This document shows, piece by piece, positions 1 to 64,000 of a DNA stretch of 64,000 bases (positions within the stretch are counted from its first letter, which is position 1; each line of letters opens with the position of its first letter). The notes under the pieces are model-generated. The model saw only the letters and a program-made list of their open reading frames with translations, was not told where the DNA came from and did not search any database. This DNA comes from Tautonia plasticadhaerens. GTDB taxonomy: Bacteria > Planctomycetota > Planctomycetia > Isosphaerales > Isosphaeraceae. The stretch is taken from NCBI RefSeq assembly GCF_007752535.1, contig NZ_CP036426.1, positions 7,688,001 to 7,752,000 of the forward strand. The letters run 5' to 3'. The translations under genes and the position numbers were made by a program.

Positions 1-430
1 CTGGGACATGGGGCACGTCGTCTCCAAGCTCTCCGGGGCGGGGGCCGTCGGCATCCTGCTCACCGAGCGGGGGACGACCTTCGGCTACGGCCGGCTGGTC
101 AACGACTTCCGGGCCATCCCGGTCATGCAAGGCACGGGCGTCCCGGTGGTGTTCGACGCCACGCATTCGGTCCAGCTCCCGAGCGCCGGCCAGGGGGTGA
201 CGGCCGGGGAGCGGGAGATGATCCCCTACCTGGCGAGGGCCGCGGTGGCCGCCGGGGTCGACGCGCTGTTCCTGGAGGTCCACCCGAGGCCCGAGGAGGC
301 CCTCTCCGACGGCCCGAACGCCCTGAGGCTGGACGACCTGCCGGCGTTGCTGCGGACCTGCCTGCGGATCCGGTCGGCGATCGAGGAGGGGGCGGCGCCC
401 GAACCATCGGGCGGCCCGGGGCGTAGCTGA
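1..430 (+). CDS. kdsA: 3-deoxy-D-manno-octulosonate 8-phosphate synthase, C-terminal part
   Basis: KdsA condenses arabinose 5-phosphate with phosphoenolpyruvate to give KDO-8-phosphate, the cytoplasmic first step toward the KDO of lipopolysaccharide. The gene is cut by the left edge; the open frame runs in from base 2. The visible ~142 residues carry family signatures in order: [16 protein letters not shown], then FDATHSVQ (the DATH motif near the active site), then a QGVTAGER segment and a [17 protein letters not shown] block, which together make the end of the (beta/alpha)8 barrel. The tail after RIRSAIEE is short and Pro/Gly-rich. Presence of kdsA implies an outer membrane with KDO-type LPS. 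Function is assigned with high confidence from the motifs. Confidence 0.93.
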
Positions 431-632
431 GGAGATCGGGGCCGAGTCCCGGCGCCCCCGGCTCGCCGAGGGGCCCGGGATCGGTCACAATAGGTCGATC
501 GATCCCGCCCCCTCTGCCGGACCGGGCCACCGGGACGGCCCGAGCGGGGCCGTCTCCCCCCAAGGCCCCCCTTGCGGCGCGATGCGGCGCGACGCAACGC
601 ATCGACGACGACGCACCCGGAGAGCGACCCCC

Positions 633-2510
633 GTGCGAAGGCGAAGGCGAACACCTCGATGGCTCGGCCCGGTCGGCCTGGCCTCGGCCCTCGGCATCCT
701 GGCCCTCGGCTGCGGCGGGGGGGACGACGACCGGCCCCCCGGCCCCGCGGCCGGGGGCGCATTCGCCCCGAAGGCCGCCCCCGGGGAGGCCGGCGACGCC
801 CCCGAGGGCGGGGCCGCCGCCAGGGACCCCTTCCGGGGCGTGGCGATGGACCCGGAGATGCGGGAGGCCCTGCTCCGCAACGTCGTCAGCCTGCTGGAGC
901 GCGCCCCGCTGACCCCGGGCGGCCAGAACATCCGGATCGCCACCGACAACCTCAACCAGTACTTCAAGGGCACCCCCGACGAGGCGTTCCGGCTCTCCCC
1001 CGAGTCGGGGTCGTACCTCACGGAAGAGATGGCCAAGTCCCCCTTCAAGGTGGAGGACTTCGAGGCCCGGGCCTTCGAGCTGAAGGACGCCCGGCACATC
1101 GAGGACTGCCTGCTCTACCACAACATCGCCTCCCGGGTGGCCGGCCCGGGCACGACGCTCGACCGCGTCCGACGGCTCTTCGACTGGACCGTCCGGCACG
1201 TCCAGCTCGTCCCCCCCGACGCGCCGATCCCGGAGATCCTCGCGGGCCAGGGGATCCGGCCCGCGCCGACCCGGCCCTACGACGTGATCGTCCGGGGCTT
1301 CGCCTCCGAGATCCCCGGCAACGCCTGGGCCGAGCGCTCGTGGGTCTTCCTCGCCCTCTGCCGCCAGATCGGCGTCGACGCGGCGATGATCGGCTACACG
1401 ACCGAGGTCGAGGTCGAGGTCGAAGCCGAAGCTGCAGCCGAGGGGGGCGGGGACGAGGCGGGAGAACAGGAGACGAAGGTCGAGGTCCAGGAGCGGCCGT
1501 ATTACTGGGCCTGCGCCGCCCTGGTCGACGGGGTGCCCTACCTGTTCGACGCCCGGCTCGGCATGGAGATCCCCGCCCCCGATGGCGGCGGGGTCGCCAC
1601 CCTCGAGCAGGCGGCGACCGACCCGGGCGTGCTCGACCGCCTGGACCTGCCCGACCCGCCGATCCCGTATGAGACCGAGGCCGCCGACCTGGGCCGGGTC
1701 CGGGTCTTCCTCGACTCCAGCCGGGGCTACTTCGCCCCCAAGATGGGGCTGCTGCAGGCCGACCTGGCGGGGGCCAACCGGATGGTCCTGCACCGGGATC
1801 CGGCCGAGCAGCGCGAGGCCTGGGCCTCGGCCCTGGGGGGCCGGCTGGAGGCGGTGGAACTCTGGGAGCTGCCGCTGACCGTCGAGTTCCGCCTGTTCAC
1901 CGACCCCGCCTACGTCCGGGCGGTCCAGTTCGTCAACCTCTACTTCGACCCCCAGTTCCCCCTGCTCGGCGCCCGGCTCCGGCAGCTCCGGGGCGACCTG
2001 GCCGACGCCAAGCAGGAGCTGACCCGGGCCCGGTTCCGGCGGAACGTCCCCCAGGCCGCCGAGGGGCAGATCGACCCCCGGGCGATCCGGGAGATCCAGG
2101 AGTCGCTCGACCTCTTCGCGACCTACTACCTCGGCCTGGCCCAGATCGACGACGAGATGCCCGACCAGGCGATCGACCTCTTCGAACAATCGCTGAGGCT
2201 CCCCCCGCAGGATCCGGCGATCGTCCGGGGGCGGCCGGCCACGTTGCTCCGGCTCGGGGCCGAGGCCAACCTCGGCATGCTCTACGACGCGAAGGAGGAG
2301 ATCGGCCGGGCCACCTACCATTATTCCCAGAGCAACACCACCCCCCAGTCGCACGGCAACCTGCTCCGGGCCAACGCCCTGGTCTTCGAGGACCCCTTCG
2401 GCCCCCCCCCTCCCCCCCCCGGCCCGGCCGAGGCCGAATCGGAGGGCGAGGAGGCCCCGGAGGAGTCCCCCGGCCCGGACTCCGAGCCCGAGGCCGACGA
2501 GGCCGCCTGA
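633..2510 (+). CDS. Predicted lipoprotein with transglutaminase-like domain
   Basis: An exported protein of about 625 aa. The GTG at 633 is preferred because GGAGAG lies about 8 bases upstream; an in-frame ATG at 582 would add 17 residues. The N-terminus is Arg-rich, then hydrophobic, ending in the lipobox-like LALGC, so it is probably lipid-anchored. Residues about 178-310 resemble the transglutaminase-like fold: RVRRLFDWTVRHVQ, a candidate catalytic Cys in FLALCRQIGVDA near 243, then YYWACAALVDG and LFDARLG. An acidic EVEVEVEAEAAAEGG insertion sits inside this domain. The later part has helical hairpins that could be TPR-like (DQAIDLFEQSLRL), and the tail is Pro/Glu-rich. I cannot identify the catalytic His with certainty, so enzymatic activity is unproven. 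Substrate unknown. Confidence 0.7.
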   Translation: MRRRRRTPRWLGPVGLASALGILALGCGGGDDDRPPGPAAGGAFAPKAAPGEAGDAPEGGAAARDPFRGVAMDPEMREALLRNVVSLLERAPLTPGGQNIRIATDNLNQYFKGTPDEAFRLSPESGSYLTEEMAKSPFKVEDFEARAFELKDARHIEDCLLYHNIASRVAGPGTTLDRVRRLFDWTVRHVQLVPPDAPIPEILAGQGIRPAPTRPYDVIVRGFASEIPGNAWAERSWVFLALCRQIGVDAAMIGYTTEVEVEVEAEAAAEGGGDEAGEQETKVEVQERPYYWACAALVDGVPYLFDARLGMEIPAPDGGGVATLEQAATDPGVLDRLDLPDPPIPYETEAADLGRVRVFLDSSRGYFAPKMGLLQADLAGANRMVLHRDPAEQREAWASALGGRLEAVELWELPLTVEFRLFTDPAYVRAVQFVNLYFDPQFPLLGARLRQLRGDLADAKQELTRARFRRNVPQAAEGQIDPRAIREIQESLDLFATYYLGLAQIDDEMPDQAIDLFEQSLRLPPQDPAIVRGRPATLLRLGAEANLGMLYDAKEEIGRATYHYSQSNTTPQSHGNLLRANALVFEDPFGPPPPPPGPAEAESEGEEAPEESPGPDSEPEADEAA

Positions 2511-2584
2511 GTCGGACCCGGTCGAGGGACCGGCCGGGCATGCCCTCGGATGTTGGCGACGATCCGATCGGCGGACGTCCGGCC

Positions 2585-2790
2585 GATCCGACCCTCGCCC
2601 CCGTCTTCGGGGGAGAGGGTGGCCGGAGGCCGGGTGAGGGGGAATCAGACGATTCGAGCGGCTTGAGGTCGAAGGCCAGTCCCCCTCACCCCGGCCCTCT
2701 CCCCGCGAGCGGGGAGAGGGGGGGAAGATTCCGACCCTCGCCCCCGTCCGCGGGGGAGAGGGTGGGCGAAGCCCGGGTGAGGGGGGATCG
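2585..2790. repeat. Cluster of three REP-like inverted-repeat units
   Basis: The gap 2511-2982 between two genes holds no credible ORF but a dense array of related palindromic units. Unit A (about 2585-2643) and unit C (about 2727-2789) are direct copies: each starts CCGACCCTCGCCCCCG, has a short stem-loop ending GGGGGAGAGGG, and finishes CCGGGTGAGGGGG. Unit B (about 2679-2726) is the same theme in opposite orientation (CCCCTCACCCCGGCCCTC then CCCCGCGAGCGGGG). A further near-palindrome lies at 2567-2590. Such GAGAGGG/CCCTCTC units are common intergenic repeats in many GC-rich bacteria. Function unknown; could be a transcript-end structure or a REP-type repeat. Confidence 0.75.
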
Positions 2791-2982
2791 GGCGATCCGA
2801 CCCGCCGGTCGTCGGTTGGGCCTGGTCTCCTCCCGAAGGCCCACCAACCGGCTCCCTCCGGGACGCCCTCCGACCGACCTCCCCCGCCCTTCTCGCTGGA
2901 CGACCGCCCCATCCCCTGCCGATAGAACAATCGGCATCAGCCTATTCGGGGGCAACCGGCCAGGCCAGGAGGGCGACTCGCC

Positions 2983-3785
<803 letters not shown>

Positions 3786-3957
3786 GCCACCGGGCGGCCG
3801 GGCCGATCGGGCCGGAGGCCGGGGGACGGCCGTCGGGGGTCCCGGTGACTCGCCGGCCCCCCCGGGACCGCGTGGCCGGGCAGGGCCCGATCTCCGGGCC
3901 CTTCCGGGCGATCGGCCGTCGAATCCGAGGGGAATCCCCGATCCGAGAGGACGAGCG

Positions 3958-5199
3958 ATGAGCCGGACCGAAGGCCATTCCCGGGCCCAGCCGACGCACC
4001 ACCATCCCGCGTTCCTGCTGACGCTGATCGTCGTCGGCTCGGGCTGCTTCTTCCTCGGCAGCACCCTGCAAGGTCGGGGAGGCGGGCCGTCGGACGACCG
4101 GGCCGCCTCCCCCTGCTGCGGCCACCATCACCCGGAGCCGGCGGAGCCCCCCGCGCCTCCCCCCCCTCCGGGCCGGGACCCGGACGGGCCCGGGCTCCCC
4201 ATCCGCCTGACGTTCGAGTTCCCCAACGGGATCCTCCCCGGCGTGATGCCGGCCCTCGCCGAATCGGCAGGCTCGACGACGGCCGGTCCGGACCCGGGCC
4301 CGGGCCCCGAGTCGAGGCAAGGCTCCCCGGCGCGGCCGGATCCGACCATGCCCCCTCCGGCGATCCACCCCTCGGTCCTGTCCTCGGCCGCGCCAATTCC
4401 CGGGGAGACGGGCTCGCCCCCCCCCGACCCCGGACCGACCGAGGAGGATGCCCCGGCCTCTCCCCCGATCGACGACGTCTCACCGTCCCGGCTCCCCGGC
4501 CCTCCCGAGGAGGACGACCGGGGATTGGAGCCGACGTCAAACGCTCCGGAGCAAGGCCCTGTGCCGGTGCCGGCGGAGCCGCCCGGATCGGCGACCGGTC
4601 GGCTGCCCGACCCGGTTTCGGGAGAGGACCGGCCGTCTCCTGCCGAGCATTTGGACGGATCGGTGCCGGGCCTCGGCGACCGGGCCCCGGCACCTCCGCG
4701 GACGCCGGGCTCGGACCGGGCATCCCCGGCCGATCCCGCCCCCCGGGAGTCCCCGGCGCGATCGATCGCCCCGCCGGCCGATCCTCGACGAGCCGGACTG
4801 CCCCGGCCCCCGGGAGTCCCCGGCCCTCCCCCCCCGGTGCGGTCGACGCCGGCGACGCCCGCCCCGACGCCCGGGAGGCTGCTCCCGCCCGGCGGGCACG
4901 TCATCGGCGAGGGGGGGGCGCCGACGACCCCGTCCCGGATCCCGGCCGCCCGCCTGGACGGGGCGATCGGCGACGCGATGTCCCGGCTCGCCGACGACCT
5001 GATCCGTCCCTACGGCTCCCCTCCCCCGGTCTCCCCCGAGGTGCGCGCCGAAGACGCCCTAGGGACCCCCTCGGCGGCCAACCGGCCGGGGAGCCCTCGG
5101 GCCCCGGGCCTGATCCGGGAATGGTCGAAGGACCGGGATCCCCGCATCGGCGGCGTCGGGGACGGCGAGGTGTCCCGGGCGGGGCGGTGGTTCCCCTGA
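3958..5199 (+). CDS. Proline-rich membrane-anchored protein of unknown function
   Basis: About 413 aa. ATG at 3958 is preceded by GAGAGGA at a good distance. After a short basic/His-rich start, one hydrophobic segment (FLLTLIVVGSGCFFLG, residues about 18-35) acts as signal anchor or signal peptide; a CCGHHH motif follows. The rest is low-complexity and very rich in Pro, Gly, Asp and Glu, apart from a short globular patch (IRLTFEFPNGILPGVMP) and a C-terminal patch (ARLDGAIGDAMSRLADDLI). No domain is recognised. The composition fits an extended periplasmic linker or spacer protein. It shares a frame with the preceding kinase only because that gene has lost a base; the good ribosome-binding site argues it is an independent gene. 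Confidence 0.6.
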   Translation: MSRTEGHSRAQPTHHHPAFLLTLIVVGSGCFFLGSTLQGRGGGPSDDRAASPCCGHHHPEPAEPPAPPPPPGRDPDGPGLPIRLTFEFPNGILPGVMPALAESAGSTTAGPDPGPGPESRQGSPARPDPTMPPPAIHPSVLSSAAPIPGETGSPPPDPGPTEEDAPASPPIDDVSPSRLPGPPEEDDRGLEPTSNAPEQGPVPVPAEPPGSATGRLPDPVSGEDRPSPAEHLDGSVPGLGDRAPAPPRTPGSDRASPADPAPRESPARSIAPPADPRRAGLPRPPGVPGPPPPVRSTPATPAPTPGRLLPPGGHVIGEGGAPTTPSRIPAARLDGAIGDAMSRLADDLIRPYGSPPPVSPEVRAEDALGTPSAANRPGSPRAPGLIREWSKDRDPRIGGVGDGEVSRAGRWFP

Positions 5200-5297
5200 T
5201 CGGCCCGATCGTGCTCGACGAGCCCACCGGCCCGTCCCAGGTCCCCGAGTCAGTCTCGATCATCCCTCATCTGCAGAGTTGCCTGGATCATAAACCC

Positions 5298-5382
5298 CGG
5301 GTGGCCGGGGTCTCGTCCGCGAGACCCCGGTTGACGAGGCCGCCGGGCCGGGGTCTCGCGGACGAGACCCCGGCCACCCCGG
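5298..5382. repeat. 85-bp double-hairpin repeat, copy 1
   Basis: A nested palindrome in the gap between two convergent genes (stops at 5199 and 5450). Each 31-base arm contains its own hairpin (stem CCGGGGTCTCG / CGAGACCCCGG with loops TCCG and CGGA), and the two arms are perfect inverted copies separated by about 16 bases (TTGACGAGGCCGCCGG). A second copy at 12126-12210 differs at only two positions inside the 85 bp, and similarity continues weakly into both flanks. The position between convergent stops fits a bidirectional transcript end, but no T-tract is present. Confidence 0.85.
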
Positions 5383-5449
5383 CCGCCCGATGGCCAGTCT
5401 CCCGGGCAATGCGGGAATCCGCCACCCGCCATCCCGATCCGGTCGGCCC

Positions 5450-6493
5450 CTACGAGGCCATCAGGGAACGGGCGTAGGTCTCCGGCACGAGCACCGAGGC
5501 GGCCCGGGGGAGGACCCGGGAGGTCCAGGGGTCGGGGGCGTCCGGGTCGATCGAGCCGGCGGGGTCGCCGTCGAGCTGGACGGGGACCGGGCCGTCGCTG
5601 GAGATCCGGACGCCCCGGACCCGGCGGTGCCAGACGCCGGGACGTTTCAGGTGCAGGCCCCGGAAGACCAGCCAGAGGTAGTGCAGGGCCGCGAACGGGC
5701 CCCGGTCGCGGAAGACGACCAGGTCGAGCAGGCCGTCGTCCTCCCGGGCCGTGGGGGCGATCGGCAGGCCGAGGGCGTAGCTCGGCAGGTTGAAGACGAA
5801 GGCCATCGCCCCGAGCAATTCCTCGGCGGGCCCGGGGTCCTCGACCCGGACCCTCAGCATCGGGAACCCGTACTCGAAGCTGGCCCGGAGGACCGGCTCG
5901 ACGTAGGCGACCCGGCTGGTCGGCCGGACCCGGTGGGCCCGGCCGAGGCGGGCGAGGTGGTGCCGGGTCACCACGTCCGCGTCGAAGCCGATGCCGGCCA
6001 TCAGGGCGAACCGACGCCCCCCGGCCTCGCCGAGATCCAGCGGCAGGGCGAGGCCCGAGGCGACCGTCTCGGCCACCCGCTCCGGCTGCCGGGTCATGCC
6101 GAAGTGCCGGGCGAAGAGGTTCTCCGTCCCCGCCGGCAGCACGGTGATCGGCACCCGGGGCCGTTCGTTCAGCAGGGCGGCCACCGTGCCGTCGCCGCCG
6201 ACGGCCACCAGGCATCGGCACGACGAATCGGGGCCGGCCCGGCGGACCAGCTCGGCCCGGTCGCCCGGCGTCCAGCCCACCCTCGCCCCCAGCCCCCGGC
6301 TCCCCAGCGCGTCCACCAGCCGGGAGACCCGGGCCCGGCCGGCCCCGATCCCCGAGTTCGGGTTGGCGACCAGCCCGACCCAGGGGGCGCGGTCGGGGGG
6401 GGGCGCCGGGGGATCCCCGGCGTCCCCGGGGGGGACCAGCCGGGGTCCGTCGGGCCCGTCGAAGGGGCGCGGGCCAGCTCCGTCCTCGGCCAT
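5450..6493 (-). CDS. Diacylglycerol kinase family lipid kinase
   Basis: A DAGK_cat/YegS-type lipid kinase, about 347 aa, expected to phosphorylate a lipid such as diacylglycerol or sphingoid base with ATP at the inner membrane. Motifs: VGLVANPNSGIGAGRA near residues 38-53 (phosphate-binding start of the domain), VAVGGDGTVAALLN near 98 (nucleotide-binding GGDGT), PITVLPAGTENLFARHFG, then the beta-rich C-terminal domain with AGIGFDADVV and VPVQLDGDPAG. The ATG at 6493 gives a normal-sized protein; the frame stays open upstream to 6712, with alternative starts at 6517 and 6595, all encoding low-complexity sequence, so the start is uncertain. Its stop faces the gene ending at 5199 across a palindromic repeat. 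Confidence 0.87.
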   Translation of the reverse strand: MAEDGAGPRPFDGPDGPRLVPPGDAGDPPAPPPDRAPWVGLVANPNSGIGAGRARVSRLVDALGSRGLGARVGWTPGDRAELVRRAGPDSSCRCLVAVGGDGTVAALLNERPRVPITVLPAGTENLFARHFGMTRQPERVAETVASGLALPLDLGEAGGRRFALMAGIGFDADVVTRHHLARLGRAHRVRPTSRVAYVEPVLRASFEYGFPMLRVRVEDPGPAEELLGAMAFVFNLPSYALGLPIAPTAREDDGLLDLVVFRDRGPFAALHYLWLVFRGLHLKRPGVWHRRVRGVRISSDGPVPVQLDGDPAGSIDPDAPDPWTSRVLPRAASVLVPETYARSLMAS

Positions 6494-6769
6494 CGATCCG
6501 GCCCATCGGGTGTCCATCGAGTCGGCGACGCGGGGCGGGCGCGACGAGGCCGGCCGGCTCGGGCCGGTCCCCGGCGAGCTTCGCGCCGCCTTCATCGATC
6601 TTACCGGGGCGGCGTCGGTCGCGGAACCGGGGCGGGGATCGGACCGGACCGGACCGGGCGAGGGGGCGGGTCGGAGCCGGGGCGTCGAACGGGCCCCGAC
6701 CTTGCCGGGCAAGGCGGGGCCCGTCGGATGGGACGACCCGGCGAGGGGACGAGCGAGCCCGGCCCGGGG

Positions 6770-7342
6770 TCAGTCGGAGCTCTCGGCGTCGGAGGGCTCG
6801 GGGCCGGCCCCCCGGGACGCGACGCGATCCAGCAGCTCTTCGTTCTCGGCCAGCAGGGTGGTGAACTGCTGTCGGAGCGACTGGAGGCGGTCCAGCTTCT
6901 CGGCGTTCTCGGCGGCCAGCTGCTCGCGACGGGCATTCGCCTCGTCGAGGGAGGCCTGGAGGCGGGCCTGCTCCTGCTCCTTGTCGGCGGTCGCCTGCTG
7001 CATCCCGGCGATCAGCCCCTGCTCCTCCTGGAGGCGGAGCTGGAGGCGGAGCTGGGACTCCTGCAGGACGCTGACGCGGTTCTGCAGGTCCTCGAGGGTG
7101 ATCCGGAGCGACCGGAGCTGGGCGTCGGTGGCCTGGCGGGTCGAGAGGACCTGCTGCTCGATCGAGTAGGCATCGGCCTGGGCCTGGCGGGTCTCCTGCG
7201 ACACCTGCTCGATCTGCTCGGAGACCGACTCGATGCCCCGGCCCCAGCTCCGGTTGAGCTGGGAGACCATCGCGAGCAGGTAGATCGAGACCAGGGCCAT
7301 CAGGGTGACCAGGACCGACAGGACTTTCCCGGCGGTGGACAT
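6770..7342 (-). CDS. Membrane-anchored coiled-coil protein
   Basis: 190 aa. The start at 7342 is supported by GGAGAGG about 7 bases upstream. Residues about 7-27 (VLSVLVTLMALVSIYLLAMVS) form a single signal-anchor helix. Almost everything after it is a long Gln/Glu/Leu heptad-repeat coiled coil (for example EQIEQVSQETRQAQADAY and LQASLDEANARREQLAAE), ending in an acidic Ser-rich tail. No enzyme motif is visible. The layout suggests a structural or scaffolding protein projecting from the membrane. It precedes the lipid kinase on the same strand, with a gap of nearly 280 bases to that gene's chosen start, so they may be cotranscribed. Confidence 0.75.
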   Translation of the reverse strand: MSTAGKVLSVLVTLMALVSIYLLAMVSQLNRSWGRGIESVSEQIEQVSQETRQAQADAYSIEQQVLSTRQATDAQLRSLRITLEDLQNRVSVLQESQLRLQLRLQEEQGLIAGMQQATADKEQEQARLQASLDEANARREQLAAENAEKLDRLQSLRQQFTTLLAENEELLDRVASRGAGPEPSDAESSD

Positions 7343-7609
7343 CGGACCTCTCCGTTCGGGTCGATGGGCGACCGGCGCGCAAGAGACGTGATCAGGCTCG
7401 TCGCCGACGGCCGGGCCGCGAGGGCCCCCCGAGGTTCGGGGGGCCCCATCGACGCGAGGTTACGAGGGATTATACCCCCGCTTCTCCCGCCGTGCCAAGG
7501 CACCCGAAATGCACGCGCGCAGCCCCCGAGCGGACCGACCCGCACGACCGCCCCCTCCCGACCGCCCGGGCCGGCCCGGCGAGGCCGGGGCCCCCGGCGG
7601 GCCGACGGT

Positions 7610-7639
7610 TTGACGCCCCGGCGGGCGCTCCCCTACAAT
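7610..7639 (+). promoter_or_regulatory. Sigma-70-type promoter for the dehydrogenase gene
   Basis: TTGACG at 7610-7615 and TACAAT at 7634-7639 with an 18-base spacer, both one mismatch from consensus. The predicted start near 7646 gives a leader of about 80 bases before the ATG at 7726. Confidence 0.7.
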
Positions 7640-7725
7640 CCCCGGATCACCGACGCTCGGCGTCGCGGCCCGGGGCGTACGCCCGGCGCGACGGCGGGCC
7701 GACCCGGCCGGGGAACCGACGAGCG

Positions 7726-8748
7726 ATGCGACCGTCGTACAAGGTGACCGAGCTGCTGGGGGACGGCATCGGCGCCGAGCTCTCCGAGGCCGTGCATGCC
7801 CTGGCCGGGGCCCTCCCCGTCGACCTGCAATTCGAGCCCGTCGACCTGACCCTGGAGAACCGGAGGGCCCGCAGGTCGGCGGTCTACGACGAGGCGGTGG
7901 CCTCCGTCGAGGCCAACAAGGTCGCGCTGAAGTACCCGACCATCACCGCCGAGGAGAGCCCCAACCAGGTCCTCCGGCGCCGGCTGAATCTGTCGGTCAT
8001 CCACCGGCCGGTCTACACCATCCCCGGCGTGCCGTCGAACTTCCGGCCCGAGCTGGACGTGGACATCATCCGGATCGCCACCGGGGGCACCTACGACGAC
8101 CCCGGCCGGAGGATCGGCGACAGCGGGGCCGTCAGCCTGCGGATCGTCGAGCGGCAGCCGGTCCTGGAGGCGGCCCGGTACGCCTTCACCCTGGCGCGGA
8201 AGACCGGCAAGAACGTCACCAGCGCGTCGAAGTACACCATCCAGAAGGCCACCGACGGGCTGTTCCAGGAGGTGGCCGAGTCGGTCGCCGCCGAGTACCC
8301 CGAGGTGCCGCACCACGCCGAGCTGTTCGACGCCCTGCTGGCCAAGATCATCATGAAGCCGGAGCACTTCCAGGTGGTCCTGGTGCTCAACGAGTACGGC
8401 GACTTCCTCTCGGACATGGCCTGCGGCCTGGCCGGGTCGCTGGGGATCGGCGCCAGCGCCAACCTCGCCTTCGACGCCTCGGCGGTGGTCCGGGTCGCCC
8501 TCTTCGACGCGGCCCACGGCACGGCGCCGGACATCGCGGGCAGGGGCCTGGCCAACCCGACGGCGATCTTCCTGGCCTTGTCGATGCTGCTGTATCAGGT
8601 CGGCGAGATCCGGGTCGGCAAGGCCGTGAAGGACGGCACGCTCGAGTTGCTCCGCCGGGGGGTCCGGACGAAGGACCTGGGAGGCTCCGAGTCGACGAGC
8701 AGCTTCACCGGCGCCGTCGCCGCCGAGGTCGCCGGGCGGCTGTGCTGA
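7726..8748 (+). CDS. Isocitrate/isopropylmalate dehydrogenase family protein
   Basis: 340 aa, an NAD(P)-dependent beta-decarboxylating dehydrogenase that oxidises a 2-hydroxyacid such as isocitrate or 3-isopropylmalate. It starts with YKVTELLGDGIGAELSEAV, the family's GDGIGPE-like loop with Ala replacing Pro. The substrate-binding region NQVLRRRLNLSVIHRPV resembles the isocitrate type, followed by DIIRIATGGTYDD. Tyr/Lys active-site features are in GKNVTSASKYTIQKATDG and the metal-binding Asp region in LNEYGDFLSDMACGLAGS, then the NAD-site motif FDAAHGTAPDIAGRGLANPTA. Which substrate is used cannot be fixed from sequence alone; absence of leuC/leuD neighbours favours neither. A strong promoter lies 87 bases upstream of the start. 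Confidence 0.87.
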   Translation: MRPSYKVTELLGDGIGAELSEAVHALAGALPVDLQFEPVDLTLENRRARRSAVYDEAVASVEANKVALKYPTITAEESPNQVLRRRLNLSVIHRPVYTIPGVPSNFRPELDVDIIRIATGGTYDDPGRRIGDSGAVSLRIVERQPVLEAARYAFTLARKTGKNVTSASKYTIQKATDGLFQEVAESVAAEYPEVPHHAELFDALLAKIIMKPEHFQVVLVLNEYGDFLSDMACGLAGSLGIGASANLAFDASAVVRVALFDAAHGTAPDIAGRGLANPTAIFLALSMLLYQVGEIRVGKAVKDGTLELLRRGVRTKDLGGSESTSSFTGAVAAEVAGRLC

Positions 8749-8855
8749 CCCCGGCGTCGCGTCGGGCGTGACGTCCCGACCGCCCCGTCGGCGCGGGCGA
8801 AGCCCCGCCCCCCTCCTCCCCCCTGTGCCGGCCCGGTGCCGGAGGATCCCCGCCC

Positions 8856-10331
8856 GTGAGCCCGGTCAGGCGTCGACGCGTCTACAAGTGGGAGCTGGAC
8901 TCGGCGGCCAGGACCCGGAGGGCTACCGTCCAGACCGCCTGGGAGCAGATCACGCCCGAGTGGCTGTTCCTCGGCAGCTTCCTCGCCGTGATCCTCATCG
9001 GCACGATCGGCCTGCGGTTCGTCCCGTTCTTCTACGCCGACGAGAGGGCGCCGCTGGGCCTCGTCGACGCGCTCTTCACGGCCACCAGCGCCGTCTGCGT
9101 GACGGGGCTGATCGTCGTCGACACGGCGACCTACTTCTCGGTCTGGGGGAAGCTCTGGCTGCTGGCGCTGATCCAGGTCGGCGGGCTCGGGATCATCACC
9201 TTCACCACGTTCCTGATCGCCGCGATGGGGGGACGGCCTTCGCTGAGGCAGGAGGCGATCACCTCCGGCTCCCGGGAGGCGGTCCAGAACATCAACTACC
9301 GGGGGCTGGCCCGGCACGTGATCCTCTTCACGCTGCTCTTCGAGGCCGCCGGCTTCGTCCTGCTCTCGGCGATCTGGGTCCTCCAGTGGGCGCTCAGCGA
9401 GGGGGGGACGCTCGGCGGCGACACCCCGGTCGGCTTCTGGGAGGTCCTGGGCCACGCGGCGTTCCACTCGGTCAGCGCCTTCTGCAACGCCGGCTTCTCC
9501 ACCTTCAGCGACTCGGTGATCCGCTTCCAGAACTGGCCCCTGACCCTGGGGTGCCTGATGTCCCTGATCGTCGTGGGCGGGCTGGGATTCCTGACGCTGG
9601 AAGAGCTGTACATGTCGTTCAAGGCCCGGCGGGCGGGGCGCGGCTACCGGATGTCGCTGCACTCCAAGGTCGTGCTGGGGATGACGGCCCTGCTGCTGCT
9701 CGGGGCCTGGCCCGCCTTCGCGGCCCTGGAGTGGGGCAACTCGCTCTCCGGCATGCCCGCCTGGGCCAAGCTGGTGAACGCGATGTTCATGGGGGTCACC
9801 CCGAGGACGGCCGGCTTCAACAACATCAATTACGTGCAGGCGACCGTCGGGTCGAACTTCCTGACGATCCTGCTCATGTTCATCGGCGGCGCCCCGGGCT
9901 CGACGGCCGGCGGCCTGAAGGTGACGACCGTCGCCCTGCCGGCCCTGATGGCCTGGTCCCGGATCCGGGGCCGGCAGGTCACCGGGCTGCTCAAGCGGAC
10001 GGTGCCCGAGGAGACGATCCAGCGCGCCGTCGGACTGGTCGTGCTCGGCTTCGCCCTGGTCACCGGCTGCATCCTGCTGATCGTCATCAGCGAGGGCAGC
10101 TCCCCGGAGCGGTTCCTCGACTACATGTTCGAGGCCGTCAGCGCCTTCGACACCGTCGGCCTGAGCCGGGACACCACCCCCGGCCTGAGCGTCTTCGCCA
10201 AGCTCGCCACGATCGTCCTCATGTTCCTCGGCCGCGTCGGCCTGCCGACCGTCGCCTCCGCCCTCACCGTCGCCGCCTACCGGCCGATGGGGGAATTCCG
10301 GTACGCCCAGGAAGACGTCGTCATCGGCTGA
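8856..10331 (+). CDS. ktrB: TrkH/KtrB-family potassium uptake channel subunit
   Basis: 491 aa integral membrane protein that conducts K+ (with Na+ or H+ coupling in the family). GTG start at 8856. The four pore-loop repeats of the SKT superfamily are visible in order, each with the filter Gly: TSAVCVTGLIVVD, HSVSAFCNAGFSTFS, VTPRTAGFNNINY and FEAVSAFDTVGLSRD. Between them are the expected pairs of hydrophobic helices (for example WLFLGSFLAVILIGTIGL and LWLLALIQVGGLGIITFTTF). The next gene, 25 bases downstream, encodes a single-RCK regulatory subunit, the usual KtrAB partner, so the two form an operon. Confidence 0.93.
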   Translation: MSPVRRRRVYKWELDSAARTRRATVQTAWEQITPEWLFLGSFLAVILIGTIGLRFVPFFYADERAPLGLVDALFTATSAVCVTGLIVVDTATYFSVWGKLWLLALIQVGGLGIITFTTFLIAAMGGRPSLRQEAITSGSREAVQNINYRGLARHVILFTLLFEAAGFVLLSAIWVLQWALSEGGTLGGDTPVGFWEVLGHAAFHSVSAFCNAGFSTFSDSVIRFQNWPLTLGCLMSLIVVGGLGFLTLEELYMSFKARRAGRGYRMSLHSKVVLGMTALLLLGAWPAFAALEWGNSLSGMPAWAKLVNAMFMGVTPRTAGFNNINYVQATVGSNFLTILLMFIGGAPGSTAGGLKVTTVALPALMAWSRIRGRQVTGLLKRTVPEETIQRAVGLVVLGFALVTGCILLIVISEGSSPERFLDYMFEAVSAFDTVGLSRDTTPGLSVFAKLATIVLMFLGRVGLPTVASALTVAAYRPMGEFRYAQEDVVIG

Positions 10332-10356
10332 CCCGAAGCAGGAGCCCGAGCCCGCC

Positions 10357-11049
10357 ATGGAGAAGAAGCGATTCGTCGTCGTCGGCCTGGGGAACTTCGG
10401 CCACACGCTCGCCACCAAGCTGCACGAGCAGGGGCACGAGGTCGTCGCCGTGGACACCGACGAGAACGCCGTCGACCGCATCGCCCCGTACGTGAACACG
10501 GCCGCCGTGGGGGACGGGCGGCAGATCGAGACGCTCAAGCGCCTGGGGGCCGAGAAGGCCGACGTCGGCGTCGTCTCCACCGGCGACGACATCACGGCCA
10601 GCATCCTGGCCACGATGTCCCTGAAGGACCTGAAGGTCGAGGACATCTTCGTCAAGGTGATCTCGATCAACCACGCCCGGGTCATGGACAAGATCGGCGT
10701 CACCGAGTCGATCTTCCCCGAACGCGAGAGCGCCCTGCGGCTGGCCGCCCGGATCGCCAGCAAGGGCATCCTCAACTACATCCGCATGGGGACCTCCCTG
10801 AGCATCCAGGAGCTGGCCGTTCCGACCACCTGGATCGGCCGATCCCTCCGGGAGCTGGAGCTGCCCCGGCGCTACCGGATCTCCGTCATCGCCCTGCACG
10901 ACATGCTCCGGGACGAGATGATCCCGATCCCCGACCCCGACGCCCCCCTGAAGGACTCCGACACCATCCTCATCGCCGGCAAGGACGACGACCTCGCCAA
11001 GGTCGAGCAGGAGAGCGACGACGACGGCCTGCCCAAGGGCCGACGCTGA
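10357..11049 (+). CDS. ktrA: TrkA/KtrA-family potassium channel regulatory (RCK) subunit
   Basis: 230 aa cytoplasmic gating subunit. The N-terminal RCK_N Rossmann fold opens with RFVVVGLGNFGHTLATKL (dinucleotide-binding GxGxxG) and has the acidic end of strand 2 at VVAVDTDE. The C-terminal RCK_C domain spans about residues 135-215 (TSLSIQELAVPTTWIGRSL to DTILIAGKDDDL). One RCK_N/RCK_C pair and ~230 aa match KtrA rather than the double-length TrkA. The tail (EQESDDDGLPKGRR) is charged. It follows the channel gene in the same operon, and ends 37 bases before the stop of the convergent gluconokinase gene. Confidence 0.93.
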   Translation: MEKKRFVVVGLGNFGHTLATKLHEQGHEVVAVDTDENAVDRIAPYVNTAAVGDGRQIETLKRLGAEKADVGVVSTGDDITASILATMSLKDLKVEDIFVKVISINHARVMDKIGVTESIFPERESALRLAARIASKGILNYIRMGTSLSIQELAVPTTWIGRSLRELELPRRYRISVIALHDMLRDEMIPIPDPDAPLKDSDTILIAGKDDDLAKVEQESDDDGLPKGRR

Positions 11050-11086
11050 TCGGGGCCGACCCGGCCGAGCGCACTTGCTCCCAGGC

Positions 11087-11572
11087 TCACAGGTCGAGCG
11101 CCCGACAAATCTCCCCGGCGATCTCCCCCGGGGTCCCGCTGATGTCCACCCGGATCGCGTCCTCGGGGGGTTCGAGCAGCTCGAGCTGGCTCTCCAGCAG
11201 GTCCGGGTTCATGAAGTGGCCCTCCCGGGCGGCGAGCCGATCGGCGATCAGCTCCTCGGGGCCGCAGAGGCAGACGTAGCGCACGTCGGCCAGGTCGTGC
11301 TTGAGGTAGTCCTGATACGAGTGCTTCAGCGCCGAGCAGGCGAGCACGATGTCCTCCCCCCGCTCGTAGGTCCGGTCGATCAGTTCGGCCAGGGCCTCGA
11401 GCCAGGGCCGGCGGTCGTCGTCGTCGAGCGGGATCCCCCGGTGCATCTTCTCGATGTTCGCCTCGGGGTGGTAGGCGTCGGCGTCGTGGAAGGGCCAGCC
11501 GAGCCGGTCGGCCAGGACCTCGCCGACCGTCGTCTTGCCCGAGCCGGACACCCCCATCAGCACGATGATCAC
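11087..11572 (-). CDS. gntK: Gluconokinase
   Basis: 161 aa, matching the length of GntK-type gluconate kinases, which phosphorylate D-gluconate to 6-phosphogluconate. The P-loop is IVLMGVSGSGKTTVGE at residues 3-18. Family blocks follow: FHDADAYHPEANIEKMHRGIPLDD (substrate region), LACSALKHSYQDYL, and FMNPDLLESQLELLEPP. The C-terminus (VDISGTPGEIAGEIC) is typical. It is followed leftward by the convergent ktrA gene and preceded by a small unknown gene with a gap of 33 bases, so cotranscription with that gene is possible. No other gluconate gene is in the window. Confidence 0.93.
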   Translation of the reverse strand: MIIVLMGVSGSGKTTVGEVLADRLGWPFHDADAYHPEANIEKMHRGIPLDDDDRRPWLEALAELIDRTYERGEDIVLACSALKHSYQDYLKHDLADVRYVCLCGPEELIADRLAAREGHFMNPDLLESQLELLEPPEDAIRVDISGTPGEIAGEICRALDL

Positions 11573-11605
11573 GCGACGCCCCCCTGCGTTTCATCCGAAT
11601 TCGAG

Positions 11606-11995
11606 TCAATCCTCATCCGGCGCCGGCCCCGGCCCCTCCGCCGTCCCCCCGGCGAGCCTCCGGAGCATCCGGCCCTGCTTCCGGGGCAGGCGGACGCGGC
11701 CGAACTCGGGCATCCTCGGCTCGAAGAGCGGCCAGGTCAGGACCGTGAGGCAGGCGTCCTTCTGGAGGATCGCCACCAGCATCTTCCCCCGATGCAATCC
11801 CAGGACCGCGACCGCCCCGTTCTCGGGATTGCGCCCCAGCCTCCTGGTCCGGGACAGCACGGCCCGCAGGGCCGGATCGGCGTCCGGCTCCGGCACGTGG
11901 AACCGCTCGACGAAGCGTTCGAGGGCGTGCCTCGTGAGCCGGACCCCGCTGTAGTCGCGCTGGCCCTTGGGGGGGGGCGAAGGGGCATCGCTCAT
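11606..11995 (-). CDS. Small conserved-looking protein of unknown function
   Basis: 129 aa. ATG at 11995 is chosen because GAAGGA sits about 7 bases upstream; an open extension to 12091 encodes low-complexity sequence. The core (YSGVRLTRHALERFVERFHV, then AVAVLGLHRGKMLVAILQKD and a basic Arg-rich end LPRKQGRMLRRLAGG) has one early helix with the HALERFVER pattern seen in several small RelE/DUF4258-like proteins, followed by beta-rich sequence, but the match is too weak to name a family. It sits just upstream of gluconokinase on the same strand. The 85-bp palindromic repeat copy 2 lies 5' of it. Confidence 0.55.
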   Translation of the reverse strand: MSDAPSPPPKGQRDYSGVRLTRHALERFVERFHVPEPDADPALRAVLSRTRRLGRNPENGAVAVLGLHRGKMLVAILQKDACLTVLTWPLFEPRMPEFGRVRLPRKQGRMLRRLAGGTAEGPGPAPDED

Positions 11996-12125
11996 GCCGT
12001 TGGTCCTTCGCTGGAGGCGGCCGGAGGGGCACGGAGGGGAACCGGAGGATGGCGGATGGCGGATGCGATCGGGGCATCCGACGTCCGCCATGGATTCACG
12101 CGGAATCGCCCGGATCCGTCACCTT

Positions 12126-12210
12126 CGGGTGGCCGGGGTCTCGTCCGCGAGACCCCGGTTGACGAGGCCACCGGGCCGGGGTCTCGCGGACGAGACCCCA
12201 GCCACCCCGG
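12126..12210. repeat. 85-bp double-hairpin repeat, copy 2
   Basis: Near-identical to 5298-5382: same two hairpins with CCGGGGTCTCG / CGAGACCCCGG stems, same overall inverted arrangement, same TTGACGAGGCC linker. It differs by A for G in the linker and A for G in the right arm. It lies between two same-strand genes (stop 12245, start 11995) rather than between convergent genes, which argues for a dispersed repeat rather than a gene-specific terminator. Just right of it (12211-12242) the flank still resembles the flank of copy 1. Confidence 0.85.
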
Positions 12211-12244
12211 CCATCCGAAGGCATGCCTTCCGGCCAATGCAGCA

Positions 12245-13024
12245 TCACTCCCCGGAGGAGACCTCCCCGGTGGCGGCCCACTCGACGCCCCTTCGCATCC
12301 ACTCCTGGAACTGGGGGTCGGCGATGGCGGCGGCGTCGTGGCCGAGGGCGTTGTTGTAGACCCGGCCCTCGCCGTAGGTGTTCACCCAGATGACGGCCTC
12401 GTCCTTGCCGGTCCCCCGGGGGAGGTCCGGGTCGGAGTAGGCGGTGGCGAGGACGACGTTGCCGTCGACCATCATCGAGTTCTGGTACAGCTCGTCGACC
12501 TCGTGGGCGAACTCATCGGGGAGGCCGGCGGAGATGGGGTGCTCGGCCGGGGTCTTCTTCACGGTGAAGGCGTGCTTCGGGCCGTGGAAGCCCTGGGTCC
12601 GCCAGCCCCCGGCGATCATCCGCTCATACTCCTCCCAGTTCGGGTCGGCGAAGGCGCTGGAGGCGAAGTGGTAGACGACCAGACCGGTGCCGCCCTCGAC
12701 GGCGTCGAGCAGCGCCTGCTTGTTCTCGTCGGTCCAGACGGTGCCCGAGGGGGCGGCGTCCGTCTGCCGGTAGTTCAGCAGGAGGACGTCGTACTTGCCG
12801 AGGTTCTCCTCGGTGAGGTCCTCCGCCGGCGTGGCGGTCACGTCGACGTTGATGCGTCCGCCTTCCTCCAGGAAGCCCTCGAGGATGCGGGTGGTCTCCT
12901 TCCAGTCGTGGCCCCGGTGGTCTCCGGTGATGATCAGGCAGTCGATCTTCTCGTCCTGGGCGAGGGCGGGCGAGGCGGCCAGGGCGAGCAGGCCGAGGCA
13001 GGAGAGGGCGATTCGTCGGGTCAT
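12245..13024 (-). CDS. Secreted ThuA-domain protein
   Basis: 259 aa. A clear Sec signal peptide (MTRRIALSCLGLLALAASPALAQ, cleavage after ALA) is followed by a ThuA domain, the glutamine-amidotransferase-like fold found in trehalose-utilisation and planctomycete sugar-related proteins. Family features are LIITGDHRGHDWKETTRILEG at the start, the sheet segment YDVLLLNYRQ, GTGLVVYHFASSAF, the Asp/His-containing HPISAGLPDEFAHEVDELYQ, the VIWVNTYGEGRVYNNALGHD block and the C-terminal WAATGEV. Such proteins are frequently encoded beside glycoside hydrolases and oxidoreductases; here a GH140-like gene is next upstream on the same strand, so a shared role in extracellular carbohydrate turnover is plausible. 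Confidence 0.88.
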   Translation of the reverse strand: MTRRIALSCLGLLALAASPALAQDEKIDCLIITGDHRGHDWKETTRILEGFLEEGGRINVDVTATPAEDLTEENLGKYDVLLLNYRQTDAAPSGTVWTDENKQALLDAVEGGTGLVVYHFASSAFADPNWEEYERMIAGGWRTQGFHGPKHAFTVKKTPAEHPISAGLPDEFAHEVDELYQNSMMVDGNVVLATAYSDPDLPRGTGKDEAVIWVNTYGEGRVYNNALGHDAAAIADPQFQEWMRRGVEWAATGEVSSGE

Positions 13025-13189
13025 GGGCGTCGACTCCCGGTTGGTCTCGTCTCGTCTGGATCGACCGGGGGCCGGGCCTCCTCTCCCCCGGCCGACCCCC
13101 GGCCGACGGCGGGCCGCCCCCCCGATCGTCGCGCCCCAGCCTACCGCCCCGATCCCCCGACCGCGACGGGGAGGCGGCGATCGGGCCGG

Positions 13190-14623
13190 TCAGTCGGCCT
13201 TCGACCCCGGGGGGGGGAAGCCCTGCGAGTCGTCGTCGAGCACGAGGATCCAGTCGAGCGCCTCCCCCGGGCTCGGGGGCAGGAACTCCCGCTCCCCCTC
13301 GCTCGGGAAGGTGCCGATCTCGGTCGCCGCTCCGGTCCGGGGGTCGTACCACCAGGCCCGGGCCGTGTCGCCGGAGAGGGCGTCCATGCGGACCCGGAAG
13401 GCCCGGCCGAGCGGGGCGTAGACCATCGCGTATCGCCCCTGGGCGTCCCGGGTGGCGACGTACCGGTAGCGGCCGGCGCCGGGGACGGCGCTGGTCACCG
13501 CGTCGGGCACGATGATCGAGTCGTCCGGGATCCGGGACAGGGAGGGGCGGGACTCGATCAGCCATCGGCCGTATTGCATCTGACCGGCGCCGGGCTGGTC
13601 GATCGCCTCGTGCCAGGGCATCAGCGGCCGGTTGATCGGCTCCCGGCCCTCGTCCCACATCTGCCAGACGGAGTGGTGGCCGTACGTATGGCCGAAGGCC
13701 CCCGAGAACAGGTCCCAGTAGAGCGGCCTCCGGACGTCGGCGGCGGTGGAATGCCCCTGCTCGTCCGGCTTGAAGTCGATGGGGTGGTCCTCGTAGATGG
13801 GCTCGCCGTCAACCACCGGCTTGACGGGGGAGCGGTCGTAGTCGGCCCGGGTCTGGGCGTACCGGGGGGCGAACTCGACGACGTGGCCGTTCTGCCTCAT
13901 GTTGAAGTCGAGCCAGTCGTCGTCGTGGAACCACTGCGACGAGCCCTGGCCGCCGGTCGGGTGGAAGGTCATCGGGTGGGCGCCGCCGTCCCCCTCGGCG
14001 AGCCCCCGGGCCATGGCCCGGATGACCTCGGCGTGCCCGTCGGACTCGATCGGCCGGTCGCCCCCGAGGATCCAGACGAGCTTCGCGTCCTTGTAGCGCT
14101 CGCCGAGCCACCGGCCGAACGCCTCGGCATTCGTCGGGTCGAAGACCTCCGGGCCGACGCCCCACTTCTTGTTCCACTTGTCTCCCCAGGTCGGCAGGAA
14201 CCCGACGACGAGGCCGAGGCGGTTGGCCTCCCCGACGACGAAGTCGACGTGGTCCCAGTAGTCGTCCTCGGGGCCGTCTCCCACGTCGGGGCGGGCCGGG
14301 TCGTGGTCGACCAAGGGGCGATGGCCGTAGGGATTGGGCGTGTCCAGGCCGTCGAGTTCGGCCAGGGCGACCGCCTGGATGACGGTGAAGCCCTTGTCGG
14401 CCCGGTCTTGCAGGTAGCGCCGGGCCTGCTCCCGGTCGAGCCGGTGGAACAGCTCCCAGGCCGTGTCCCCCAGCCAGAAGAACGGCGAGCCGTCGTCGGT
14501 GACGAGGAAGCGGCCCTCGTCGCCGACCCCCAGATCCGGGGCCTGGGCCGTCGACCGGCCGGCGGCCCCCGAGAGCAGGACGACGGCCAGGGCCGCGGAT
14601 CGGACGATTGCGATCGGTTGCAT
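13190..14623 (-). CDS. Secreted DUF4038 / GH140-like glycoside hydrolase
   Basis: 477 aa. Start at 14623 has GAGGGGG 7 bases upstream and gives a Sec signal peptide ([17 protein letters not shown]). The mature protein is a (beta/alpha)8 DUF4038 domain: [24 protein letters not shown], the [14 protein letters not shown] segment, [26 protein letters not shown] (candidate acid/base region), [12 protein letters not shown] (candidate nucleophile Glu) and [12 protein letters not shown]. The last ~90 residues are a beta-rich putative collagen-binding-like C-terminal domain ([28 protein letters not shown]) usual for this family. GH140 members include an apiosidase acting on rhamnogalacturonan-II; the true substrate here is not known. 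Located just upstream of the thuA-like gene. Confidence 0.87.
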
Positions 14624-14745
14624 CGGACCCCCTCGGTTGCTTCGCCTCGGGATCGAGGCCCCGGCGAGACGGGCCGGGCCCCCCCGGCGGCCCATTCTGG
14701 CCGACCCGGGCCGGGCCGGCCAGGGCCCGGCCGTCGGTCGGTCAG

Positions 14746-16467
14746 TCAGCCTCGGTCCGGCCGGTGCTCGTAGAACCGGCTCAGGGACCAGAGCCGGCGG
14801 ACCTGGCTCGACACGACCATCGCGGTCACCATCAGCGAGACGACGACGATGTTCAGGTAGTAATTGCGCTCGAATCCGTGGGTGAGGACCGACTCGACCC
14901 AGAGCGTGGCGTAGCCGTAGGCCGCCAGCCCGGCGGTCAGCCAGACCAGCCGCTCGCGGGACCAGAGCCCCGAGGCGGCCACCAGCATCGGGTAGCCGAT
15001 GACCAGGACGCTGCTGGCGGCGTCGATCTGGCGGAGCACCAGGGTCAAGGCGATCACGTCCACGGCGATCCAGGCCGGCCAGACCCGCGCGGGCCGGGCC
15101 GACCTCGCCGAGGCGAACCGAAGCACGACCACCGCGACGAGCCAGAGCAGCTCCGCCCCGGTGACCCGGACGTGGACGTCGAGCTTGCGGATCCCCGGCG
15201 CGTGGGCGAGGTAGTTGAACTGCGTCAGGGCCGTGATCGCCCCCAGGGCCACCAGGCGGTAGGCGAACTCGGGCTCCCGGCGGGACCAGCGCCGGAGGCG
15301 GCCGACCAGGCCGGTGCGTCGGGCGTCGACCGGCTCGTCCCGGAGGAATCGGCCGAGGTCCTCGGCCAGCTCCTCGGCCGAGGCGTAGCGGCGGTCGGGG
15401 TCCTTCTCCAGGCACTTCAGGCAGATCCGCTCCAGGTCCCGGGGGACCTTCGGGTTGGCCCGGGTCGGGGGCTCGGGCTCGCGTTCGTTGACCTGGACGA
15501 GGGTCTCCATCGGCGAGTCGGCCCGGAACGGCGGGCGGCCGGCGAGCATGGCGTAGAGCACGGCCCCCAGGCCGTAGACGTCCGTCCGGGCGTCGACCGG
15601 GCCCCCCCGGGCCTGCTCCGGGGCCATGTATTCGAGCGTGCCGACGATCCCCCCGCTGATCGTCGGCCCCTCCTCCGACCCGGGCCCGACCCGCTTGACC
15701 AGGCCGAAGTCGGTGACGAACGGCTCCCGGGACTCCGGGGGGTCCGCCGGGTCGCCGTCGAGCAGGATGTTGCCCGGCTTCAGGTCCCGGTGGACGAACC
15801 CGTGCGCGTGGGCGTGGCCGACCGCCCTCGACACCTTCACCAGCAGCACCGCCGCCGCCCGGGGGTCGGCCCGGAGCGTCGGCAGGACCCGGGAGAGGCT
15901 GACCCCCTCGATCAATTCCATGCTGAAGTAATGCAGCCCCTGCCAGCAGCCGACCTCGAAGATCCGGACGATGTGCGGGTGCCTCAGCCCGGCCGCCGCC
16001 TCGGCCTCGATCCGGAAGCGGCGGGCCTCGGCCTCGGTCGCCAGGCGGCCGGACCGCATCACCTTCAGCGCCACCAGCCGGTTGAGGCTCCCCTGCCTCG
16101 CCCGGTAGACCACCCCCATGCCGCCCCGGCCCAGCTCCCCCATCAGCTCGTACCCGGCGATCGCCCCCGGCTCGGCGCCGCAGAAGACGGCGGAGACGAC
16201 CCCGGGCTGGTCGGGGAACCGGTCGAGGTATTCGGGGGGTTCGGGCCGCTCTCCCCGGTCCCGGCGCAGCTCCAGTTCCAGGGCGATCAGCTCCCGGAGC
16301 AGCACCGGGCGTTCCGGGGCGGCCCCCCCGGGCAGGAAGTCCTCGATCCGGGGCCGGGGCCCGGCGTCCCAGGCGACCTCGAACCGCTCGCAGGCGTCGT
16401 TGACGAAGCGGGCCCGGTCAAGCGACAGGGTCTCCTCGATCGGCTCCGTGGTCCCCGGCTCAGACAT
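14746..16467 (-). CDS. Transmembrane serine/threonine protein kinase
   Basis: 573 aa. An N-terminal region (1-105) typical of planctomycete kinases precedes a Hanks-type kinase domain (about 106-390): [16 protein letters not shown] (Gly loop), VALKVM (catalytic Lys), [15 protein letters not shown] (catalytic loop), VTDFGLVKR (DFG), [14 protein letters not shown] (activation segment), [19 protein letters not shown], and [20 protein letters not shown]. The C-terminal ~160 residues hold four to six hydrophobic segments (for example [17 protein letters not shown] and [15 protein letters not shown]), so the kinase is anchored at its C-terminus. It lies 42 bases downstream of the sigma-factor gene and they are surely cotranscribed. 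Pairing with an ECF sigma factor is a known planctomycete arrangement in which the kinase is thought to control the sigma factor. Confidence 0.93.
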
Positions 16468-16509
16468 CGCCAGCGTCCCTCGTGCTCCGGAGATGGCCGG
16501 GCCCCCCGC

Positions 16510-17145
16510 TCACTCCTCGCCCTCGCCCTCGTCCGCCGACCAGATCTTGCGGATCAGGTCGAGCCGGCGGGCCACCGTGCGGCGGGCGCAGCCGAGCCGG
16601 TCGGCGATCTCGTCGTTGGTCAACCCTTCGAGCCGCCAGACGGCCACGCGGCGGAGGTCGTCGTCGCCGAGGGCTTCGAGCAGGCGTTCGTATTCCTCGG
16701 CGACCATCGCGGCGAACTCGGGGGTCGGCTCGGGCCCGGCCAGTCGCTCCAGGTCCAGGCCGTCGGCCTCCTGCGCGGCGGGGGCCTCGACGCGGTGGAG
16801 GTCGCCGCCGCGCTTCCGGGCGCGTCGGCGCTGGGCCTGGGCCCCGGCCTTGCGGGCCGTGATGACGACGAGCAGGCGCCAGAGATCCTCCCGGTCGCCC
16901 AGCAGGGGGAAGCGGCCCCGGGCGGCCCCGGCGCAGAAGCTGTCGAAGGCGCTCAGCGCGGCGTCCTCCTCGTCCTCGTCCCCGCCCCGTCGGCGGCCGG
17001 CGACGAGCTTCTGCCTCGCCAGCCGGACGAGCCGCTCGAAGTAGCGTTCCCACAGGGGCTGGGCCGCGTCGGGGTCTCCGGCCTTGAGCTGGCCGATCCA
17101 CCGGGTGACCGAGCCGCCCTCGTCGCCAGGGTCGTCCGATGCCAT
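16510..17145 (-). CDS. ECF-type RNA polymerase sigma factor (kinase-linked)
   Basis: 211 aa from the ATG at 17145; the frame is open to 17232 but the extension looks non-coding. The region 2-like part is SVTRWIGQLKAGDPDAAQPLWERYFERLVRLARQ in broad outline, with LSAFDSFCAGAARGRF and LWRLLVVITARKAGAQ typical of the ECF subfamily next to Ser/Thr kinases. Region 4 is YERLLEALGDDDLRRVAVWR, then the helix-turn-helix LTNDEIADRLGCARRTVARR. It redirects RNA polymerase to a specific regulon. Placed immediately 5' of the membrane kinase; phosphorylation of the factor by that kinase is a reasonable inference, not shown by the sequence. Confidence 0.9.
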   Translation of the reverse strand: MASDDPGDEGGSVTRWIGQLKAGDPDAAQPLWERYFERLVRLARQKLVAGRRRGGDEDEEDAALSAFDSFCAGAARGRFPLLGDREDLWRLLVVITARKAGAQAQRRRARKRGGDLHRVEAPAAQEADGLDLERLAGPEPTPEFAAMVAEEYERLLEALGDDDLRRVAVWRLEGLTNDEIADRLGCARRTVARRLDLIRKIWSADEGEGEE

Positions 17146-17414
17146 GCCGAGGCCCCCGATCGTCTCCCACACCGGCCACACCAGACCACATCGGATCGGG
17201 TCGGGTCGGATCGGACCGATCCGGGCGTGCATTCTAGCCGGTCGGGGGGGGCCGTCCTAGCCTCCGGTCGGCCCTCCGGCCGGGGCCCGGGGAGGGCCTG
17301 GCACTGCAAGACGGCCGAGTCTCAGGATAGAGTATCCATTCGAACCCACCGGGCCCCGGGCCCGAGGATTCCCCGGCCGACGCCGGTTTTGAGAGAGACG
17401 GGAGCCGACCGCCG

Positions 17415-18176
17415 ATGAGCGTCGCCGAAGTGCCTAAGTCGTACGTTTCGCCCTGGCTGATCCGCTTCTTCTGGCCGATCCACTGGGCCGTGATGAAGTT
17501 TCACTTCAAGGTCCGCATCCATCACGCCGACCGCCTCCCCTCCCGGGGGCCGGTGATCCTCGCCCCGACGCACCGGACGAGGTGGGATACCCTGATGCTC
17601 TACGAGGCGATCCGAAAGGCCCCGAGGTTCCGGATGCTCCGATTCCTGACCTCGCACAACGAGGTCGCCCGGGGGGTCCAGGGCTGGTTCGTCCGCCGCC
17701 TGGGGGCCTTCCCGATCAACACCGACCGGCCGACCCCCGGCGCCCTGAAGCACTGCCGGGAGATCCTCCAGTCGGGCCACGCCCTGGTCATCTTCCCCGA
17801 GGGGAACATCTACCGCCTGCCCCCCGGCGAGGTCCACACGCTGAAGCCCGGCACCGCCTGGCTCTCCCTGCTGGTCCAGCGGGACCTGGGGGACGACCCC
17901 CTGACGATCGTCCCGATCCGCCTGACCTACTCCGACCGCTTCCTCGCCCGGGGCTCGACGGCCGACGTGGAGGTCCTCCCCCCCCTTCTCGTCCCCGACT
18001 ACGCCGGCCGCCCCCGCAAGGAGGCCATCGCCGCGCTGACCGCCGACCTCCAGGCCGCGCTCGGCGACCGGGTCAACGACGCCCCCCGCCCCGTGGTCGA
18101 CGCGATCGCCCGGGGAGAGGCCCCGCCCTCGATGGCCGGCTCCCCCGGCCCCGACGGCCGGCACGACGCCGCCTGA
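17415..18176 (+). CDS. 1-acyl-sn-glycerol-3-phosphate acyltransferase-like protein (PlsC family)
   Basis: 253 aa, membrane-associated acyltransferase of the PlsC/LPLAT family, which transfers an acyl chain to the 2-position of lysophosphatidate or a related acceptor. ATG at 17415 follows GGGAG at a usable distance. A hydrophobic/aromatic start (WLIRFFWPIHWAVMKFHF) is followed by the catalytic block I HRTRWD (His and Asp of HX4D), block II-like INTDRPTPGAL, block III VIFPEGNIYRL, and block IV-like TIVPIRLTYSDRF. The C-terminal 40 residues are variable and Pro-rich. The neighbouring genes do not form a lipid operon. Confidence 0.9.
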   Translation: MSVAEVPKSYVSPWLIRFFWPIHWAVMKFHFKVRIHHADRLPSRGPVILAPTHRTRWDTLMLYEAIRKAPRFRMLRFLTSHNEVARGVQGWFVRRLGAFPINTDRPTPGALKHCREILQSGHALVIFPEGNIYRLPPGEVHTLKPGTAWLSLLVQRDLGDDPLTIVPIRLTYSDRFLARGSTADVEVLPPLLVPDYAGRPRKEAIAALTADLQAALGDRVNDAPRPVVDAIARGEAPPSMAGSPGPDGRHDAA

Positions 18177-18194
18177 GCCGTCGACGATCGCCGG

Positions 18195-18896
18195 TCAGGG
18201 CGCCCGCCCCCCGGCGTCGAGCCGGGGGACGAGCGTCTCCCGGACCCAGTCTCGAAGCTCGATCGCCCAGCGAAGCTCCCCGTCGGGGGCGTCCCGGTAG
18301 ACGCGGTCGGCGATCTCCTCCGCCGACAGGAACGGGAATCCGACCGATCGCCCGACCTCGCGATAGCGACGCCCTCGGCCGGGCCGATCCGGGGCCAGGA
18401 TCTGGAATCGTCGCTCGGTGGCGACCCAGACCTCCGGCACTCCCAGGCGCCGATAGACCTCGATCGCCCGGGTCACGTCGTGGCTGTAGACGACCTCGAC
18501 GGCCAGGTCGGGCGGCGGGTCGGCCCGCAGGTCGACCTCCCGCTTCCCCCGGATCGTCGGCTCGTTGGCGAGGTAATAGGTGTGGTCTCCCTCCACGCCC
18601 CCTCGTCGGCTCCGCCGCTTCCAGGTCGTCGAGGCCGTCGGGCGATACGGGATCCCGCACCCGACGGCGACCTCGTGGACCAGGCGATTGAGCCGCTCCT
18701 TGCGCTCCTCGTGCGGGAGGGAGGGGGTCATCAGCAGCAGGCTCCCGTCGAGGTAGACCATCCTCGGGACGCCCGAATCGCCCCGCTGGCGGAGGAGCCG
18801 GAGGTAGAAGGGCCAGTCGACCGGGGTCGGCCATTCGTACCACTCGTCGACGAGCGGCGCCTCGATCTCCCGGGTGCGATCGGAGACGCTCATCAT
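18195..18896 (-). CDS. Uma2-family (DUF820) putative restriction-endonuclease-fold protein
   Basis: 233 aa. Start at 18896 (or 18893) is preceded by GGGAGA. Uma2 proteins share a PD-(D/E)XK nuclease fold; many copies occur in planctomycetes and cyanobacteria and their role is not settled. Seen here: MVYLDGSLLLMTPSLPHEE near residue 46 (glycine/His region), EVDLRADPPPDLAVEVVYSHD near 125 (acidic residues of the fold), and IEVYRRLGVPEVWVATERRF. The usual Lys before the Y...GVPE block is not obvious (TRAIEVYRRLGV), so catalysis is uncertain. It ends 18 bases from the convergent plsC-like gene. A second, frameshifted Uma2 gene lies at 29589. Confidence 0.87.
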   Translation of the reverse strand: MMSVSDRTREIEAPLVDEWYEWPTPVDWPFYLRLLRQRGDSGVPRMVYLDGSLLLMTPSLPHEERKERLNRLVHEVAVGCGIPYRPTASTTWKRRSRRGGVEGDHTYYLANEPTIRGKREVDLRADPPPDLAVEVVYSHDVTRAIEVYRRLGVPEVWVATERRFQILAPDRPGRGRRYREVGRSVGFPFLSAEEIADRVYRDAPDGELRWAIELRDWVRETLVPRLDAGGRAP

Positions 18897-18998
18897 CAGA
18901 TCTCCCTCGCGGCCGAATCCTCGCCCGTCCCCGCCCGATCGATTCTACCCGACGTCCCCCCGTCGCCCAACGCCGGCCCCGAGGCTACAATCGGGGGC

Positions 18999-20519
18999 AT
19001 GAACGTCATCGTCATCGCCTGCAACGGCCTGCACCTGGGATTCCTCGGCCCGTACGGGAACCCCTGGATCGAGACGCCCAACCTCGACCGATTGGCGAGC
19101 GAGGGGGTCGTCTTCGACCACCACTACCCCGAGAACCTGACCACCCTGCCGACCCGGCGGAGCTGGTGGACCGGCCGCTACGGCTTCCACGACCCCGACC
19201 AGGGCTGGACCCCCCTGCGCCCCGACGAGCCGATCCTGCCGGACCTGCTCTACGACCGGGGGGTCCGGTCGGCCCTCATCTCCGACGTCCCGATGCTCCG
19301 GCAGGCCGGGCACGGCTTCGGCAGGGGGTTCGACGAGGTCGTCTGGATCCGGGGGCAGGGCTACGACCCCTACATCCTCCCGGATGACCCCCGGGCCTCG
19401 GGCGTCTCGCTCGACGACGAGCCCGGCCTGAGGCTGCCCCCCGAGGACGACCCCGACCGGGAGCTCTGGACCCTCCGCTGGGAGCAGTACCTCCGCAACC
19501 GGGCCGCCCTGGGGCTCGACACCGAGGAGAACGCCGGATCCGGCCGGGCCGTCCGGGCGGCGATCGACTGGCTGGAACGGTCGCAGGACGAGCCGGGGCC
19601 CTTCGCCCTCTGGCTCGACCTGTTCGGCCCCCACGGCCCCTGGGATCCCCCCGCCGCCGACCGGGACCGCTACGTCAGCGTCGAGCCCGACGACTTCGAG
19701 GCCGGCGAGGAAGGGGACCTCGACGAGCCCGACGACGAGGAGGGGAGGGAGGCCGAGGCCGAGGACCTGTTCGTCGAGGACGTCCCCGTCCTGATCGACG
19801 TGCCGCCGGGCCCGGTCGGCGACGTGATCTCCGAGGAGGAACTGTTCCGGCTCCGACGCACCTACGCCGGGTCCGTCACCGCGCTGGACCGCCAGATCGG
19901 CCACCTGTTCGACGCCCTCCGACGCCTCGGCCGCCTGGACGACACGCTCGTCGTCTTCACCTCCGACCAGGGGGAGCCGCTCGGCGAGCACGGCTTCGTC
20001 CGACGCTTCCGGCCCTGGCTGCACGAGGAGCTGGTGCACACCCCCCTGATCGTCCGCCTGCCCGGCGCCGAGCACGGGGGCAAGCGGCACCAGGCGATCG
20101 TCCAGTCGGTCGACCTGCTGCCGACGATCCTCTCGGCCCTCGACCCCGGCGCCCCGGCGGCCGACCCCGACCGCCCCGCTCCCCACGGCCGGGACCTGCT
20201 CGAACTGATCCGGGGCAAGGCCACCAAGTTCCGGGACTTCGCCTGCATGGGCATGGACGTGGAGGAGTTCGCGCTCCGGACCCACTACTGGCACCTCGTC
20301 GTGCCGATCGAGGCCGACCCCGACGACCCCCCCCGGTCCGTCGAGCTGTACCGCAAGCCCGAGGACCGCTGGGAGCAGAACGACGAGGCCGCCCGCCACC
20401 CCGACCTGATCGAGCACCTCGAGCTCGTCCTGCGCCGCTTCGTCGCCGCCGTCGAGCGCGACGACCTCTCCCAGGCCCTCCCCCTCCGGGAGCTGGCCCT
20501 CTTCCCCCCCCAGGTCTGA
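18999..20519 (+). CDS. Sulfatase-fold (alkaline phosphatase superfamily) enzyme with atypical nucleophile
   Basis: 506 aa, cytoplasmic (no signal peptide). Sulfatase architecture is clear: a first strand MNVIVIACNGLHLGFLGPYG, TPNLDRLASEGVVFDHHY, a nucleophile-region TTLPTRRSWWTGR, a metal-site VVFTSDQGEPLGEHG near residue 321 and HEELVHTPLIVRLPG. Two positions depart from the family. The formylglycine-precursor C/S of C/S-X-P-X-R is Thr49 (T-L-P-T-R), and the first metal-binding Asp pair is Asn9-Gly10. Thr is the nucleophile in phosphodiesterases and phosphoethanolamine transferases of the superfamily, so a phosphatase or transferase role, or loss of activity, is possible. An acidic insertion lies around residues 230-265. 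TACAAT at 18986 would give an almost leaderless mRNA. Confidence 0.85.
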   Translation: MNVIVIACNGLHLGFLGPYGNPWIETPNLDRLASEGVVFDHHYPENLTTLPTRRSWWTGRYGFHDPDQGWTPLRPDEPILPDLLYDRGVRSALISDVPMLRQAGHGFGRGFDEVVWIRGQGYDPYILPDDPRASGVSLDDEPGLRLPPEDDPDRELWTLRWEQYLRNRAALGLDTEENAGSGRAVRAAIDWLERSQDEPGPFALWLDLFGPHGPWDPPAADRDRYVSVEPDDFEAGEEGDLDEPDDEEGREAEAEDLFVEDVPVLIDVPPGPVGDVISEEELFRLRRTYAGSVTALDRQIGHLFDALRRLGRLDDTLVVFTSDQGEPLGEHGFVRRFRPWLHEELVHTPLIVRLPGAEHGGKRHQAIVQSVDLLPTILSALDPGAPAADPDRPAPHGRDLLELIRGKATKFRDFACMGMDVEEFALRTHYWHLVVPIEADPDDPPRSVELYRKPEDRWEQNDEAARHPDLIEHLELVLRRFVAAVERDDLSQALPLRELALFPPQV

Positions 20520-20584
20520 TCCCAAGCGGGGCCGGGCGGCCGACTTCCCCCGACCCGGGGCCCGGCCCCTCGCGCGACGCGAAG

Positions 20585-20625
20585 GGCCCCCGAGTCCTCC
20601 CGGGGTCGGGGGTGACTCGGGGGCC
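20585..20625. terminator. Hairpin between convergent genes
   Basis: A 12-bp perfect stem (GGCCCCCGAGTC at 20585-20596, GACTCGGGGGCC at 20614-20625) around a 17-base loop, between the sulfatase-like gene (stop 20519, plus) and the CsrA-like gene (stop 20665, minus). No T-tract, so termination is inferred from the stem and its location. Confidence 0.55.
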
Positions 20626-20664
20626 TCGGAGATACGGTCGGGTTGCCCGGCGATCGAGCCGGGG

Positions 20665-20967
20665 TCAATCCGGCTGGGGAACGAGCAGGGCCGGGACGGC
20701 CCCGGACTCCGGCTCGACCTCGACGACCGCCTCGGCGACGATCGGGGCCGGGGGGGCGAGGTCGCCCGCGGCGGCCGGCCTCGGCGTGGTCACCCGGCGC
20801 TCGGGGCGGCGGATCTCGAAGTTGCGGGCCGAGTCGTCGAAGGCGAGGTTGGCGCGGCTCGCCGAGCCGGCGACGGCCTGGATGTCGTAGACCCGCAGCC
20901 GGATCACGTCTCCGGAGCGATGGATGATCTCGATCCACTGACCTTCTTTGCGCTTGAGGACGAGCAT
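20665..20967 (-). CDS. CsrA-like RNA-binding regulator with C-terminal extension
   Basis: 100 aa from the ATG at 20967, which has GAAGGAAG 6 bases upstream. Residues 1-55 match the CsrA fold: MLVLKRKEGQWIEI at the start, IRLRVYDIQ in the middle, and ARNFEIRRPER at the end, placing an Arg where CsrA Arg44 contacts RNA. It differs from typical CsrA by a few inserted residues in the first loop (IIHRSGD) and by a Pro/Ala-rich, acidic 40-residue tail. CsrA proteins bind GGA motifs in mRNA leaders to control translation. It is the last gene of a three-gene leftward operon behind a sigma factor, an unusual partnership. The canonical GVNAPKE loop is replaced, so targets may differ. Confidence 0.8.
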   Translation of the reverse strand: MLVLKRKEGQWIEIIHRSGDVIRLRVYDIQAVAGSASRANLAFDDSARNFEIRRPERRVTTPRPAAAGDLAPPAPIVAEAVVEVEPESGAVPALLVPQPD

Positions 20968-21125
20968 CGTTTCTTCCTTCTCGTTGATTCGTTCGGTGCC
21001 AGTTCGTGGATGCCAGGTGCGGAGGCGTTCGTTCGATTGTTCAATCGCTCGGATCAATCATTCAACACGGACGCAGATTTCGACGTTCGGACTTCAGCAG
21101 GGGCGGTGGGGTCGGGCAGGGCTGG

Positions 21126-21749
21126 TCAGGCGCTGAGGGCGCGCCGGGGGCGGCCCCGGCGTCGGGGGGCGGGGGGCAGCGGGCGGGTGCCCGGGGCCCA
21201 GGTGCCGCCGAGCATGGCGAGCGCCTCGAGGTGGATGTAGGTGATCCTCGAGGGGGAGAAGCCGAGGCATCGGGCGACCTCGGCGTGGGTGCTCCCCTGG
21301 ACGTAGATCAGGCGGCAGACCTCGGCGTGCTGCCTCGGCAGCTTGCGGAGCCAGCCCTCGACCGCCTCGGCCGCCTCCAGCTCGTCGCCGACCCGGTGGC
21401 GGGCGACGGCCATCTCCTCGACCAGCGGCAGGCTCGCCGGCAGGCCGTCGGCGCCGCAGTGGCACTCGTGCTTGGCCCGGGAGAGGTGCTCGCGGCGGGT
21501 GTCCTGCAGGCCCCCCCAGATGCGCTGGCGGGCGAAGGTGGAGAACTTCACCTCACGCTCGGGCTCGAACGCCCGGGCCGCCTCGACCAGGGCGAGGCAG
21601 GCGGCCGACTCGAACTCCTCCCAGATGTCCGGCAATTGTTCCTTGAACGGCTTGGCCAGCGACCTCGCCATGGGCAGGTACTTGACCGCCAGCCGCTGCT
21701 GATCCTCCGTCAGCGGCTCTCGCTCCTTGCGCGTCTGCTCCGGGTGCAC
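21126..21749 (-). CDS. Sigma-70 family RNA polymerase sigma factor
   Basis: 207 aa, GTG start at 21749 with GGAGAG 6 bases upstream. Region 2: LAVKYLPMARSLAKPFKEQL, DIWEEFESAACLALVEAARA, then FEPEREVKFSTFARQRIWGG, the classic region 2.2-2.4 pattern found in SigB/SigF/FliA-like and RpoD-like factors rather than in ECF factors. Region 4: LRKLPRQHAEVCRLIYVQGS followed by the helix-turn-helix THAEVARCLGFSPSRITYIH. A Cys/His-rich spot (KHECHCG) lies between the domains and could be a redox- or metal-sensitive linker (inference). It is the middle gene of the operon with the CsrA-like gene 158 bases downstream. Confidence 0.87.
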   Translation of the reverse strand: MHPEQTRKEREPLTEDQQRLAVKYLPMARSLAKPFKEQLPDIWEEFESAACLALVEAARAFEPEREVKFSTFARQRIWGGLQDTRREHLSRAKHECHCGADGLPASLPLVEEMAVARHRVGDELEAAEAVEGWLRKLPRQHAEVCRLIYVQGSTHAEVARCLGFSPSRITYIHLEALAMLGGTWAPGTRPLPPAPRRRGRPRRALSA

Positions 21750-21809
21750 GGCGTCTCTCCGATGGGTGTTCGCCCCAAGATGTCATCCCAAGATTCACGC
21801 ATTTTGTCT

Positions 21810-22172
21810 TTAATTTAATTCGATCTGATCGACGCCCGCCGGCGGGCGGCCCAGCAGGGCCCTCGCCTCGACGCGGTTGGCCCTCAGGTGTGCCAGCACG
21901 GCCGATCGCCTCAGCCGCGCCCGCTCCAACTGCGCCATCGCCAGGGCGGCGTTGCACCCCGGCTCCCCCAGGTACGCCCAGGCCCGTCGGCACTGGCCTC
22001 GCACCCGATCCAGCTCCGCGAGGAGCCGTTCGTTCTCCCGGACCAGGCGGACCAGCCGCCCGAACTCGTCCCCGGTGGATTGCCCGGCCCGCCCCTCGCC
22101 ATCGAGGACGTCGCCGTGCCCTGCCCCCTCGGCCGCGAGGCCGACGAAGCCGTCGAATGATGTGATCGCCAT
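21810..22172 (-). CDS. Unknown 120-aa protein, first gene of the sigma/CsrA-like operon
   Basis: ATG at 22172 gives MAITSFDGFVGLAAEG then a Glu/Arg-rich helical stretch EFGRLVRLVRENERLLAELD that may form a coiled coil, and CRRAWAYLGEPGCNAALAMA and LRRSAVLAHLRANRVEARAL. An in-frame ATG-ATG at 22250 would add 26 residues. No family is recognised. It is all-helical in appearance, and its stop (overlapping TTAATTTAATT) is 60 bases before the sigma factor start. Being the first gene behind a strong promoter, it could be a regulator or partner of the sigma factor, but that is only context. Ribosome-binding signal is weak for the chosen start. Confidence 0.55.
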   Translation of the reverse strand: MAITSFDGFVGLAAEGAGHGDVLDGEGRAGQSTGDEFGRLVRLVRENERLLAELDRVRGQCRRAWAYLGEPGCNAALAMAQLERARLRRSAVLAHLRANRVEARALLGRPPAGVDQIELN

Positions 22173-22279
22173 CTTGGTGTGTTCCGATGAGCTCGGTTGC
22201 CAGCTTCGGCAATTCTCGCGGGTCGCGTCGGCCGCCTCTGCGCTCATCATCGAGTTCGCATCGACCTCACGCCCGCACG

Positions 22280-22326
22280 CTCACCTCCTTGCACTTTTAG
22301 TATGAACCGGGATTCCGGACCGTCAA
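22280..22326 (-). promoter_or_regulatory. Promoter and strong Shine-Dalgarno of the leftward sigma/CsrA-like operon
   Basis: Reading leftward: an A-rich upstream tract, TTGACG (22326-22321), a 16-base spacer, CATACT (22304-22299; TACTAA with an 18-base spacer is an alternative), then AAGGAGGTGA (22290-22281). The SD is followed after 2 bases by GTG-CGG-GCG-TGA, a four-codon reading frame, not by the annotated gene, whose start is 108 bases further. The arrangement suggests a regulated leader. The sequence is far more A/T-rich than its surroundings (22290-22440). Confidence 0.6.
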
Positions 22327-22614
22327 GGAAAACTTTGCCGATTAGGAGCTTTTTTTGTCCGATCAACGATCCGATATCCCAACTTGGCGTCCTTCTGCGG
22401 CCATCATCGCCTTGTTTTTCCTTGCATGAGGAGATCTACGACGCCCCTCGGCGGAAGTCTCCGCGGGATCGAAAAAATCCGGATGATCCGTCGCAATCGC
22501 CCCGACCCCGGGGGCGGGCACCCCGCCAGGCCCCCTGGTGGGGTGGGGGTGGATACAATGTCCCGGGGCCGACCCGGTCGGGGCGGCCGGCCGGGGTTCC
22601 GGAGGCGAGGGGCG

Positions 22615-23817
22615 ATGGGGAGACGGAGCGGGGCAGGCGGCCCGGGGAGTCGGCCGGGGGGCCCGGGGCCCTCGGGGCCGGACCTCGACCCGGGCTGGGT
22701 CGATCGGGCCCGGCGGGCCATGCTCCTCTGGTTCGACCGCGAGGGGAGGGCCGGGCTCCCCTGGAGGCTCGACCGGGACCCGTACAAGGTGCTCGTCGCC
22801 GAGGTCATGCTCGTGCAGACGACCGTGACCGCGGTCGGGCCCTTCTTCTCCCGGTTCGTCGCCCGGTTCCCGACGGCCGAGGCGCTCGCCTCGGCCGACG
22901 AGGCCGACGTGCTCAAGGCCTGGGAGGGCCTGGGCTACTACCGGAGGGCCCGGCTGCTCCAGGCCGCCGCCCGGGCCCTCGTCGAGCGACACGGGGGCCG
23001 GGTCCCCGAGGACCCCGGGGCGATCCGGGCCCTCCCCGGGGTCGGCCGCTACATCGCCGGGGCCGTCTCCTCGATCGCCTTCGACCTGCCCGAGCCGATC
23101 CTGGAAGCGAACACCCAGCGCGTCCTGGCCCGATGGCTCTCCTGGCCGGAGGACGTCCGATCGACCCGGTCCCAGGCCAGGCTCTGGGAGGCCGCCGCCC
23201 GGCTCGTCCCCCCCGAGGGGGCCGGCCGGTTCAACCAGGCGATGATGGACCTCGGGGCGACCATCTGCACCCCCCGGGCCCCGCGCTGCCTGGCCTGCCC
23301 CGCGGCCGACCTCTGCCTCGCCCGACGGGAGGGGCTCCAGGACGACCTGCCCCGGCGGTCGACCCCCACCCCCCCCCTGGAGGTCTCCGAGGACTGCGTC
23401 CTCGCCCTCGACGGCCTCGGCCGGCTGCTCGTCGTCCGGCGCTCCCCCGGCCGCCTCTGGGAGCACTTCTACGAGTTCCCGACCGTCCACCTCTCGGGCG
23501 CCGACCCCGCCGGACGGGGGCCCGGGGGCGGCGACCCGGAGGATCTCGGCCCTCGCCTCCGGGAGCTGACCGGCGTCTCCCTCCGGATCGGCCCGGTCGT
23601 CCGGGCGATCCGGTACGGGGTGACGAAGCACCGGGTCACCCTGGGGGCCCGGGTCGCCTCCCCGGTCGGGGGCGAGCCGAGGCCCGGCCCCGGCCTCTCG
23701 GCCGTCGAATGGCTGTCCCCGGAGGCGCTCGACGGGCTCCCCCGCACTGGGGCCACCCGTCGCCTCTCGGCCTGGGCCGCCGCAAACCCCGAGGCCCTCC
23801 AGCTCCCGACTCCCTGA
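22615..23817 (+). CDS. mutY: A/G-specific adenine glycosylase
   Basis: 400 aa base-excision DNA glycosylase that removes adenine mispaired with 8-oxoG. Start at 22615 has GGAGGCGAGGGG just upstream. The EndoIII fold: LPWRLDRDPYKVLVAEVMLV (catalytic Glu about 63), LKAWEGLGYYRRARLLQAA, HhH motif ALPGVGRYIAGAV near 140, then ILEANTQRVLAR, and FNQAMMDLGATIC. The [4Fe-4S] loop is C218-X6-C225-X2-C228-X5-C234. The C-terminal NUDIX-like domain that reads 8-oxoG starts near 258 (CVLALDGLGRLLVVRRS) and includes LWEHFYEFPTVHL. The catalytic Asp of E. coli MutY (ILDGN) is Glu164 here, and QQTQ is VQTT. TACAAT lies at 22554. Confidence 0.9.
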   Translation: MGRRSGAGGPGSRPGGPGPSGPDLDPGWVDRARRAMLLWFDREGRAGLPWRLDRDPYKVLVAEVMLVQTTVTAVGPFFSRFVARFPTAEALASADEADVLKAWEGLGYYRRARLLQAAARALVERHGGRVPEDPGAIRALPGVGRYIAGAVSSIAFDLPEPILEANTQRVLARWLSWPEDVRSTRSQARLWEAAARLVPPEGAGRFNQAMMDLGATICTPRAPRCLACPAADLCLARREGLQDDLPRRSTPTPPLEVSEDCVLALDGLGRLLVVRRSPGRLWEHFYEFPTVHLSGADPAGRGPGGGDPEDLGPRLRELTGVSLRIGPVVRAIRYGVTKHRVTLGARVASPVGGEPRPGPGLSAVEWLSPEALDGLPRTGATRRLSAWAAANPEALQLPTP

Positions 23818-23837
23818 CCCGGGGCCACCTCGGACTG

Positions 23838-23880
23838 CGTCCCCGACCCCTCCTCGGGGCCCGAGGAGAGGTCGGGGACG
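23838..23880. terminator. Bidirectional terminator-type hairpin
   Basis: Between the convergent mutY (stop 23817) and asparaginase (stop 23890) genes. Left arm CGTCCCCGACC then CTCCTCGG; right arm CCGAGGAG then GGTCGGGGACG ending at 23880, with one unpaired base on each side and a GGC loop: about 19 base pairs. No T-tract on either side. Confidence 0.65.
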
Positions 23881-23889
23881 GTGGCCGGA

Positions 23890-24930
23890 TCACTCGAAGA
23901 TCGGGACGCAGTCGACCATCTTCGCCTCGTTGCCGTCGTGGACGGCCATGCTCGCCCCGCCGACCATGTTGGCGCCGGCGTACTGGCCGTCCTTGGAGAC
24001 GGCGTAGAAGGTCACCCCGTAGTTCGGCCGGCCGCCCTCCCCGCGGTACCGGGGGTTGCGGCTGGTGACGTCGGCGATGTGCTTCAGGGCGGCGACCAGG
24101 GCGTCCTTGACCTGCTTGCCCCGGCGCATCTCGTCGACGATCAGGTAGCTGGCGCAGTTGAGCAGGTTGATCTCCCCCAGGCCGGTCGAGCCGCAGGAGC
24201 CGACCGCGTTGTCCAGGTAGAGGCCGGCCCCCAGGATCGGGGAGTCCCCCACCCGGCCCGGGATCTTCATCCCCCAGCCGGAGGTGGTGGTCACGCAGCC
24301 GAGGTCGCCGTGCGTGTCCAGCGCCGAGACGTGGATCGTGCCCGTGGTCAGGTCGGTCGCCTCGGCCCGGATGTTGGCGGCCACCTCCTCGGGGGGCGCG
24401 GGGACCCAGTAGCCCCCCTGCTGCTCCTTGGCCCTGAGCCAGATCTGCCGGGCCTCGTCGGTGAGGAGGTTTTCCTCCTTGAAGCCGTGGGCCAGGGCGA
24501 ACCGCTTGGCCCCCTCGCCGACGAGCAGGACGTGCTTGGTGCGCCGCATCACCAGCCGGGCGACGGCGGCCGGGTGCATGATGTCCCGGATCGAGGCCAC
24601 GGCCCCGGCCGAGTGGGTCGGGCCGTGCATGACGGCCGAGTCCAGCTCGACCACGCCGTCCTCGTTCGGCACGCCGCCGTAGCCGACCGAGTGGTCGTTG
24701 GGATCCGCCTCGACGTGGGCGACCAGCTCGATGGCCGCGTCCAGCGGGTCGGCGCCGCCCCGGATCGACTCCATCGCCTCGTCGAGGTAGGGGAAGCCGT
24801 TGCCGCTGGCGACGATCACGGGGGACTTCGCCCCGGCCGGCTTCTGGGGCATGGCGCCGATCGCCAGGGGGGAGAGCCCGGCGGCGGCGGTCGCGGTCAG
24901 GAACGATCGGCGGTTCAGTCCGTCGGTCAT
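23890..24930 (-). CDS. Tat-exported N4-(beta-N-acetylglucosaminyl)-L-asparaginase
   Basis: 346 aa Ntn-hydrolase (glycosylasparaginase family) that hydrolyses the amide between asparagine and N-acetylglucosamine. Start at 24930 (GGAGCC upstream) gives a Tat signal NRRSFLTATAAAG and an AMPQKPAGAKS cleavage area. The proenzyme cleavage site is at TTGTIHVSALDTHGD near residues 193-207: self-cleavage before Thr would expose the nucleophile Thr of TIHVSA. Surrounding family blocks are GVPNEDGVVELDSAVMHGP, AVARLVMRRTKHVLLVGEGA, TTSGWGMKIPGRVGDSPI and GSCGSTGLGEINLLNCAS. The twin-arginine signal and the periplasmic location fit degradation of glycopeptides. It is a single-gene unit facing mutY. Confidence 0.92.
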   Translation of the reverse strand: MTDGLNRRSFLTATAAAGLSPLAIGAMPQKPAGAKSPVIVASGNGFPYLDEAMESIRGGADPLDAAIELVAHVEADPNDHSVGYGGVPNEDGVVELDSAVMHGPTHSAGAVASIRDIMHPAAVARLVMRRTKHVLLVGEGAKRFALAHGFKEENLLTDEARQIWLRAKEQQGGYWVPAPPEEVAANIRAEATDLTTGTIHVSALDTHGDLGCVTTTSGWGMKIPGRVGDSPILGAGLYLDNAVGSCGSTGLGEINLLNCASYLIVDEMRRGKQVKDALVAALKHIADVTSRNPRYRGEGGRPNYGVTFYAVSKDGQYAGANMVGGASMAVHDGNEAKMVDCVPIFE

Positions 24931-25146
24931 GGGGGGCTCCGTGGGAGGCTCTGCCCTCGGGGCGGAGGGAGACGAGGACACGGGGATGGGGACGCCGGGC
25001 ACCGTGGTGCGGGCCGGGGCGTTCGGGGGCGAGGGGAGGGCCCGAGGATCGGGTCGATCCTTCGGGACCGGACGGCCCCTCCGCGTCAGTGGGGGCGACC
25101 GATCGCCCCGGCCGATCGACCGAGGCCCGACCGCCGGCCGTCCCGG

Positions 25147-25632
25147 TCAATCATCGACGCCCCGCTCCCCGGCGTAGGAGACGACGAACCGGGCCTGCGA
25201 GTCGGACGCGCGGAGGATTTCGATCTCCTGCCCGTCCTCGGTCTTGACCGTGTCTCGCTCCACCGCGGGGAGGACGATCAGCTCGATCAGGAGGTCGCCG
25301 ATCACCCGGGCCGAGACCGACTTCTCGATCGCCGGGCCGTCGCCGATCGAGAAGGCGAGGGTCGCCTCGAACTCCCCGGTCTCGGGGTAGATCGGGCTGC
25401 CGACCGAGCCGTAGGGCTCGATCCGGGCCAGCTCGAGTTCGCCGCCCGGATAGGTGAAGACGACGTCGTTGATCGGTTCGGGGATCTCGTTGATCAGCAG
25501 GACCGAGGCGGCGTAGGAGCCGGGCAGCCTCAGGATGCCCTGGGAGAACCCGACCCCGGCCAGGATCACCAGGAGCAAGGACAGCAGGATGAGCATCCGA
25601 TAGGACTTCGGACGCGAGTCGGCATCGGCCAT
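25147..25632 (-). CDS. Small anchored extracytoplasmic protein, unknown function
   Basis: 161 aa. Start at 25632 has GAGAGGA 9 bases upstream. One transmembrane or signal segment (MLILLSLLLVILAGVGFSQG, residues about 13-32) is followed by a beta-rich domain (ASVLLINEIPEPINDVVFTY, GELELARIEPYG, EATLAFSIGDGPA, ARFVVSYAGERG). No family is recognised. It lies 178 bases downstream of the DUF1559 gene on the same strand, and both are exported, so a joint role at the cell surface is possible. Confidence 0.65.
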   Translation of the reverse strand: MADADSRPKSYRMLILLSLLLVILAGVGFSQGILRLPGSYAASVLLINEIPEPINDVVFTYPGGELELARIEPYGSVGSPIYPETGEFEATLAFSIGDGPAIEKSVSARVIGDLLIELIVLPAVERDTVKTEDGQEIEILRASDSQARFVVSYAGERGVDD

Positions 25633-25810
25633 CGAGGCGTTCCTCTCGAATTCGGTGCGGAGCCGGGGGCACCCGGCCGGGCCTGGGCGGCCCCGACGGG
25701 CCGGGTCGACGCCCCGGCCCGGGTCGTCGGGCCCGGCCGGGGGGCGGGCCGTCCGCCCCCGGGCCCGGGGGCGGACGGGGCCGAGGCGAGGGGATGGCCC
25801 TCGGGATGGC

Positions 25811-26860
25811 TCAGAACTGGTCGGCGCTGATGACCTCGCCGCCCTTGCGGGTGGAGATGGCCTGCCAGACGCCGAACTGGGCCGGCGGGGTCACGACATA
25901 GCGCCCGGTGGCCTCCTGGGTCATGCCGATCGGCAGGCCCGTCGACCCGTCGAAGGGCATGGTGGCGATCGTGTCCTTGATGAAGCGGACCGAGCCGTCG
26001 CACATGGCCGCGTTCATGCCGCCGGGATGCATGCTCGACGCCGCCTGGACGAAGATCGACGTGTTGATCCCCCAGACGCCGGTGTGGGCGGTCGAGTCGG
26101 CCAGCCGGCGGTGCGGGTTCATCGGGAAGAGCGTGGTGAACAGGGTGTCGCCGTAATTGCCCGAGGTCCACCAGCCCCACTCCTGCTGCCCTCCCTGGTC
26201 CAGCTTGCCGAAGGCGTGCTCGCCCAGGAGCATCGTGTTGCTCGTGCCGTCCCGGATCTCGGCCAGCTTGGTGACGTTGTCGAAGGTGAAGATGCCGTTG
26301 GCCTGGCCCTTCATCACGCTGTAGTCGCGGGTGCCGCAGCCGGGCCAGTCGTAGCGGCCGGGCGAGTTCCAGGTGCCGTTGTTCCCCTTGTAGCTCAGGC
26401 GGCGCATGCCGTAGAACCGCTGCTCGGGGACGTCGCCGTCGCTCGGGCACCAGAGCAGGTTGACGCCGGTGATGGCCACCGTCGCGTTCGGCCCGGTCGC
26501 CCCGCCCTGGAAGTAGGGCAGGTCGAAGTTCTGCGCGTTGAACAGGGACTGCTGCTCGAAGTACGCCAGGGCCGCGAGGAAGAGGCTCCCCTCGTGCCCG
26601 CCGCCGCAGCCGCCGTAGAAGTTCAGGTTCTTCCAGGAACCCATCGGGAAGGAGCCGTTGGAATCGACGTAGTTGTGCAGGCCCAGGGCGAGCTGCTTGA
26701 GGTTGTTGGTGCACTGGGCGCGTCGGGCGGCCTCCCGCGCCGCCTGCACGGCGGGCAGCAGCAGGGCGATCAGCACGCCGATGATGGCGATCACCACCAG
26801 CAGCTCGATCAGCGTGAAGCCGCGAGGCCCGTCAGGGCGACGTGATGTCCGAGTCCTCAT
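25811..26860 (-). CDS. DUF1559 domain protein with type IV prepilin-like N-terminus
   Basis: 349 aa, a family expanded almost exclusively in planctomycetes. ATG at 26860 is chosen over the open extension to 26911 because TGGAGAAAG lies 5 bases upstream and the prepilin motif then falls near residue 14: GFTLIELLVVIAIIG, with cleavage expected after Gly and Glu at +5. The hydrophobic helix continues through LIALLLPAVQAAREAARRAQ. DUF1559 signatures follow: NLKQLALGLHNYVDSNGSFP, LGEHAFGKLD, SSMHPGGMNAAMCDGSVRF and the FGVWQAISTRKGGEVIS tail. Function unknown; assumed to be an exported pseudopilin or H-X9-DG surface protein. The gene upstream is a small lipoprotein. Confidence 0.93.
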   Translation of the reverse strand: MRTRTSRRPDGPRGFTLIELLVVIAIIGVLIALLLPAVQAAREAARRAQCTNNLKQLALGLHNYVDSNGSFPMGSWKNLNFYGGCGGGHEGSLFLAALAYFEQQSLFNAQNFDLPYFQGGATGPNATVAITGVNLLWCPSDGDVPEQRFYGMRRLSYKGNNGTWNSPGRYDWPGCGTRDYSVMKGQANGIFTFDNVTKLAEIRDGTSNTMLLGEHAFGKLDQGGQQEWGWWTSGNYGDTLFTTLFPMNPHRRLADSTAHTGVWGINTSIFVQAASSMHPGGMNAAMCDGSVRFIKDTIATMPFDGSTGLPIGMTQEATGRYVVTPPAQFGVWQAISTRKGGEVISADQF

Positions 26861-27018
26861 GTACTTTCTCCAGCGACTTGCTTCGTCCCACGCACGATGG
26901 CGACTCGCCACGAAGGGATGAATGACGGAATCAATGCAAAATCACGAGGAGGATCGCGGCCGACCGCTCCCCGATCCCAGGACTCGAGGCAGGGGGGCCA
27001 CCCTTTCGATCGCGCGGG

Positions 27019-27216
27019 TCACCGCGCCCCGCCGGCATCGGGAGGGGTGGCCTGGGTCCCGAAGGGATCGTCGATCGACTTCGAGACGGTCTCCTTGTCA
27101 TCCTCCGTCGAGATGACGGGGAGTTCGGATCCGCCCGAGCAGCCCCCGAGGGACAGGACGAAGGCCGTGCCGAGGGAGAACTTGCGGAGCGTCGGGGCGT
27201 TTCGGACGAGAAGCAT
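27019..27216 (-). CDS. Small predicted lipoprotein
   Basis: 65 aa from the ATG at 27216. A basic start and hydrophobic stretch (KFSLGTAFVLSLGGCSGGS) ends in the lipobox LSLGGC, followed by a short acidic domain (ELPVISTEDDKETVSKS) with a Pro/Gly tail. The frame is open to 27312 but the extra part has no coding character. Tiny lipoproteins of this type are commonly found next to DUF1559 genes; the DUF1559 gene starts 158 bases downstream, supporting an operon. Function unknown. Confidence 0.65.
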   Translation of the reverse strand: MLLVRNAPTLRKFSLGTAFVLSLGGCSGGSELPVISTEDDKETVSKSIDDPFGTQATPPDAGGAR

Positions 27217-27980
27217 CGGCGGCCAAACTCCGGGAAGGGTCGATGAGGGCGATTGGGCGTGTGGTGTCTGGTGGCGTGCCCCAGACACACCAACACCCAT
27301 CCACCTGAACATCCAGGATCACAATCAGTCGCCACGTCGGGCTCGCGGGCCCCATCCTAATCGGTGGCTTCCGGCGATGTACAGCATCGACCCGGGGTCG
27401 AGTCCGACGGACTCGACCCCGGGACGATGGGCGGTCGAGGCCGCCTCCGGTCGGCGGCCACCCCTCGGGACCGCCTCGGCGATCGATCCCCGGGCGACCC
27501 GGCGGGGCCGCCCTGGGGCCCGATCGCCGAGGAGAACGCCGGCTCCGGTCGCCGGGGATCCGGAGGCGGCAGGGCCCGACTGTACCGCTCGCCCGGGTCG
27601 TCCCGGGGCACGCCGTCGACGCTCGCAAGGAGGCTCGGGATCGGGTGGCCGGGGACGGGTCGAACCATGGCGGCCTCGCTTGCTTCGCCTCGGTGCATGC
27701 TCTAGAATGGCTCAGTTGACGAGTGGCGGGTGCCGCACCGGAGGGCCCATCGGGTGCGGCGAAGATCGGGCAGCATGCGGACGGAGCGACCCTCGCCCGA
27801 GCCTTCGGTCGGACCCCCTTCGCCGCCAGGTCACCCCGGCCCGACCCTCGGATCGTCCCCGGGGGGCGACCGGGCGTGCCACCGACCGGCGGCCTACGCT
27901 CGCCGATCCGAGATCGATCCGCGAGGCCGGGCCGGCCGCTCGTCAGTCCGTCTCCCCTCGATGCGACGAAAGGACCAGGT
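27217..27980. other. Gene-free stretch upstream of the small lipoprotein and clpX
   Basis: Seven hundred bases between divergently read genes with no convincing CDS on either strand; candidate frames at 27357-27698 have no recognisable protein character. A perfect 33-base palindrome lies at 27391-27423 (arm CCCGGGGTCGAGTCCG, single-base loop). Around 27714 there is TAGAAT as a weak candidate -10 for clpX but no matching -35. The rest shows nothing I can name. Confidence 0.5.
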
Positions 27981-29450
<1,470 letters not shown>

Positions 29451-29483
29451 GCCCGTCCGGGTCGCGGCGATGACCACCCCTCC

Positions 29484-29521
29484 CCGTCGGCCGATGCCCC
29501 CCGGCATCGGCCGACGGCCGT
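29484..29521 (+). terminator. clpX terminator hairpin
   Basis: A 15-bp perfect stem (CCGTCGGCCGATGCC at 29484-29498, GGCATCGGCCGACGG at 29503-29517) with a CCCC loop, 34 bases after the clpX stop, followed by CCGTTTGGGCCTTTATC, a weak T-rich tail. Confidence 0.75.
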
Positions 29522-29588
29522 TTGGGCCTTTATCATCCCCGCCCGACATCCGATCTCCCCGCCCCCCCGTCTCCCCGGGAGGCCCCGG

Positions 29589-30274
29589 ATGAGCACGACC
29601 CGCCGCGACCCCCGACGCACCCTCCCCCCGCTCGTCCCCGGTCAGCGGGTGGACCTGCCCACCTTCCACGAGCGCTCTGAGGCGATGCCGCCGGGCACCC
29701 GGGCCGAATTGATCGGAGGAGTCGTCCGTATGCCCTCCCCCGTCTTCGACGACCATGCCGAGGCCGACCACGCGGTGACCTTCTGGCTCGTCTCGTACAA
29801 GCGGGCGACCCCCGGCCTCCGCAGCGGCAGCAACGCCTCCACGATCCTCGGGCCCGATGCCGAGGTGCAGCCCGACTCCCAGCTCCGCCTCCCCGCCGAG
29901 GCCGGCGGCCGGGCCCGGGTCGACGGCGGCTACATCACCGGCCCTCCGGAGCTGGTCGTCGAGGTCTCCGGCTCCAGCCGCCCATACGACCTGGGCAAGA
30001 AGAAGGATGCGTATGAACGCGCCGGCGTGCCCGAATACGTGGTCGTCGGCCTCGATCCCCCCGCCGTCCGCTGGTTCGTGCTCCGGGGCGGGACCTACGC
30101 CGACCTGCCCCCGGCCCCGACGGCCTGATCCGATCGGCGGTCTTCCCCGGCCCCTGGCTCGACCCCGGCGCCCTGCTCGCCGGCGACCTCGACCGCCTCC
30201 TCGGCGCCCTCGACCTGGGCCTCGCCTCCCCCGAGCACCTCGCCTTCGCCGGGCGCCTGGGACGGAAGGGCTGA
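29589..30274 (+). CDS. Uma2-family nuclease-fold protein, frameshifted near the C-terminus
   Basis: The frame from 29589 (ATG 8 bases after a purine-rich GGGAGG) reads an Uma2/DUF820 domain (about 179 aa): ELIGGVVRMPSPVFDDHAEA, LGPDAEVQPDSQLRL, ELVVEVSGSSRPYDLGKKKD (acidic pair and Lys of the nuclease fold) and AYERAGVPEYVVVGLD, then stops at 30128. The normal Uma2 C-terminus is present one frame over: DGLIRSAVFPGPWLDPGALL then ASPEHLAFAGRLGRKG with a stop at 30272-30274. Adding one base near the C-runs at 30108-30118 joins the two. With that base the protein would be about 228 aa, a full-length Uma2. The first part is intact, so the annotated fold is certain; whether the break is real or a read error is not. 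Confidence 0.85.
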
Positions 30275-30451
30275 CGCCCACCCTCCCGAGGTCCCGAAGG
30301 AGAGTCCTCCCCTTCAGATGCTCGCATCGGCACGAAATCGGCCGTCTCCCCGAAGGGGTAGCGACGGGCGCGTCCACCCCTTAAGCTCTTCGGGGCCGCC
30401 GGTCGCCGGGACTCGGCGAGGGACGCGGGGCCGAACGAGCGAGCCGACCCG

Positions 30452-32383
30452 ATGCGACTGAGCGTCCGCACCCTGGCCGAACTGATCGCCCTGGCGGCGA
30501 TCGCCGTCGGCCTCTGGGACCTGCACCGGTCCTCCCGCCCCCCCGAGCCGCTGTTGAGGGCCCTGAAGCACGGCGACGAGGGCGAGAAGGTCGCCGCCCT
30601 GCGCGGCCTGAGCCTGCTGGGGGACGACGGCCCCCCGGTCGTGCCCGAGTTGATCGCCGCCGCCCGGGACGACCCCTCGCCCGCCGTCCGTCGCGGGGCC
30701 ATCTTCGCGATGATGCGGATCGCCTTGGTCGAGCCCCCCGACGAGCATCCCATCGACGAGGCCCTCGCCGTCCCTCCGCCGCCCACCCCGCCGGGGCAGC
30801 CGCCGGCCCCCCCTCCCCGGCCTCCCCAATCGGCGAAGATGCTCAGACCCCGGGCCGGGGAGGTGGCCACGGTCATCGCCGACCGGATGCGCACCGACCC
30901 CGATCCCTCCGTCCGCGCCTTCGCCATCCGGGCGCTCCGCAAGATCCTCAGCACGGCGATCCAGGAGCGATGGTCCGCGAGGGCCGCCCTCAAGCCGGGC
31001 CAGCCCCCTCCGCAGTTCGAAGGGACCGGCCCCTGGGTCGAGTCCACCTTCCGGGCCATCGCCGACCGCGCGGCAGAGGACCCCGATCCCGAGGTCGTCT
31101 CCCAGGCGATTGGCGCCCTCACCTCGTCCCGGCCCGTGCAGGAGCTGTTGACGGACCCCGGCCGGGCCGAGCTGTACCTCCGGCTGATCGGCGTGGATTC
31201 GGAGGACCCGGCCCTGCCCCCGCACCTGGAGGTCCTCCTGCTCAGCCGCCTGGTCCGGCTGGTCTACCCGGGCGAGGAGGCCTTCGATCCCCTGATCGAT
31301 CGGCTCGTCCGACGCGTGGCCGATCCCCCGACCGCCGGCCTCCCCGAGCTGACCTGGGAACGCGACCTGATCGAGACCGTCCGGGTCGCTTACGCGAGTC
31401 TGCTCTGGCAGGTCGCGCCCTCGCCGGAGCTGTTCGACGAACACCCCGAGGTCGGACGGGTACTGATCGACCTGATCGCCGACTCCGAGCGATACGGCCA
31501 TTCCTCCGGGGCGAACAATCAGTTCGAGGAATGGGTGAGGCGTCCCACGGCCGACCGGCTTCGGGTCGACCTCTACGGCGGATCGCGCGGCGCCTCCTGG
31601 GAGGGTGGCGGAATGAGCCTGCCGGACCTCAGAGACGCCGCCCTGTCGGCGTTCGCTCGGGACGCGAGGTTCCTCGACGTACTCTGGCCTCGGATGGACC
31701 GCCATTCCCGGCTGGGCTGGCTCGGCGGGCACTGGTCATTCGGGCCCTCCGGAGAGTGGTCCGGCCTGGCCCCCCTGCTCGACGCCCCCGAGGTCCGCGC
31801 CGAACTCCCCCCCGACGAAGCCGAGGCCCTCCTCTCCCGCCTCCTCGACGAGCCCGGCCCGACCCCCGAGGAGGACGGCGAACAGTCCCTCCGGCCGACG
31901 ATCCGGGAGATCGAGGACGAACGCCAGGGCCCGGGCCGGGGACGGGCACAGCTCCAGGCGCAGGGCCGGGACGGGCCCGCCTTCGACGCCACCCCGCTGG
32001 AGGCCGCCCGCCTGCGCCGGTCGATCCGCAACCTGGCGATCCTCGCCTACTTCGCCAGGGCCACCGATCCCGGCTCCGATGCCGTCTCCCGGCTGGTCGA
32101 CCGGCTCGTCCCGCTACTCGGCGCGGCCGACGTGCCGACGCGGACCCGGGCCGCGACGCTGCTCGGCTCGCTCGGCCCCGCCGCCTCCCCGGCCCGCCCG
32201 GCGCTGGAGTTGATGGCCATGGGTGACCCCGACGAGTCGTCCCGGGAGGCGGCCCGATACGCCCTCGACCAGCTCGACCCGGCTCCCGAGGGCGACCCGC
32301 CGCCGGACGTCCCCCGGCCTCCCACCTTCCCGACCTCGTCCGAGCCCGAGCCCGACCCGAGCCCCCCGGAACCCCTCCCATGA
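30452..32383 (+). CDS. Membrane-anchored HEAT-repeat protein (paralogue 1)
   Basis: 643 aa. ATG at 30452; N-terminal hydrophobic segment (LAELIALAAIAVGLWDL, about 8-24) is followed by repeated pairs of helices. Recognisable HEAT-like units include GEKVAALRGLSLLGDDGPPVVPEL, PSPAVRRGAIFAMMRI, PDPSVRAFAIRALRKI, PDPEVVSQAIGALTS, and a final PTRTRAATLLGSLGPAASPARP. Pro-rich linkers break the array near residues 105-130, and a charged insert lies near 480. HEAT solenoids mediate protein-protein contact and have no enzyme chemistry. It overlaps the next gene by four bases (ATGA) and the two share architecture and order of helices, so they are a tandem duplication. Partner unknown. Confidence 0.8.
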   Translation: MRLSVRTLAELIALAAIAVGLWDLHRSSRPPEPLLRALKHGDEGEKVAALRGLSLLGDDGPPVVPELIAAARDDPSPAVRRGAIFAMMRIALVEPPDEHPIDEALAVPPPPTPPGQPPAPPPRPPQSAKMLRPRAGEVATVIADRMRTDPDPSVRAFAIRALRKILSTAIQERWSARAALKPGQPPPQFEGTGPWVESTFRAIADRAAEDPDPEVVSQAIGALTSSRPVQELLTDPGRAELYLRLIGVDSEDPALPPHLEVLLLSRLVRLVYPGEEAFDPLIDRLVRRVADPPTAGLPELTWERDLIETVRVAYASLLWQVAPSPELFDEHPEVGRVLIDLIADSERYGHSSGANNQFEEWVRRPTADRLRVDLYGGSRGASWEGGGMSLPDLRDAALSAFARDARFLDVLWPRMDRHSRLGWLGGHWSFGPSGEWSGLAPLLDAPEVRAELPPDEAEALLSRLLDEPGPTPEEDGEQSLRPTIREIEDERQGPGRGRAQLQAQGRDGPAFDATPLEAARLRRSIRNLAILAYFARATDPGSDAVSRLVDRLVPLLGAADVPTRTRAATLLGSLGPAASPARPALELMAMGDPDESSREAARYALDQLDPAPEGDPPPDVPRPPTFPTSSEPEPDPSPPEPLP

Positions 32384-34011
32384 ACCCCGCCCCCTCGCCG
32401 GCCGGGCCCCCGGTCCGCCGCCGACGCGGCTGGCTCAGGCCCGGCCCCCGGGCCCTGGTCGAGCTGCTGGCGCTGGTCCTGGCCGTCCTCGGCTACGAGG
32501 CACTCCGACACCGGGGGGAGTTCCCCCGGCCGACCGCCCGGGCCCTCCGAAGCGGCAACGCCGCCGACCGGGCCGACGCCCTCCGCGCCCTCAGCCGGTT
32601 CGGCACCGCCGGGGTCGAGGCGATCCCGGCCCTCGCGACGACCCTCCGAAACGACCCCGACCCCGCCCTCCGCCGGGGAGCCGCCTTCGCCCTCGCCGCG
32701 GTCGCCGGCGGCGACGGCCCCCCCGAGCCGTTCCCGATCGAATTGCTGCTCTACGGCTCGGAGCACGTCATCACCACCCCGGCCGACGCCGTACGCCCCC
32801 CCAACCCGCCCCACCCCCGCGCCTCCGATGCCGCCTCGGTCCTCGTCGACGCGCTCCGAGCGGACCCCGACCCGACCGTACGCCTGGAGACGATCCGGTC
32901 CCTGACCCTGCTGCTCCGATCCGCCACCGGCACTCGCCCCCCGCTCCGGGGCGGCTACCCTCTGGGCCCGAACCCCGATCCGCCCCCCGAGCCTCGACCC
33001 GCCCCCGAGATCCCCCGCTGGGCCTTCGACGCCGCCCGGGCCCTGGCGGACCTGGCCGTCCCCGACGGCGAGCCCGACGCGGCTTCCCAGGCCGCCCTCG
33101 GCTGGGTTTTCATGGACCCCGCCTCCCCGGTGTTACTCGACGACGCCTCACGCTTCGCCCCCCTTCTCTCCTCCGCGGCTCGGGCCATCCGAGACGGCCA
33201 GCCGGACGCGCTGGACCGCATGATCGTGATGGCCGCCGCCACCGAAGCCCGCGGTTCGGCGCACCGATCCGACGCCTTCTTCGCCCTGATCCTGCCGGCC
33301 ATGGCCGGTCCCCCTCCCGAGGCCTACGGCGCGGTCCCGCTCGAGGCCCTCGCTCACCCCTTCTGGCTCGCCCTGCCCTCGGCCCGGCGGCTACGGGAGC
33401 ATCCCGAGGCCGTCGACGCCTTCCTCCGTCTCCTGGTGATGGATCCGGGGTCCAATCCCTACACGCAGGGGGTGGCGACCGATCGTCCAGACCTCTCGGA
33501 GCGACTCCAGCGGTTCATCCACCGCGAGGCAGAGACCGACGGCTTGCCCGGGGCGCACCCGGCACCGATCGCCCTGGCCGCCATCCGGGAGGACCCGGCC
33601 ATCCTCGACATCCTCGGCCCCCGGGCTCAGGAGCCTCACTGGTCCGCGATCCTCATCGGGGTCGTCGACCAACAGGGCTGGGACGCCTTCGCCAAACTCC
33701 TCGACGACCCCGAGCCCCGCACCGGACTCTCGCCCGACCGGGCGGTGGACGCCGCCAATTACCTCCTCGACGCCGTCGCCGAGCTGCCCGACCAGCTGGC
33801 CTATCCCCGACGATTGGGGCTCGCCCTCGCCTCCTACTTCCTCAAGGCCGTCCCCCCCGATTCCCCGAGCATCGCCCGCCATGCCGAGCTGCTCGACGCG
33901 CTCTCGGACGCATCCGAGCCCGAGCCGAATGCTAACCCCGTGATCTTCCCCGAGGGCACCATCAACGGAGTCTCCGCCTCCGAACCCGCCCCCGGCAACT
34001 CACCCCGGTGA
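32380..34011 (+). CDS. Membrane-anchored HEAT-repeat protein (paralogue 2)
   Basis: 543 aa, start 32380 overlapping the previous stop, so translation is probably coupled. Like its neighbour it has a basic N-terminus, a hydrophobic segment (ALVELLALVLAVLGYEAL, about 28-45), and HEAT-like helical pairs in the same order (NAADRADALRALSRFGTAG, VEAIPALATTLRNDPDPALR, RRGAAFALAAVAGGD, ADPDPTVRLETIRSLTLL). The shared FPRPTARALRSGN / PPEPLLRALKHGD start of the array marks the relationship. The C-terminal half is less regular and ends in a Glu/Pro-rich tail. Function unknown; both copies are probably periplasmic or cytoplasmic scaffolds tethered to the membrane. Confidence 0.8.
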   Translation: MNPAPSPAGPPVRRRRGWLRPGPRALVELLALVLAVLGYEALRHRGEFPRPTARALRSGNAADRADALRALSRFGTAGVEAIPALATTLRNDPDPALRRGAAFALAAVAGGDGPPEPFPIELLLYGSEHVITTPADAVRPPNPPHPRASDAASVLVDALRADPDPTVRLETIRSLTLLLRSATGTRPPLRGGYPLGPNPDPPPEPRPAPEIPRWAFDAARALADLAVPDGEPDAASQAALGWVFMDPASPVLLDDASRFAPLLSSAARAIRDGQPDALDRMIVMAAATEARGSAHRSDAFFALILPAMAGPPPEAYGAVPLEALAHPFWLALPSARRLREHPEAVDAFLRLLVMDPGSNPYTQGVATDRPDLSERLQRFIHREAETDGLPGAHPAPIALAAIREDPAILDILGPRAQEPHWSAILIGVVDQQGWDAFAKLLDDPEPRTGLSPDRAVDAANYLLDAVAELPDQLAYPRRLGLALASYFLKAVPPDSPSIARHAELLDALSDASEPEPNANPVIFPEGTINGVSASEPAPGNSPR

Positions 34012-34145
34012 GGGCCAGGACCGGCCCGGTCGGCCTCGGACGGGGACGGGGCCCAGATCGTCGGGAAAAACCGGGAACAATCGCGGCCCCTCGTGGCATT
34101 ACTCGTGACGATCGACGACCCTGACCGTCACGGAGGACGCCCCTC

Positions 34146-36062
34146 GTGCCGACCCGCCGCACCCCCTCGACCGCCTCGAACGCGCTGCGGACCCTGTTCA
34201 ACCTCGGGGTGATCGGCAACCTGACCGACGGTCAGCTCCTGGAACGCTTCGCCACCCGGGACGGCGAGGCGGCCGAGCTGGCCTTCGCGGCGATCGTCGA
34301 GCGACACGGCCCGATGGTCCTCCGCGCCTGCCGATCGGTCCTCGCCGACCCCCACGACGCGCAGGACGCCTTCCAGGCCACCTTCCTCGTCCTCGCCCGG
34401 CGGGCCGAGGCCCTCTGGGTCCGGGACTCGATCGGCCCCTGGTTGTTCTCCGTCGCCCTCCGGGTCTCCCGGCACTCCCGGGCCGCCGACGCCCGCCGCC
34501 GGCGTCACGAGCGGCGATCGGCCGAGCATTTTTCCCGATCGGTGGTCGACGACCCGAGCGTCGAGCCCGACCCCTCGGAATCCCCCCTGCTCGCCGAGCT
34601 GGACCGCCTGCCTGCTCGGTTCCGGGATCCGGTCGTCCTCTGCGACCTCCAGGGCCGCTCCTACGACCAGGCGGCCCGGCACCTCGGCCTGCCCGTCGGC
34701 ACGCTCAAGAGCCGGCTCGCCCGGGGCCGGTCCCGGCTCCGAGACCGGCTCCGACGCCTCGGGCTCTCCCCGGGCTTCGCCGCGACGGGCGTCCGCCTGC
34801 CCTCCGCGCTGATCGACTCCACCTCGTCCGCCGCCATGCGAGCCGCGTCGGGCGTGGCGACGGCCGGGACGGTCCCGGCCTCGGTGATCCTGCTCGCCTC
34901 CGGAGCGCTGTGGATGATGCGCCTCGCTTCCTTCGCCCGATGGACCGCCGCCGCCCTCGCGGTTTCGCTCACCGGCGTCGGCCTCGCCGCCGCCGCCGCC
35001 CTGTTCCCCTCCCAGGAGCCGCCGCCCCCGGCCCCGGCGTCGGCCTCGGCGCCGAAGGCCGCCCCGGCGGTCGCACCGCCCGAAGCCGACCCGGGGCCGG
35101 TCATCTCCTTCGACGTGCGGTTCATCGAGGTCCCCGGCCTCATGGCCAGGTCGATGGGGATCGATTTCGACTTCGGCTCCGAGCCCCCGATGGGCCTCTC
35201 CTTCCTCTCCGACCTGGAGGCGAGGCTGTTCGCCGACGCCCTGACGGCGATCCCGGACGTGACGATCGTCCAGGCCCCCCGGGTCACGACCTATCCCGGC
35301 GCGGCCGCGACCGTCGCCCATTCCCGGGCCGGGGAGGGCACGGATCTGCCCCTCCCCGGCCGATCAGTGCCCGAGCCCCTCGAACTCGGCATCCCTCGGG
35401 CCGAGCCGGACCCGGTCAAGGCCGCCGAACCGATCCCGGAGGGGATCGTCGCCACGCTCACGGGCAGGCCGTCGGACGACGGCAGGTCCCTGACGATCGA
35501 CCTCGACATCCGGGACGTCCACGTCGTCGAGCGGCACGAGCTGGTGTTCTACGCCAACAACGGGAAATACATCGGGGACTTCCCCGAGGTCGTCCGCACC
35601 CGATTCGATCAGCGGGTGACGATCCCCGACCGTGCCGACTCGGCCCTGCTCGTCAGTCTTGGCCTCCGAAGGACGGCCACCATGGGCCGCTCCTCGATCT
35701 CCGACCATTATGTCCTGATCCGAGCCCGGACCATCCCCCTGGACCCACCACTGGCGATACCGGCCGACTCGCCCAAGCCCCGGCCGGCCCCGGCCGGCAT
35801 GACCCGGCCGCTCGGGAGCCCCCACGACACGATCGAGCCGCTGCCGGCCCCGACCGAGTCGCTCAAGCCGCTGCCGGCCCCGAGCGACTCGCTCAAGCGG
35901 CTGCCGATCTGGGGCGGGATGACCCGGCCGTCCGGGAGCCCGGTCGACACATTGATTCCCCTCCCGGCCCCGGTCGACGCGAAGGACGGGCCGCCGTTGA
36001 GCTGGTCGCTCGACCCTCGAAGCCGCCGGGGCCTCCCGTCAGGCCCCGGCATCGGCCAGTGA
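34146..36062 (+). CDS. ECF sigma factor fused to a membrane segment and secretin-like domain
   Basis: 638 aa, GTG start at 34146 with CGGAGGAC about 10 bases upstream. Residues 1-220 are a full ECF sigma factor: LLERFATRDGEAAELAFAAI, LRACRSVLADPHDAQDAFQA (region 2), then LDRLPARFRDPVVLCDLQG with the region-4 helix-turn-helix YDQAARHLGLPVGTLKSRLA. One or two transmembrane segments follow (about 245-290: VILLASGALWMMR, AAALAVSLTGVGLAAAAAL). Residues 318-480 resemble the secretin/pilus-like unit ISFDVRFIEVPGLMARSMG through PDVTIVQAPRVTTYPGAAAT, then a beta-rich RSLTIDLDIRDVHVVER. The tail has near-repeats LPAPTESLKPLPAPSDS. The arrangement puts the sensor outside and the sigma factor inside; release by proteolysis would be a plausible activation (inference). 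It overlaps the convergent aminotransferase by 24 bases. Confidence 0.85.
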   Translation: MPTRRTPSTASNALRTLFNLGVIGNLTDGQLLERFATRDGEAAELAFAAIVERHGPMVLRACRSVLADPHDAQDAFQATFLVLARRAEALWVRDSIGPWLFSVALRVSRHSRAADARRRRHERRSAEHFSRSVVDDPSVEPDPSESPLLAELDRLPARFRDPVVLCDLQGRSYDQAARHLGLPVGTLKSRLARGRSRLRDRLRRLGLSPGFAATGVRLPSALIDSTSSAAMRAASGVATAGTVPASVILLASGALWMMRLASFARWTAAALAVSLTGVGLAAAAALFPSQEPPPPAPASASAPKAAPAVAPPEADPGPVISFDVRFIEVPGLMARSMGIDFDFGSEPPMGLSFLSDLEARLFADALTAIPDVTIVQAPRVTTYPGAAATVAHSRAGEGTDLPLPGRSVPEPLELGIPRAEPDPVKAAEPIPEGIVATLTGRPSDDGRSLTIDLDIRDVHVVERHELVFYANNGKYIGDFPEVVRTRFDQRVTIPDRADSALLVSLGLRRTATMGRSSISDHYVLIRARTIPLDPPLAIPADSPKPRPAPAGMTRPLGSPHDTIEPLPAPTESLKPLPAPSDSLKRLPIWGGMTRPSGSPVDTLIPLPAPVDAKDGPPLSWSLDPRSRRGLPSGPGIGQ

Positions 36063-37160
36063 CCGGAGCACGTCCAGGCCGCGATCGAGCGTCGCATCGT
36101 CGACCGCGTACGAGATGCGGACGTGCGTATCTCTCTTGCTGAAGACGTTGCCGGGGATGATCAGCAGGTTCCGCCGGATCGCCTGCTCCACGAAGGCCGA
36201 GGCCGACGGCCAGCCCTCCGGCACCCGGGGGAAGGCGTAGAAGGCCCCGGTGGGCCGGGCCAGGTCATAGCGGCCGGAGAGCGCCTCGGCCACGCGGTCC
36301 CGCTTGCGTCGGTAGGCGTCGATCTGGGCGGAAAGGTCGATCCCCGTCGCCCCGACGACGGCCGATTGCAGCGGGCTCGGGGCGCAGACGAAGGAGAATT
36401 GCTGGAGCTTGGCCATCTCCTGGATCAGCCGGGACGGGCCGTGGGCATACCCCAGCCGCCAGCCGGTCATGCCGTAGGTCTTGCTGAAGCCGTCGACCAC
36501 CAGCACGTCCTCGTTGAACTCGGCCGGGGAGCGGAACGGTTCGTCATAGCAGAATGCCTTGTAGACCTCGTCGCTGACAAGCAAGATCCCGCGGTCCCGG
36601 CAGAGCCTCGCCAGCGCCTCCAGCTCCCCGGCCGGGGCGACCACCCCGGTCGGATTGCCGGGGCTGTTGACGAGGATCGCCTTGGTCTTCGGGGTGATCG
36701 CCGCCGCAATCTCCTCGACCGGGACGCCGAACTCCGGATACGTCTCCACCAGCACCGTCACGCCGCCGGCCAGGGCGATCAGGTTCGGATACATGACGAA
36801 GTACGGGTCGAGGACGATCACCTCGTCCCCCGGGTTCACCGAGCAGCAGATCGCCAGCAGGAGCCCCCCCGCCGTGCCCGAGGTCACCATCACCTGGCGG
36901 TCGGCGTGGCCGAAGGTCGCGTCGACGATCCCCTGCAGCTCCGATCGCAACGCCGGGTCGCCCATCGTCACGGTGTAGGCGTTCTTCCCGGCCCGGATCG
37001 CCTCGCAGGCGAGGTCCTTGATCGGTTCGGGCACGTCGAAGTCCGGCAGGCCGATCGACAGGTTGATCGGGTCGGTCATCGCCTTCGCCATCTCGAAGGC
37101 CTTGCGGATCCCCGAGGCCTCGATCCTGCCCATCCGGTCGGCGATCCACGCGTCATTCAC
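36039..37160 (-). CDS. Class I/II aminotransferase (PLP-dependent)
   Basis: 373 aa fold-type I aminotransferase. GTG at 37160 is chosen because it begins a normal N-terminus (NDAWIADRMGRIEASGIRK) and overlaps the upstream toxin stop. Motifs: INLSIGLPDFDVPEPIKD, AYTVTMGDP, VTSGTAGGLLLAICC, ILVNSPGNPTGVVAPAGELE (NPTG), LLVSDEVYKAFCYDEPF (Asp binding PLP N1), and the PLP-lysine loop VDGFSKTYGMTGWRLGYAHG, then RISYAVDDATLDRGLDVL (Arg that binds substrate carboxylate). The family covers aspartate, aromatic and other amino-acid substrates; specificity is not visible. It is translated from a GTG lying within the toxin gene's end, so it is likely cotranscribed with the toxin-antitoxin module. Confidence 0.93.
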   Translation of the reverse strand: MNDAWIADRMGRIEASGIRKAFEMAKAMTDPINLSIGLPDFDVPEPIKDLACEAIRAGKNAYTVTMGDPALRSELQGIVDATFGHADRQVMVTSGTAGGLLLAICCSVNPGDEVIVLDPYFVMYPNLIALAGGVTVLVETYPEFGVPVEEIAAAITPKTKAILVNSPGNPTGVVAPAGELEALARLCRDRGILLVSDEVYKAFCYDEPFRSPAEFNEDVLVVDGFSKTYGMTGWRLGYAHGPSRLIQEMAKLQQFSFVCAPSPLQSAVVGATGIDLSAQIDAYRRKRDRVAEALSGRYDLARPTGAFYAFPRVPEGWPSASAFVEQAIRRNLLIIPGNVFSKRDTHVRISYAVDDATLDRGLDVLRSLADAGA

Positions 37161-37659
37161 GGTCCGGCCCCCCTTCCGGCTCGCCGGCGAGGCGCAACGC
37201 CTCGACCCGCAACGCATCGGAGACGAAGAACTTGATCTCATCCTTCAGCCGATCGATCAGCGGCCCGACCGACTCGATCAGGCCATCCTGCTTCGCCTCG
37301 ACCAGCACGCCGATCACACCCAAGGGCGAGAGCCCGAGCCTCCTCGCGGCCGCCCGGCCGACGACCTCATCGACGAGCACCGTTTCCGCCCCGACCTCCA
37401 GGACCAACGTCAGCGCCTCCGACTCTCCGGAATCCAATCGAAGCCCCAGCGCGCGGACCCGGTCGAGCGATCCGGAGGGCATCACGTCGACGTAGTCAAG
37501 GCCCCGGACGTCGAGCGGGGCGAGCCGGGCCCTCGGATCGAGTAATTCGGAAGCCACGGCGTTCGGCACCAGGTTCCGGCCGTACTGTTCCTTGAGGAGA
37601 TGGAGCAACCCAAGGTGATTCAGGGCGTGGATCGGGGACGTGTCGCTGACGACGATCAC
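37153..37659 (-). CDS. DUF3368 family toxin (PIN-like nuclease)
   Basis: 168 aa, start at GTG 37659 overlapping the antitoxin stop by four bases. The PIN-like DUF3368 pattern is VVSDTSPIHALNHLGLLHLL (first acidic residue), AVASELLDP, SGESEALTLVLEVGAETVLVDEVVGRAAA (E and D residues of the putative active site), LGLSPLGVIGVLVEAKQDGL and LIDRLKDEIKFF. PIN-type toxins are RNases whose activity is held in check by the cognate antitoxin. The frame is open well upstream but that part has no coding character. Its final codons overlap the aminotransferase GTG by 8 bases. Confidence 0.9.
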   Translation of the reverse strand: MIVVSDTSPIHALNHLGLLHLLKEQYGRNLVPNAVASELLDPRARLAPLDVRGLDYVDVMPSGSLDRVRALGLRLDSGESEALTLVLEVGAETVLVDEVVGRAAARRLGLSPLGVIGVLVEAKQDGLIESVGPLIDRLKDEIKFFVSDALRVEALRLAGEPEGGPDRE

Positions 37660-37916
37660 CGTCGCTGCCTCGCCCGCATCCGCTCGATCGTCGCCATGTC
37701 CTCGTGGAGATCCTCGACCGTCGGCCGATAGATCGGAATATCCCGGGCCCTGAGTTCCCCCTCGAAGGGTGCCCGGGAGGAGAATCCCGCCAGCTTCGCC
37801 GCCGGCCAGAGGGCCAGAAGGCCGATGTCGAACAGCCGGCAGGCCAGCTCGATCCGGGCCTCGCGCTCGTCGAGCCCCGCCTCCCGCAGTTCCTCGTCGG
37901 AGATGATCAGCGGCAT
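37656..37916 (-). CDS. UPF0175 family antitoxin
   Basis: 86 aa. Start at 37916 with GAGGAGC about 8 bases upstream. UPF0175 pattern: ARIELACRLFDIGLLALWPAAKLAG (helix-turn-helix-like core), FEGELRARDIPIYRPTVEDLHED. UPF0175 and DUF3368 genes form a common type II toxin-antitoxin pair; here the antitoxin is first and the stop overlaps the toxin start (GTGA). The module would autoregulate through the antitoxin. The region 37917-38125, between it and the divergent HAD gene, carries TACAAT at 38045, a candidate -10 for the HAD gene. Confidence 0.88.
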   Translation of the reverse strand: MPLIISDEELREAGLDEREARIELACRLFDIGLLALWPAAKLAGFSSRAPFEGELRARDIPIYRPTVEDLHEDMATIERMRARQRR

Positions 37917-38125
37917 CGGTCGATCGCTCCTCGGTCGGGCGGCCCGGGAGGGTCGCCGACGATGGGCCTCTCACCCCGTCATTCTAGCCGACACCGCCCG
38001 CCCCCGCGAGTTCGCCGCCGTCGCCCCACCCTCGACCGATCCGCTACAATCGACCGGCCCGACGACGACACCCCGATCGCCCCCCTCGGGCGACCCGGCC
38101 CCACCCGAGACCGAGCCCGCCCCCG

Positions 38126-38800
38126 ATGCCCGACCCTTCCCCGGCCCGAGCCCTGCTGCTCGACTTCGACGGCACGATCGCCGACACCCTGCCCCTGATC
38201 TTCGACGCCTTCCGGCACGCCGTCTCCCCCTTCGCCGACCGCCTCCCCACCGACGCCGAGGTCGAGGCCACCTTCGGCCCCGCCGAGCGCGAGTGCCTCT
38301 CTGCCTTCGCCCCCGAGCACTGCCTGGACGAGGCCGAGGCCCGGTTCTTCGACCATTACGAGCGCGAACATGAGCGGATGGTCCGCCTGGCCGACGGCAT
38401 GGCCGGCGCGATCGAGCACGCCCGGTCCCTCGGCTGGAAGGTCGGCGTCTTCACCGGCAAGGGACGGCGGGCCGCCCTGTTCTCGCTGGAGGCGCTCGGC
38501 CTGCTCGACCGGGTCGACTGCGTCGTCTCGGGCGACGACGTCGAACGCCCCAAGCCCGACCCCGACGGCCTGCACCGCGCCGCCCGGCTGATGGGGGTCG
38601 ACCCGGGCCTCGTCCTCATGGCCGGCGACAGCCCCGCCGACATCCGGGCCGGCCGGTCCGCGGGCGCCCGCACCTGTGCCGTCACCTGGGCCGCCTTCCA
38701 GCCCGATCGCCTCCTGGCCGAGGCCCCCGACCACTGTTGCTCCCGGGTCGACGAACTGGTCGCCCTGATCGACTCCCTGCACCATGAGGGCCGGGGCTGA
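38126..38800 (+). CDS. HAD-family hydrolase (phosphoglycolate-phosphatase-like)
   Basis: 224 aa, subclass IA HAD with a helical cap. Motif I LLLDFDGTIADTLPLIFDAF (nucleophile Asp and acid Asp), cap region about 20-85, motif II KVGVFTGKGRRAALFSLE, motif III RPKPDPDGLHRAARLMGV (Lys and Asp), motif IV VLMAGDSPADIRAGRSAGAR. This subgroup includes phosphoglycolate phosphatase, beta-phosphoglucomutase and pyrophosphatases; the substrate is not resolved. TACAAT at 38045-38050 is a likely -10 but no good -35 is visible. A short plus-strand neighbour follows after about 110 bases. Confidence 0.9.
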   Translation: MPDPSPARALLLDFDGTIADTLPLIFDAFRHAVSPFADRLPTDAEVEATFGPAERECLSAFAPEHCLDEAEARFFDHYEREHERMVRLADGMAGAIEHARSLGWKVGVFTGKGRRAALFSLEALGLLDRVDCVVSGDDVERPKPDPDGLHRAARLMGVDPGLVLMAGDSPADIRAGRSAGARTCAVTWAAFQPDRLLAEAPDHCCSRVDELVALIDSLHHEGRG

Positions 38801-38909
38801 TCCCCCGGCCCCCGACCGGTTACGATGAGGTTTCGCCGATCGGTCCGCCGTTCGCACCTCATGGGCATCGGCATCCGGCCATCCGCCCCCCGGCCCCCGA
38901 GTCCCTCCC

Positions 38910-39815
38910 ATGCCCGTGCTCGACCGCGAGGAATACATCGAGCAAGCCTACTTCTTCCGGGCCTTCCGCGAGCGGGTCCTCGACGGCATCCCCTCGCAGG
39001 ACGTGCTCGCCCGGATCGGCGAGGAGCTGCTCTCGACCACCCGGCTGCCGATGGCCGTCGGCTTCATGCACGCCGAGATGAAGGTCAGTGGCCTGATGGG
39101 ACCGGCCATGTGGCGGCTGACGCACTATTTCGCCCCCTTCCAGGCCTACGTGATCGCCAAGGCCGAGGAGGAGGTATTCAACCGGTTCCCGATGGACCAG
39201 GCCCTGCTCGTCCTCGAGCGCGAGGCCCGATACCGGGCCGAGGACCCGACCCCCGCCGGCCTGTTCGTCTACCAGTTCGAGGCCGTCAGCCGGAACCGAC
39301 TCGGCTACGGCGGCGGGCTCGACGCCATGGCCGCCGACCCCGTCTTCGACGAACCATGGCGAGACTACATCGCCCTGCTCAACGCCCGCCTCGGGGACGT
39401 CGACTTCGCCGACCTGATCTATTCCCGGTCCGCCTTCCTCGTCTCCCAGATGCGCCGCAAGGACCCCGACTTCGCCCCGAAGTTTCCCATCCTCTTCGGG
39501 GAGAAGGAGGGCAAGATCGCCCGGGCCAACCGGGGCCGCGACCCGCTCTACCTCTTCTCCGCGCTGCAGCGCCAGCTCAACTACCCCGAGGTCCCCCGCC
39601 CGAAGCGTCCCGACGAGGCCGAATCCCGCCTGAAGCTGCTGGAGCAGCAGGTCAAGCTCCTCGAAAATCGCCTGAAGCTCGTCGAGGTCGACCTCAAGGG
39701 GGACATCGACCTCAACCAGCTCCGCGTCCGTCCCGAGGACACCGCCGGCACCCCCGACCACTGGGGCCTCAAGGCCGGAGACCTCGACGACCCCCCGATC
39801 GGCCCCGAGGACTAG
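38910..39815 (+). CDS. Conserved planctomycete-type protein of unknown function
   Basis: 301 aa, start 38910 with CGAGTCCC upstream only, so the start is by frame and length. No domain is recognised. It is mostly helical (LDREEYIEQAYFFRAFRERV, RIGEELLSTTRLPMAVGFMH, YVIAKAEEEVFNRFPMDQAL, FADLIYSRSAFLVSQMRRKD), then LFGEKEGKIARANRGRDPLY and a C-terminal coiled coil RLKLLEQQVKLLENRLKLVE. No signal peptide or transmembrane segment. It stops 5 bases before the FG-GAP gene, so the pair is probably an operon; a role for it is not evident. Confidence 0.7.
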   Translation: MPVLDREEYIEQAYFFRAFRERVLDGIPSQDVLARIGEELLSTTRLPMAVGFMHAEMKVSGLMGPAMWRLTHYFAPFQAYVIAKAEEEVFNRFPMDQALLVLEREARYRAEDPTPAGLFVYQFEAVSRNRLGYGGGLDAMAADPVFDEPWRDYIALLNARLGDVDFADLIYSRSAFLVSQMRRKDPDFAPKFPILFGEKEGKIARANRGRDPLYLFSALQRQLNYPEVPRPKRPDEAESRLKLLEQQVKLLENRLKLVEVDLKGDIDLNQLRVRPEDTAGTPDHWGLKAGDLDDPPIGPED

Positions 39816-39819
39816 CCCG

Positions 39820-41070
39820 ATGCGAATCCGCCCGATCCCGGCGCTCCTACCGGCCCTCGCCTGTTCCCTCGCGGTCGCCGACGACCCTCCTGCGCCCCGC
39901 CCCCTGCCCGCCTTCGATCGCATCGTCCTCGACGACGACTTCCCCGGCGCCTACCAGGTCGAGGTCGCCGACGTCGACGCCGACGGCCGACCCGACGTCA
40001 TCGCCCTCGGCGGCGGGACGTGCGCCTGGTACCGGAACCCCTCCTGGCGGAAACGGATCATCACCGGGCCCGACGCCACCCCCGGCATCATCTCCTCCGC
40101 CGCGACCGACCTCGACGGCGACGGCCGTGCCGAGGTCGCCATCGCCTACGACTTCGCCATGCTCGAACCGAAGCGAGGCTCCCTCGGCCTCGCCTCCCCC
40201 GGCGACTCGCCCGACGACCCCTGGACCTTCCGGCCGCTCGTCGAGGTCCCCAGCATCCACCGGGTCCGATGGGCCGACGTCGACGGCGACGGCCGCCCCG
40301 ACCTCGTCGTCGCCCCCCTCTTCGGGCCCGAAGCCGCATCGCCGTCCTTCCAGCAGGCTCTGGCCGTCCTGGTCGTCTACCCGAATGTCGAGAAGGGTGC
40401 CGACCTGCCGGAACCGGACCGGGTCAACCGGGTCCCGGTCCAGCACGCCATCGCCATCGAGAGGGCCCCCGGCTCGGCCCGGGACGCCGTCCTCTCGGCC
40501 AACAACCTCGGTGTGACCTTCCACCGCGCCCTCGACTCCTCCTTCTTGCCCGCCGAGCAGGTGGAATTCCGCCTACCGATCGTCCGAGGGGCCTTCGGCC
40601 CCGCCCCCCAGCGGGGAGCGAGCGAGGTCCACCTCGGGAGACGGTCGGACGCCCGGGCCCTGCTCGTGACCATCGAACCCTGGCACGGCACGACGGTCGC
40701 CGCCTACGAGGCCCCACTCGTCCCCCACCGTCTCCTCGGCCGGGTCCCCGGCGCCTTCGGGCCCCGGGTCATCCTGGACGATTCCCTCGACGAGGGGCAC
40801 GCCCTCTGGCTCGCCGACGTGAACGGCGACGGCATCGATGAGGTCTTCGCCGGACACCGGGGCGAGGACCACCGCGTCTCCGCCTACCACCATGACGGCT
40901 CGTCCTGGGTCCGCACCGTCCTCGATCGCGACATCGCCGCCCAGGATCTCCGGGGCGGAGACCTCGACGGCGACGGCACGCCCGATGTCGTCGCGGTCGG
41001 CGGCTCGACCCACAACGTCGTCTGGTATCGGCCTCATTCCGGCGACACGCGGAATCCCCCCCGCGAATGA
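39820..41070 (+). CDS. Secreted FG-GAP/VCBS-repeat protein
   Basis: 416 aa. Signal peptide MRIRPIPALLPALACSLAVAD, then a beta-propeller of VCBS/FG-GAP repeats. The Ca-binding-loop motif D-x-D-G-D-G-x-x-D is repeated: VADVDADGRPDVIA, TDLDGDGRAEVAIAYD, ADVDGDGRPDLVVAP, ADVNGDGIDEVFAGH, GDLDGDGTPDVVAVGG. These repeats form integrin-like propellers that bind proteins or glycans outside the cell. Length and repeat count suggest about seven blades. It follows the unknown gene by five bases and so is likely translationally coupled. Confidence 0.88.
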   Translation: MRIRPIPALLPALACSLAVADDPPAPRPLPAFDRIVLDDDFPGAYQVEVADVDADGRPDVIALGGGTCAWYRNPSWRKRIITGPDATPGIISSAATDLDGDGRAEVAIAYDFAMLEPKRGSLGLASPGDSPDDPWTFRPLVEVPSIHRVRWADVDGDGRPDLVVAPLFGPEAASPSFQQALAVLVVYPNVEKGADLPEPDRVNRVPVQHAIAIERAPGSARDAVLSANNLGVTFHRALDSSFLPAEQVEFRLPIVRGAFGPAPQRGASEVHLGRRSDARALLVTIEPWHGTTVAAYEAPLVPHRLLGRVPGAFGPRVILDDSLDEGHALWLADVNGDGIDEVFAGHRGEDHRVSAYHHDGSSWVRTVLDRDIAAQDLRGGDLDGDGTPDVVAVGGSTHNVVWYRPHSGDTRNPPRE

Positions 41071-41237
41071 CCCCACCAGCTCGGACTTCGTCGCCCCCGA
41101 CCGCCGACGCCTCTCGGGCGGCGATCGGGGTCGGGCGCCAGTCATGATCGGCACGTCGGTCGACCGCCCCCCGAGGTCGACACTCGGCGGCGTCGGGCTC
41201 ATCCCTCCATTCGATCGGGCCTCGTCCGTCGGAGGCC

Positions 41238-41717
41238 TCAGCGCCGTCGGAGCCAATAGGCGGCGAGGATGGCCGCCGTACCCCCCAGGTAGAGTGCACC
41301 GGCCATGGGAGAAGCGAACCAGGAGAAGACCCCCGCCGGCAAACCGATGGCCAGGACCATCGTCACCACGCAATCCGACGCTTCGTCCAGGCCCCTGCGT
41401 CGGCGCCGGGACTGGACCGTGAACCGCCGACGGGGTCGGCGTCGCAAAACTTCCAGCACGCCGAGGGTCGCGGTGAGGAAGATCAGCATCCCGGTTGCCG
41501 TCGAGGCAAGCTTCGCCGAGGGGGCATCCCCCAACGACCCCGAGAGAGCCCGATGGGCCCCGAAAAGCACGCCGCAGATCGCCACGACGAACATCAGGTC
41601 GATCACCTTCGTGCCCGTACGCGGCCCACTCCGGACCAGGTCCTCCGCGCCAGGCGCTGCGTCGGGGTCGACGGGAGGGATCGAAGGGTGGCCACCCTCT
41701 TCCATGCCCTTGACCAT
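41238..41717 (-). CDS. Small four-helix membrane protein, unknown function
   Basis: 159 aa. Four hydrophobic segments are visible: VIDLMFVVAICGVLFGAHRA, ASTATGMLIFLTATLGVLEV, CVVTMVLAIGLPAGVFSWFA and AGALYLGGTAAILAAYWL, with a basic loop RRRPRRRFTVQSRRRRRGLD between the second and third that would face the cytoplasm. The N-terminal 38 residues are soluble and acidic. Start at 41717 is preferred (GAAGGG about 9 bases upstream) over ATG 41705. No family assigned. Confidence 0.6.
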   Translation of the reverse strand: MVKGMEEGGHPSIPPVDPDAAPGAEDLVRSGPRTGTKVIDLMFVVAICGVLFGAHRALSGSLGDAPSAKLASTATGMLIFLTATLGVLEVLRRRPRRRFTVQSRRRRRGLDEASDCVVTMVLAIGLPAGVFSWFASPMAGALYLGGTAAILAAYWLRRR

Positions 41718-41832
41718 TGATACAGCCCTTCGACCTCGATTCGTTTGCAGCCCCTCGACCTCGATTCGATGATACCCGGGACGGCGAGTCCCGGCCTGCT
41801 GCCGATCGGCGAACGCGGGCGGCGCAACGGCG

Positions 41833-41868
41833 GACGCCCCGCATCAACGTGGGTTGATGCGGGGCGTC
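41833..41868 (-). terminator. rRNA operon terminator hairpin
   Basis: A 16-bp perfect stem (GACGCCCCGCATCAAC at 41833-41848 and its complement at 41853-41868) with a 4-base loop, 11 bases beyond the 5S 3' end. No U-tract follows, but location and stem strength mark it as the end of the rRNA transcript. Confidence 0.75.
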
Positions 41869-41879
41869 GCGGTGTGGGA

Positions 41880-41986
41880 CCCGGCGATGACCGACTTTCG
41901 CGCCGGAGCACTATCATGGGCCCCGCGAGCTTAACGGCCGTGTTCGGGATGGGAACGGGTGTGGCCTCGCGGGTGTGGTCGCCGGG
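41880..41986 (-). rRNA. rrf: 5S ribosomal RNA
   Basis: Helix I is formed by CCCGGCGA at the 5' end (about 41986) and TCGCCGGG at the 3' end (about 41880). Internally the conserved CCGAACACGGCCGTTAAG loop region is present on the minus strand (read left from about 41945). The distance to the 23S 3' end is about 246 bases and the gene is last in the operon. Exact ends are within a few bases. Confidence 0.9.
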
Positions 41987-42232
41987 GAGGCGGCCGTCGC
42001 GTCGACTGCGAGACGCGGCGGCCGCGTGGGCCCTGCAGGCCGCCCCGACCCGGGGGGGTCGGGGACGCAACAATCAATCAGGTCGCGGAGAACTGTCGAC
42101 CAGGACGCGGACCCGTCGGGATGCGTCGGGGTCGACGCGTCGGGGTCGTGCGGTGAAACGCGGGGGTGTTGCGCGATTGGGCCACGCCGGGCCCGCCCGG
42201 TCGCCGCGTGGGGCGGCGGGGGCGGGTCGGGG

Positions 42233-45050
<2,818 letters not shown>

Positions 45051-45754
45051 GCCGACCCGGCCCCGACGCTGCGTGTGAGGCAGCGGCGGGACCCAACGGG
45101 CCCGCGTGACCACGCTCCCCCGCGGCTCGGCCCTCGCCTCCCGGCGACGCCGATCCGCACCGACGACCTCGCGTCGTCGACTTCCGATCATCCGAAGGGT
45201 CTACGTTCTGGTCTGTGCGCGAGCGCCGGGCGGCGGCGACGGAAAGTGTGATTGGCACTTCAAACCGCTGCCCGGTGGAGGTGCTCGCGCGTTCTTCGCG
45301 ACAAATTGTTGCGCGATCGATGCAATCGATCGCGGCCTGCCGGATTGTCAAAGAATGCCCGGGGCCTGACGCCCCGGGCCGGGCGGCCATGCGATGCGTC
45401 CCGCCCGTGAAGGCGGGCCGCAACGCCCTGGCCGGGGGGCGGGGCCGTCCCCGCGGGGGAGACGGCCACGCCCCCCGCCCAGGGCGGGGGGGCGAATGCG
45501 GTCGATCGCGCGACGAATCCACGTCTCAAGGCGTGTGCGTCCGAATGCCGTGCAGCCGGCGAGGGCCATCGGGCCGCCGGCCGCATCGCCGGGGCGATGC
45601 GGCGGCCGTTCGATGGCGGATCACGTCCGCCTGGTGGCGGGCCCGCGTGGGGGGACGGCGACGGCGTCGGCCGGTGCCGCCCCGGTGCGGGGCCGATGTG
45701 GCTCATGGCCGCGGGGCGGGCCCCTCGGACGCATGGCCAATCAGTCATCCTTAG
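45051..45754 (-). other. 16S-23S spacer without tRNA genes
   Basis: About 700 bases between the two large rRNAs. No tRNA T-loop pattern or cloverleaf could be found on the minus strand. It contains a 63-base long nested hairpin at 45424-45486 (arm CGCCCTGGCCGGGGGGCG), a GC-rich palindrome (CCCGGGGC near 45358) and a boxA-like site at 45342-45358. Sequence 45055-45075 pairs with 42205-42232 in the 23S processing stalk. Confidence 0.7.
45342..45358 (-). promoter_or_regulatory. boxA-like antitermination site in the 16S-23S spacer
   Basis: GCATTCTTTGACAATCC on the minus strand. A close copy GGCATCTTTGGCAATCC lies in the 16S leader at 47737-47753. The bacterial boxA consensus is TGCTCTTTAACA; such sites upstream of both large rRNAs load the Nus/antitermination complex. 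Confidence 0.55.
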
Positions 45755-47277
<1,523 letters not shown>

Positions 47278-47736
47278 GTGCGGCACGCCGCCGAAGCGAC
47301 CCGCCGCCGACTCCCGAACGAGTTCGAGTGGTCGAATTCCCTCGCCGGCAGGCCCCAGTTGAGGACGCCCCGCGAAGGGCCCCCTCGACGCCTGCCGACT
47401 CGTCTCTGCGTCCCGCCCGCGACCGCTCGGCCGGAGCCTCGCGATCGCCTTCGCGGCGGGCGGCCCTGATGCCGTCTCCGTCGCCGACCCCCCTCGCGGG
47501 CACGCCGGCGGACCTGGACGCCACCATCGGCCGGCCTTGGGCCCCGACCGTTGTCGGGGCCCGACGGCTGATGATCCTCGCCGAAACTGAACAGCGCTCG
47601 GCTCACACACGCCTCCCGCCGCCGTCGCCTCCCGGCGACCGGCGGGCCGGCCCCCCCCGCCCGCCGCGGCCCCGTTGCCGGTGCCGCGACGCTCAGTGAA
47701 GGGCCGATTGCGTTTGATTCAATCGGGCGATCGACC

Positions 47737-47753
47737 GGATTGCCAAAGATGCC
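47737..47753 (-). promoter_or_regulatory. boxA-like antitermination site in the 16S leader
   Basis: GGCATCTTTGGCAATCC on the minus strand, with flanking CGGTCGATCGCCCG. The same core occurs in the 16S-23S spacer at 45342-45358 (differing at few bases), followed in both cases by ATCGATTG-like sequence. A pair of matching sites before 16S and 23S is the usual arrangement for rRNA antitermination. Confidence 0.55.
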
Positions 47754-47938
47754 GCCGGCCCGAGGACACGGCGAGCCACCGACTCGACCCCGGTTCGCGG
47801 GCCCGCCCCATCGTCGCCGATGGGCCGGCCCCCCGGGATCACTCCTACGTCGCGTCGGGCCGCCCGGTTCGCTCGCGTGGTGCAAGCGTCGGGATGCGTC
47901 CGAACGGCGGCGTCACGGTGCCTCGCACAGGTGAGAAC

Positions 47939-47960
47939 GGGCCGCCTTTCTCGGCGGCCC
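47939..47960 (-). other. Hairpin at the start of the rRNA transcript
   Basis: GGGCCGCC / GGCGGCCC stem (8 bp) around a 6-base loop, 33 bases downstream of the predicted -10 (47993). Function unknown; may be part of the leader RNA's processing or an attenuator-like structure. Confidence 0.4.
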
Positions 47961-47992
47961 GCGTCAGGTGTGTCTCACCGGCGACAAGGGAC

Positions 47993-48020
47993 ATAATACC
48001 CTGGAATCGAATCGGGTCAA
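47993..48020 (-). promoter_or_regulatory. rRNA operon promoter
   Basis: Reading leftward: TTGACC (48020-48015), 16-base spacer, TATTAT (47998-47993), each one mismatch from the sigma-70 consensus. The transcript would begin near 47986 and carry a leader of about 700 bases before 16S. No second strong promoter was found in the leader. Confidence 0.75.
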
Positions 48021-48622
48021 CAGGCTGGCGGTTTTTCTCAAGAACTCGGCCTTCCCTGTCGACACACGTCGCCGATTCCTGGCCGGCAATTTGGAGCGGA
48101 TCTGCCCCCGGATTCCGCTTAACGACGACGGGAGCTTCCTTCCATCATCCACCGCTCGACGGCGCACGTCCCGGTGATTCGACGGTTTCCCGGGCCTTGG
48201 CCGCCGCCGAACTCAGGGCGGGCCCCTCAGGACCGTGACGGTCCGACGGGCCCGGAGCCGACCGGATCGACGCCGGCCGGGAGGACCATGGGCCTGGCTT
48301 GCCATGGTCGTCGGCGACAGTAGCGACCGGACGAGATCGCCCAGGGCTCCCGCGCAATCGACGGCGTCGGTATCGGGAAGTCCACCGCCGGTTTCAGCCA
48401 CGGAATCCCGGCCGGGCGAGGACTCGTGGCGCCGGTGCTGTGATCGACGGACATGCCGCCTGGCGAGTCGTCGGCAACAGCCAGCCCCCCAGTAGGGGTT
48501 CGTCCCGGGCGTCGGGAGGCTGGCCCGACGAGGCCGCGGATCGGCTCCGTCGGCCTGGGATCGAGCCCTGTCGCATCCCGTCTTCTCGGGCGAGGGCGGG
48601 GGCTGGATGGCAGGCCCTCGGC
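48021..48622. other. Gap between the rRNA promoter and accC
   Basis: About 600 bases with no credible CDS. A modest hairpin (GACCATGG / CCATGGTC) is at 48284-48309. No tRNA is seen. Probably the accC transcript end and upstream region of the rRNA promoter. Confidence 0.5.
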
Positions 48623-50011
48623 TCAGCCCGAGGTCGGGGCCAGCCTCTCCCGGGGGGCCAGCAACACGCGCTCGACCCAGGTCGTGTCGACCCGGCCTTC
48701 GACGAAGTCCGGGGTGCGGAGGATCCGCCGGTGCAAGGCGGCGGTGGTTGTGATGCCCTCGATCCGGAGTTCGTCCAGGGCGCGAAGCATCCGGGCGATC
48801 GCCTCCTTGCGGGTGGGGGCGTGGACGAGCAGCTTGCCGATCATCGAGTCGTAGTTCGGCGGCACCCGGTAGCCCGGGGCGATGTGGGAATCCCAGCGCA
48901 CGCCGATCCCGCCCGGAATCCTAAGGCCGGTGATCAGCCCCGGGCTGGGGCGGAAGTTATGCTCGGGGTCCTCGCAGTTGATCCGGCACTCGATGGCGTG
49001 GCCGAGCTGGGGCACGTCGGCCTGCGACACCGACAGCGGCTCCCCGCCGGCGATCCGGATCTGCTCCCTGATCAGGTCGATGCCGGTGACCAGCTCCGTC
49101 ACCGGGTGCTCGACCTGGATCCGGGCATTCACTTCGATGAAATAGAAATTATAATCCGAATCGACCAGGAACTCGCAGGTCCCCGCGTTCACGTAGCCGG
49201 CCGACCTGGCCAGGCGGACGGCGGCCTCGCAGATCCGGCGGCGGACCTTGCTCGGCAGGGTCGGCGCGGGGGACTCCTCGATGAGCTTCTGGTGCCGCCG
49301 CTGGAGGCTGCACTCGCGCTCCCAGCAGTGGATGACGTTGCCGTGGGAGTCGGCGAGGAGTTGGACCTCGACGTGCCGGGGGCGGTCGATGAACTTCTCC
49401 AGGTAGATGCTGGGGTTCTTGAAGGCGGCGTCGGCCTCGGCCCGGGCCTGGGAGATGGCGGTCCTCAGGCCGTTCTCCTCCCGGCAGACGCGCATCCCCT
49501 TGCCGCCGCCGCCGGCGGCGGCCTTGATAAGCACGGGGTAGCCGATCTGCCGAGCCACCTGCACGGCGTCGTCGTCGCTGTTGACCGGCCCGTCGGAGCC
49601 GGGCACCAGGGGCACCTTGGCCGCCTGCGCGACGGCCTTGGCCTCGGTCTTCAGGCCCATCCGGCGGATGGCCTCGTGGGGGGGGCCGATGAACTCGAAG
49701 TTGCAGGCGCGGCAGACCTCAGCGAAGTGCGGGTTCTCGCTCAAGAACCCGTAGCCGGGGTGCACGGCGTCCACGTCGGCGATCTCGGCCGCGGCGATCA
49801 GCCGGGGGATGTTCAGGTAGCTGTCGGCGGCCGGGCCCTTGCCGATGCAGATCGCCCGGTCGGCCAGCTCCAGGTACGGGGCGCCCCGGTCGGCCTCGGA
49901 GAAGACGGCCACCGACTCCAGGCCCATCTCCTTGCAGGCCCGGATCACCCGCAGGGCGATCTCGCCCCGGTTGGCCACGAGGATGCGACGAATCTTCGGC
50001 GGTTCAGCCAT
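48623..50011 (-). CDS. accC: Acetyl-CoA carboxylase, biotin carboxylase subunit
   Basis: 462 aa ATP-grasp enzyme carboxylating the biotin on AccB with bicarbonate, the first committed step of fatty-acid synthesis. The N-terminal domain opens with [20 protein letters not shown], then [20 protein letters not shown], the ATP-grasp glycine loop [16 protein letters not shown] (near 165), [20 protein letters not shown] and [20 protein letters not shown], and the C-terminal [20 protein letters not shown]. The ending is slightly longer ([13 protein letters not shown]) than in E. coli AccC. accB lies upstream with a 286-base gap. The carboxyltransferase subunits are not here. Confidence 0.96.
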
Positions 50012-50297
50012 CGGCGAGGGTCCGGGTCCGTGTCCGAGGGGCTCCGGCCCGCCTCCCGATCGTCGCCCTTCGGCGCGATCCCGGGGGCAGGCCGGGGGTC
50101 CAGGCGCCGGGGCCGATCGGGGGGCCCGGCGCGGCTCGCGTCTCGGCCGGGGCGGTCCGAGACGTCGGGCGATCGGTCAAGCTCCAGTCCCCGACGGCGG
50201 AGCCGCGAGGGCGGGGGCCCGGCCGAGCCCGGCGGGGTGCCGGGGCCTCCGCCCGTCGATCCCCGATCCTCCGCCATCGGTCCTCCGCCGGGGGGCC

Positions 50298-50810
50298 TCA
50301 TCCCTGCTCGACCCGGAACAGCGGCTGGCCGAACTCGACCGGCTGCTTGTCCTGCACCAGGATCTCGGCCACCTTGCCCGAGACCCCGGCCGGGATCTCG
50401 GTGAAGACCTTCATCGCCTCGATGATGCAGACGGTCGTCTCCGGCCGGATCGTCATGCCGACGGCGACGAACGCCGGGGCGTCGGGCGAGCCCGACTGGT
50501 AGAACGTGCCGACCATCGGGCTCTCGATGAACGTCCCGTTCGCCTCGGCCGGGGCCGGAGGCGCGGGGGCCGCCGAGGGGCCGGGGAGGGTCGCAGCCGG
50601 CGGCGGCGGGGCGGGAAGCGCCGGATGCGGGGGGGGTGGGGCCGGCAGCGCCGGCTCGGTCCGGCGCCGCAGGCGGATCTTCGTCGCCCCCTCGACCAGG
50701 TCGATGGCCGTCAGGTCGTACTGCTGCATCATCCGGACCAGGCGGTGGATCCGGCGGACATTGTCCGGGTCGGGTTGCTCGCCCGATGACCCGGTCGGGG
50801 ATTCGGCCAT
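50298..50810 (-). CDS. accB: Biotin carboxyl carrier protein of acetyl-CoA carboxylase
   Basis: 170 aa. ATG at 50810 follows AGCGCAGGA; the frame is open to 50891 but the extension is implausible. The N-terminal segment (DNVRRIHRLVRMMQQYDLTA) and EGATKIRLRRR match AccB, then a Pro/Ala-rich linker, then the biotinyl domain from about 95 (ESPMVGTFYQSGSPDAPAFV). The biotin Lys is in CIIEAMKVFTEIPAG near residue 134 (EAMK-V-F; the usual E. coli form is EAMKMMN). AccC is downstream on the same strand, so this is the acc operon in the standard B-C order, but with an unusually long 286-base gap. Confidence 0.93.
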   Translation of the reverse strand: MAESPTGSSGEQPDPDNVRRIHRLVRMMQQYDLTAIDLVEGATKIRLRRRTEPALPAPPPPHPALPAPPPPAATLPGPSAAPAPPAPAEANGTFIESPMVGTFYQSGSPDAPAFVAVGMTIRPETTVCIIEAMKVFTEIPAGVSGKVAEILVQDKQPVEFGQPLFRVEQG

Positions 50811-50887
50811 TCCTGCGCTCCGCTGCTCGATCGCTCGCTCTGACTGGCTGGCTCGGCGTCGAGAGGCCCGGGGCCCGATTCGACCGC

Positions 50888-52003
50888 TCAACCCGGGATC
50901 GGGTCGCGCCGCACGGCGTCGAGGTCGCGGGGCAGGGTCGAGAGGATCTCGTGGCCGTCGGGAGTGACGAGCACGTCGTCCTCGATCCGGATGCCGCCCC
51001 AGTCGGGCACGTAGATGCCCGGCTCGATCGTCAGGATCATCCCCGGCCTCAGCTCGTCCTCCGAGCCGATCCGCACCCGAGGCGCCTCGTGCACCTCCAG
51101 GCCGATCCCGTGCCCCAGCCCGTGGTCGAAGAACCGGCCGTAACCGGCCTCGGCGATGAACGACCGGGCCTCGGCGTCGACCTCGGCCCCCCCGACCCCC
51201 GGACGCACGGCGGAGATTGCCCGACGCTGGGCCTCCAGGACGACCCCGTACCGCTCCTCGAAGCTCGGCGACACCTTACCGGTCGCCACAACCCGCGTCA
51301 AGTCGCTCCTGTACGGCAACGGGCCCAGGCACGCCCCCCAGTCCACCAGCACGAACTCCTCCGAGCCGATCCGCACCGCCGGATCCGGCCTCGCGTGCGG
51401 CAACGCCGCCCTCGGCCCCGCCGCCACGATCGGCGGGAAGGCCGAGCCCACCGCCCCGCACCTCCTCAGGGCGAACTCCAGCGCGTCGGCCGCATCCTTC
51501 TCGGTCGACTCCCGACCCAGCCCCCCCCTCCACTCCCGGAACGCCCGCTCCGCCACGGCGATCGCCCGGCGGATCTCCGCGATCTCCCCCTCGTCCTTGA
51601 TCGCCCGGGCCGCCTCGACGACCCCCGCCGTCCCCCCCAGCTCCACCGACCCGACTCCCTCCACCAGCGCCAACTGCTCGGCCACCGTCAACGACGCCGC
51701 CTCGAACCCGACCCGCCGCACGCCGAGGGCGACGATCACCGCCCCCACCTCCTGCGTCAAGGTCCGGCTCGACGGCCGGATGTGCCGCTCCAGGCCCGGG
51801 CACTCGTCGCGCAGCTGCGTGTCGAACCGGAAGTCCGACACCATCAGCACCCGGTCGAGCCCGACGATCAGCGCCGACGAATCCCCCGTGAACCCGGTCA
51901 GGTACGAGACGTTGGGCGGGTGGGTCACGAGCAGGGCGTCGAGCCCCGCCTCCCGGATCGACGACCGGACGGACTCGACTCGGCGTGCATGACGATCGGT
52001 CAT
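50888..52003 (-). CDS. M24-family Xaa-Pro aminopeptidase-like peptidase
   Basis: 371 aa. The N-terminal creatinase-like domain runs to about residue 130 (ARRVESVRSSIREAGLDALL, VSYLTGFTGDSSALIVGLDR), the catalytic pita-bread domain follows (EIRRAIAVAERAFREW). Metal and catalytic residues in the right order: EFVLVDWGACLGPLPYRSDL (two Asp of the metal pair), FFDHGLGHGIGLEVHEAPRV (His), MILTIEPGIYVPDWGGIRIE (Glu) and the final EDDVLVTPDG. These enzymes remove N-terminal residues preceding proline using two metal ions. Start at 52003 is chosen by length and frame. It lies 77 bases upstream of accB on the same strand; the planctomycete order M24-accB-accC is likely. Confidence 0.9.
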   Translation of the reverse strand: MTDRHARRVESVRSSIREAGLDALLVTHPPNVSYLTGFTGDSSALIVGLDRVLMVSDFRFDTQLRDECPGLERHIRPSSRTLTQEVGAVIVALGVRRVGFEAASLTVAEQLALVEGVGSVELGGTAGVVEAARAIKDEGEIAEIRRAIAVAERAFREWRGGLGRESTEKDAADALEFALRRCGAVGSAFPPIVAAGPRAALPHARPDPAVRIGSEEFVLVDWGACLGPLPYRSDLTRVVATGKVSPSFEERYGVVLEAQRRAISAVRPGVGGAEVDAEARSFIAEAGYGRFFDHGLGHGIGLEVHEAPRVRIGSEDELRPGMILTIEPGIYVPDWGGIRIEDDVLVTPDGHEILSTLPRDLDAVRRDPIPG

Positions 52004-52043
52004 CGGTTGCTCACTCGGCTCGGCATCGGTGTCGATCGGTCGC

Positions 52044-52874
52044 TCACGAAGCCGGCCCCGCCGCGACCTCACCCCGATGGGGTGTGAGCCGATCGAGTTG
52101 CTCGGCCGCCCATCGACGGATCTCCGGCCGATCGTCCTCGACCAGGGCTCGGAGGGCGGGGAAGGCCTTGGTCGGGGCGACCTGCTGGAGGATAAACAGC
52201 GCGAACTCCCGGCGTCGAGACTCGTCAGCTCCCAACTCCAGAATGAGCCGATCGGCGAACGGCCCCGGGACGCGTGCCCGACCGATCGTCACCTGGGCCC
52301 ACGACCGGAGGGACTCGTCCTCGGAAATGAGTGCGTCGAGGACGATCGGCACGGCCTTCTCGTTCGCCCCAAGTTCGACCAACGATTCGGCCGCCGCCCG
52401 CCGGACCCCTTCATCCGGGTCGTCGAGCATCCGTTCCAGGGCGGCAACGACCTCCTTGGTGTAGGGAGACGGAGGCGGAGCGATCGACGCGAGGGCCCGG
52501 GCGGCAACGTATCGGACGTATCGGTCCTCGTCTCCGAGCAGGGGAAACAGGTGCGGGGTCGCTCGCCCCGCCCGGGGGCCGACCTGATGGAGACCGACCC
52601 CCGCGTACTCTCGGACTCGGGGGCTCGGGTCGTCCAGCGTCGCGATCAGGATCTCGACGGCCCGATCCACTTCCCAAGCGGGGATCAGGTGACTCCCGAG
52701 CGTCGACGCGGCCTCTCGACGGACGTAGACCGGCTGATCGGGCCGCAACCGCTGCGCGAGCCGACGTGTCGGGCTCCAGATGATCATCGCCCCCCACACC
52801 GCCAGGGAAACGAGCGCCACGAGGATCATCAGCGACCGAAGGCCGAGGCGGAATCGGACACGCGTGAACTTCAT
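52044..52874 (-). CDS. Membrane-anchored HEAT-repeat protein
   Basis: 276 aa. ATG at 52874 opens KFTRVRFRLGLRSLMILVAL and a hydrophobic segment (LMILVALVSLAVWGAMIIW, about 14-32). Then HEAT repeats: LDDPSPRVREYAGVGLHQVG, EDRYVRYVAARALASIAPPP, LDDPDEGVRRAAAESLVELG, ISEDESLRSWAQVTIGRARV, ADESRRREFALFILQQVA and EDDRPEIRRWAAEQLDRL. The frame is open upstream to 53315, but that part shows no coding character and the next gene is divergent. The pattern is like the pair at 30452-34011, though shorter and with cleaner repeats. Role unknown. Confidence 0.8.
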   Translation of the reverse strand: MKFTRVRFRLGLRSLMILVALVSLAVWGAMIIWSPTRRLAQRLRPDQPVYVRREAASTLGSHLIPAWEVDRAVEILIATLDDPSPRVREYAGVGLHQVGPRAGRATPHLFPLLGDEDRYVRYVAARALASIAPPPSPYTKEVVAALERMLDDPDEGVRRAAAESLVELGANEKAVPIVLDALISEDESLRSWAQVTIGRARVPGPFADRLILELGADESRRREFALFILQQVAPTKAFPALRALVEDDRPEIRRWAAEQLDRLTPHRGEVAAGPAS

Positions 52875-53151
52875 CGGACCACCCCCCGCCCCGCGGATGC
52901 CGAGATCAAGCCGACACGGTCCTCCGGAACCAGGACCACGATCGAGCATCATCACCCCCTGGCGAACCCGGACCACACCCCTCTGACATCTGTAGCAGAA
53001 CACCGACGACTCGTCCAGGGCACACTTCTGGCGACCGTGATCCGACCGCCGATTCGTCGCGTTGCCAGCCATCCCTCCCGGCCCGATGACTGATCGAGAG
53101 GTCTCCCCTGGGCTACGATTGACCGACCCGAAACCGACTCGGAGACCAGGC

Positions 53152-53424
53152 ATGTCGAACGCGGTCAAGACGGACCATCCGCATATCGTCCGGAGGGAGG
53201 GGGTCTGCGGGGGCGAGCCGATCGTCGACGGGCTTCGCGTCGCGGTCCGCCACGTCGCCACGCTCCATCGGCTCGGCGAATCGATCCCCGAGATTGTCGA
53301 TTCCCTCGGCATCACCGAAGCCCAGGTGTTCCACTCGCTGAGCTATTATTTCGACCATCAAGACGAGATCGACTCACTCATAGCCCAGGAAGAGCAGGCC
53401 CATGCCGAATACCCCGGCACCTGA
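53152..53424 (+). CDS. DUF433 antitoxin-like protein
   Basis: 90 aa. ATG at 53152 with GGAGACC upstream; TACGAT at 53114 may be the -10. DUF433 pattern: HIVRREGVCGGEPIVDGLRV (start with the conserved GGxP), VRHVATLHRLGESIPEIVDS, LGITEAQVFHSLSYYFDHQD, EIDSLIAQEEQAHAEYPGT. DUF433 proteins are winged-helix-like antitoxins, usually paired with a DUF5615 PIN-like partner (such a pair lies at 61398-62059). Here the following gene is instead DUF4258. Its stop is 27 bases before the next start. Confidence 0.85.
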   Translation: MSNAVKTDHPHIVRREGVCGGEPIVDGLRVAVRHVATLHRLGESIPEIVDSLGITEAQVFHSLSYYFDHQDEIDSLIAQEEQAHAEYPGT

Positions 53425-53451
53425 CCCGCTCTTCGCCCGACGAGACTTCGG

Positions 53452-53739
53452 ATGGGTCAGCTGTTCGAGACGATCCGGCAACTCGTCGCATCCGAGCGAT
53501 ACGTCGTCGGCCTGCACGCCGTGGAGCGACTCCAGGAGCGGGGCATCATGGAATGGCAGGCGGTCGCCGGCCTCGAAGACGGCCAGTTGATCGAAGAACG
53601 GCCGAGTGCCGAGCCGAATCCCGTCGTAGAAGGCCTCGAACTCCTCCCCGACGGGACGCCGATCAAGGCGGTCTGGGCGCACCTGACCCGCACCGGGGCG
53701 GCGAAACCGGTCACGGTCCACTTCTTCGATCGGCGTTGA
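53452..53739 (+). CDS. DUF4258 family protein, candidate toxin
   Basis: 95 aa, start 53452. Pattern: SERYVVGLHAVERLQERGIM (helix with the conserved H-x-x-E-R of DUF4258), EWQAVAGLEDGQLIEERPSA, ELLPDGTPIKAVWAHLTRTG, PVTVHFFDRR. DUF4258 is a small RelE-like fold and its members sit in toxin-antitoxin-like pairs; activity is unproven. Its stop is within 3 bases of the next start. The order antitoxin-like then toxin-like with close spacing is compatible with a TA module; DUF433-DUF4258 is not the standard combination. Confidence 0.75.
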   Translation: MGQLFETIRQLVASERYVVGLHAVERLQERGIMEWQAVAGLEDGQLIEERPSAEPNPVVEGLELLPDGTPIKAVWAHLTRTGAAKPVTVHFFDRR

Positions 53740-53741
53740 CG

Positions 53742-53969
53742 ATGCGTATTGCCGGTGAACGGGTCCGACGCCTCCGCTGGGTCCACACCGATCGCTACGT
53801 CGTCGCGATCGAGGTCGAGGCCGTCATCCCGGCCGAAGACCCGAGCGAGCCCTGCTTCGAACCCGAGGCGGTGCAACTGCTCAGGGAGGTCGAGGAGCAC
53901 GCCCGCCTCGGCGATCTCAATTGGCTCAAGCGACACGGCAAGGTGTATGAGGCCGTCGAAGCCTCCTGA
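53742..53969 (+). CDS. Small unknown protein in the DUF433/DUF4258 cluster
   Basis: 75 aa, start 53742, immediately after the DUF4258 stop (2-base gap). Sequence MRIAGERVRRLRWVHTDRYV then VVAIEVEAVIPAEDPSEPCF and EPEAVQLLREVEEHARLGDL with WLKRHGKVYEAVE: a strand-rich start and a helical end, charged and soluble. No family is recognised. Proximity argues it is the third member of a three-gene unit; a role as a second antitoxin or a DUF4258 partner is only a guess. Ends 33 bases from the convergent creatininase-family gene. Confidence 0.6.
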   Translation: MRIAGERVRRLRWVHTDRYVVAIEVEAVIPAEDPSEPCFEPEAVQLLREVEEHARLGDLNWLKRHGKVYEAVEAS

Positions 53970-54002
53970 TCGGTAGGGTAACCGGAACCACCTTTCCGTC
54001 GA

Positions 54003-54743
54003 TCAGCCGACCGGCATCTCCAGCACCCGATCGGCCGCCTCGACCACCTTCGGCACGATCGCCTCCAGCATCTTCCCGCCCTTCTCGGCCGAGGCGTACG
54101 ACGGATAGCCCACCGCCCCTCGCTCCGTGCGACGGCCGAAGTCGACGGCGTGGAAGAGGCCCTCCGGGGCGACCCCGGGCGACGGGTCGTCCCGGATCCG
54201 GTCCTCGCGGACGAGGTCCGGCCTCAGGTGCATCATCATGGACGTCTCGATCTCGCAGGCGTGGCCCATCGACTTGCGGGGCCCCTCGCAGAGCGCCGCG
54301 ATCTCCCCGGCGGCCAGCTCCCAGTAGGCGGCCCCGGTGAGCACGGCGTCGGGGAAGGCGGCGTCGAGCCGTCGAAGGGCGACGTGCAGCGGGTCGATGT
54401 TCCCCCCGTGGCCGTTGAGCAGCAGGACGCGGCGGAAGCCGTCCCGCAGGGGGGGGGTGAGGATCTCGATGAGCATCTGCTCATAGGTCGGCAACGTCGC
54501 CGTCAGGGTGCCGCCGAAGGGGAGGTGGTGCTCGCTGGCGCCCAGCCACTGCACCGGCAGCAGCAGGACCCGGTCCGGCCGGGCCGCCTCCAGCCCGTCG
54601 GCCACGGCGCCGACGAGCACGGCGTCGGTGATCACCGGCAGGTGCCCGCTGTGCTGCTCGCAGGCGGCGATCGGCGCCACCAGCACGGCCCTATCCCGGT
54701 CGATCCCCCGGATCTCGGGGGCGGTCATCTCGGCGAATCGCAT
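54003..54743 (-). CDS. Creatininase family protein
   Basis: 246 aa amidohydrolase-like metal enzyme. Start at 54743 with GAGGGATG upstream. Metal ligands: VLVAPIAACEQHSGHLPVIT (E-x-H-G-x-H-L-P), DAVLVGAVADG (Asp), VLLLNGHGGNID (His), and SMGHACEIETSMMMHLRPDL (Glu/His). Family members include creatininase, MftE-like mycofactocin peptidase and ArfB-type formamide hydrolases; nothing here fixes the substrate. It is followed on the same strand upstream by mgtE (start 56167, stop 54788), with a 44-base gap, so mgtE and this gene may be cotranscribed. Confidence 0.9.
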   Translation of the reverse strand: MRFAEMTAPEIRGIDRDRAVLVAPIAACEQHSGHLPVITDAVLVGAVADGLEAARPDRVLLLPVQWLGASEHHLPFGGTLTATLPTYEQMLIEILTPPLRDGFRRVLLLNGHGGNIDPLHVALRRLDAAFPDAVLTGAAYWELAAGEIAALCEGPRKSMGHACEIETSMMMHLRPDLVREDRIRDDPSPGVAPEGLFHAVDFGRRTERGAVGYPSYASAEKGGKMLEAIVPKVVEAADRVLEMPVG

Positions 54744-54787
54744 CGGTGGATCATCCCTCGACGATGGGGGCCCGGGCCGGCCCCGGT

Positions 54788-56167
54788 TCAGGTCAACAGG
54801 TAACGGTGGATCAATCGGGCGACGGTGTAGAAGATCATCAACCCGGTGGCGTCGACGAGCGTGGAGATCAGCGGGGCCGACACCACCGCCGGGTCGATCT
54901 TCACGAGCCGGGCGACCATCGGCACCATCGAGCCGACGCCGTTGGCCCAGACGCAGATCCCCAGGATCGCCAGCGCGATCACCAGCGAGAAGGCCGGGGT
55001 GCCCCCCATCACCAGCCAGGTGAAGACGAACCCGAGCGGCCCCAGCACCAGGCCCAGGCAGAGGCCGGTCAGCGCCTCCCGGGCGATGACCCGGGCGAAG
55101 TCCCGCCTCGGGTCGACGTCCCCCAGCGCCAGCCCCCGGATCACCGTGCCCACCGTCTGGCTGCCGGCGTTCCCCCCGGTGCCGATCAGCAGCGGGATGA
55201 ACGTCTCGAACTTGATGCCGGGGTACCGGGCCGACACCCCCCCGAAGGTATTCACGACCACCCCCGTGATCGCCCCGCCGCCGAAGAGCAGCAGCAACCA
55301 GCCAAACCGCCGCTTCACGGCGGTCATGATCCCCTCCTCCCCCGGGTCGTCGTCGGCCTCGGCCGCGTCGTAATCGACGGCCCCGAAGCGGAGCAGGTCC
55401 TCCGACTGCTCCTCCCGGAGGATGTCCAGCGCGTCGTCGTGGGTGACGATGCCGACGAGCATCTCCGACGGGTCCACGATCGGCAGGGCGAGCAGGTCGT
55501 ACTGGGCGATCTTCCGGGCCACCTCCTCGCGGTCGTCCTCCACGTGGGCCCGGATCGGGTCGGCCTGCATCACGTCCTCGACCCGGGCCGTGGGGCGGGC
55601 GAGGATCAACGCCTGCAGGCTGATCGTCCCGATCAGGCGTCGCTGGTGGTCGACCACGAAGCTCGTCAGGATCGTCTCCCGGTCGGGGGCCTCCTTGCGG
55701 AGGTGGTCGATCGCCTCGCGCACGGAGACGAACGGCGGCACGGTGGCGTAGTCGGTGGTCATCACCGACCCGGCCGTGCCCGCCTCGTACTCGGTGAGGC
55801 GGCGGATGTCGTCCCGCTCGGCCTGGGCCATCCGGCGGAGGATCAGCTCGGCGCGGTCGGCGTCGAGCCGGCCGACGAGGTCGGCCCGGTCGTCGTGCGG
55901 CATGTCCCGCAGCAGCGCCGCGGCGTCGACCGGGGTCATCTTCTCGACGAGCTCGAGCTGGTGGTCGAGGTCGAGGTAGCTGACGATCTCGGCCCGGGCC
56001 CTCGGCTCCAGGAGCCGGAGGACCGCCTCCGCCTCCCCCGCCGGCAGGTCCTCGATCAGCTCCGCCTGCCTCGCCGGCGGGTAATCCTCCAGGAACTCGC
56101 GGACCGCCGCCGCATGGCCGTCGCTGATCAGCTCTCTCAGGTCGGGCAGCAGCAACGCGTTCCGCAT
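54788..56167 (-). CDS. mgtE: Magnesium transporter MgtE
   Basis: 459 aa. ATG at 56167 has AGGAG about 5 bases upstream. Domains: N-terminal Mg2+-sensing helical domain (DLRELISDGHAAAVREFLED to ADLVGRLDADRAELILRRMA, about 8-120), two CBS domains (about 130-255: MTTDYATVPPFVSVREAIDH and MQADPIRAHVEDDREEVARK), then a five-helix transmembrane domain from about 300 (WLLLLFGGGAITGVVVNTF, LLIGTGGNAGSQTVGTVIRG, GLCLGLVLGPLGFVFTWLVM, SLVIALAILGICVWANGVGS). GGNAGSQ and the acidic helix lining the pore are typical. The C-terminus ends LIHRYLLT. Channel for Mg2+, closed when Mg2+ is bound at the N domain. Confidence 0.95.
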   Translation of the reverse strand: MRNALLLPDLRELISDGHAAAVREFLEDYPPARQAELIEDLPAGEAEAVLRLLEPRARAEIVSYLDLDHQLELVEKMTPVDAAALLRDMPHDDRADLVGRLDADRAELILRRMAQAERDDIRRLTEYEAGTAGSVMTTDYATVPPFVSVREAIDHLRKEAPDRETILTSFVVDHQRRLIGTISLQALILARPTARVEDVMQADPIRAHVEDDREEVARKIAQYDLLALPIVDPSEMLVGIVTHDDALDILREEQSEDLLRFGAVDYDAAEADDDPGEEGIMTAVKRRFGWLLLLFGGGAITGVVVNTFGGVSARYPGIKFETFIPLLIGTGGNAGSQTVGTVIRGLALGDVDPRRDFARVIAREALTGLCLGLVLGPLGFVFTWLVMGGTPAFSLVIALAILGICVWANGVGSMVPMVARLVKIDPAVVSAPLISTLVDATGLMIFYTVARLIHRYLLT

Positions 56168-56432
56168 CGGCACTCCTGGTCAGCGGCGAGGGCGGGGCGG
56201 GGCCGTCTTGTCTTGTCGACTTCCGCGACGGTCGGATCCGGGAGCGGGCGGGGGACCCCGGCCGCCTCCTCCCGGGTGCAGGCACCGCGCGGCTCGGAGT
56301 CGGGGGACGTGAACCCGCGGGGCACCTCGCGCGGGGCGGCGCGGCGGGCGGCGGCCTCGAAGGCCGACATCCCGGCGGAGCACCGCCCGTCGCCGCGGTC
56401 GGTCGTCGTCACGTCCGGGCCCCCCGATCGCC

Positions 56433-57719
56433 TCAGCCGATCACGTCCTTGCCCATGATCGGCCGCAGCACCTCCGGCACGTCCACCTTGCCGTCGGCCC
56501 GCTGGTAGTTCTCCAGGATGACGATGATCGCCCGGCTCAGCGCGATCGCCGTCCCGTTGAGCGTGTGGACATACTTGGTGCCTTTCTGCCCCTCGGGCCG
56601 GTAGCGGATGCCCAGCCGACGGGACTGGTAGTCGGTGCAGTCGGAGGTGCTCGTCACCTCGCCGTACTCGCCGCCGTCCCCCCGGCCGGGCATCCAGGCC
56701 TCGAGGTCGTACTTGCGGTAGGCGGGGCCGCCGAGGTCCCCCGAGCAGATGTCGACCACGCGGTAGGGGATCCCCAGCCCGGTGAAGATCTCCTCCTCGA
56801 TCGCCAGCATCTGCTCGTGCATCGCGCCGGACTGGTCCGGCACGGTATAGGCGAACATCTCCACCTTCGTGAACTGGTGGACGCGATAGAGCCCCCGGCT
56901 GGCCCGGCCCGCCGCGCCCGCCTCGGTGCGGAAGCAGTGGGAGACGCCGACGTACTTGATCGGCAGCCTGGACTCGTCGAGCAGCTCCTCGGCGTGCATG
57001 CCCCCCAGGGTGATCTCGGCCGTGCCGATCAGGCAGAGGTCCGAGTCCTCCACCGAGTAGACCTGCGTCTCCTCCCCCCTCGGGTTGAAGCCGATCCCCT
57101 CGAGGATCTGCACCCGGGCCAGGTCCGGCGTGACGATCGGCGTGAAGCCGTGCGTGATGAGCGTCCGCACCGCGAACTGCTGCAAGGCCAGCTCCAGCAG
57201 CACCGCGTCATTCTTCAGGAAATAGAAGCCCGACCCCGAGACCTTCGACCCCGCCTCGAAGTCGATCAGGTCCAGCGCCTTGCCGATCTCGACGTGGTCC
57301 CGCACCGGGAAGTCGAAGGCCTTCGGCGTGCCGACCTCGCGGATCTCCCGGTTCGCCCCCTCATCCCGGCCGATCGGGGCGTCCGGGTGGGTCATGTTCG
57401 GCACCCGCCCGAGCCGGGCCTCGACCTCCTGCTCCAGGGCCCGGAGCGAGTCCTCCCGGTCGGCCACGTGCTGCTTGAGGTTCTTCCCCTCGGCGATCAG
57501 CTCGGCCCGCTTCTCCGGATCCTTCTCCTTGCCGGTCGCCTGCGCCACCTCGTTCTGCCGCTGCCGGACGGACTCGACCTCCTGGAGCAGCTCGCGACGC
57601 CGGGTCTCCAGCGCCACGACCTTCTCCAGGTCCTCGATCACGTCGGCCGGCACGTTGCGGTCGACGCAGTTCTGCTTCACCGCGTCGACGTTGTTCAGGA
57701 CGTATTTCAGGTCGAGCAT
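56433..57719 (-). CDS. serS: Serine--tRNA ligase
   Basis: 428 aa, class II aminoacyl-tRNA synthetase. The N-terminal coiled-coil arm binds the tRNA (about 25-110: LETRRRELLQEVESVRQRQN to EDSLRALEQEVEARLG). Class II motifs: motif 1 region GSGFYFLKNDAVLLELALQQ, motif 2 VSHCFRTEAGAAGRASRGLY and FTKVEMF, motif 3 GTAIALSRAIIVILENYQ. Serine-binding pieces VDICSGDLGGPAYRKYDLEAW and TSDCTDYQSRRLGIRYRPEG are intact. Length matches the family (E. coli 430 aa). Start at 57719 has AGGGC upstream. Located downstream of the ParE-like toxin module on the same strand. Confidence 0.97.
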   Translation of the reverse strand: MLDLKYVLNNVDAVKQNCVDRNVPADVIEDLEKVVALETRRRELLQEVESVRQRQNEVAQATGKEKDPEKRAELIAEGKNLKQHVADREDSLRALEQEVEARLGRVPNMTHPDAPIGRDEGANREIREVGTPKAFDFPVRDHVEIGKALDLIDFEAGSKVSGSGFYFLKNDAVLLELALQQFAVRTLITHGFTPIVTPDLARVQILEGIGFNPRGEETQVYSVEDSDLCLIGTAEITLGGMHAEELLDESRLPIKYVGVSHCFRTEAGAAGRASRGLYRVHQFTKVEMFAYTVPDQSGAMHEQMLAIEEEIFTGLGIPYRVVDICSGDLGGPAYRKYDLEAWMPGRGDGGEYGEVTSTSDCTDYQSRRLGIRYRPEGQKGTKYVHTLNGTAIALSRAIIVILENYQRADGKVDVPEVLRPIMGKDVIG

Positions 57720-57784
57720 GGGCAGGCCCTGTGGCGATGCGAAGCGACCGATCCACCTTGGTTCGGGATCGGGGCGTTCGCATC

Positions 57785-58074
57785 TCAGATGCGATCCTTC
57801 CAGTGGTCGGGATCGCGATGCAGATGAGTGATCGAGACGACGAGAACGTGATCCAGGTGCACCTGATAGACGACGCCGTAGGGGAAACGGCGGACGAGGC
57901 ATCGCCTCGCATTCCTGCTGATCTGATGGCCGCTCTCCGGCTGCCGGGCGATCCGATCGATCGTCGTCTGGATCTCATCGGCGACCCCTCGCCGAGCCCC
58001 TGTCGCTGGGAGTCGTAATGGCGGGTGGCCTGCCGGAATCCGGTCCGCGCCGCCCTCAAGAAGCGGATGGTCAC
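57785..58074 (-). CDS. RelE/ParE-type toxin, frameshifted by one missing base
   Basis: 290 bases, so not a whole number of codons: the gene is broken. From the GTG at 58074 the sequence reads RFLRAARTGFRQATRHYDSQ and RQGLGEG, typical ParE/RelE start; after about 57988 the correct frame continues ADEIQTTIDRIARQPESGHQ, RRCLVRRFPYGVVYQVHLDH, then VLVVSITHLHRDPDHWKDRI and stops at 57785. One extra base at the CCCC run 57985-57988 restores about 96 aa. RelE/ParE toxins cut ribosome-bound mRNA or inhibit gyrase; this one has the HLHRDP...W ending of ParE-like proteins. The start overlaps the antitoxin stop by four bases. Confidence 0.85.
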
Positions 58075-58319
58075 GGGTGCCTCAGCTCCTCCCTGACCTC
58101 CCTGAACACCTCCTCGGCCGGGATCGAATCCAGTTCCCCTGAGTCATGGGCCGCGATCCGAGATTCGGCCTCCTCGGCGATGAGCCGATCGATCCGCGGA
58201 TCGATCGGGGCCAGGCTCGCGAGCAGAGACTCCGCGAGGATCGCCCGATCCTGCTCGGACAGCGCCAGTGCGTCGGAAAGCAGGCGATGGAGCTCCGGCG
58301 AGAGCGTCACATTCGGCAT
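58071..58319 (-). CDS. Addiction-module antitoxin (TIGR02574-like)
   Basis: 82 aa. ATG at 58319 follows GGGAGGA. Pattern: NVTLSPELHRLLSDALALSE, QDRAILAESLLASLAPIDPR, IAEEAESRIAAHDSGELDSI, PAEEVFREVREELRHP. This is the putative addiction-module antitoxin family that pairs with ParE/RelE toxins. The stop overlaps the toxin GTG (GTGA). Such antitoxins keep the partner inactive and repress the operon. The adjacent M20 peptidase gene upstream has a 15-base gap. Confidence 0.88.
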   Translation of the reverse strand: MPNVTLSPELHRLLSDALALSEQDRAILAESLLASLAPIDPRIDRLIAEEAESRIAAHDSGELDSIPAEEVFREVREELRHP

Positions 58320-58334
58320 CGTCGATCCTCCCAT

Positions 58335-59714
58335 TCAAACCTTCTCCGCCAGCTCGGCGATCAGGTGCGCCGCCGACTTGATCCCCCGGTGGAAGTCCTC
58401 GATCGAGAACTTCTCGTTGGGGCCGTGCAGGTTGTCGTCGTTCTGGCCCCAGCCGAGCAGGAGCGTGTCGACGCCCAGGTGCTGCTTGATCAGGCCCACC
58501 ACCGGGATGGAGCCCCCTTCCCGGATCAACACCGGCCGGACGCCGAAGCCCGACTCCACCGCCCTCATCGCCGCCTCGACCCCCGGGTTCCCCTTCGCCT
58601 CCACGATCACCGCCGGCGCCCCCTGCATCGCCTTCAGGGTGTACGTCACCCCGGGGGGGCAGGCCGCCTCCAGGTGCGCCTCCAGCCGCGCTTGCACCGC
58701 CTTGGGCGTCTGGTCCGGCACCAGTCGGAAGCTGAACTTCGCCCCGGCCAGGCGGGGGAGCACCGTCTTGGGCCCGGGGCCGGCATAGCCCCCCCAGATG
58801 CCGTGGACGTCGCAGGTCGGCCGCGCCCACTTGCGTTCGAGCGTCGAGTACCCCGCCTCGCCGAAGACGGCGGGCACCGCCAGGTCGGCCCGGAACTCCT
58901 CCTCGGAGAAGGGCAAGGCGGCGAACTCCTTCCGCTCCCAGTCCTCCAGCGGCCGGACCTCGTCGTAGAAGCCGGGGATCGCGATCCGGCCGTCGGCGTC
59001 CTTCAAGGAGGCGAGGATCGTCGCCAGCGCGTTCAGCGGGTTCTGCACGGCGCCGCCGAAGGTGCCGGAGTGCAGGTCCCGATCGGCCCCCTCGACGATC
59101 AGCTCGAAGTAGGCCAGCCCCTTCAGGCCGTAGGTGATCGCCGGGCGCCCCCTGGCGAACTGGCTGGTGTCGGAGACCACGGCGTAGTCGCAGGCCAGCA
59201 GCTCGGGGCTCCCGGCCATGAGCGTCTCGAGGTTCTCGCCGCCGACCTCCTCCTCCCCCTCGATCACGAACTTCAGGTTGATCGGCAGCTCGCCCGCCCC
59301 CTTCAGCCACGCCTCGGCGGCCTTCAGGTGGGTGAACATTTGCCCCTTGTCGTCGGTGGCCCCCCGGGCGTAGAGGTTGCCGTCGCGCTCGGTCGGCTCG
59401 AACGGGGGGGAGTCCCAGGGTTCGAGCGGCTCGGGCGGCTGCACGTCGTAGTGGCCGTAGACCAGCAGCGTCGGCTTGCCGGGCGCGTCCAGCTTCCGGC
59501 CGAAGACGATCGGATGCCCCCTGGGGAACTCGATCAGCTCGGCCTGCACGCCCATCGCCTCCAGGTCCCCGCGGACGAACTCGGCGGCGCGTCGGGTGTC
59601 GGCGTCGTGCTCGGGCTGGGCGCTGACGCTCGGGATCCGCAACAGGTCCTTGAGCTGCTCCTCGAACCGGCTGCGGTGCTCGGCCAGGTAGGCGTCGACC
59701 CGATCGATGGCCAT
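58335..59714 (-). CDS. M20-family dipeptidase/peptidase
   Basis: 459 aa. ATG at 59714 is favoured (AAGGAAGG about 9 bases upstream); 59723 is an alternative. Metal-binding residues in order: LLVYGHYDVQPPEPLEPWDS (His, Asp), RGATDDKGQMFTHLKAAEAW (Asp), INLKFVIEGEEEVGGENLET (Glu-Glu), CDYAVVSDTSQFA, then the dimerisation domain with DRDLHSGTFGGAVQNPLNAL and GIWGGYAGPGPKTVLP, and HGPNEKFSIEDFHRG (last His). Two-zinc exopeptidase of the ArgE/DapE/CPG2 group; the closest type is the cytosolic dipeptidase family. It is upstream of the addiction module on the same strand. Confidence 0.93.
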   Translation of the reverse strand: MAIDRVDAYLAEHRSRFEEQLKDLLRIPSVSAQPEHDADTRRAAEFVRGDLEAMGVQAELIEFPRGHPIVFGRKLDAPGKPTLLVYGHYDVQPPEPLEPWDSPPFEPTERDGNLYARGATDDKGQMFTHLKAAEAWLKGAGELPINLKFVIEGEEEVGGENLETLMAGSPELLACDYAVVSDTSQFARGRPAITYGLKGLAYFELIVEGADRDLHSGTFGGAVQNPLNALATILASLKDADGRIAIPGFYDEVRPLEDWERKEFAALPFSEEEFRADLAVPAVFGEAGYSTLERKWARPTCDVHGIWGGYAGPGPKTVLPRLAGAKFSFRLVPDQTPKAVQARLEAHLEAACPPGVTYTLKAMQGAPAVIVEAKGNPGVEAAMRAVESGFGVRPVLIREGGSIPVVGLIKQHLGVDTLLLGWGQNDDNLHGPNEKFSIEDFHRGIKSAAHLIAELAEKV

Positions 59715-60594
59715 CGTCGGCATCCTTCCTTCGCTCTCGACGGTTCGGATCCACTCGAATCGGCCCGGGGGGCCCGGGTCGGCCGAGCCGCCGGGGCAGG
59801 ACGGCGGACGGGGCTCGCGTCCCGGGACGCGGGGCGGCCGGGGAAGGACCATTGTAGCCCGCCGGGGCCGTCACCGCGACGGCCCTCAACGGCAATCGCC
59901 CCCCGGTCGGGCCGGCCCTCGCCCCGGCCGCCGTGTTACCGGATCGCGACGGGAGGCTCACCCCATTTCATCCATTTCTCCCAATCGCCACAATCGCACC
60001 CCGATCCCACTGACCCGACCCGGGTGGGTCGGTGAATTCCCGACCCGCCCGTCGTATCGTGGAAATGGGAAGGCATCCACCCAAGACGATCCCCGGCCCT
60101 CCCAGATCTTGCAAATTGTACCAGCGGGCCCGACCCGACCCCGGGAACCGGAATGCCCAGATTTCGACTCAAGTCTCGCCCCGATCGGGCCGAAGGGTCG
60201 GATCTCGCCCGCCCCGGAGTCCAGTGGCATACCGCTTGCATTAGGGGAAGGTCGCTCGGTGCCGAGCCCGACCATGCGGCAGGGCGGACGACCATCCGCA
60301 ATGCTTCGGCCCGGCCCCTGGTTCCCCTCCAATGAGTTTTCCTCCGCGGGCCAGTTTTCGACCCTTCTGCATGGTATATATAGGAGAACGGCAATCGAGC
60401 GGTGCCAACGGGAGGGCAGCCGTTCCCGGGGAGGAGGATCGTGCCGATCCCTCCCTCTCGGAAGCGGCGCCGGGCAGGTCCATGGGATGGCGAAGGTTCG
60501 GGGCCCCTGTCCCCGATGCTGCCCGGCCGACGCGGTCCGAGGTCGGTCCCGGATCCGTGGTGAATCCGGCTCGCGAGGAGGGGGACCCTTTCCG
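59715..60594. other. Gene-free region upstream of a conserved unknown gene
   Basis: About 880 bases with no convincing CDS on either strand, and locally more A/T-rich than the rest of the window (59955-60000 and 60100-60125). Near 60374 there is TATATA with a TTTTCG-type element about 17 bases upstream, a weak promoter candidate for the gene at 60595. GAGGAGG at 60576 serves that gene as its ribosome-binding site. Nothing else can be named. Confidence 0.5.
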
Positions 60595-61278
60595 ATGAGC
60601 TTCCTGCAACGATTTATCGAACGCGTGCTGCGAACCAATACCACTCGCATGCCCCGAACCAGCTTCGACGACCTCAGCCAGGAGGAGCTCGACGCCCACC
60701 TCCAGGTCGGCCGCTACGGCGACTTCGCGCTGACCGATGCCATCCGGCCCTCCTTCGGGCTGGACATCATCCCCCGCGAGGGCTACCGCCGGGACCTCTA
60801 CCGGGACCCCGAGAGCGGCAACACCATGCCCGTGCTCGCCGCCTCGGTGTCGTCCGACAAGCTGTTCGAGGTCTTCATGGACCTGCTCGACCCCCTGGGC
60901 GAGGAGATCGACGTGGTCATGGAGTCGAGCCACGACTCCGAGCCCGGCCAACACGCCGACCTCTACCGCGAGCACATGGACACCGTCATCTTCAAGAGCA
61001 CCCTCTACGACTACGAGGAGCTGCTCCTGAACGACGGCTGCACCGGCGTCGCCGCGCTCAACCCCGACGGGCCGATGGAAGTCCAGTTCGACGAGCACAA
61101 GCTCCTGTTCGTCTACGCCCACGACCTCGAGCCCTTCGAGGAGGTCCTCCGAGACCACGGCCTGAGGCGGGACGACACCATCAAGTTCATCTCCGAGGCC
61201 GAGCACCTGCACTCCACCGACGACGTCTACCGCGAGCAGTTCGACGAGCTCCGCTACCGCATGGGCATCGACGTCTGA
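60595..61278 (+). CDS. Conserved-looking acidic protein of unknown function
   Basis: 227 aa, start 60595 with GAGGAGG 12 bases upstream. Highly acidic and soluble. Segments: SFLQRFIERVLRTNTTRMPR, FDDLSQEELDAHLQVGRYGD, FGLDIIPREGYRRDLYRDPE, LLDPLGEEIDVVMESSHDSE, VIFKSTLYDYEELLLNDGCT, EVQFDEHKLLFVYAHDLEPF and IKFISEAEHLHSTDDVYREQ. No transmembrane segment or known family is seen. It has its own upstream region and a good intrinsic terminator, so it is a single-gene unit that is likely well expressed. Confidence 0.75.
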   Translation: MSFLQRFIERVLRTNTTRMPRTSFDDLSQEELDAHLQVGRYGDFALTDAIRPSFGLDIIPREGYRRDLYRDPESGNTMPVLAASVSSDKLFEVFMDLLDPLGEEIDVVMESSHDSEPGQHADLYREHMDTVIFKSTLYDYEELLLNDGCTGVAALNPDGPMEVQFDEHKLLFVYAHDLEPFEEVLRDHGLRRDDTIKFISEAEHLHSTDDVYREQFDELRYRMGIDV

Positions 61279-61322
61279 CCGCTCCCCCTCCCCCTCCGCA
61301 AGCAAACCCACGACCTCGGACC

Positions 61323-61352
61323 GGGGCGCCCTCGCGGCGCCCCGTTTCGTTT
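61323..61352 (+). terminator. Intrinsic terminator
   Basis: GGGGCGCC / GGCGCCCC stem (61323-61330, 61336-61343) with a CTCGC loop, followed directly by GTTTCGTTTCC. It lies 44 bases after the stop of the 227-aa gene and is the best T-tailed terminator in the window. Confidence 0.8.
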
Positions 61353-61397
61353 CCCTCCCTGGCACGACCCGGCGGACTGTCGGGGCAACACGCCGAT

Positions 61398-61745
61398 TCA
61401 AAGCGGCAGGTACTCGACCCGATTGCGGATGTCGTCCTCGTCGAGGACGTTCGCGACCAGTTCCAGGTCACGGATCGCCTTGCCGACGGTCAAGTCCAGC
61501 GATCGAGCGAAGATCAGGCCGGCGAAGCCACGCCCATCGCCCTGCCAGCGGTGGGCGATCGCCAGGTGGTCGTCATCCTGGGTGAACAGCACGCGGCCGA
61601 GATCGGTCGCACGGCCCAGGAGCCGCACGTCATCCCAGTCCGCCGTGCCGTCTTCGAGGCACGTCACGATGTCGGTCCCCCGCCGCCGAAGCCCTCGGGT
61701 GATGGCGACGTCGATGTGATGATCCATATACAGCCGGAGGCTCAC
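61398..61745 (-). CDS. DUF5615 PIN-like toxin
   Basis: 115 aa, start 61745 overlapping the antitoxin stop by four bases. Pattern of DUF5615: RLYMDHHIDVAITRGLRRRG (first Asp), IVTCLEDGTADWDDVRLLGR, AT-DLGRVLFTQDDDHLAIAH (DDDH acidic cluster), GFAGLIFARSLDLTVGKAIR, LVANVLDEDDIRNRVEYLPL. Such proteins have a Mut7-C/PIN-like nuclease fold and pair with DUF433 antitoxins. The catalytic acidic residues (Asp8, Asp58-Asp60 region) are present. Confidence 0.9.
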   Translation of the reverse strand: MSLRLYMDHHIDVAITRGLRRRGTDIVTCLEDGTADWDDVRLLGRATDLGRVLFTQDDDHLAIAHRWQGDGRGFAGLIFARSLDLTVGKAIRDLELVANVLDEDDIRNRVEYLPL

Positions 61746-62059
61746 GGGATCAGGCCCCGCTCCCGGAGCCTCCGGCGCCCCGGGGACTCCTCCGAGGCCG
61801 ACTCCGCCCGGAGCCGATCCACCCGGCGATGCCGCTCCTCCAGGTCGCGGTCCATCTCGTCCTTGTGGTCGTAGTAATACGCCAGCGCCGAGTGGATCTG
61901 ACCCAGCGTCAGCCCGGGGTGGTGCCGCCGGATCTCCTCCGCGTCCCGGCCGTGGGCGACGTGGTCCTGGGCGATCAAACGCACCTTGAACCGGGTCCCC
62001 GAGACGATCGGCCTGCCCTGCTCGTCCGGCTCGATGTGGGCATAAGTCACCGCGGACAT
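61742..62059 (-). CDS. DUF433 antitoxin
   Basis: 105 aa. ATG at 62059 with GGGGGAG upstream; a possible promoter (TTGACC 62134-62129, GATGAT 62110-62105) precedes it. Pattern: YAHIEPDEQGRPIVSGTRFK, VRLIAQDHVAHGRDAEEIRR, HPGLTLGQIHSALAYYYDHK, DEMDRDLEERHRRVDRLRAE and a basic Arg-rich tail. Its stop overlaps the DUF5615 start (ATGA). The shared core with the DUF433 protein at 53152 is the winged-helix start and the Y-Y/F-DH motif. Together a standard type II module. Confidence 0.9.
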   Translation of the reverse strand: MSAVTYAHIEPDEQGRPIVSGTRFKVRLIAQDHVAHGRDAEEIRRHHPGLTLGQIHSALAYYYDHKDEMDRDLEERHRRVDRLRAESASEESPGRRRLRERGLIP

Positions 62060-62260
62060 GGCATGCTCCCCCGACGGGCGTCGACCCCGACCGCTCCTGC
62101 GACCATCATCGCACCGGCCGACTCGCCCGGTCAATTCCGACACGCCCGCCCCCTCGACGCCGCCCGGAGCGCCATCCCCGCCGCGCCCACCGGTTATCAA
62201 ATGGTTGAGTGATCCAAGTTATCTCGTTTCATTTGCCCACCCCACCGGGATCCGTCCGGA

Positions 62261-62869
62261 TCACACGCCGACCGACGGCGCATAGGTCACGTCGTTCCCG
62301 ACGATCGAGACGCTCCCCCGGTTTACCAGCCCCCGCACGACGGCCGAGACCTCGTCGTCGTTCAATCGGCCCAGGAACAGCGACGAGATCGTCCCGTTCA
62401 GCGTCTTGATCGACGCGGGCTTGGTCGCCTTCATCTGCCGCAGCCGCCCCAGCGCCACGTCGAGTCGCTGCGCCGGCGTCCTCGCGTTCAGAACCCGGAC
62501 GATCGGGATCTCGCCGATCGCCGCAAACCGCTGCGCGGAGCTCCGGACTCCCCTGAGGTGCTCGATCAGCGGGTCGAACCCCGAGTCCTTCGAGATGATG
62601 TGGAAGAACGCCGTCGGCTCCGTCGCCGAGAGCCGCCCGATGTAATACGAGATGTGGAAGTCGAGCGCATTCGGGCCGTTCCCCGAGATCCGGACGTACT
62701 CGGCCCGGCACCCCATCCGCTGCACCGAAGCCACGAACTCGAACGGGATCTTCGCCTGGCTCGCCCCCACGAACACGATCAGCCGGAAGCACTCGTCCGC
62801 CAGCAACTCCGCCGAGTCCGGCCGGACGTTCTCGAAGTCGACGAGCACGTAGTTTGGGCGCACAACCAC
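62261..62869 (-). CDS. NYN/PIN-domain-like RNase candidate
   Basis: About 202 aa. The start is uncertain: GTG at 62869 (or 62863) follows a G-rich tract and gives a natural beginning VRPNYVLVDFENVRPDSAEL; GTG at 62911 is an open alternative. The NYN/PIN-like pattern is clear: NYVLVDFENV (first Asp), RLIVFVGASQAKIPFEFVAS, FHISYYIGRLSATEPTAFFH, IISKDSGFDPLIEHLRG (D-x-G-F-D motif with two Asp). The C-terminal part (KPASIKTLNGTISSLFLGRL, DEVSAVVRGLVNRGSVSIVG) resembles the helix-turn-helix domain that follows in many NYN proteins. Likely an RNA-cutting enzyme; no partner gene is adjacent. Confidence 0.75.
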   Translation of the reverse strand: MVVRPNYVLVDFENVRPDSAELLADECFRLIVFVGASQAKIPFEFVASVQRMGCRAEYVRISGNGPNALDFHISYYIGRLSATEPTAFFHIISKDSGFDPLIEHLRGVRSSAQRFAAIGEIPIVRVLNARTPAQRLDVALGRLRQMKATKPASIKTLNGTISSLFLGRLNDDEVSAVVRGLVNRGSVSIVGNDVTYAPSVGV

Positions 62870-63040
62870 CCCCCCGTCGGCCGGTGTCCCGCCCTTCCGG
62901 GGTCCCGCCACCCCGGACGGATTCGGGCCTGGTCAATGGGGAATCGTAGTCCACCCCGGCCCCGATCGCCCCCGGAGCGTCCGGCCTCCCGGCGCCCTTC
63001 GATCGATCGGGGCCTCGTGTCGGGATGGCCGGCTTCGGGT

Positions 63041-64000
63041 TCAACGCCGACGGCCCCGCCGCCTCGACGCCGCCCAGAGCGCCAGCCCCGCCGCCAAGAC
63101 GGCCAACGTCGCCGGCTCGGGGACCTGGGGGGCGATCGGCAGGGCGTGGCCCTTGGGAGTGAGCAGGAACGAGCTGAACTCCCTGTCGAGGCTGACCCCC
63201 TCGGCCACGATCGCGCCCCAGTCGTTGATCCCCTTCGCGGAGGTCAGCAGCCAGCCGGGCCCGAGGTCGACCAGGTCGTTCAGGTCGATCAGCTCGCCGT
63301 CCTCGTACAGGAAGGCGCCGGTCCCCGGGAGGTAGAGGCCTTCCCACTCCGGCCCGCGGTCGATCGTCGATTGCCCGACCACCTGCCCCAGCTCGTTCAG
63401 GTCGAACGCCTCGCTGAACGGCGTCGCCCAATCCCGCCCACCCAGGATCCCGAGGTCGGTCATCTGCCCCTCGTCATAGAGGAAGGCGTGCGACTCGGGG
63501 ATCGGCCCGCCGGAGATCGTCGACGTGCCGATGACCTGCCCCCGGTCGTTGAGCTTGACCGCCCTGCTGTGCTCGCCGCCGAGCGTGCCCAGCTCGATCA
63601 GCGGCGCCCCCGGGTCGGCGGTCGTGAGGAACACTCGACCGGAGCCGGAATCGGTCGTCGAGTCCCCAACGACCTGGCCCCGGTTGTTGACGTCCGCCGC
63701 CACGCTCGAAGGCCCGCCGAGCGTGCCCAGCTCGTGCATCCGCCCGTCCCGGACGACGAAGCCCCGGCGGTGGGGGAGGTACTCGCCGTGCTCCGGCAGG
63801 TCGTAAAACCCGACCACGTCCCCGGCGTCGTTGATCCCGGTCGCCTGGGACGAGTACCTCGGCCCGTGGGGCCCGACCAGCCCCTCCACCTCCCCACCCC
63901 GGTCGACGAACCCGCGCACGTGGCGGCCGCCATACGCCGGGAAGACCTCGACGTCGCCGGCCCCGTCGCCGACGAAATCCCCGGCCTCGTTGAGGTCCCT
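63041..64000 (-). CDS. PEP-CTERM protein with HAF extracellular repeats, partial
   Basis: At least 320 residues; the reading frame runs off the right edge, so the N-terminus is missing. HAF repeats recur about every 40-60 residues, with cores such as ATGINDAGDVVGFYD, DVNNRGQVVGDST, KLNDRGQVIGTSTI and DLNELGQVVGQSTI, and interspersed ELGTLGG / DLGILGG blocks. These are the 'probable extracellular repeat, HAF family' units. The C-terminus is the sorting signal VPEPATLAVLAAGLALWAAS, then a basic tail RRRGRRR: a PEP-CTERM domain recognised by an exosortase for export and surface attachment. Function of the mature protein is unknown. Confidence 0.87.
   Translation of the reverse strand, partial: RDLNEAGDFVGDGAGDVEVFPAYGGRHVRGFVDRGGEVEGLVGPHGPRYSSQATGINDAGDVVGFYDLPEHGEYLPHRRGFVVRDGRMHELGTLGGPSSVAADVNNRGQVVGDSTTDSGSGRVFLTTADPGAPLIELGTLGGEHSRAVKLNDRGQVIGTSTISGGPIPESHAFLYDEGQMTDLGILGGRDWATPFSEAFDLNELGQVVGQSTIDRGPEWEGLYLPGTGAFLYEDGELIDLNDLVDLGPGWLLTSAKGINDWGAIVAEGVSLDREFSSFLLTPKGHALPIAPQVPEPATLAVLAAGLALWAASRRRGRRR

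Follow-up and report, generated by a model that had tools for sequence, protein, structure and literature searches.

A conserved operon of a sigma-70 factor, a divergent CsrA homolog and a hairpin protein in Isosphaeraceae, with copies in their phages

An alternative sigma factor chooses the genes that are transcribed, and CsrA is an RNA-binding regulator; the link between transcription initiation and control at the mRNA level is usually made by regulators that are separate and distant. A locus in the chromosome of Tautonia plasticadhaerens ElP raises the question of whether both levels of control can be encoded in one conserved operon. We analysed a window of 64,000 nucleotides around it (NZ_CP036426.1, positions 7688001 to 7752000), in which a first-pass annotation had described three leftward genes behind a TTGACG/CATACT promoter, coupling a sigma factor to a CsrA-family protein. 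The genome as used here comprises 9,395,224 bases in 6 contigs; the published genome consists of an 8.67 Mb chromosome and five plasmids (PMC7716859). The features discussed below are as follows, numbered from the first base of the window.

22299 to 22326, minus strand: sigma-70-type promoter TTGACG-N16-CATACT, the sole promoter-like site in 20400 to 22500
22173 to 22294, minus strand: 5′ leader of ~122 nt, predicted to be structured, with 88% mean column identity in four Tautonia species
22283 to 22294, minus strand: CsrA-SELEX-like site GTGCAAGGAGGT at the predicted 5′ end of the mRNA
21810 to 22172, minus strand: g3, 120 aa, a predicted two-helix hairpin (residues 32–68 and 75–107) of no known family
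21126 to 21749, minus strand: sigma-70 family factor, 207 aa, with regions 2 and 4, above the Pfam cut-offs
20967 (ATG) to 20665, minus strand: csrL, encoding CsrL, a divergent CsrA homolog of 100 aa with an acidic tail, identified by hhalign to canonical CsrA

The ORF list of the window bears out the three leftward genes, with g3, sigma and csrL in the order of transcription. They are flanked by a divergent mutY-type glycosylase gene (22384 to 23817, plus strand) and a convergent sulfatase gene (18906 to 20516, plus strand). The proposed promoter is present ahead of the trio: one promoter-type site was observed in 20400 to 22500, against 0.0 expected from shuffled sequences, and its TTGACG and TCATAnT elements are invariant in all four Tautonia genomes. 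The placement of a sigma factor and a CsrA-family protein in one operon is supported, and the g3-sigma-csrL operon is real. Sigma and csrL are separated by a gap of 158 nt (20968 to 21125), which contains repeated ACCTGG-like elements that are conserved in Tautonia and are possibly a second regulatory element.

The resemblance of CsrL to CsrA, noted at first pass, is more than a chance one. CsrL scores 18.6 bits against the Pfam CsrA profile (PF02599) and does not reach the cut-off of 27, but hhalign matched the CsrL family to canonical CsrA over the whole five-strand domain (columns 1–61 to 1–53) with a probability of 95.3% and an E-value of 2.2e-8. Judged by its sequence, CsrL is a genuine, if distant, member of the CsrA family. 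Like CsrA/RsmA, it is small and keeps the key positions: L4, R6, R44 (R54 in CsrL) and E46 (E56) are invariant in the joint alignment with canonical CsrAs, and V42 of CsrA is I52 in CsrL. L4 and R44 are reported to be critical for RNA binding by CsrA (PMC7652899). Unlike CsrA/RsmA, CsrL has the four-residue insert HRSG between the β2 and β3 strands and up to five additional residues between β3 and β4, carries invariant W11 and H16 residues, and is encoded next to a sigma factor. The altered loop and the acidic extension ascribed to it are both present. In the loop, GIEAPKEV of CsrA is changed to AFDDsARNF, so that AFDDxARN replaces the G-x-x-AP motif, and the acidic tail is variable, with no conservation outside the genus. 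The β4-β5 loop contacts RNA in CsrA, and since this loop is changed, the RNA specificity of CsrL may differ. The CsrA fold is an interlocked dimer; the AlphaFold2 model of CsrL, a single chain of this dimer-forming family, has a pLDDT of 64 with strands at residues 11–15, 21–30 and 38–43, and Foldseek found no CsrA match to this low-confidence monomer, returning meaningless matches.

Canonical CsrAs are encoded in all 45 Isosphaeraceae genomes, at 4–13 per genome, and CsrL is therefore an addition to them and not a replacement. The T. plasticadhaerens genome has canonical CsrA at 10 places, and the paralog expansion in the family is unusual. In Planctomycetes bacterium Pan216 (L105:4001-4192), a canonical CsrA has the N-terminus of CsrL (MLVLRRKEGQWI) and could be a sequence bridge between the two; as an intermediate CsrA it was rejected, because its C-terminal half makes the protein a canonical one. 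Inspection of the listed neighbouring ORFs, made without a profile scan, revealed no sigma gene.

The sigma factor is of the regions 2+4 type, as first described. Both Pfam regions score above their cut-offs (Sigma70_r2, 31.4 bits; Sigma70_r4, 27.5 bits), as does TIGR02937 (51.9 against 42.9), and no match to region 3 was found. As in the FliA/WhiG group 3 sigma factors, to which its region 2 is nearest, its region 4 is of the non-ECF kind. Unlike them, it lacks region 3, and its FliA_WhiG score of 65.8, against a cut-off of 189.6, comes from two separate stretches, the protein being shorter than the 224-position model. Assignment to the FliA/WhiG subfamily was therefore rejected, and so was assignment to the ECF subfamily (PF08281, 18.3 against 25.7; PF07638, 13.7 against 21.1). 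A separate FliA-like sigma factor is encoded near flhA in the T. plasticadhaerens genome. The Cys/His cluster to which the first-pass annotation drew attention did not hold up: HECHC in the window reads NECQL, NECQL and NECRA in the other Tautonia, and a metal site was rejected on this lack of conservation even within the genus. Orthologs of the sigma factor are found family-wide in Isosphaeraceae, and we regard it as very likely to be functional. Eight of the orthologs from loci that lack csrL (L067, L074, L076, L077, L079, L080, L082 and L083) carry, in their N-termini before the sigma domain, repeated motifs that resemble F-x-x-RTNPNRP and YPARCNP.

The remaining gene, g3, encodes an unknown protein, as had been stated, with no match in Pfam, NCBIfam or PHROG. 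We prefer the ATG at 22172 over position 22250 as its start, because the upstream DNA forms a conserved leader in which the reading frame changes from species to species. The core of its AlphaFold2 model has a pLDDT of about 95, and a fold search returned generic helical hairpins only, none with an E-value below 0.001. A FlgN/FlgM-type partner identity was rejected, since one of 18 members reaches FlgN, with an E-value of 0.088, and the window protein matches nothing. Beyond the window, the gene is kept at 17 chromosomal loci of the family, one of these cases being weak, and in a prophage.

Gene order proved to be conserved in relatives. Searches of related genomes and a neighbourhood map placed the full trio beside mutY, in the same order and strand, in 10 genomes of 7 genera (the window and loci L059, L060, L061, L063, L064, L065, L066, L069 and L072). 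The trio is not obligatory across the family: three more genomes have sigma and csrL without a visible g3, the contig ending in two of the three, two genomes of one genus have g3 and csrL without sigma (L090 and L091), and many others have g3 and sigma or sigma alone, with csrL absent. In total, CsrL was found in 16 of the 45 Isosphaeraceae genomes. Searches for CsrL and g3 in about 390 other genomes from across the phylum were negative; since they score only 11–12 candidates per genome, they could have missed rare or diverged copies outside the family. Eleven csrL-less entries of the sigma tree form one supported clade (99/97) and other csrL-less entries lie elsewhere, a topology that fits either one loss of csrL or its acquisition at a later stage.

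The module also occurs in phages. A second g3-sigma-csrL set lies in the T. plasticadhaerens chromosome at 2.40–2.41 Mb, inside an HK97-type prophage, in the order g3, sigma, a CAP-domain protein with small ORFs, csrL, HNH, TerS and TerL. Here g3 overlaps the sigma gene. PHROG matches around this trio comprise an HNH nuclease, TerS, TerL, portal, HK97-type capsid, head-tail connectors, major tail protein, tape measure, repressor and integrase. The prophage (L058, L133 and L134; about 2.38–2.415 Mb) looks complete, and the CAP-domain protein encoded between its sigma and csrL genes belongs to PF00188. Genome G027 has a second csrL, located in a prophage, which shares 17 bases with the 3′ end of a divergently oriented sigma gene; tail genes come next. 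Among IMG/VR contigs, L135 carries a major tail gene, then sigma and csrL separated by 42 bp and, farther along, genes for Erf and primase; L143 has csrL immediately upstream of the genes for TerS, TerL, portal, protease and capsid; and L136 has csrL after structural-looking genes without PHROG names, with a g3-like ORF 3.2 kb on. No sigma gene was recognised in the stretch read of either L143 or L136. In all, two prophages and three IMG/VR contigs carry csrL, each time among or adjacent to late structural genes. In cultured phage genomes, tblastn found no CsrL. Three further contigs, L137, L138 and L139, encode remote relatives of the sigma factor, with no CsrL recognised in the available stretch.

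These copies bear on two other accounts of the locus. According to the first, the cassette is a late-gene switch that evolved in phages, and the copy beside mutY is a domesticated prophage remnant. The constant location of csrL within or beside the late region of the five phage elements speaks for such an origin, as does the match of the window sigma factor to PHROG sigma families, but the chromosomal site beside mutY is syntenic across the family and the genes that border the trio there are not of phage type. Moreover, in the unrooted sigma tree, the viral sigma factor of L135 is the sister of the Tautonia chromosomal copies (96/92), and the CsrL of the G027 prophage groups with its own host genus (93/96). 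Because of these two groupings, capture of the module genes by phages from their hosts fits better; on these phylogenies capture is favoured, though not proven, and we consider a phage origin of the cassette improbable. The second account holds that the locus is a conserved regulatory islet of fortuitous neighbours, three genes that act separately, in line with the finding of each gene without another in some genomes. Against it, order and orientation are kept in 7 genera, and the second copy retains the trio inside a prophage, with sigma and csrL overlapping by 17 bases in another prophage and lying 42 bp apart in a viral contig. We think it quite improbable that the three genes are mere neighbours. 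We explain the locus best as a two-layer regulatory operon specific to the Isosphaeraceae lineage, a reading to which we give a probability of about 0.6.

The leader between the promoter and g3 has a bearing on how such an operon might be controlled. Its conservation is known from four congeneric genomes and, because indels shift the frame between species, is not that of a protein-coding sequence. The consensus fold is a predicted three-way junction, with a P1 helix (GGUGAG/CUCACC) that ends next to GGAAC, 9 nt before the g3 ATG. Two pairs show compensatory changes among the four sequences, and their support for the fold is suggestive only: 16 of 500 shuffles reached the covariation score, the count of covarying pairs was no better than in shuffles, and the fold has a z-score of −1.8. 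When a CsrA-binding site was looked for in the leader of the operon itself, nucleotides 1–12 (GUGCARGGAGGU) were found to agree at 10 of 12 positions with the CsrA SELEX consensus RUACARGGAUGU in all four Tautonia species, a level of agreement reached by 0.3–0.6% of shuffled leaders. The operon thereby resembles E. coli csrA, with candidate GGA sites in its own leader; the E. coli csrA leader carries such sites (PMC7652899). Another SELEX-like match, at 58107, was rejected because it sits at the 3′ end of an ORF, outside any leader. The covariance model of the leader (R1) gave strong E-values at the four Tautonia operons only, and its search of the family genomes returned no credible copy beyond these orthologous sites as a regulon signature. 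No Rfam match was found, and assignment to a known riboswitch or RNA family was rejected.

The leader site also enters into the question of whether CsrL acts on RNA at all. CsrL could instead have diverged, within the CsrA fold, into a protein partner, for instance of sigma or g3, that has lost RNA binding, with no control at the mRNA level. The AP-containing β4-β5 loop is lost, both neighbouring loops have insertions, the protein falls below the Pfam cut-off, and every family genome already has its canonical CsrAs, all of which would suit a role of this kind. Against it stand the invariance of the L4, R6, R44 and E46 equivalents, the presence of CsrL without a recognisable sigma factor in G005, G024, L136 and L143, and the candidate SELEX-like site in the operon leader. 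We therefore hold a purely protein-binding CsrL to be unlikely, and the retained residues suggest that CsrL probably binds RNA.

No described CsrA and sigma operon, and no such system in planctomycetes, was found in the open-access full text, which does not prove its absence; in that literature, the arrangement is unlike described systems, as the first-pass annotation had it. Among the nearest known systems, the CsrA-FliW-flagellin switch of B. subtilis and Campylobacter likewise places CsrA in a small circuit with a protein partner, but the Tautonia operon has no FliW-like gene. A flagellar circuit (FliA-CsrA-FliW) was rejected, because flhA is present in 42 of the 45 family genomes irrespective of csrL and T. 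plasticadhaerens has been reported to be non-motile (PMC7716859). Phage CsrA-like regulators are known as families (PHROG 9500, 5527 and 8397), being CsrA homologs carried on phages as CsrL is; unlike them, CsrL matches none of these families and pairs with sigma and g3.

Gene identity, synteny, the conservation of promoter and leader, and the prophage and viral copies are observed; from them we infer every biochemical action of the operon products. The housekeeping-type promoter would transcribe g3, sigma and csrL together, and the sigma factor, with its core-binding and promoter-binding regions 2 and 4, would redirect RNA polymerase to a regulon. CsrL would bind mRNA through the conserved CsrA surface and probably limit its own operon through contact with two sites, the SELEX-like GGA at the 5′ end and the GGA just before the g3 start, the two being brought together by the predicted P1 helix. 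Such autoregulation is conceivable, at somewhat less than even odds. Because g3 lies just ahead of the sigma gene, and overlaps it in the prophage copy, an interaction between the two products is proposed, in which g3 would most likely bind and modulate sigma; this is the least certain step, and we put forward g3 as a sigma partner tentatively. The phage copies, whether the module or CsrL alone, may time late transcription and translation, a role suggested by their position and held with similar reserve. Taken as a whole, a two-level switch, with an alternative sigma factor, a dedicated CsrA-type protein and a structured autoregulatory leader, chromosomal in Isosphaeraceae and repeatedly recruited by their phages for joint control of late-gene transcription and translation, possibly in cross-talk with the host copy, is a speculative picture that we consider rather doubtful in its entirety.

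For the family, the operon would mean that both control levels are encoded in one conserved unit that is also carried by phages, in hosts that have many CsrA paralogs (4–13 per genome) and a post-transcriptional biology of which little is known. For co-regulation by sigma and CsrA it offers a small unit that lends itself to testing, and for phage late genes a candidate new route of control.

Follow-up and report, generated by a model that had tools for sequence, protein, structure and literature searches.

A predicted ECF sigma factor of Tautonia plasticadhaerens fused to a membrane segment and a secretin-like domain, a candidate one-protein receptor

The 64,000-nucleotide stretch of the Tautonia plasticadhaerens genome analysed here (the window) contains an open reading frame (34146-36062, +) that encodes, from a GTG start, a protein of 638 aa. 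In this protein an ECF sigma factor is followed by a membrane segment, a linker, a secretin-like domain and a Pro-rich tail (Table 1). It seems that the product would be a receptor in a single protein, in which a secretin-like domain in the periplasm is the input and the sigma factor the output, a reading to which we assign a probability of about 0.57. In the alignment with the ortholog of Aquisphaera insulae, the GTG start coincides with the ATG of that gene. Part of the Pro-rich tail is coded by 30-bp tandem repeats at 35760-35906. Directly upstream lie the genes of two HEAT-repeat proteins, 30452-32383 and 32380-34011 (+), which overlap by four bases and have no counterpart on the A. insulae contig. 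Pfam identified no receptor among the four neighbours scanned, which are the two HEAT proteins, ClpX and an aminotransferase.

Table 1. Features of the sigma fusion gene in the window, and the M56 proteins with a secretin-like domain.
Feature	Position	Strand	Basis
Whole gene: sigma factor / membrane segment / linker / secretin-like domain / Pro-rich tail	34146..36062	+	ORF, Pfam, ortholog alignment
GGAGGA, likely ribosome-binding site, 8 bases upstream of GTG	34132..34137	+	By eye in sequence
Sigma-70 region 2, residues 50-112, with conserved Cys62	34293..34481	+	Pfam PF04542, E 7.9e-8
Sigma-70 region 4, residues 148-198, with conserved Cys166	34587..34739	+	Pfam PF08281, E 4.6e-12
Partly conserved segment preceding main membrane helix, residues 219-258	34800..34919	+	Columns common to half or more of 50 sigma-fusion rows
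Predicted membrane helix, residues 269-287	34950..35006	+	Hydropathy 2.03
Pro/Ala-rich linker, residues 288-317	35007..35096	+	Sequence
Secretin-like domain, about residues 318-534	35097..35747	+	BLASTP, profile-profile comparison, AlphaFold fold
Pro-rich tail, no counterpart in ortholog	35766..36059	+	Ortholog alignment, repeat reading
M56 carriers: L134, L137, L138, L139, L140, L145, L151, L152, L153, L155, L157			C-terminal secretin-like domain

The N-terminal part shows matches to PF04542 and PF08281, both above the Pfam cut-offs, and the general ECF model of NCBIfam, TIGR02937, scores 56.3 bits against a cut-off of 42.9. No other sigma-70 region (1 or 3) was found by Pfam at E <= 1. The protein is an ECF sigma factor in having regions 2 and 4 and neither region 1 nor region 3, and the full ECF sigma factor seen in an earlier, sequence-only reading of this DNA is borne out. 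The same reading spoke of "membrane segment(s)", which is the right wording, as a strong hydrophobic segment at residues 269-287 (mean hydropathy 2.03) is accompanied by a weaker one at 237-255 (1.69). Pfam gave no credible domain in the C-terminal part and no WD40 match at E <= 1.

A genome search with the whole protein matched 39 places, the window gene and a secretin included, of which 30 were read, the window's among them. Regions 2 and 4 are listed by Pfam in all 30 sigma fusions of this genome (the region-2 match of L010 is just below the cut-off), and 29 of them have a hydrophobic segment at residues 225-345. The sigma factor with its membrane part is ordinary here: it has many relatives in this genome, and most of the 30 members read have other C-terminal parts. 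Cys62 is kept in 28/30 rows of these fusions and in 17/20 rows from other genomes, and Cys166 in 29/30 and 20/20, respectively. Singulisphaera acidiphila is an isosphaeral planctomycete. The model member listed for ECF57 comes from this species, and a pair of conserved cysteines, of which sigma2 and sigma4 hold one apiece, serves as the hallmark of the group (PMC8999054). The conservation of Cys62 and Cys166 fits this hallmark, and it is therefore likely, judging by sequence, that the family belongs to ECF57.

According to Pfam, the C-terminal parts of the paralogs include HlyD-type domains (L002, L004), carboxypeptidase-regulatory-like repeats (L009, L010, L014, L016, L017, L024, L029, L030), redoxin or thioredoxin (L008, L014, L016 and, weakly, L017), polysaccharide export/SLBB domains (L019) and CBM9 (L020), and several contain no named Pfam domain. 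In L019 (L072:1786-5844, -) the ECF sigma factor is fused to polysaccharide-export (Wza-like) and SLBB domains, and L085, from another genome, resembles this fusion by eye. The C-terminal parts of L002 and L004 (L065) are like HlyD and membrane fusion proteins; L006 joins this group by similarity, and L081 and L087 by eye. The genes of L024, L029 and L030 are clustered on one strand at G000:C2:148532-155643, on a contig of 278 kb that is perhaps a plasmid. In L012:1471-3375 (+) the C-terminal half turns abruptly odd in composition past a TPR-like part, perhaps through a frameshift. A plasmid search gave one match, to the sigma part alone.

Three places in the genome, none of them the window gene, pass the Pfam Secretin cut-off; their open frames measure 691, 1113 and 1431 aa. 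PF00263 has no match in the window domain at E <= 1. The match in the 1113-residue frame (G000:C6:11925-12398) is strong and lies on a separate small contig. A genome search with the window domain matches just one of the three secretins, the 1431-aa frame (L077; 1386 aa from the first start; Pfam Secretin E 7.1e-26). Residues 314-545 of the fusion protein match it by BLASTP with 45.4 bits and 50% identity across 42 residues, and a second segment of the domain matches with 28.9 bits; none of 1000 shuffled sequences reached 45 bits, the maximum being 33.5. A profile of the window domain and five relatives (A2) was compared by hhalign with a profile of 18 long family secretins (A3), which gave a probability of 97.1 and an E of 4.9e-11, the latter being the value for a single comparison. 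PF00263 matches one of the six A2 rows, at 8e-4. Among 198 genomes of the class, A2 has matches in 56 at E <= 1e-8, long secretins included. The PDB search with A2 yielded one chance-level match to a ribosomal protein, and that with A6 yielded no match.

The AlphaFold model of the domain, built from two sequences, has a pLDDT of 68 and a pTM of 0.67, and the best of the five models stands far apart from the others (68.0 against 52.1 and less). Foldseek placed secretins at ranks 1-30, and VIA at ranks 1-28 with Z of 7.4-9.4, the next row having 5.2; a few of the titles name the secretion system alone. A disordered C-terminal part was rejected in view of the model and these secretin matches. Taken by remote homology and predicted fold, the C-terminal domain is secretin-like, and Pfam alone misses it. 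The 18 long family secretins possess, near the C-terminus, an invariant or near-invariant segment P-x-L-S-K-x-P-x-x-x-R-L-F-R-N, which on reading the sequence is absent from the window domain. For this reason the domain is not called a pore: given the missing segment and the lack of N-domains, a working secretin pore was rejected as a reading, and the domain is probably not a pore.

The sigma factor, the helix and the secretin-like domain occur together in two of 59 genomes, those of the window and of A. insulae JC669, both Isosphaeraceae; the search of the 59 relatives used a full-length profile built from those same two sequences, at E <= 1e-90. Aligned from end to end, the two proteins show 45% identity. 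The sequence-only reading had proposed a secretin-like domain, had called such a partner unusual and had suggested a structure prediction and a search for relatives. The domain is confirmed by BLASTP with shuffles, by hhalign and by the AlphaFold, Foldseek and VIA results, provided that it is not read as a pore; the predicted secretin fold past the membrane segment leaves the proposal unrefuted, the search found one relative of the same architecture, A. insulae, and "unusual" is a fair word for so rare a combination. The same reading had proposed a one-protein signal system that would sense a secreted or outer-membrane state and release the sigma domain, which is partly supported: an input role is backed by the separate fusions to M56 proteins described below, and the sensed state and the release are putative. 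Apart from the sigma fusion, the 18-kb A. insulae contig has no gene in common with the window at E <= 1e-8, and the neighbouring genes were rejected as partners on this ground. In the tree of 50 sigma domains those of the window and of A. insulae are not sisters (2 changes), and a single origin of the two is not rejected (AU p 0.34).

STN is a short, secretin-related domain that takes part in TonB-receptor signalling. Three of the 30 C-terminal parts in this genome match the 1431-aa secretin, namely those of the window protein, L007 and L018. The window domain aligns to secretin residues 1163-1204 and, in addition, 1031-1054, L007 to 938-1026 (E 5e-15) and L018 to 772-895 (E 2.5e-6), and the three modules are consecutive and non-overlapping in the secretin. 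The STN domain of L018 is nearer to stand-alone proteins of the genome (61-63%) than to the secretin (32%), which weakens its interpretation as a piece of the genome's secretin. The STN query has matches in 45/45 family genomes, and a sigma sequence is present at 4/30 STN loci, a count of presence at the locus and not in each case of the same frame.

The N-domain of the L007 type was listed at 72 places in the 45 family genomes, and 12 of the 20 places examined are sigma fusions, in 12 genomes. At least 12 of the 45 family genomes thus encode a sigma factor of this kind with a secretin N-domain, and Pfam recognises one of six rows weakly as Secretin_N. One of these fusions in another genome, L168, also seems, by reading, to carry an STN domain. 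On the sigma tree the 12 N-domain fusion rows need 5 changes, and their placement in one clade is rejected (AU p 5e-5). The tree is weak in many forks (14/47 inner branches are starred) and the N-domain group was chosen by its domain, so that the result speaks for repeated joining or swapping and not for an exact number of events. With this reservation, it is read as indicating that secretin N-domains were repeatedly joined or swapped onto sigma factors.

Secretins act as ring oligomers. This habit makes it conceivable that the fusion protein and a cellular secretin assemble together. The sigma factor would then be a built-in reporter of secretin assembly, and the secretin would replace the TonB-dependent receptor. 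Such a mechanism is one particular case of the receptor reading. It is favoured by the homology of the domain to the 1431-aa secretin, by the two other sigma fusions that match other, consecutive modules of the same protein, and by L168, which seems to bear two such modules. The similarity, however, amounts to just 45 bits and the conserved segment is missing; there are three secretins over the Pfam cut-off, so that the partner is not obvious, and the STN domain of L018 is nearer to the stand-alone proteins. On balance we consider co-assembly a rather unlikely, if serious, version of the receptor.

A second line of evidence on the domain comes from the proteins outside the sigma family that carry it. 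Architectures were read at 70 of the 119 A2 places listed in the 198 class genomes. One of the 70 is the sigma fusion of A. insulae, and 11 are membrane proteins of M56/BlaR1 type that score above Pfam's cut-off for M56 and in which the domain lies past the last predicted membrane segment (Table 1); two of them, L140 and L153, also pass the Pfam Secretin cut-off. L111 has an M56 motif by sequence, and the M56 match of L136 is below the Pfam cut-off. L141:2227-3732 (-) has an N-terminal secretin-like segment followed by several hydrophobic segments and gives no Pfam match. By a crude ad hoc rule, a signal-peptide-like stretch precedes the domain in 51 of 55 other carriers (27/28 and 24/27). The sensor of BlaR1 is its C-terminal extracellular domain (PMC7593790). 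The position of this sensor and the same place of the secretin-like domain in the M56 proteins support an input role, and the domain may well serve as an input module, as far as the comparison of architectures goes.

The domain could also be a mere passenger that anchors or stabilises the protein and senses nothing, domain shuffling having put spare envelope modules on an expanding sigma family. The very different C-terminal parts of the 30 fusions, two of which (L026, L028) end shortly past the hydrophobic segment, would fit this explanation, as would the rarity of the exact architecture (2/59 genomes) and the Pro-rich tail, which is not conserved. It accounts less well for secretin N-domains on sigma factors of several separate branches together with a core-like domain on M56 proteins as well, which seems beyond idle shuffling. 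It is unlikely that the domain is such a passenger.

The placement of the domain in the periplasm depends on the membrane segments. The ortholog of A. insulae has a single hydrophobic segment (1.72), and the weaker stretch at 237-255 of the window protein could cross the membrane as well or form an amphipathic helix. Arg residues stand just ahead of the helix 269-287 and none is found in the 13 residues past it, a pattern that fits an N-in/C-out orientation if this helix is the sole crossing. A single crossing at 269-287 would make the secretin-like domain periplasmic, and two crossings would make it cytoplasmic. At a mean hydropathy of 1.5, residues 220-345 of the 30 fusions contain one segment in 18 cases, two in 11 (the window's included) and none in one; at 1.8 the figures for the same region and fusions are 22, 1 and 7. 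By this recount the weaker segment is common in the family, which leaves less weight for the periplasmic reading and more for a cytoplasmic one. The predicted model of the sigma and helix half is poor (pLDDT 50); it places a helix at 269-283 and is too poor to judge autoinhibition.

With two membrane crossings by the hydrophobic segments, or with none, the C-terminal domain would be cytoplasmic and would act by contacts with cytoplasmic proteins, as suggested for the ECF57 members of WD40 type. Protein interaction is the suggested mechanism for some ECF57 members (PMC8999054), and two segments are seen at the 1.5 level in the window protein, which is one of 11/30 such fusions; yet 18/30 fusions and the ortholog have one segment, the stand-alone relatives mostly look secreted by the crude rule, and in the M56 proteins the domain comes after the membrane segments. 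In Tuwongella immobilis, detergent fractions yielded ECF sigma factors, a result that agrees with membrane binding but tells no side (PMC8567305). A cytoplasmic domain is the least credible of the explanations considered and is quite improbable.

Under the receptor reading, the ECF57-like sigma factor would be cytoplasmic and tethered at the inner membrane by the helix that follows it. The secretin-derived beta domain would lie in the periplasm as the input part, a protein-binding module and not a channel. The domain would alter its state on an outside contact, the candidates being one of the three secretins or the stand-alone proteins that contain this domain. Site-1/site-2 proteolysis may then free the sigma part, or the sigma part may become active while still at the membrane. 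We infer the topology, the input role, the partner, the release mechanism and the target genes of this receptor. M50 (site-2 type) proteases are encoded in the genome, the strongest match being in a 704-residue frame, and one M50 protease lies at G000:C1:4948816-4950783; M50 proteases are found in 14/14 control genomes, and their presence here therefore proves nothing specific. Known routes of activation are proteolysis, as in IutY, and protein interaction; for some ECF57 members it is the latter that has been suggested (PMC8999054), a point against proteolytic release.

A wider hypothesis can be put forward tentatively, at odds well short of even. It is that the Isosphaeraceae possess a secretin-based surface signalling, in which STN/N0, N-domain and core modules were joined several times independently to ECF receptors and BlaR1-like proteases. 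These receptors would read the assembly or activity of the cell's secretins or of secreted secretin-like proteins, and would switch genes in response.

Membrane sigma factors with extensions are already known. What is apparently new is an extension of secretin type, together with its recurrence in M56 proteins and the repeated joining. No sigma-secretin or M56-secretin fusions were the subject of the titles and abstract openings listed in searches of open-licence PubMed Central papers, a scope that the main classification and planctomycete papers lie outside. Within that scope one paper names ECF57, and one listed paper mentions BlaR1, M56 and planctomycetes (PMC9045261). A review counts 26 ECF groups with extensions, 15 of which remain to be studied (PMC8999054). 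In the present case one extension is a recognisable part of an envelope machine, reused in two classes of membrane signalling proteins, and because it is recognisable as a secretin part there are concrete candidate partners, the secretins. If the reading is true, the outer-membrane parts that signal to sigma factors would include secretins beside the TonB-dependent receptors.

Among the known systems, ECF57 is close in that its members, like the window protein, are ECF sigma factors in which a long extension follows at the C-terminus and two cysteines are conserved. The ECF57 extension is often of WD40 type, whereas that of the window protein consists of a membrane segment and a secretin-like domain. 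IutY (ECF243) likewise unites a sigma part and an extension bound to the membrane in a single chain, and its sigma part is freed by Prc and RseP (PMC8999054). Neither a FecR nor a zinc-finger anti-sigma domain is matched by Pfam in the window extension at E <= 1, and a fused anti-sigma domain was rejected on this ground. Compared with IutY and with FecI/FecR/FecA, the window protein has a secretin core-like domain in the place of the anti-sigma factor, and no receptor is among the four neighbours scanned. BlaR1/MecR1 (M56) are also membrane signalling proteins with a C-terminal domain, which is extracellular in BlaR1 (PMC7593790), but their output is a protease acting on a repressor and that of the window protein is a sigma factor. 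With the secretins (PF00263: GspD, PilQ, InvG, pIV) the window domain has remote sequence homology and the predicted fold in common. It differs from them in being single and short, without the conserved C-terminal segment or N-domains of its own, and in being fused to a sigma factor and a helix.
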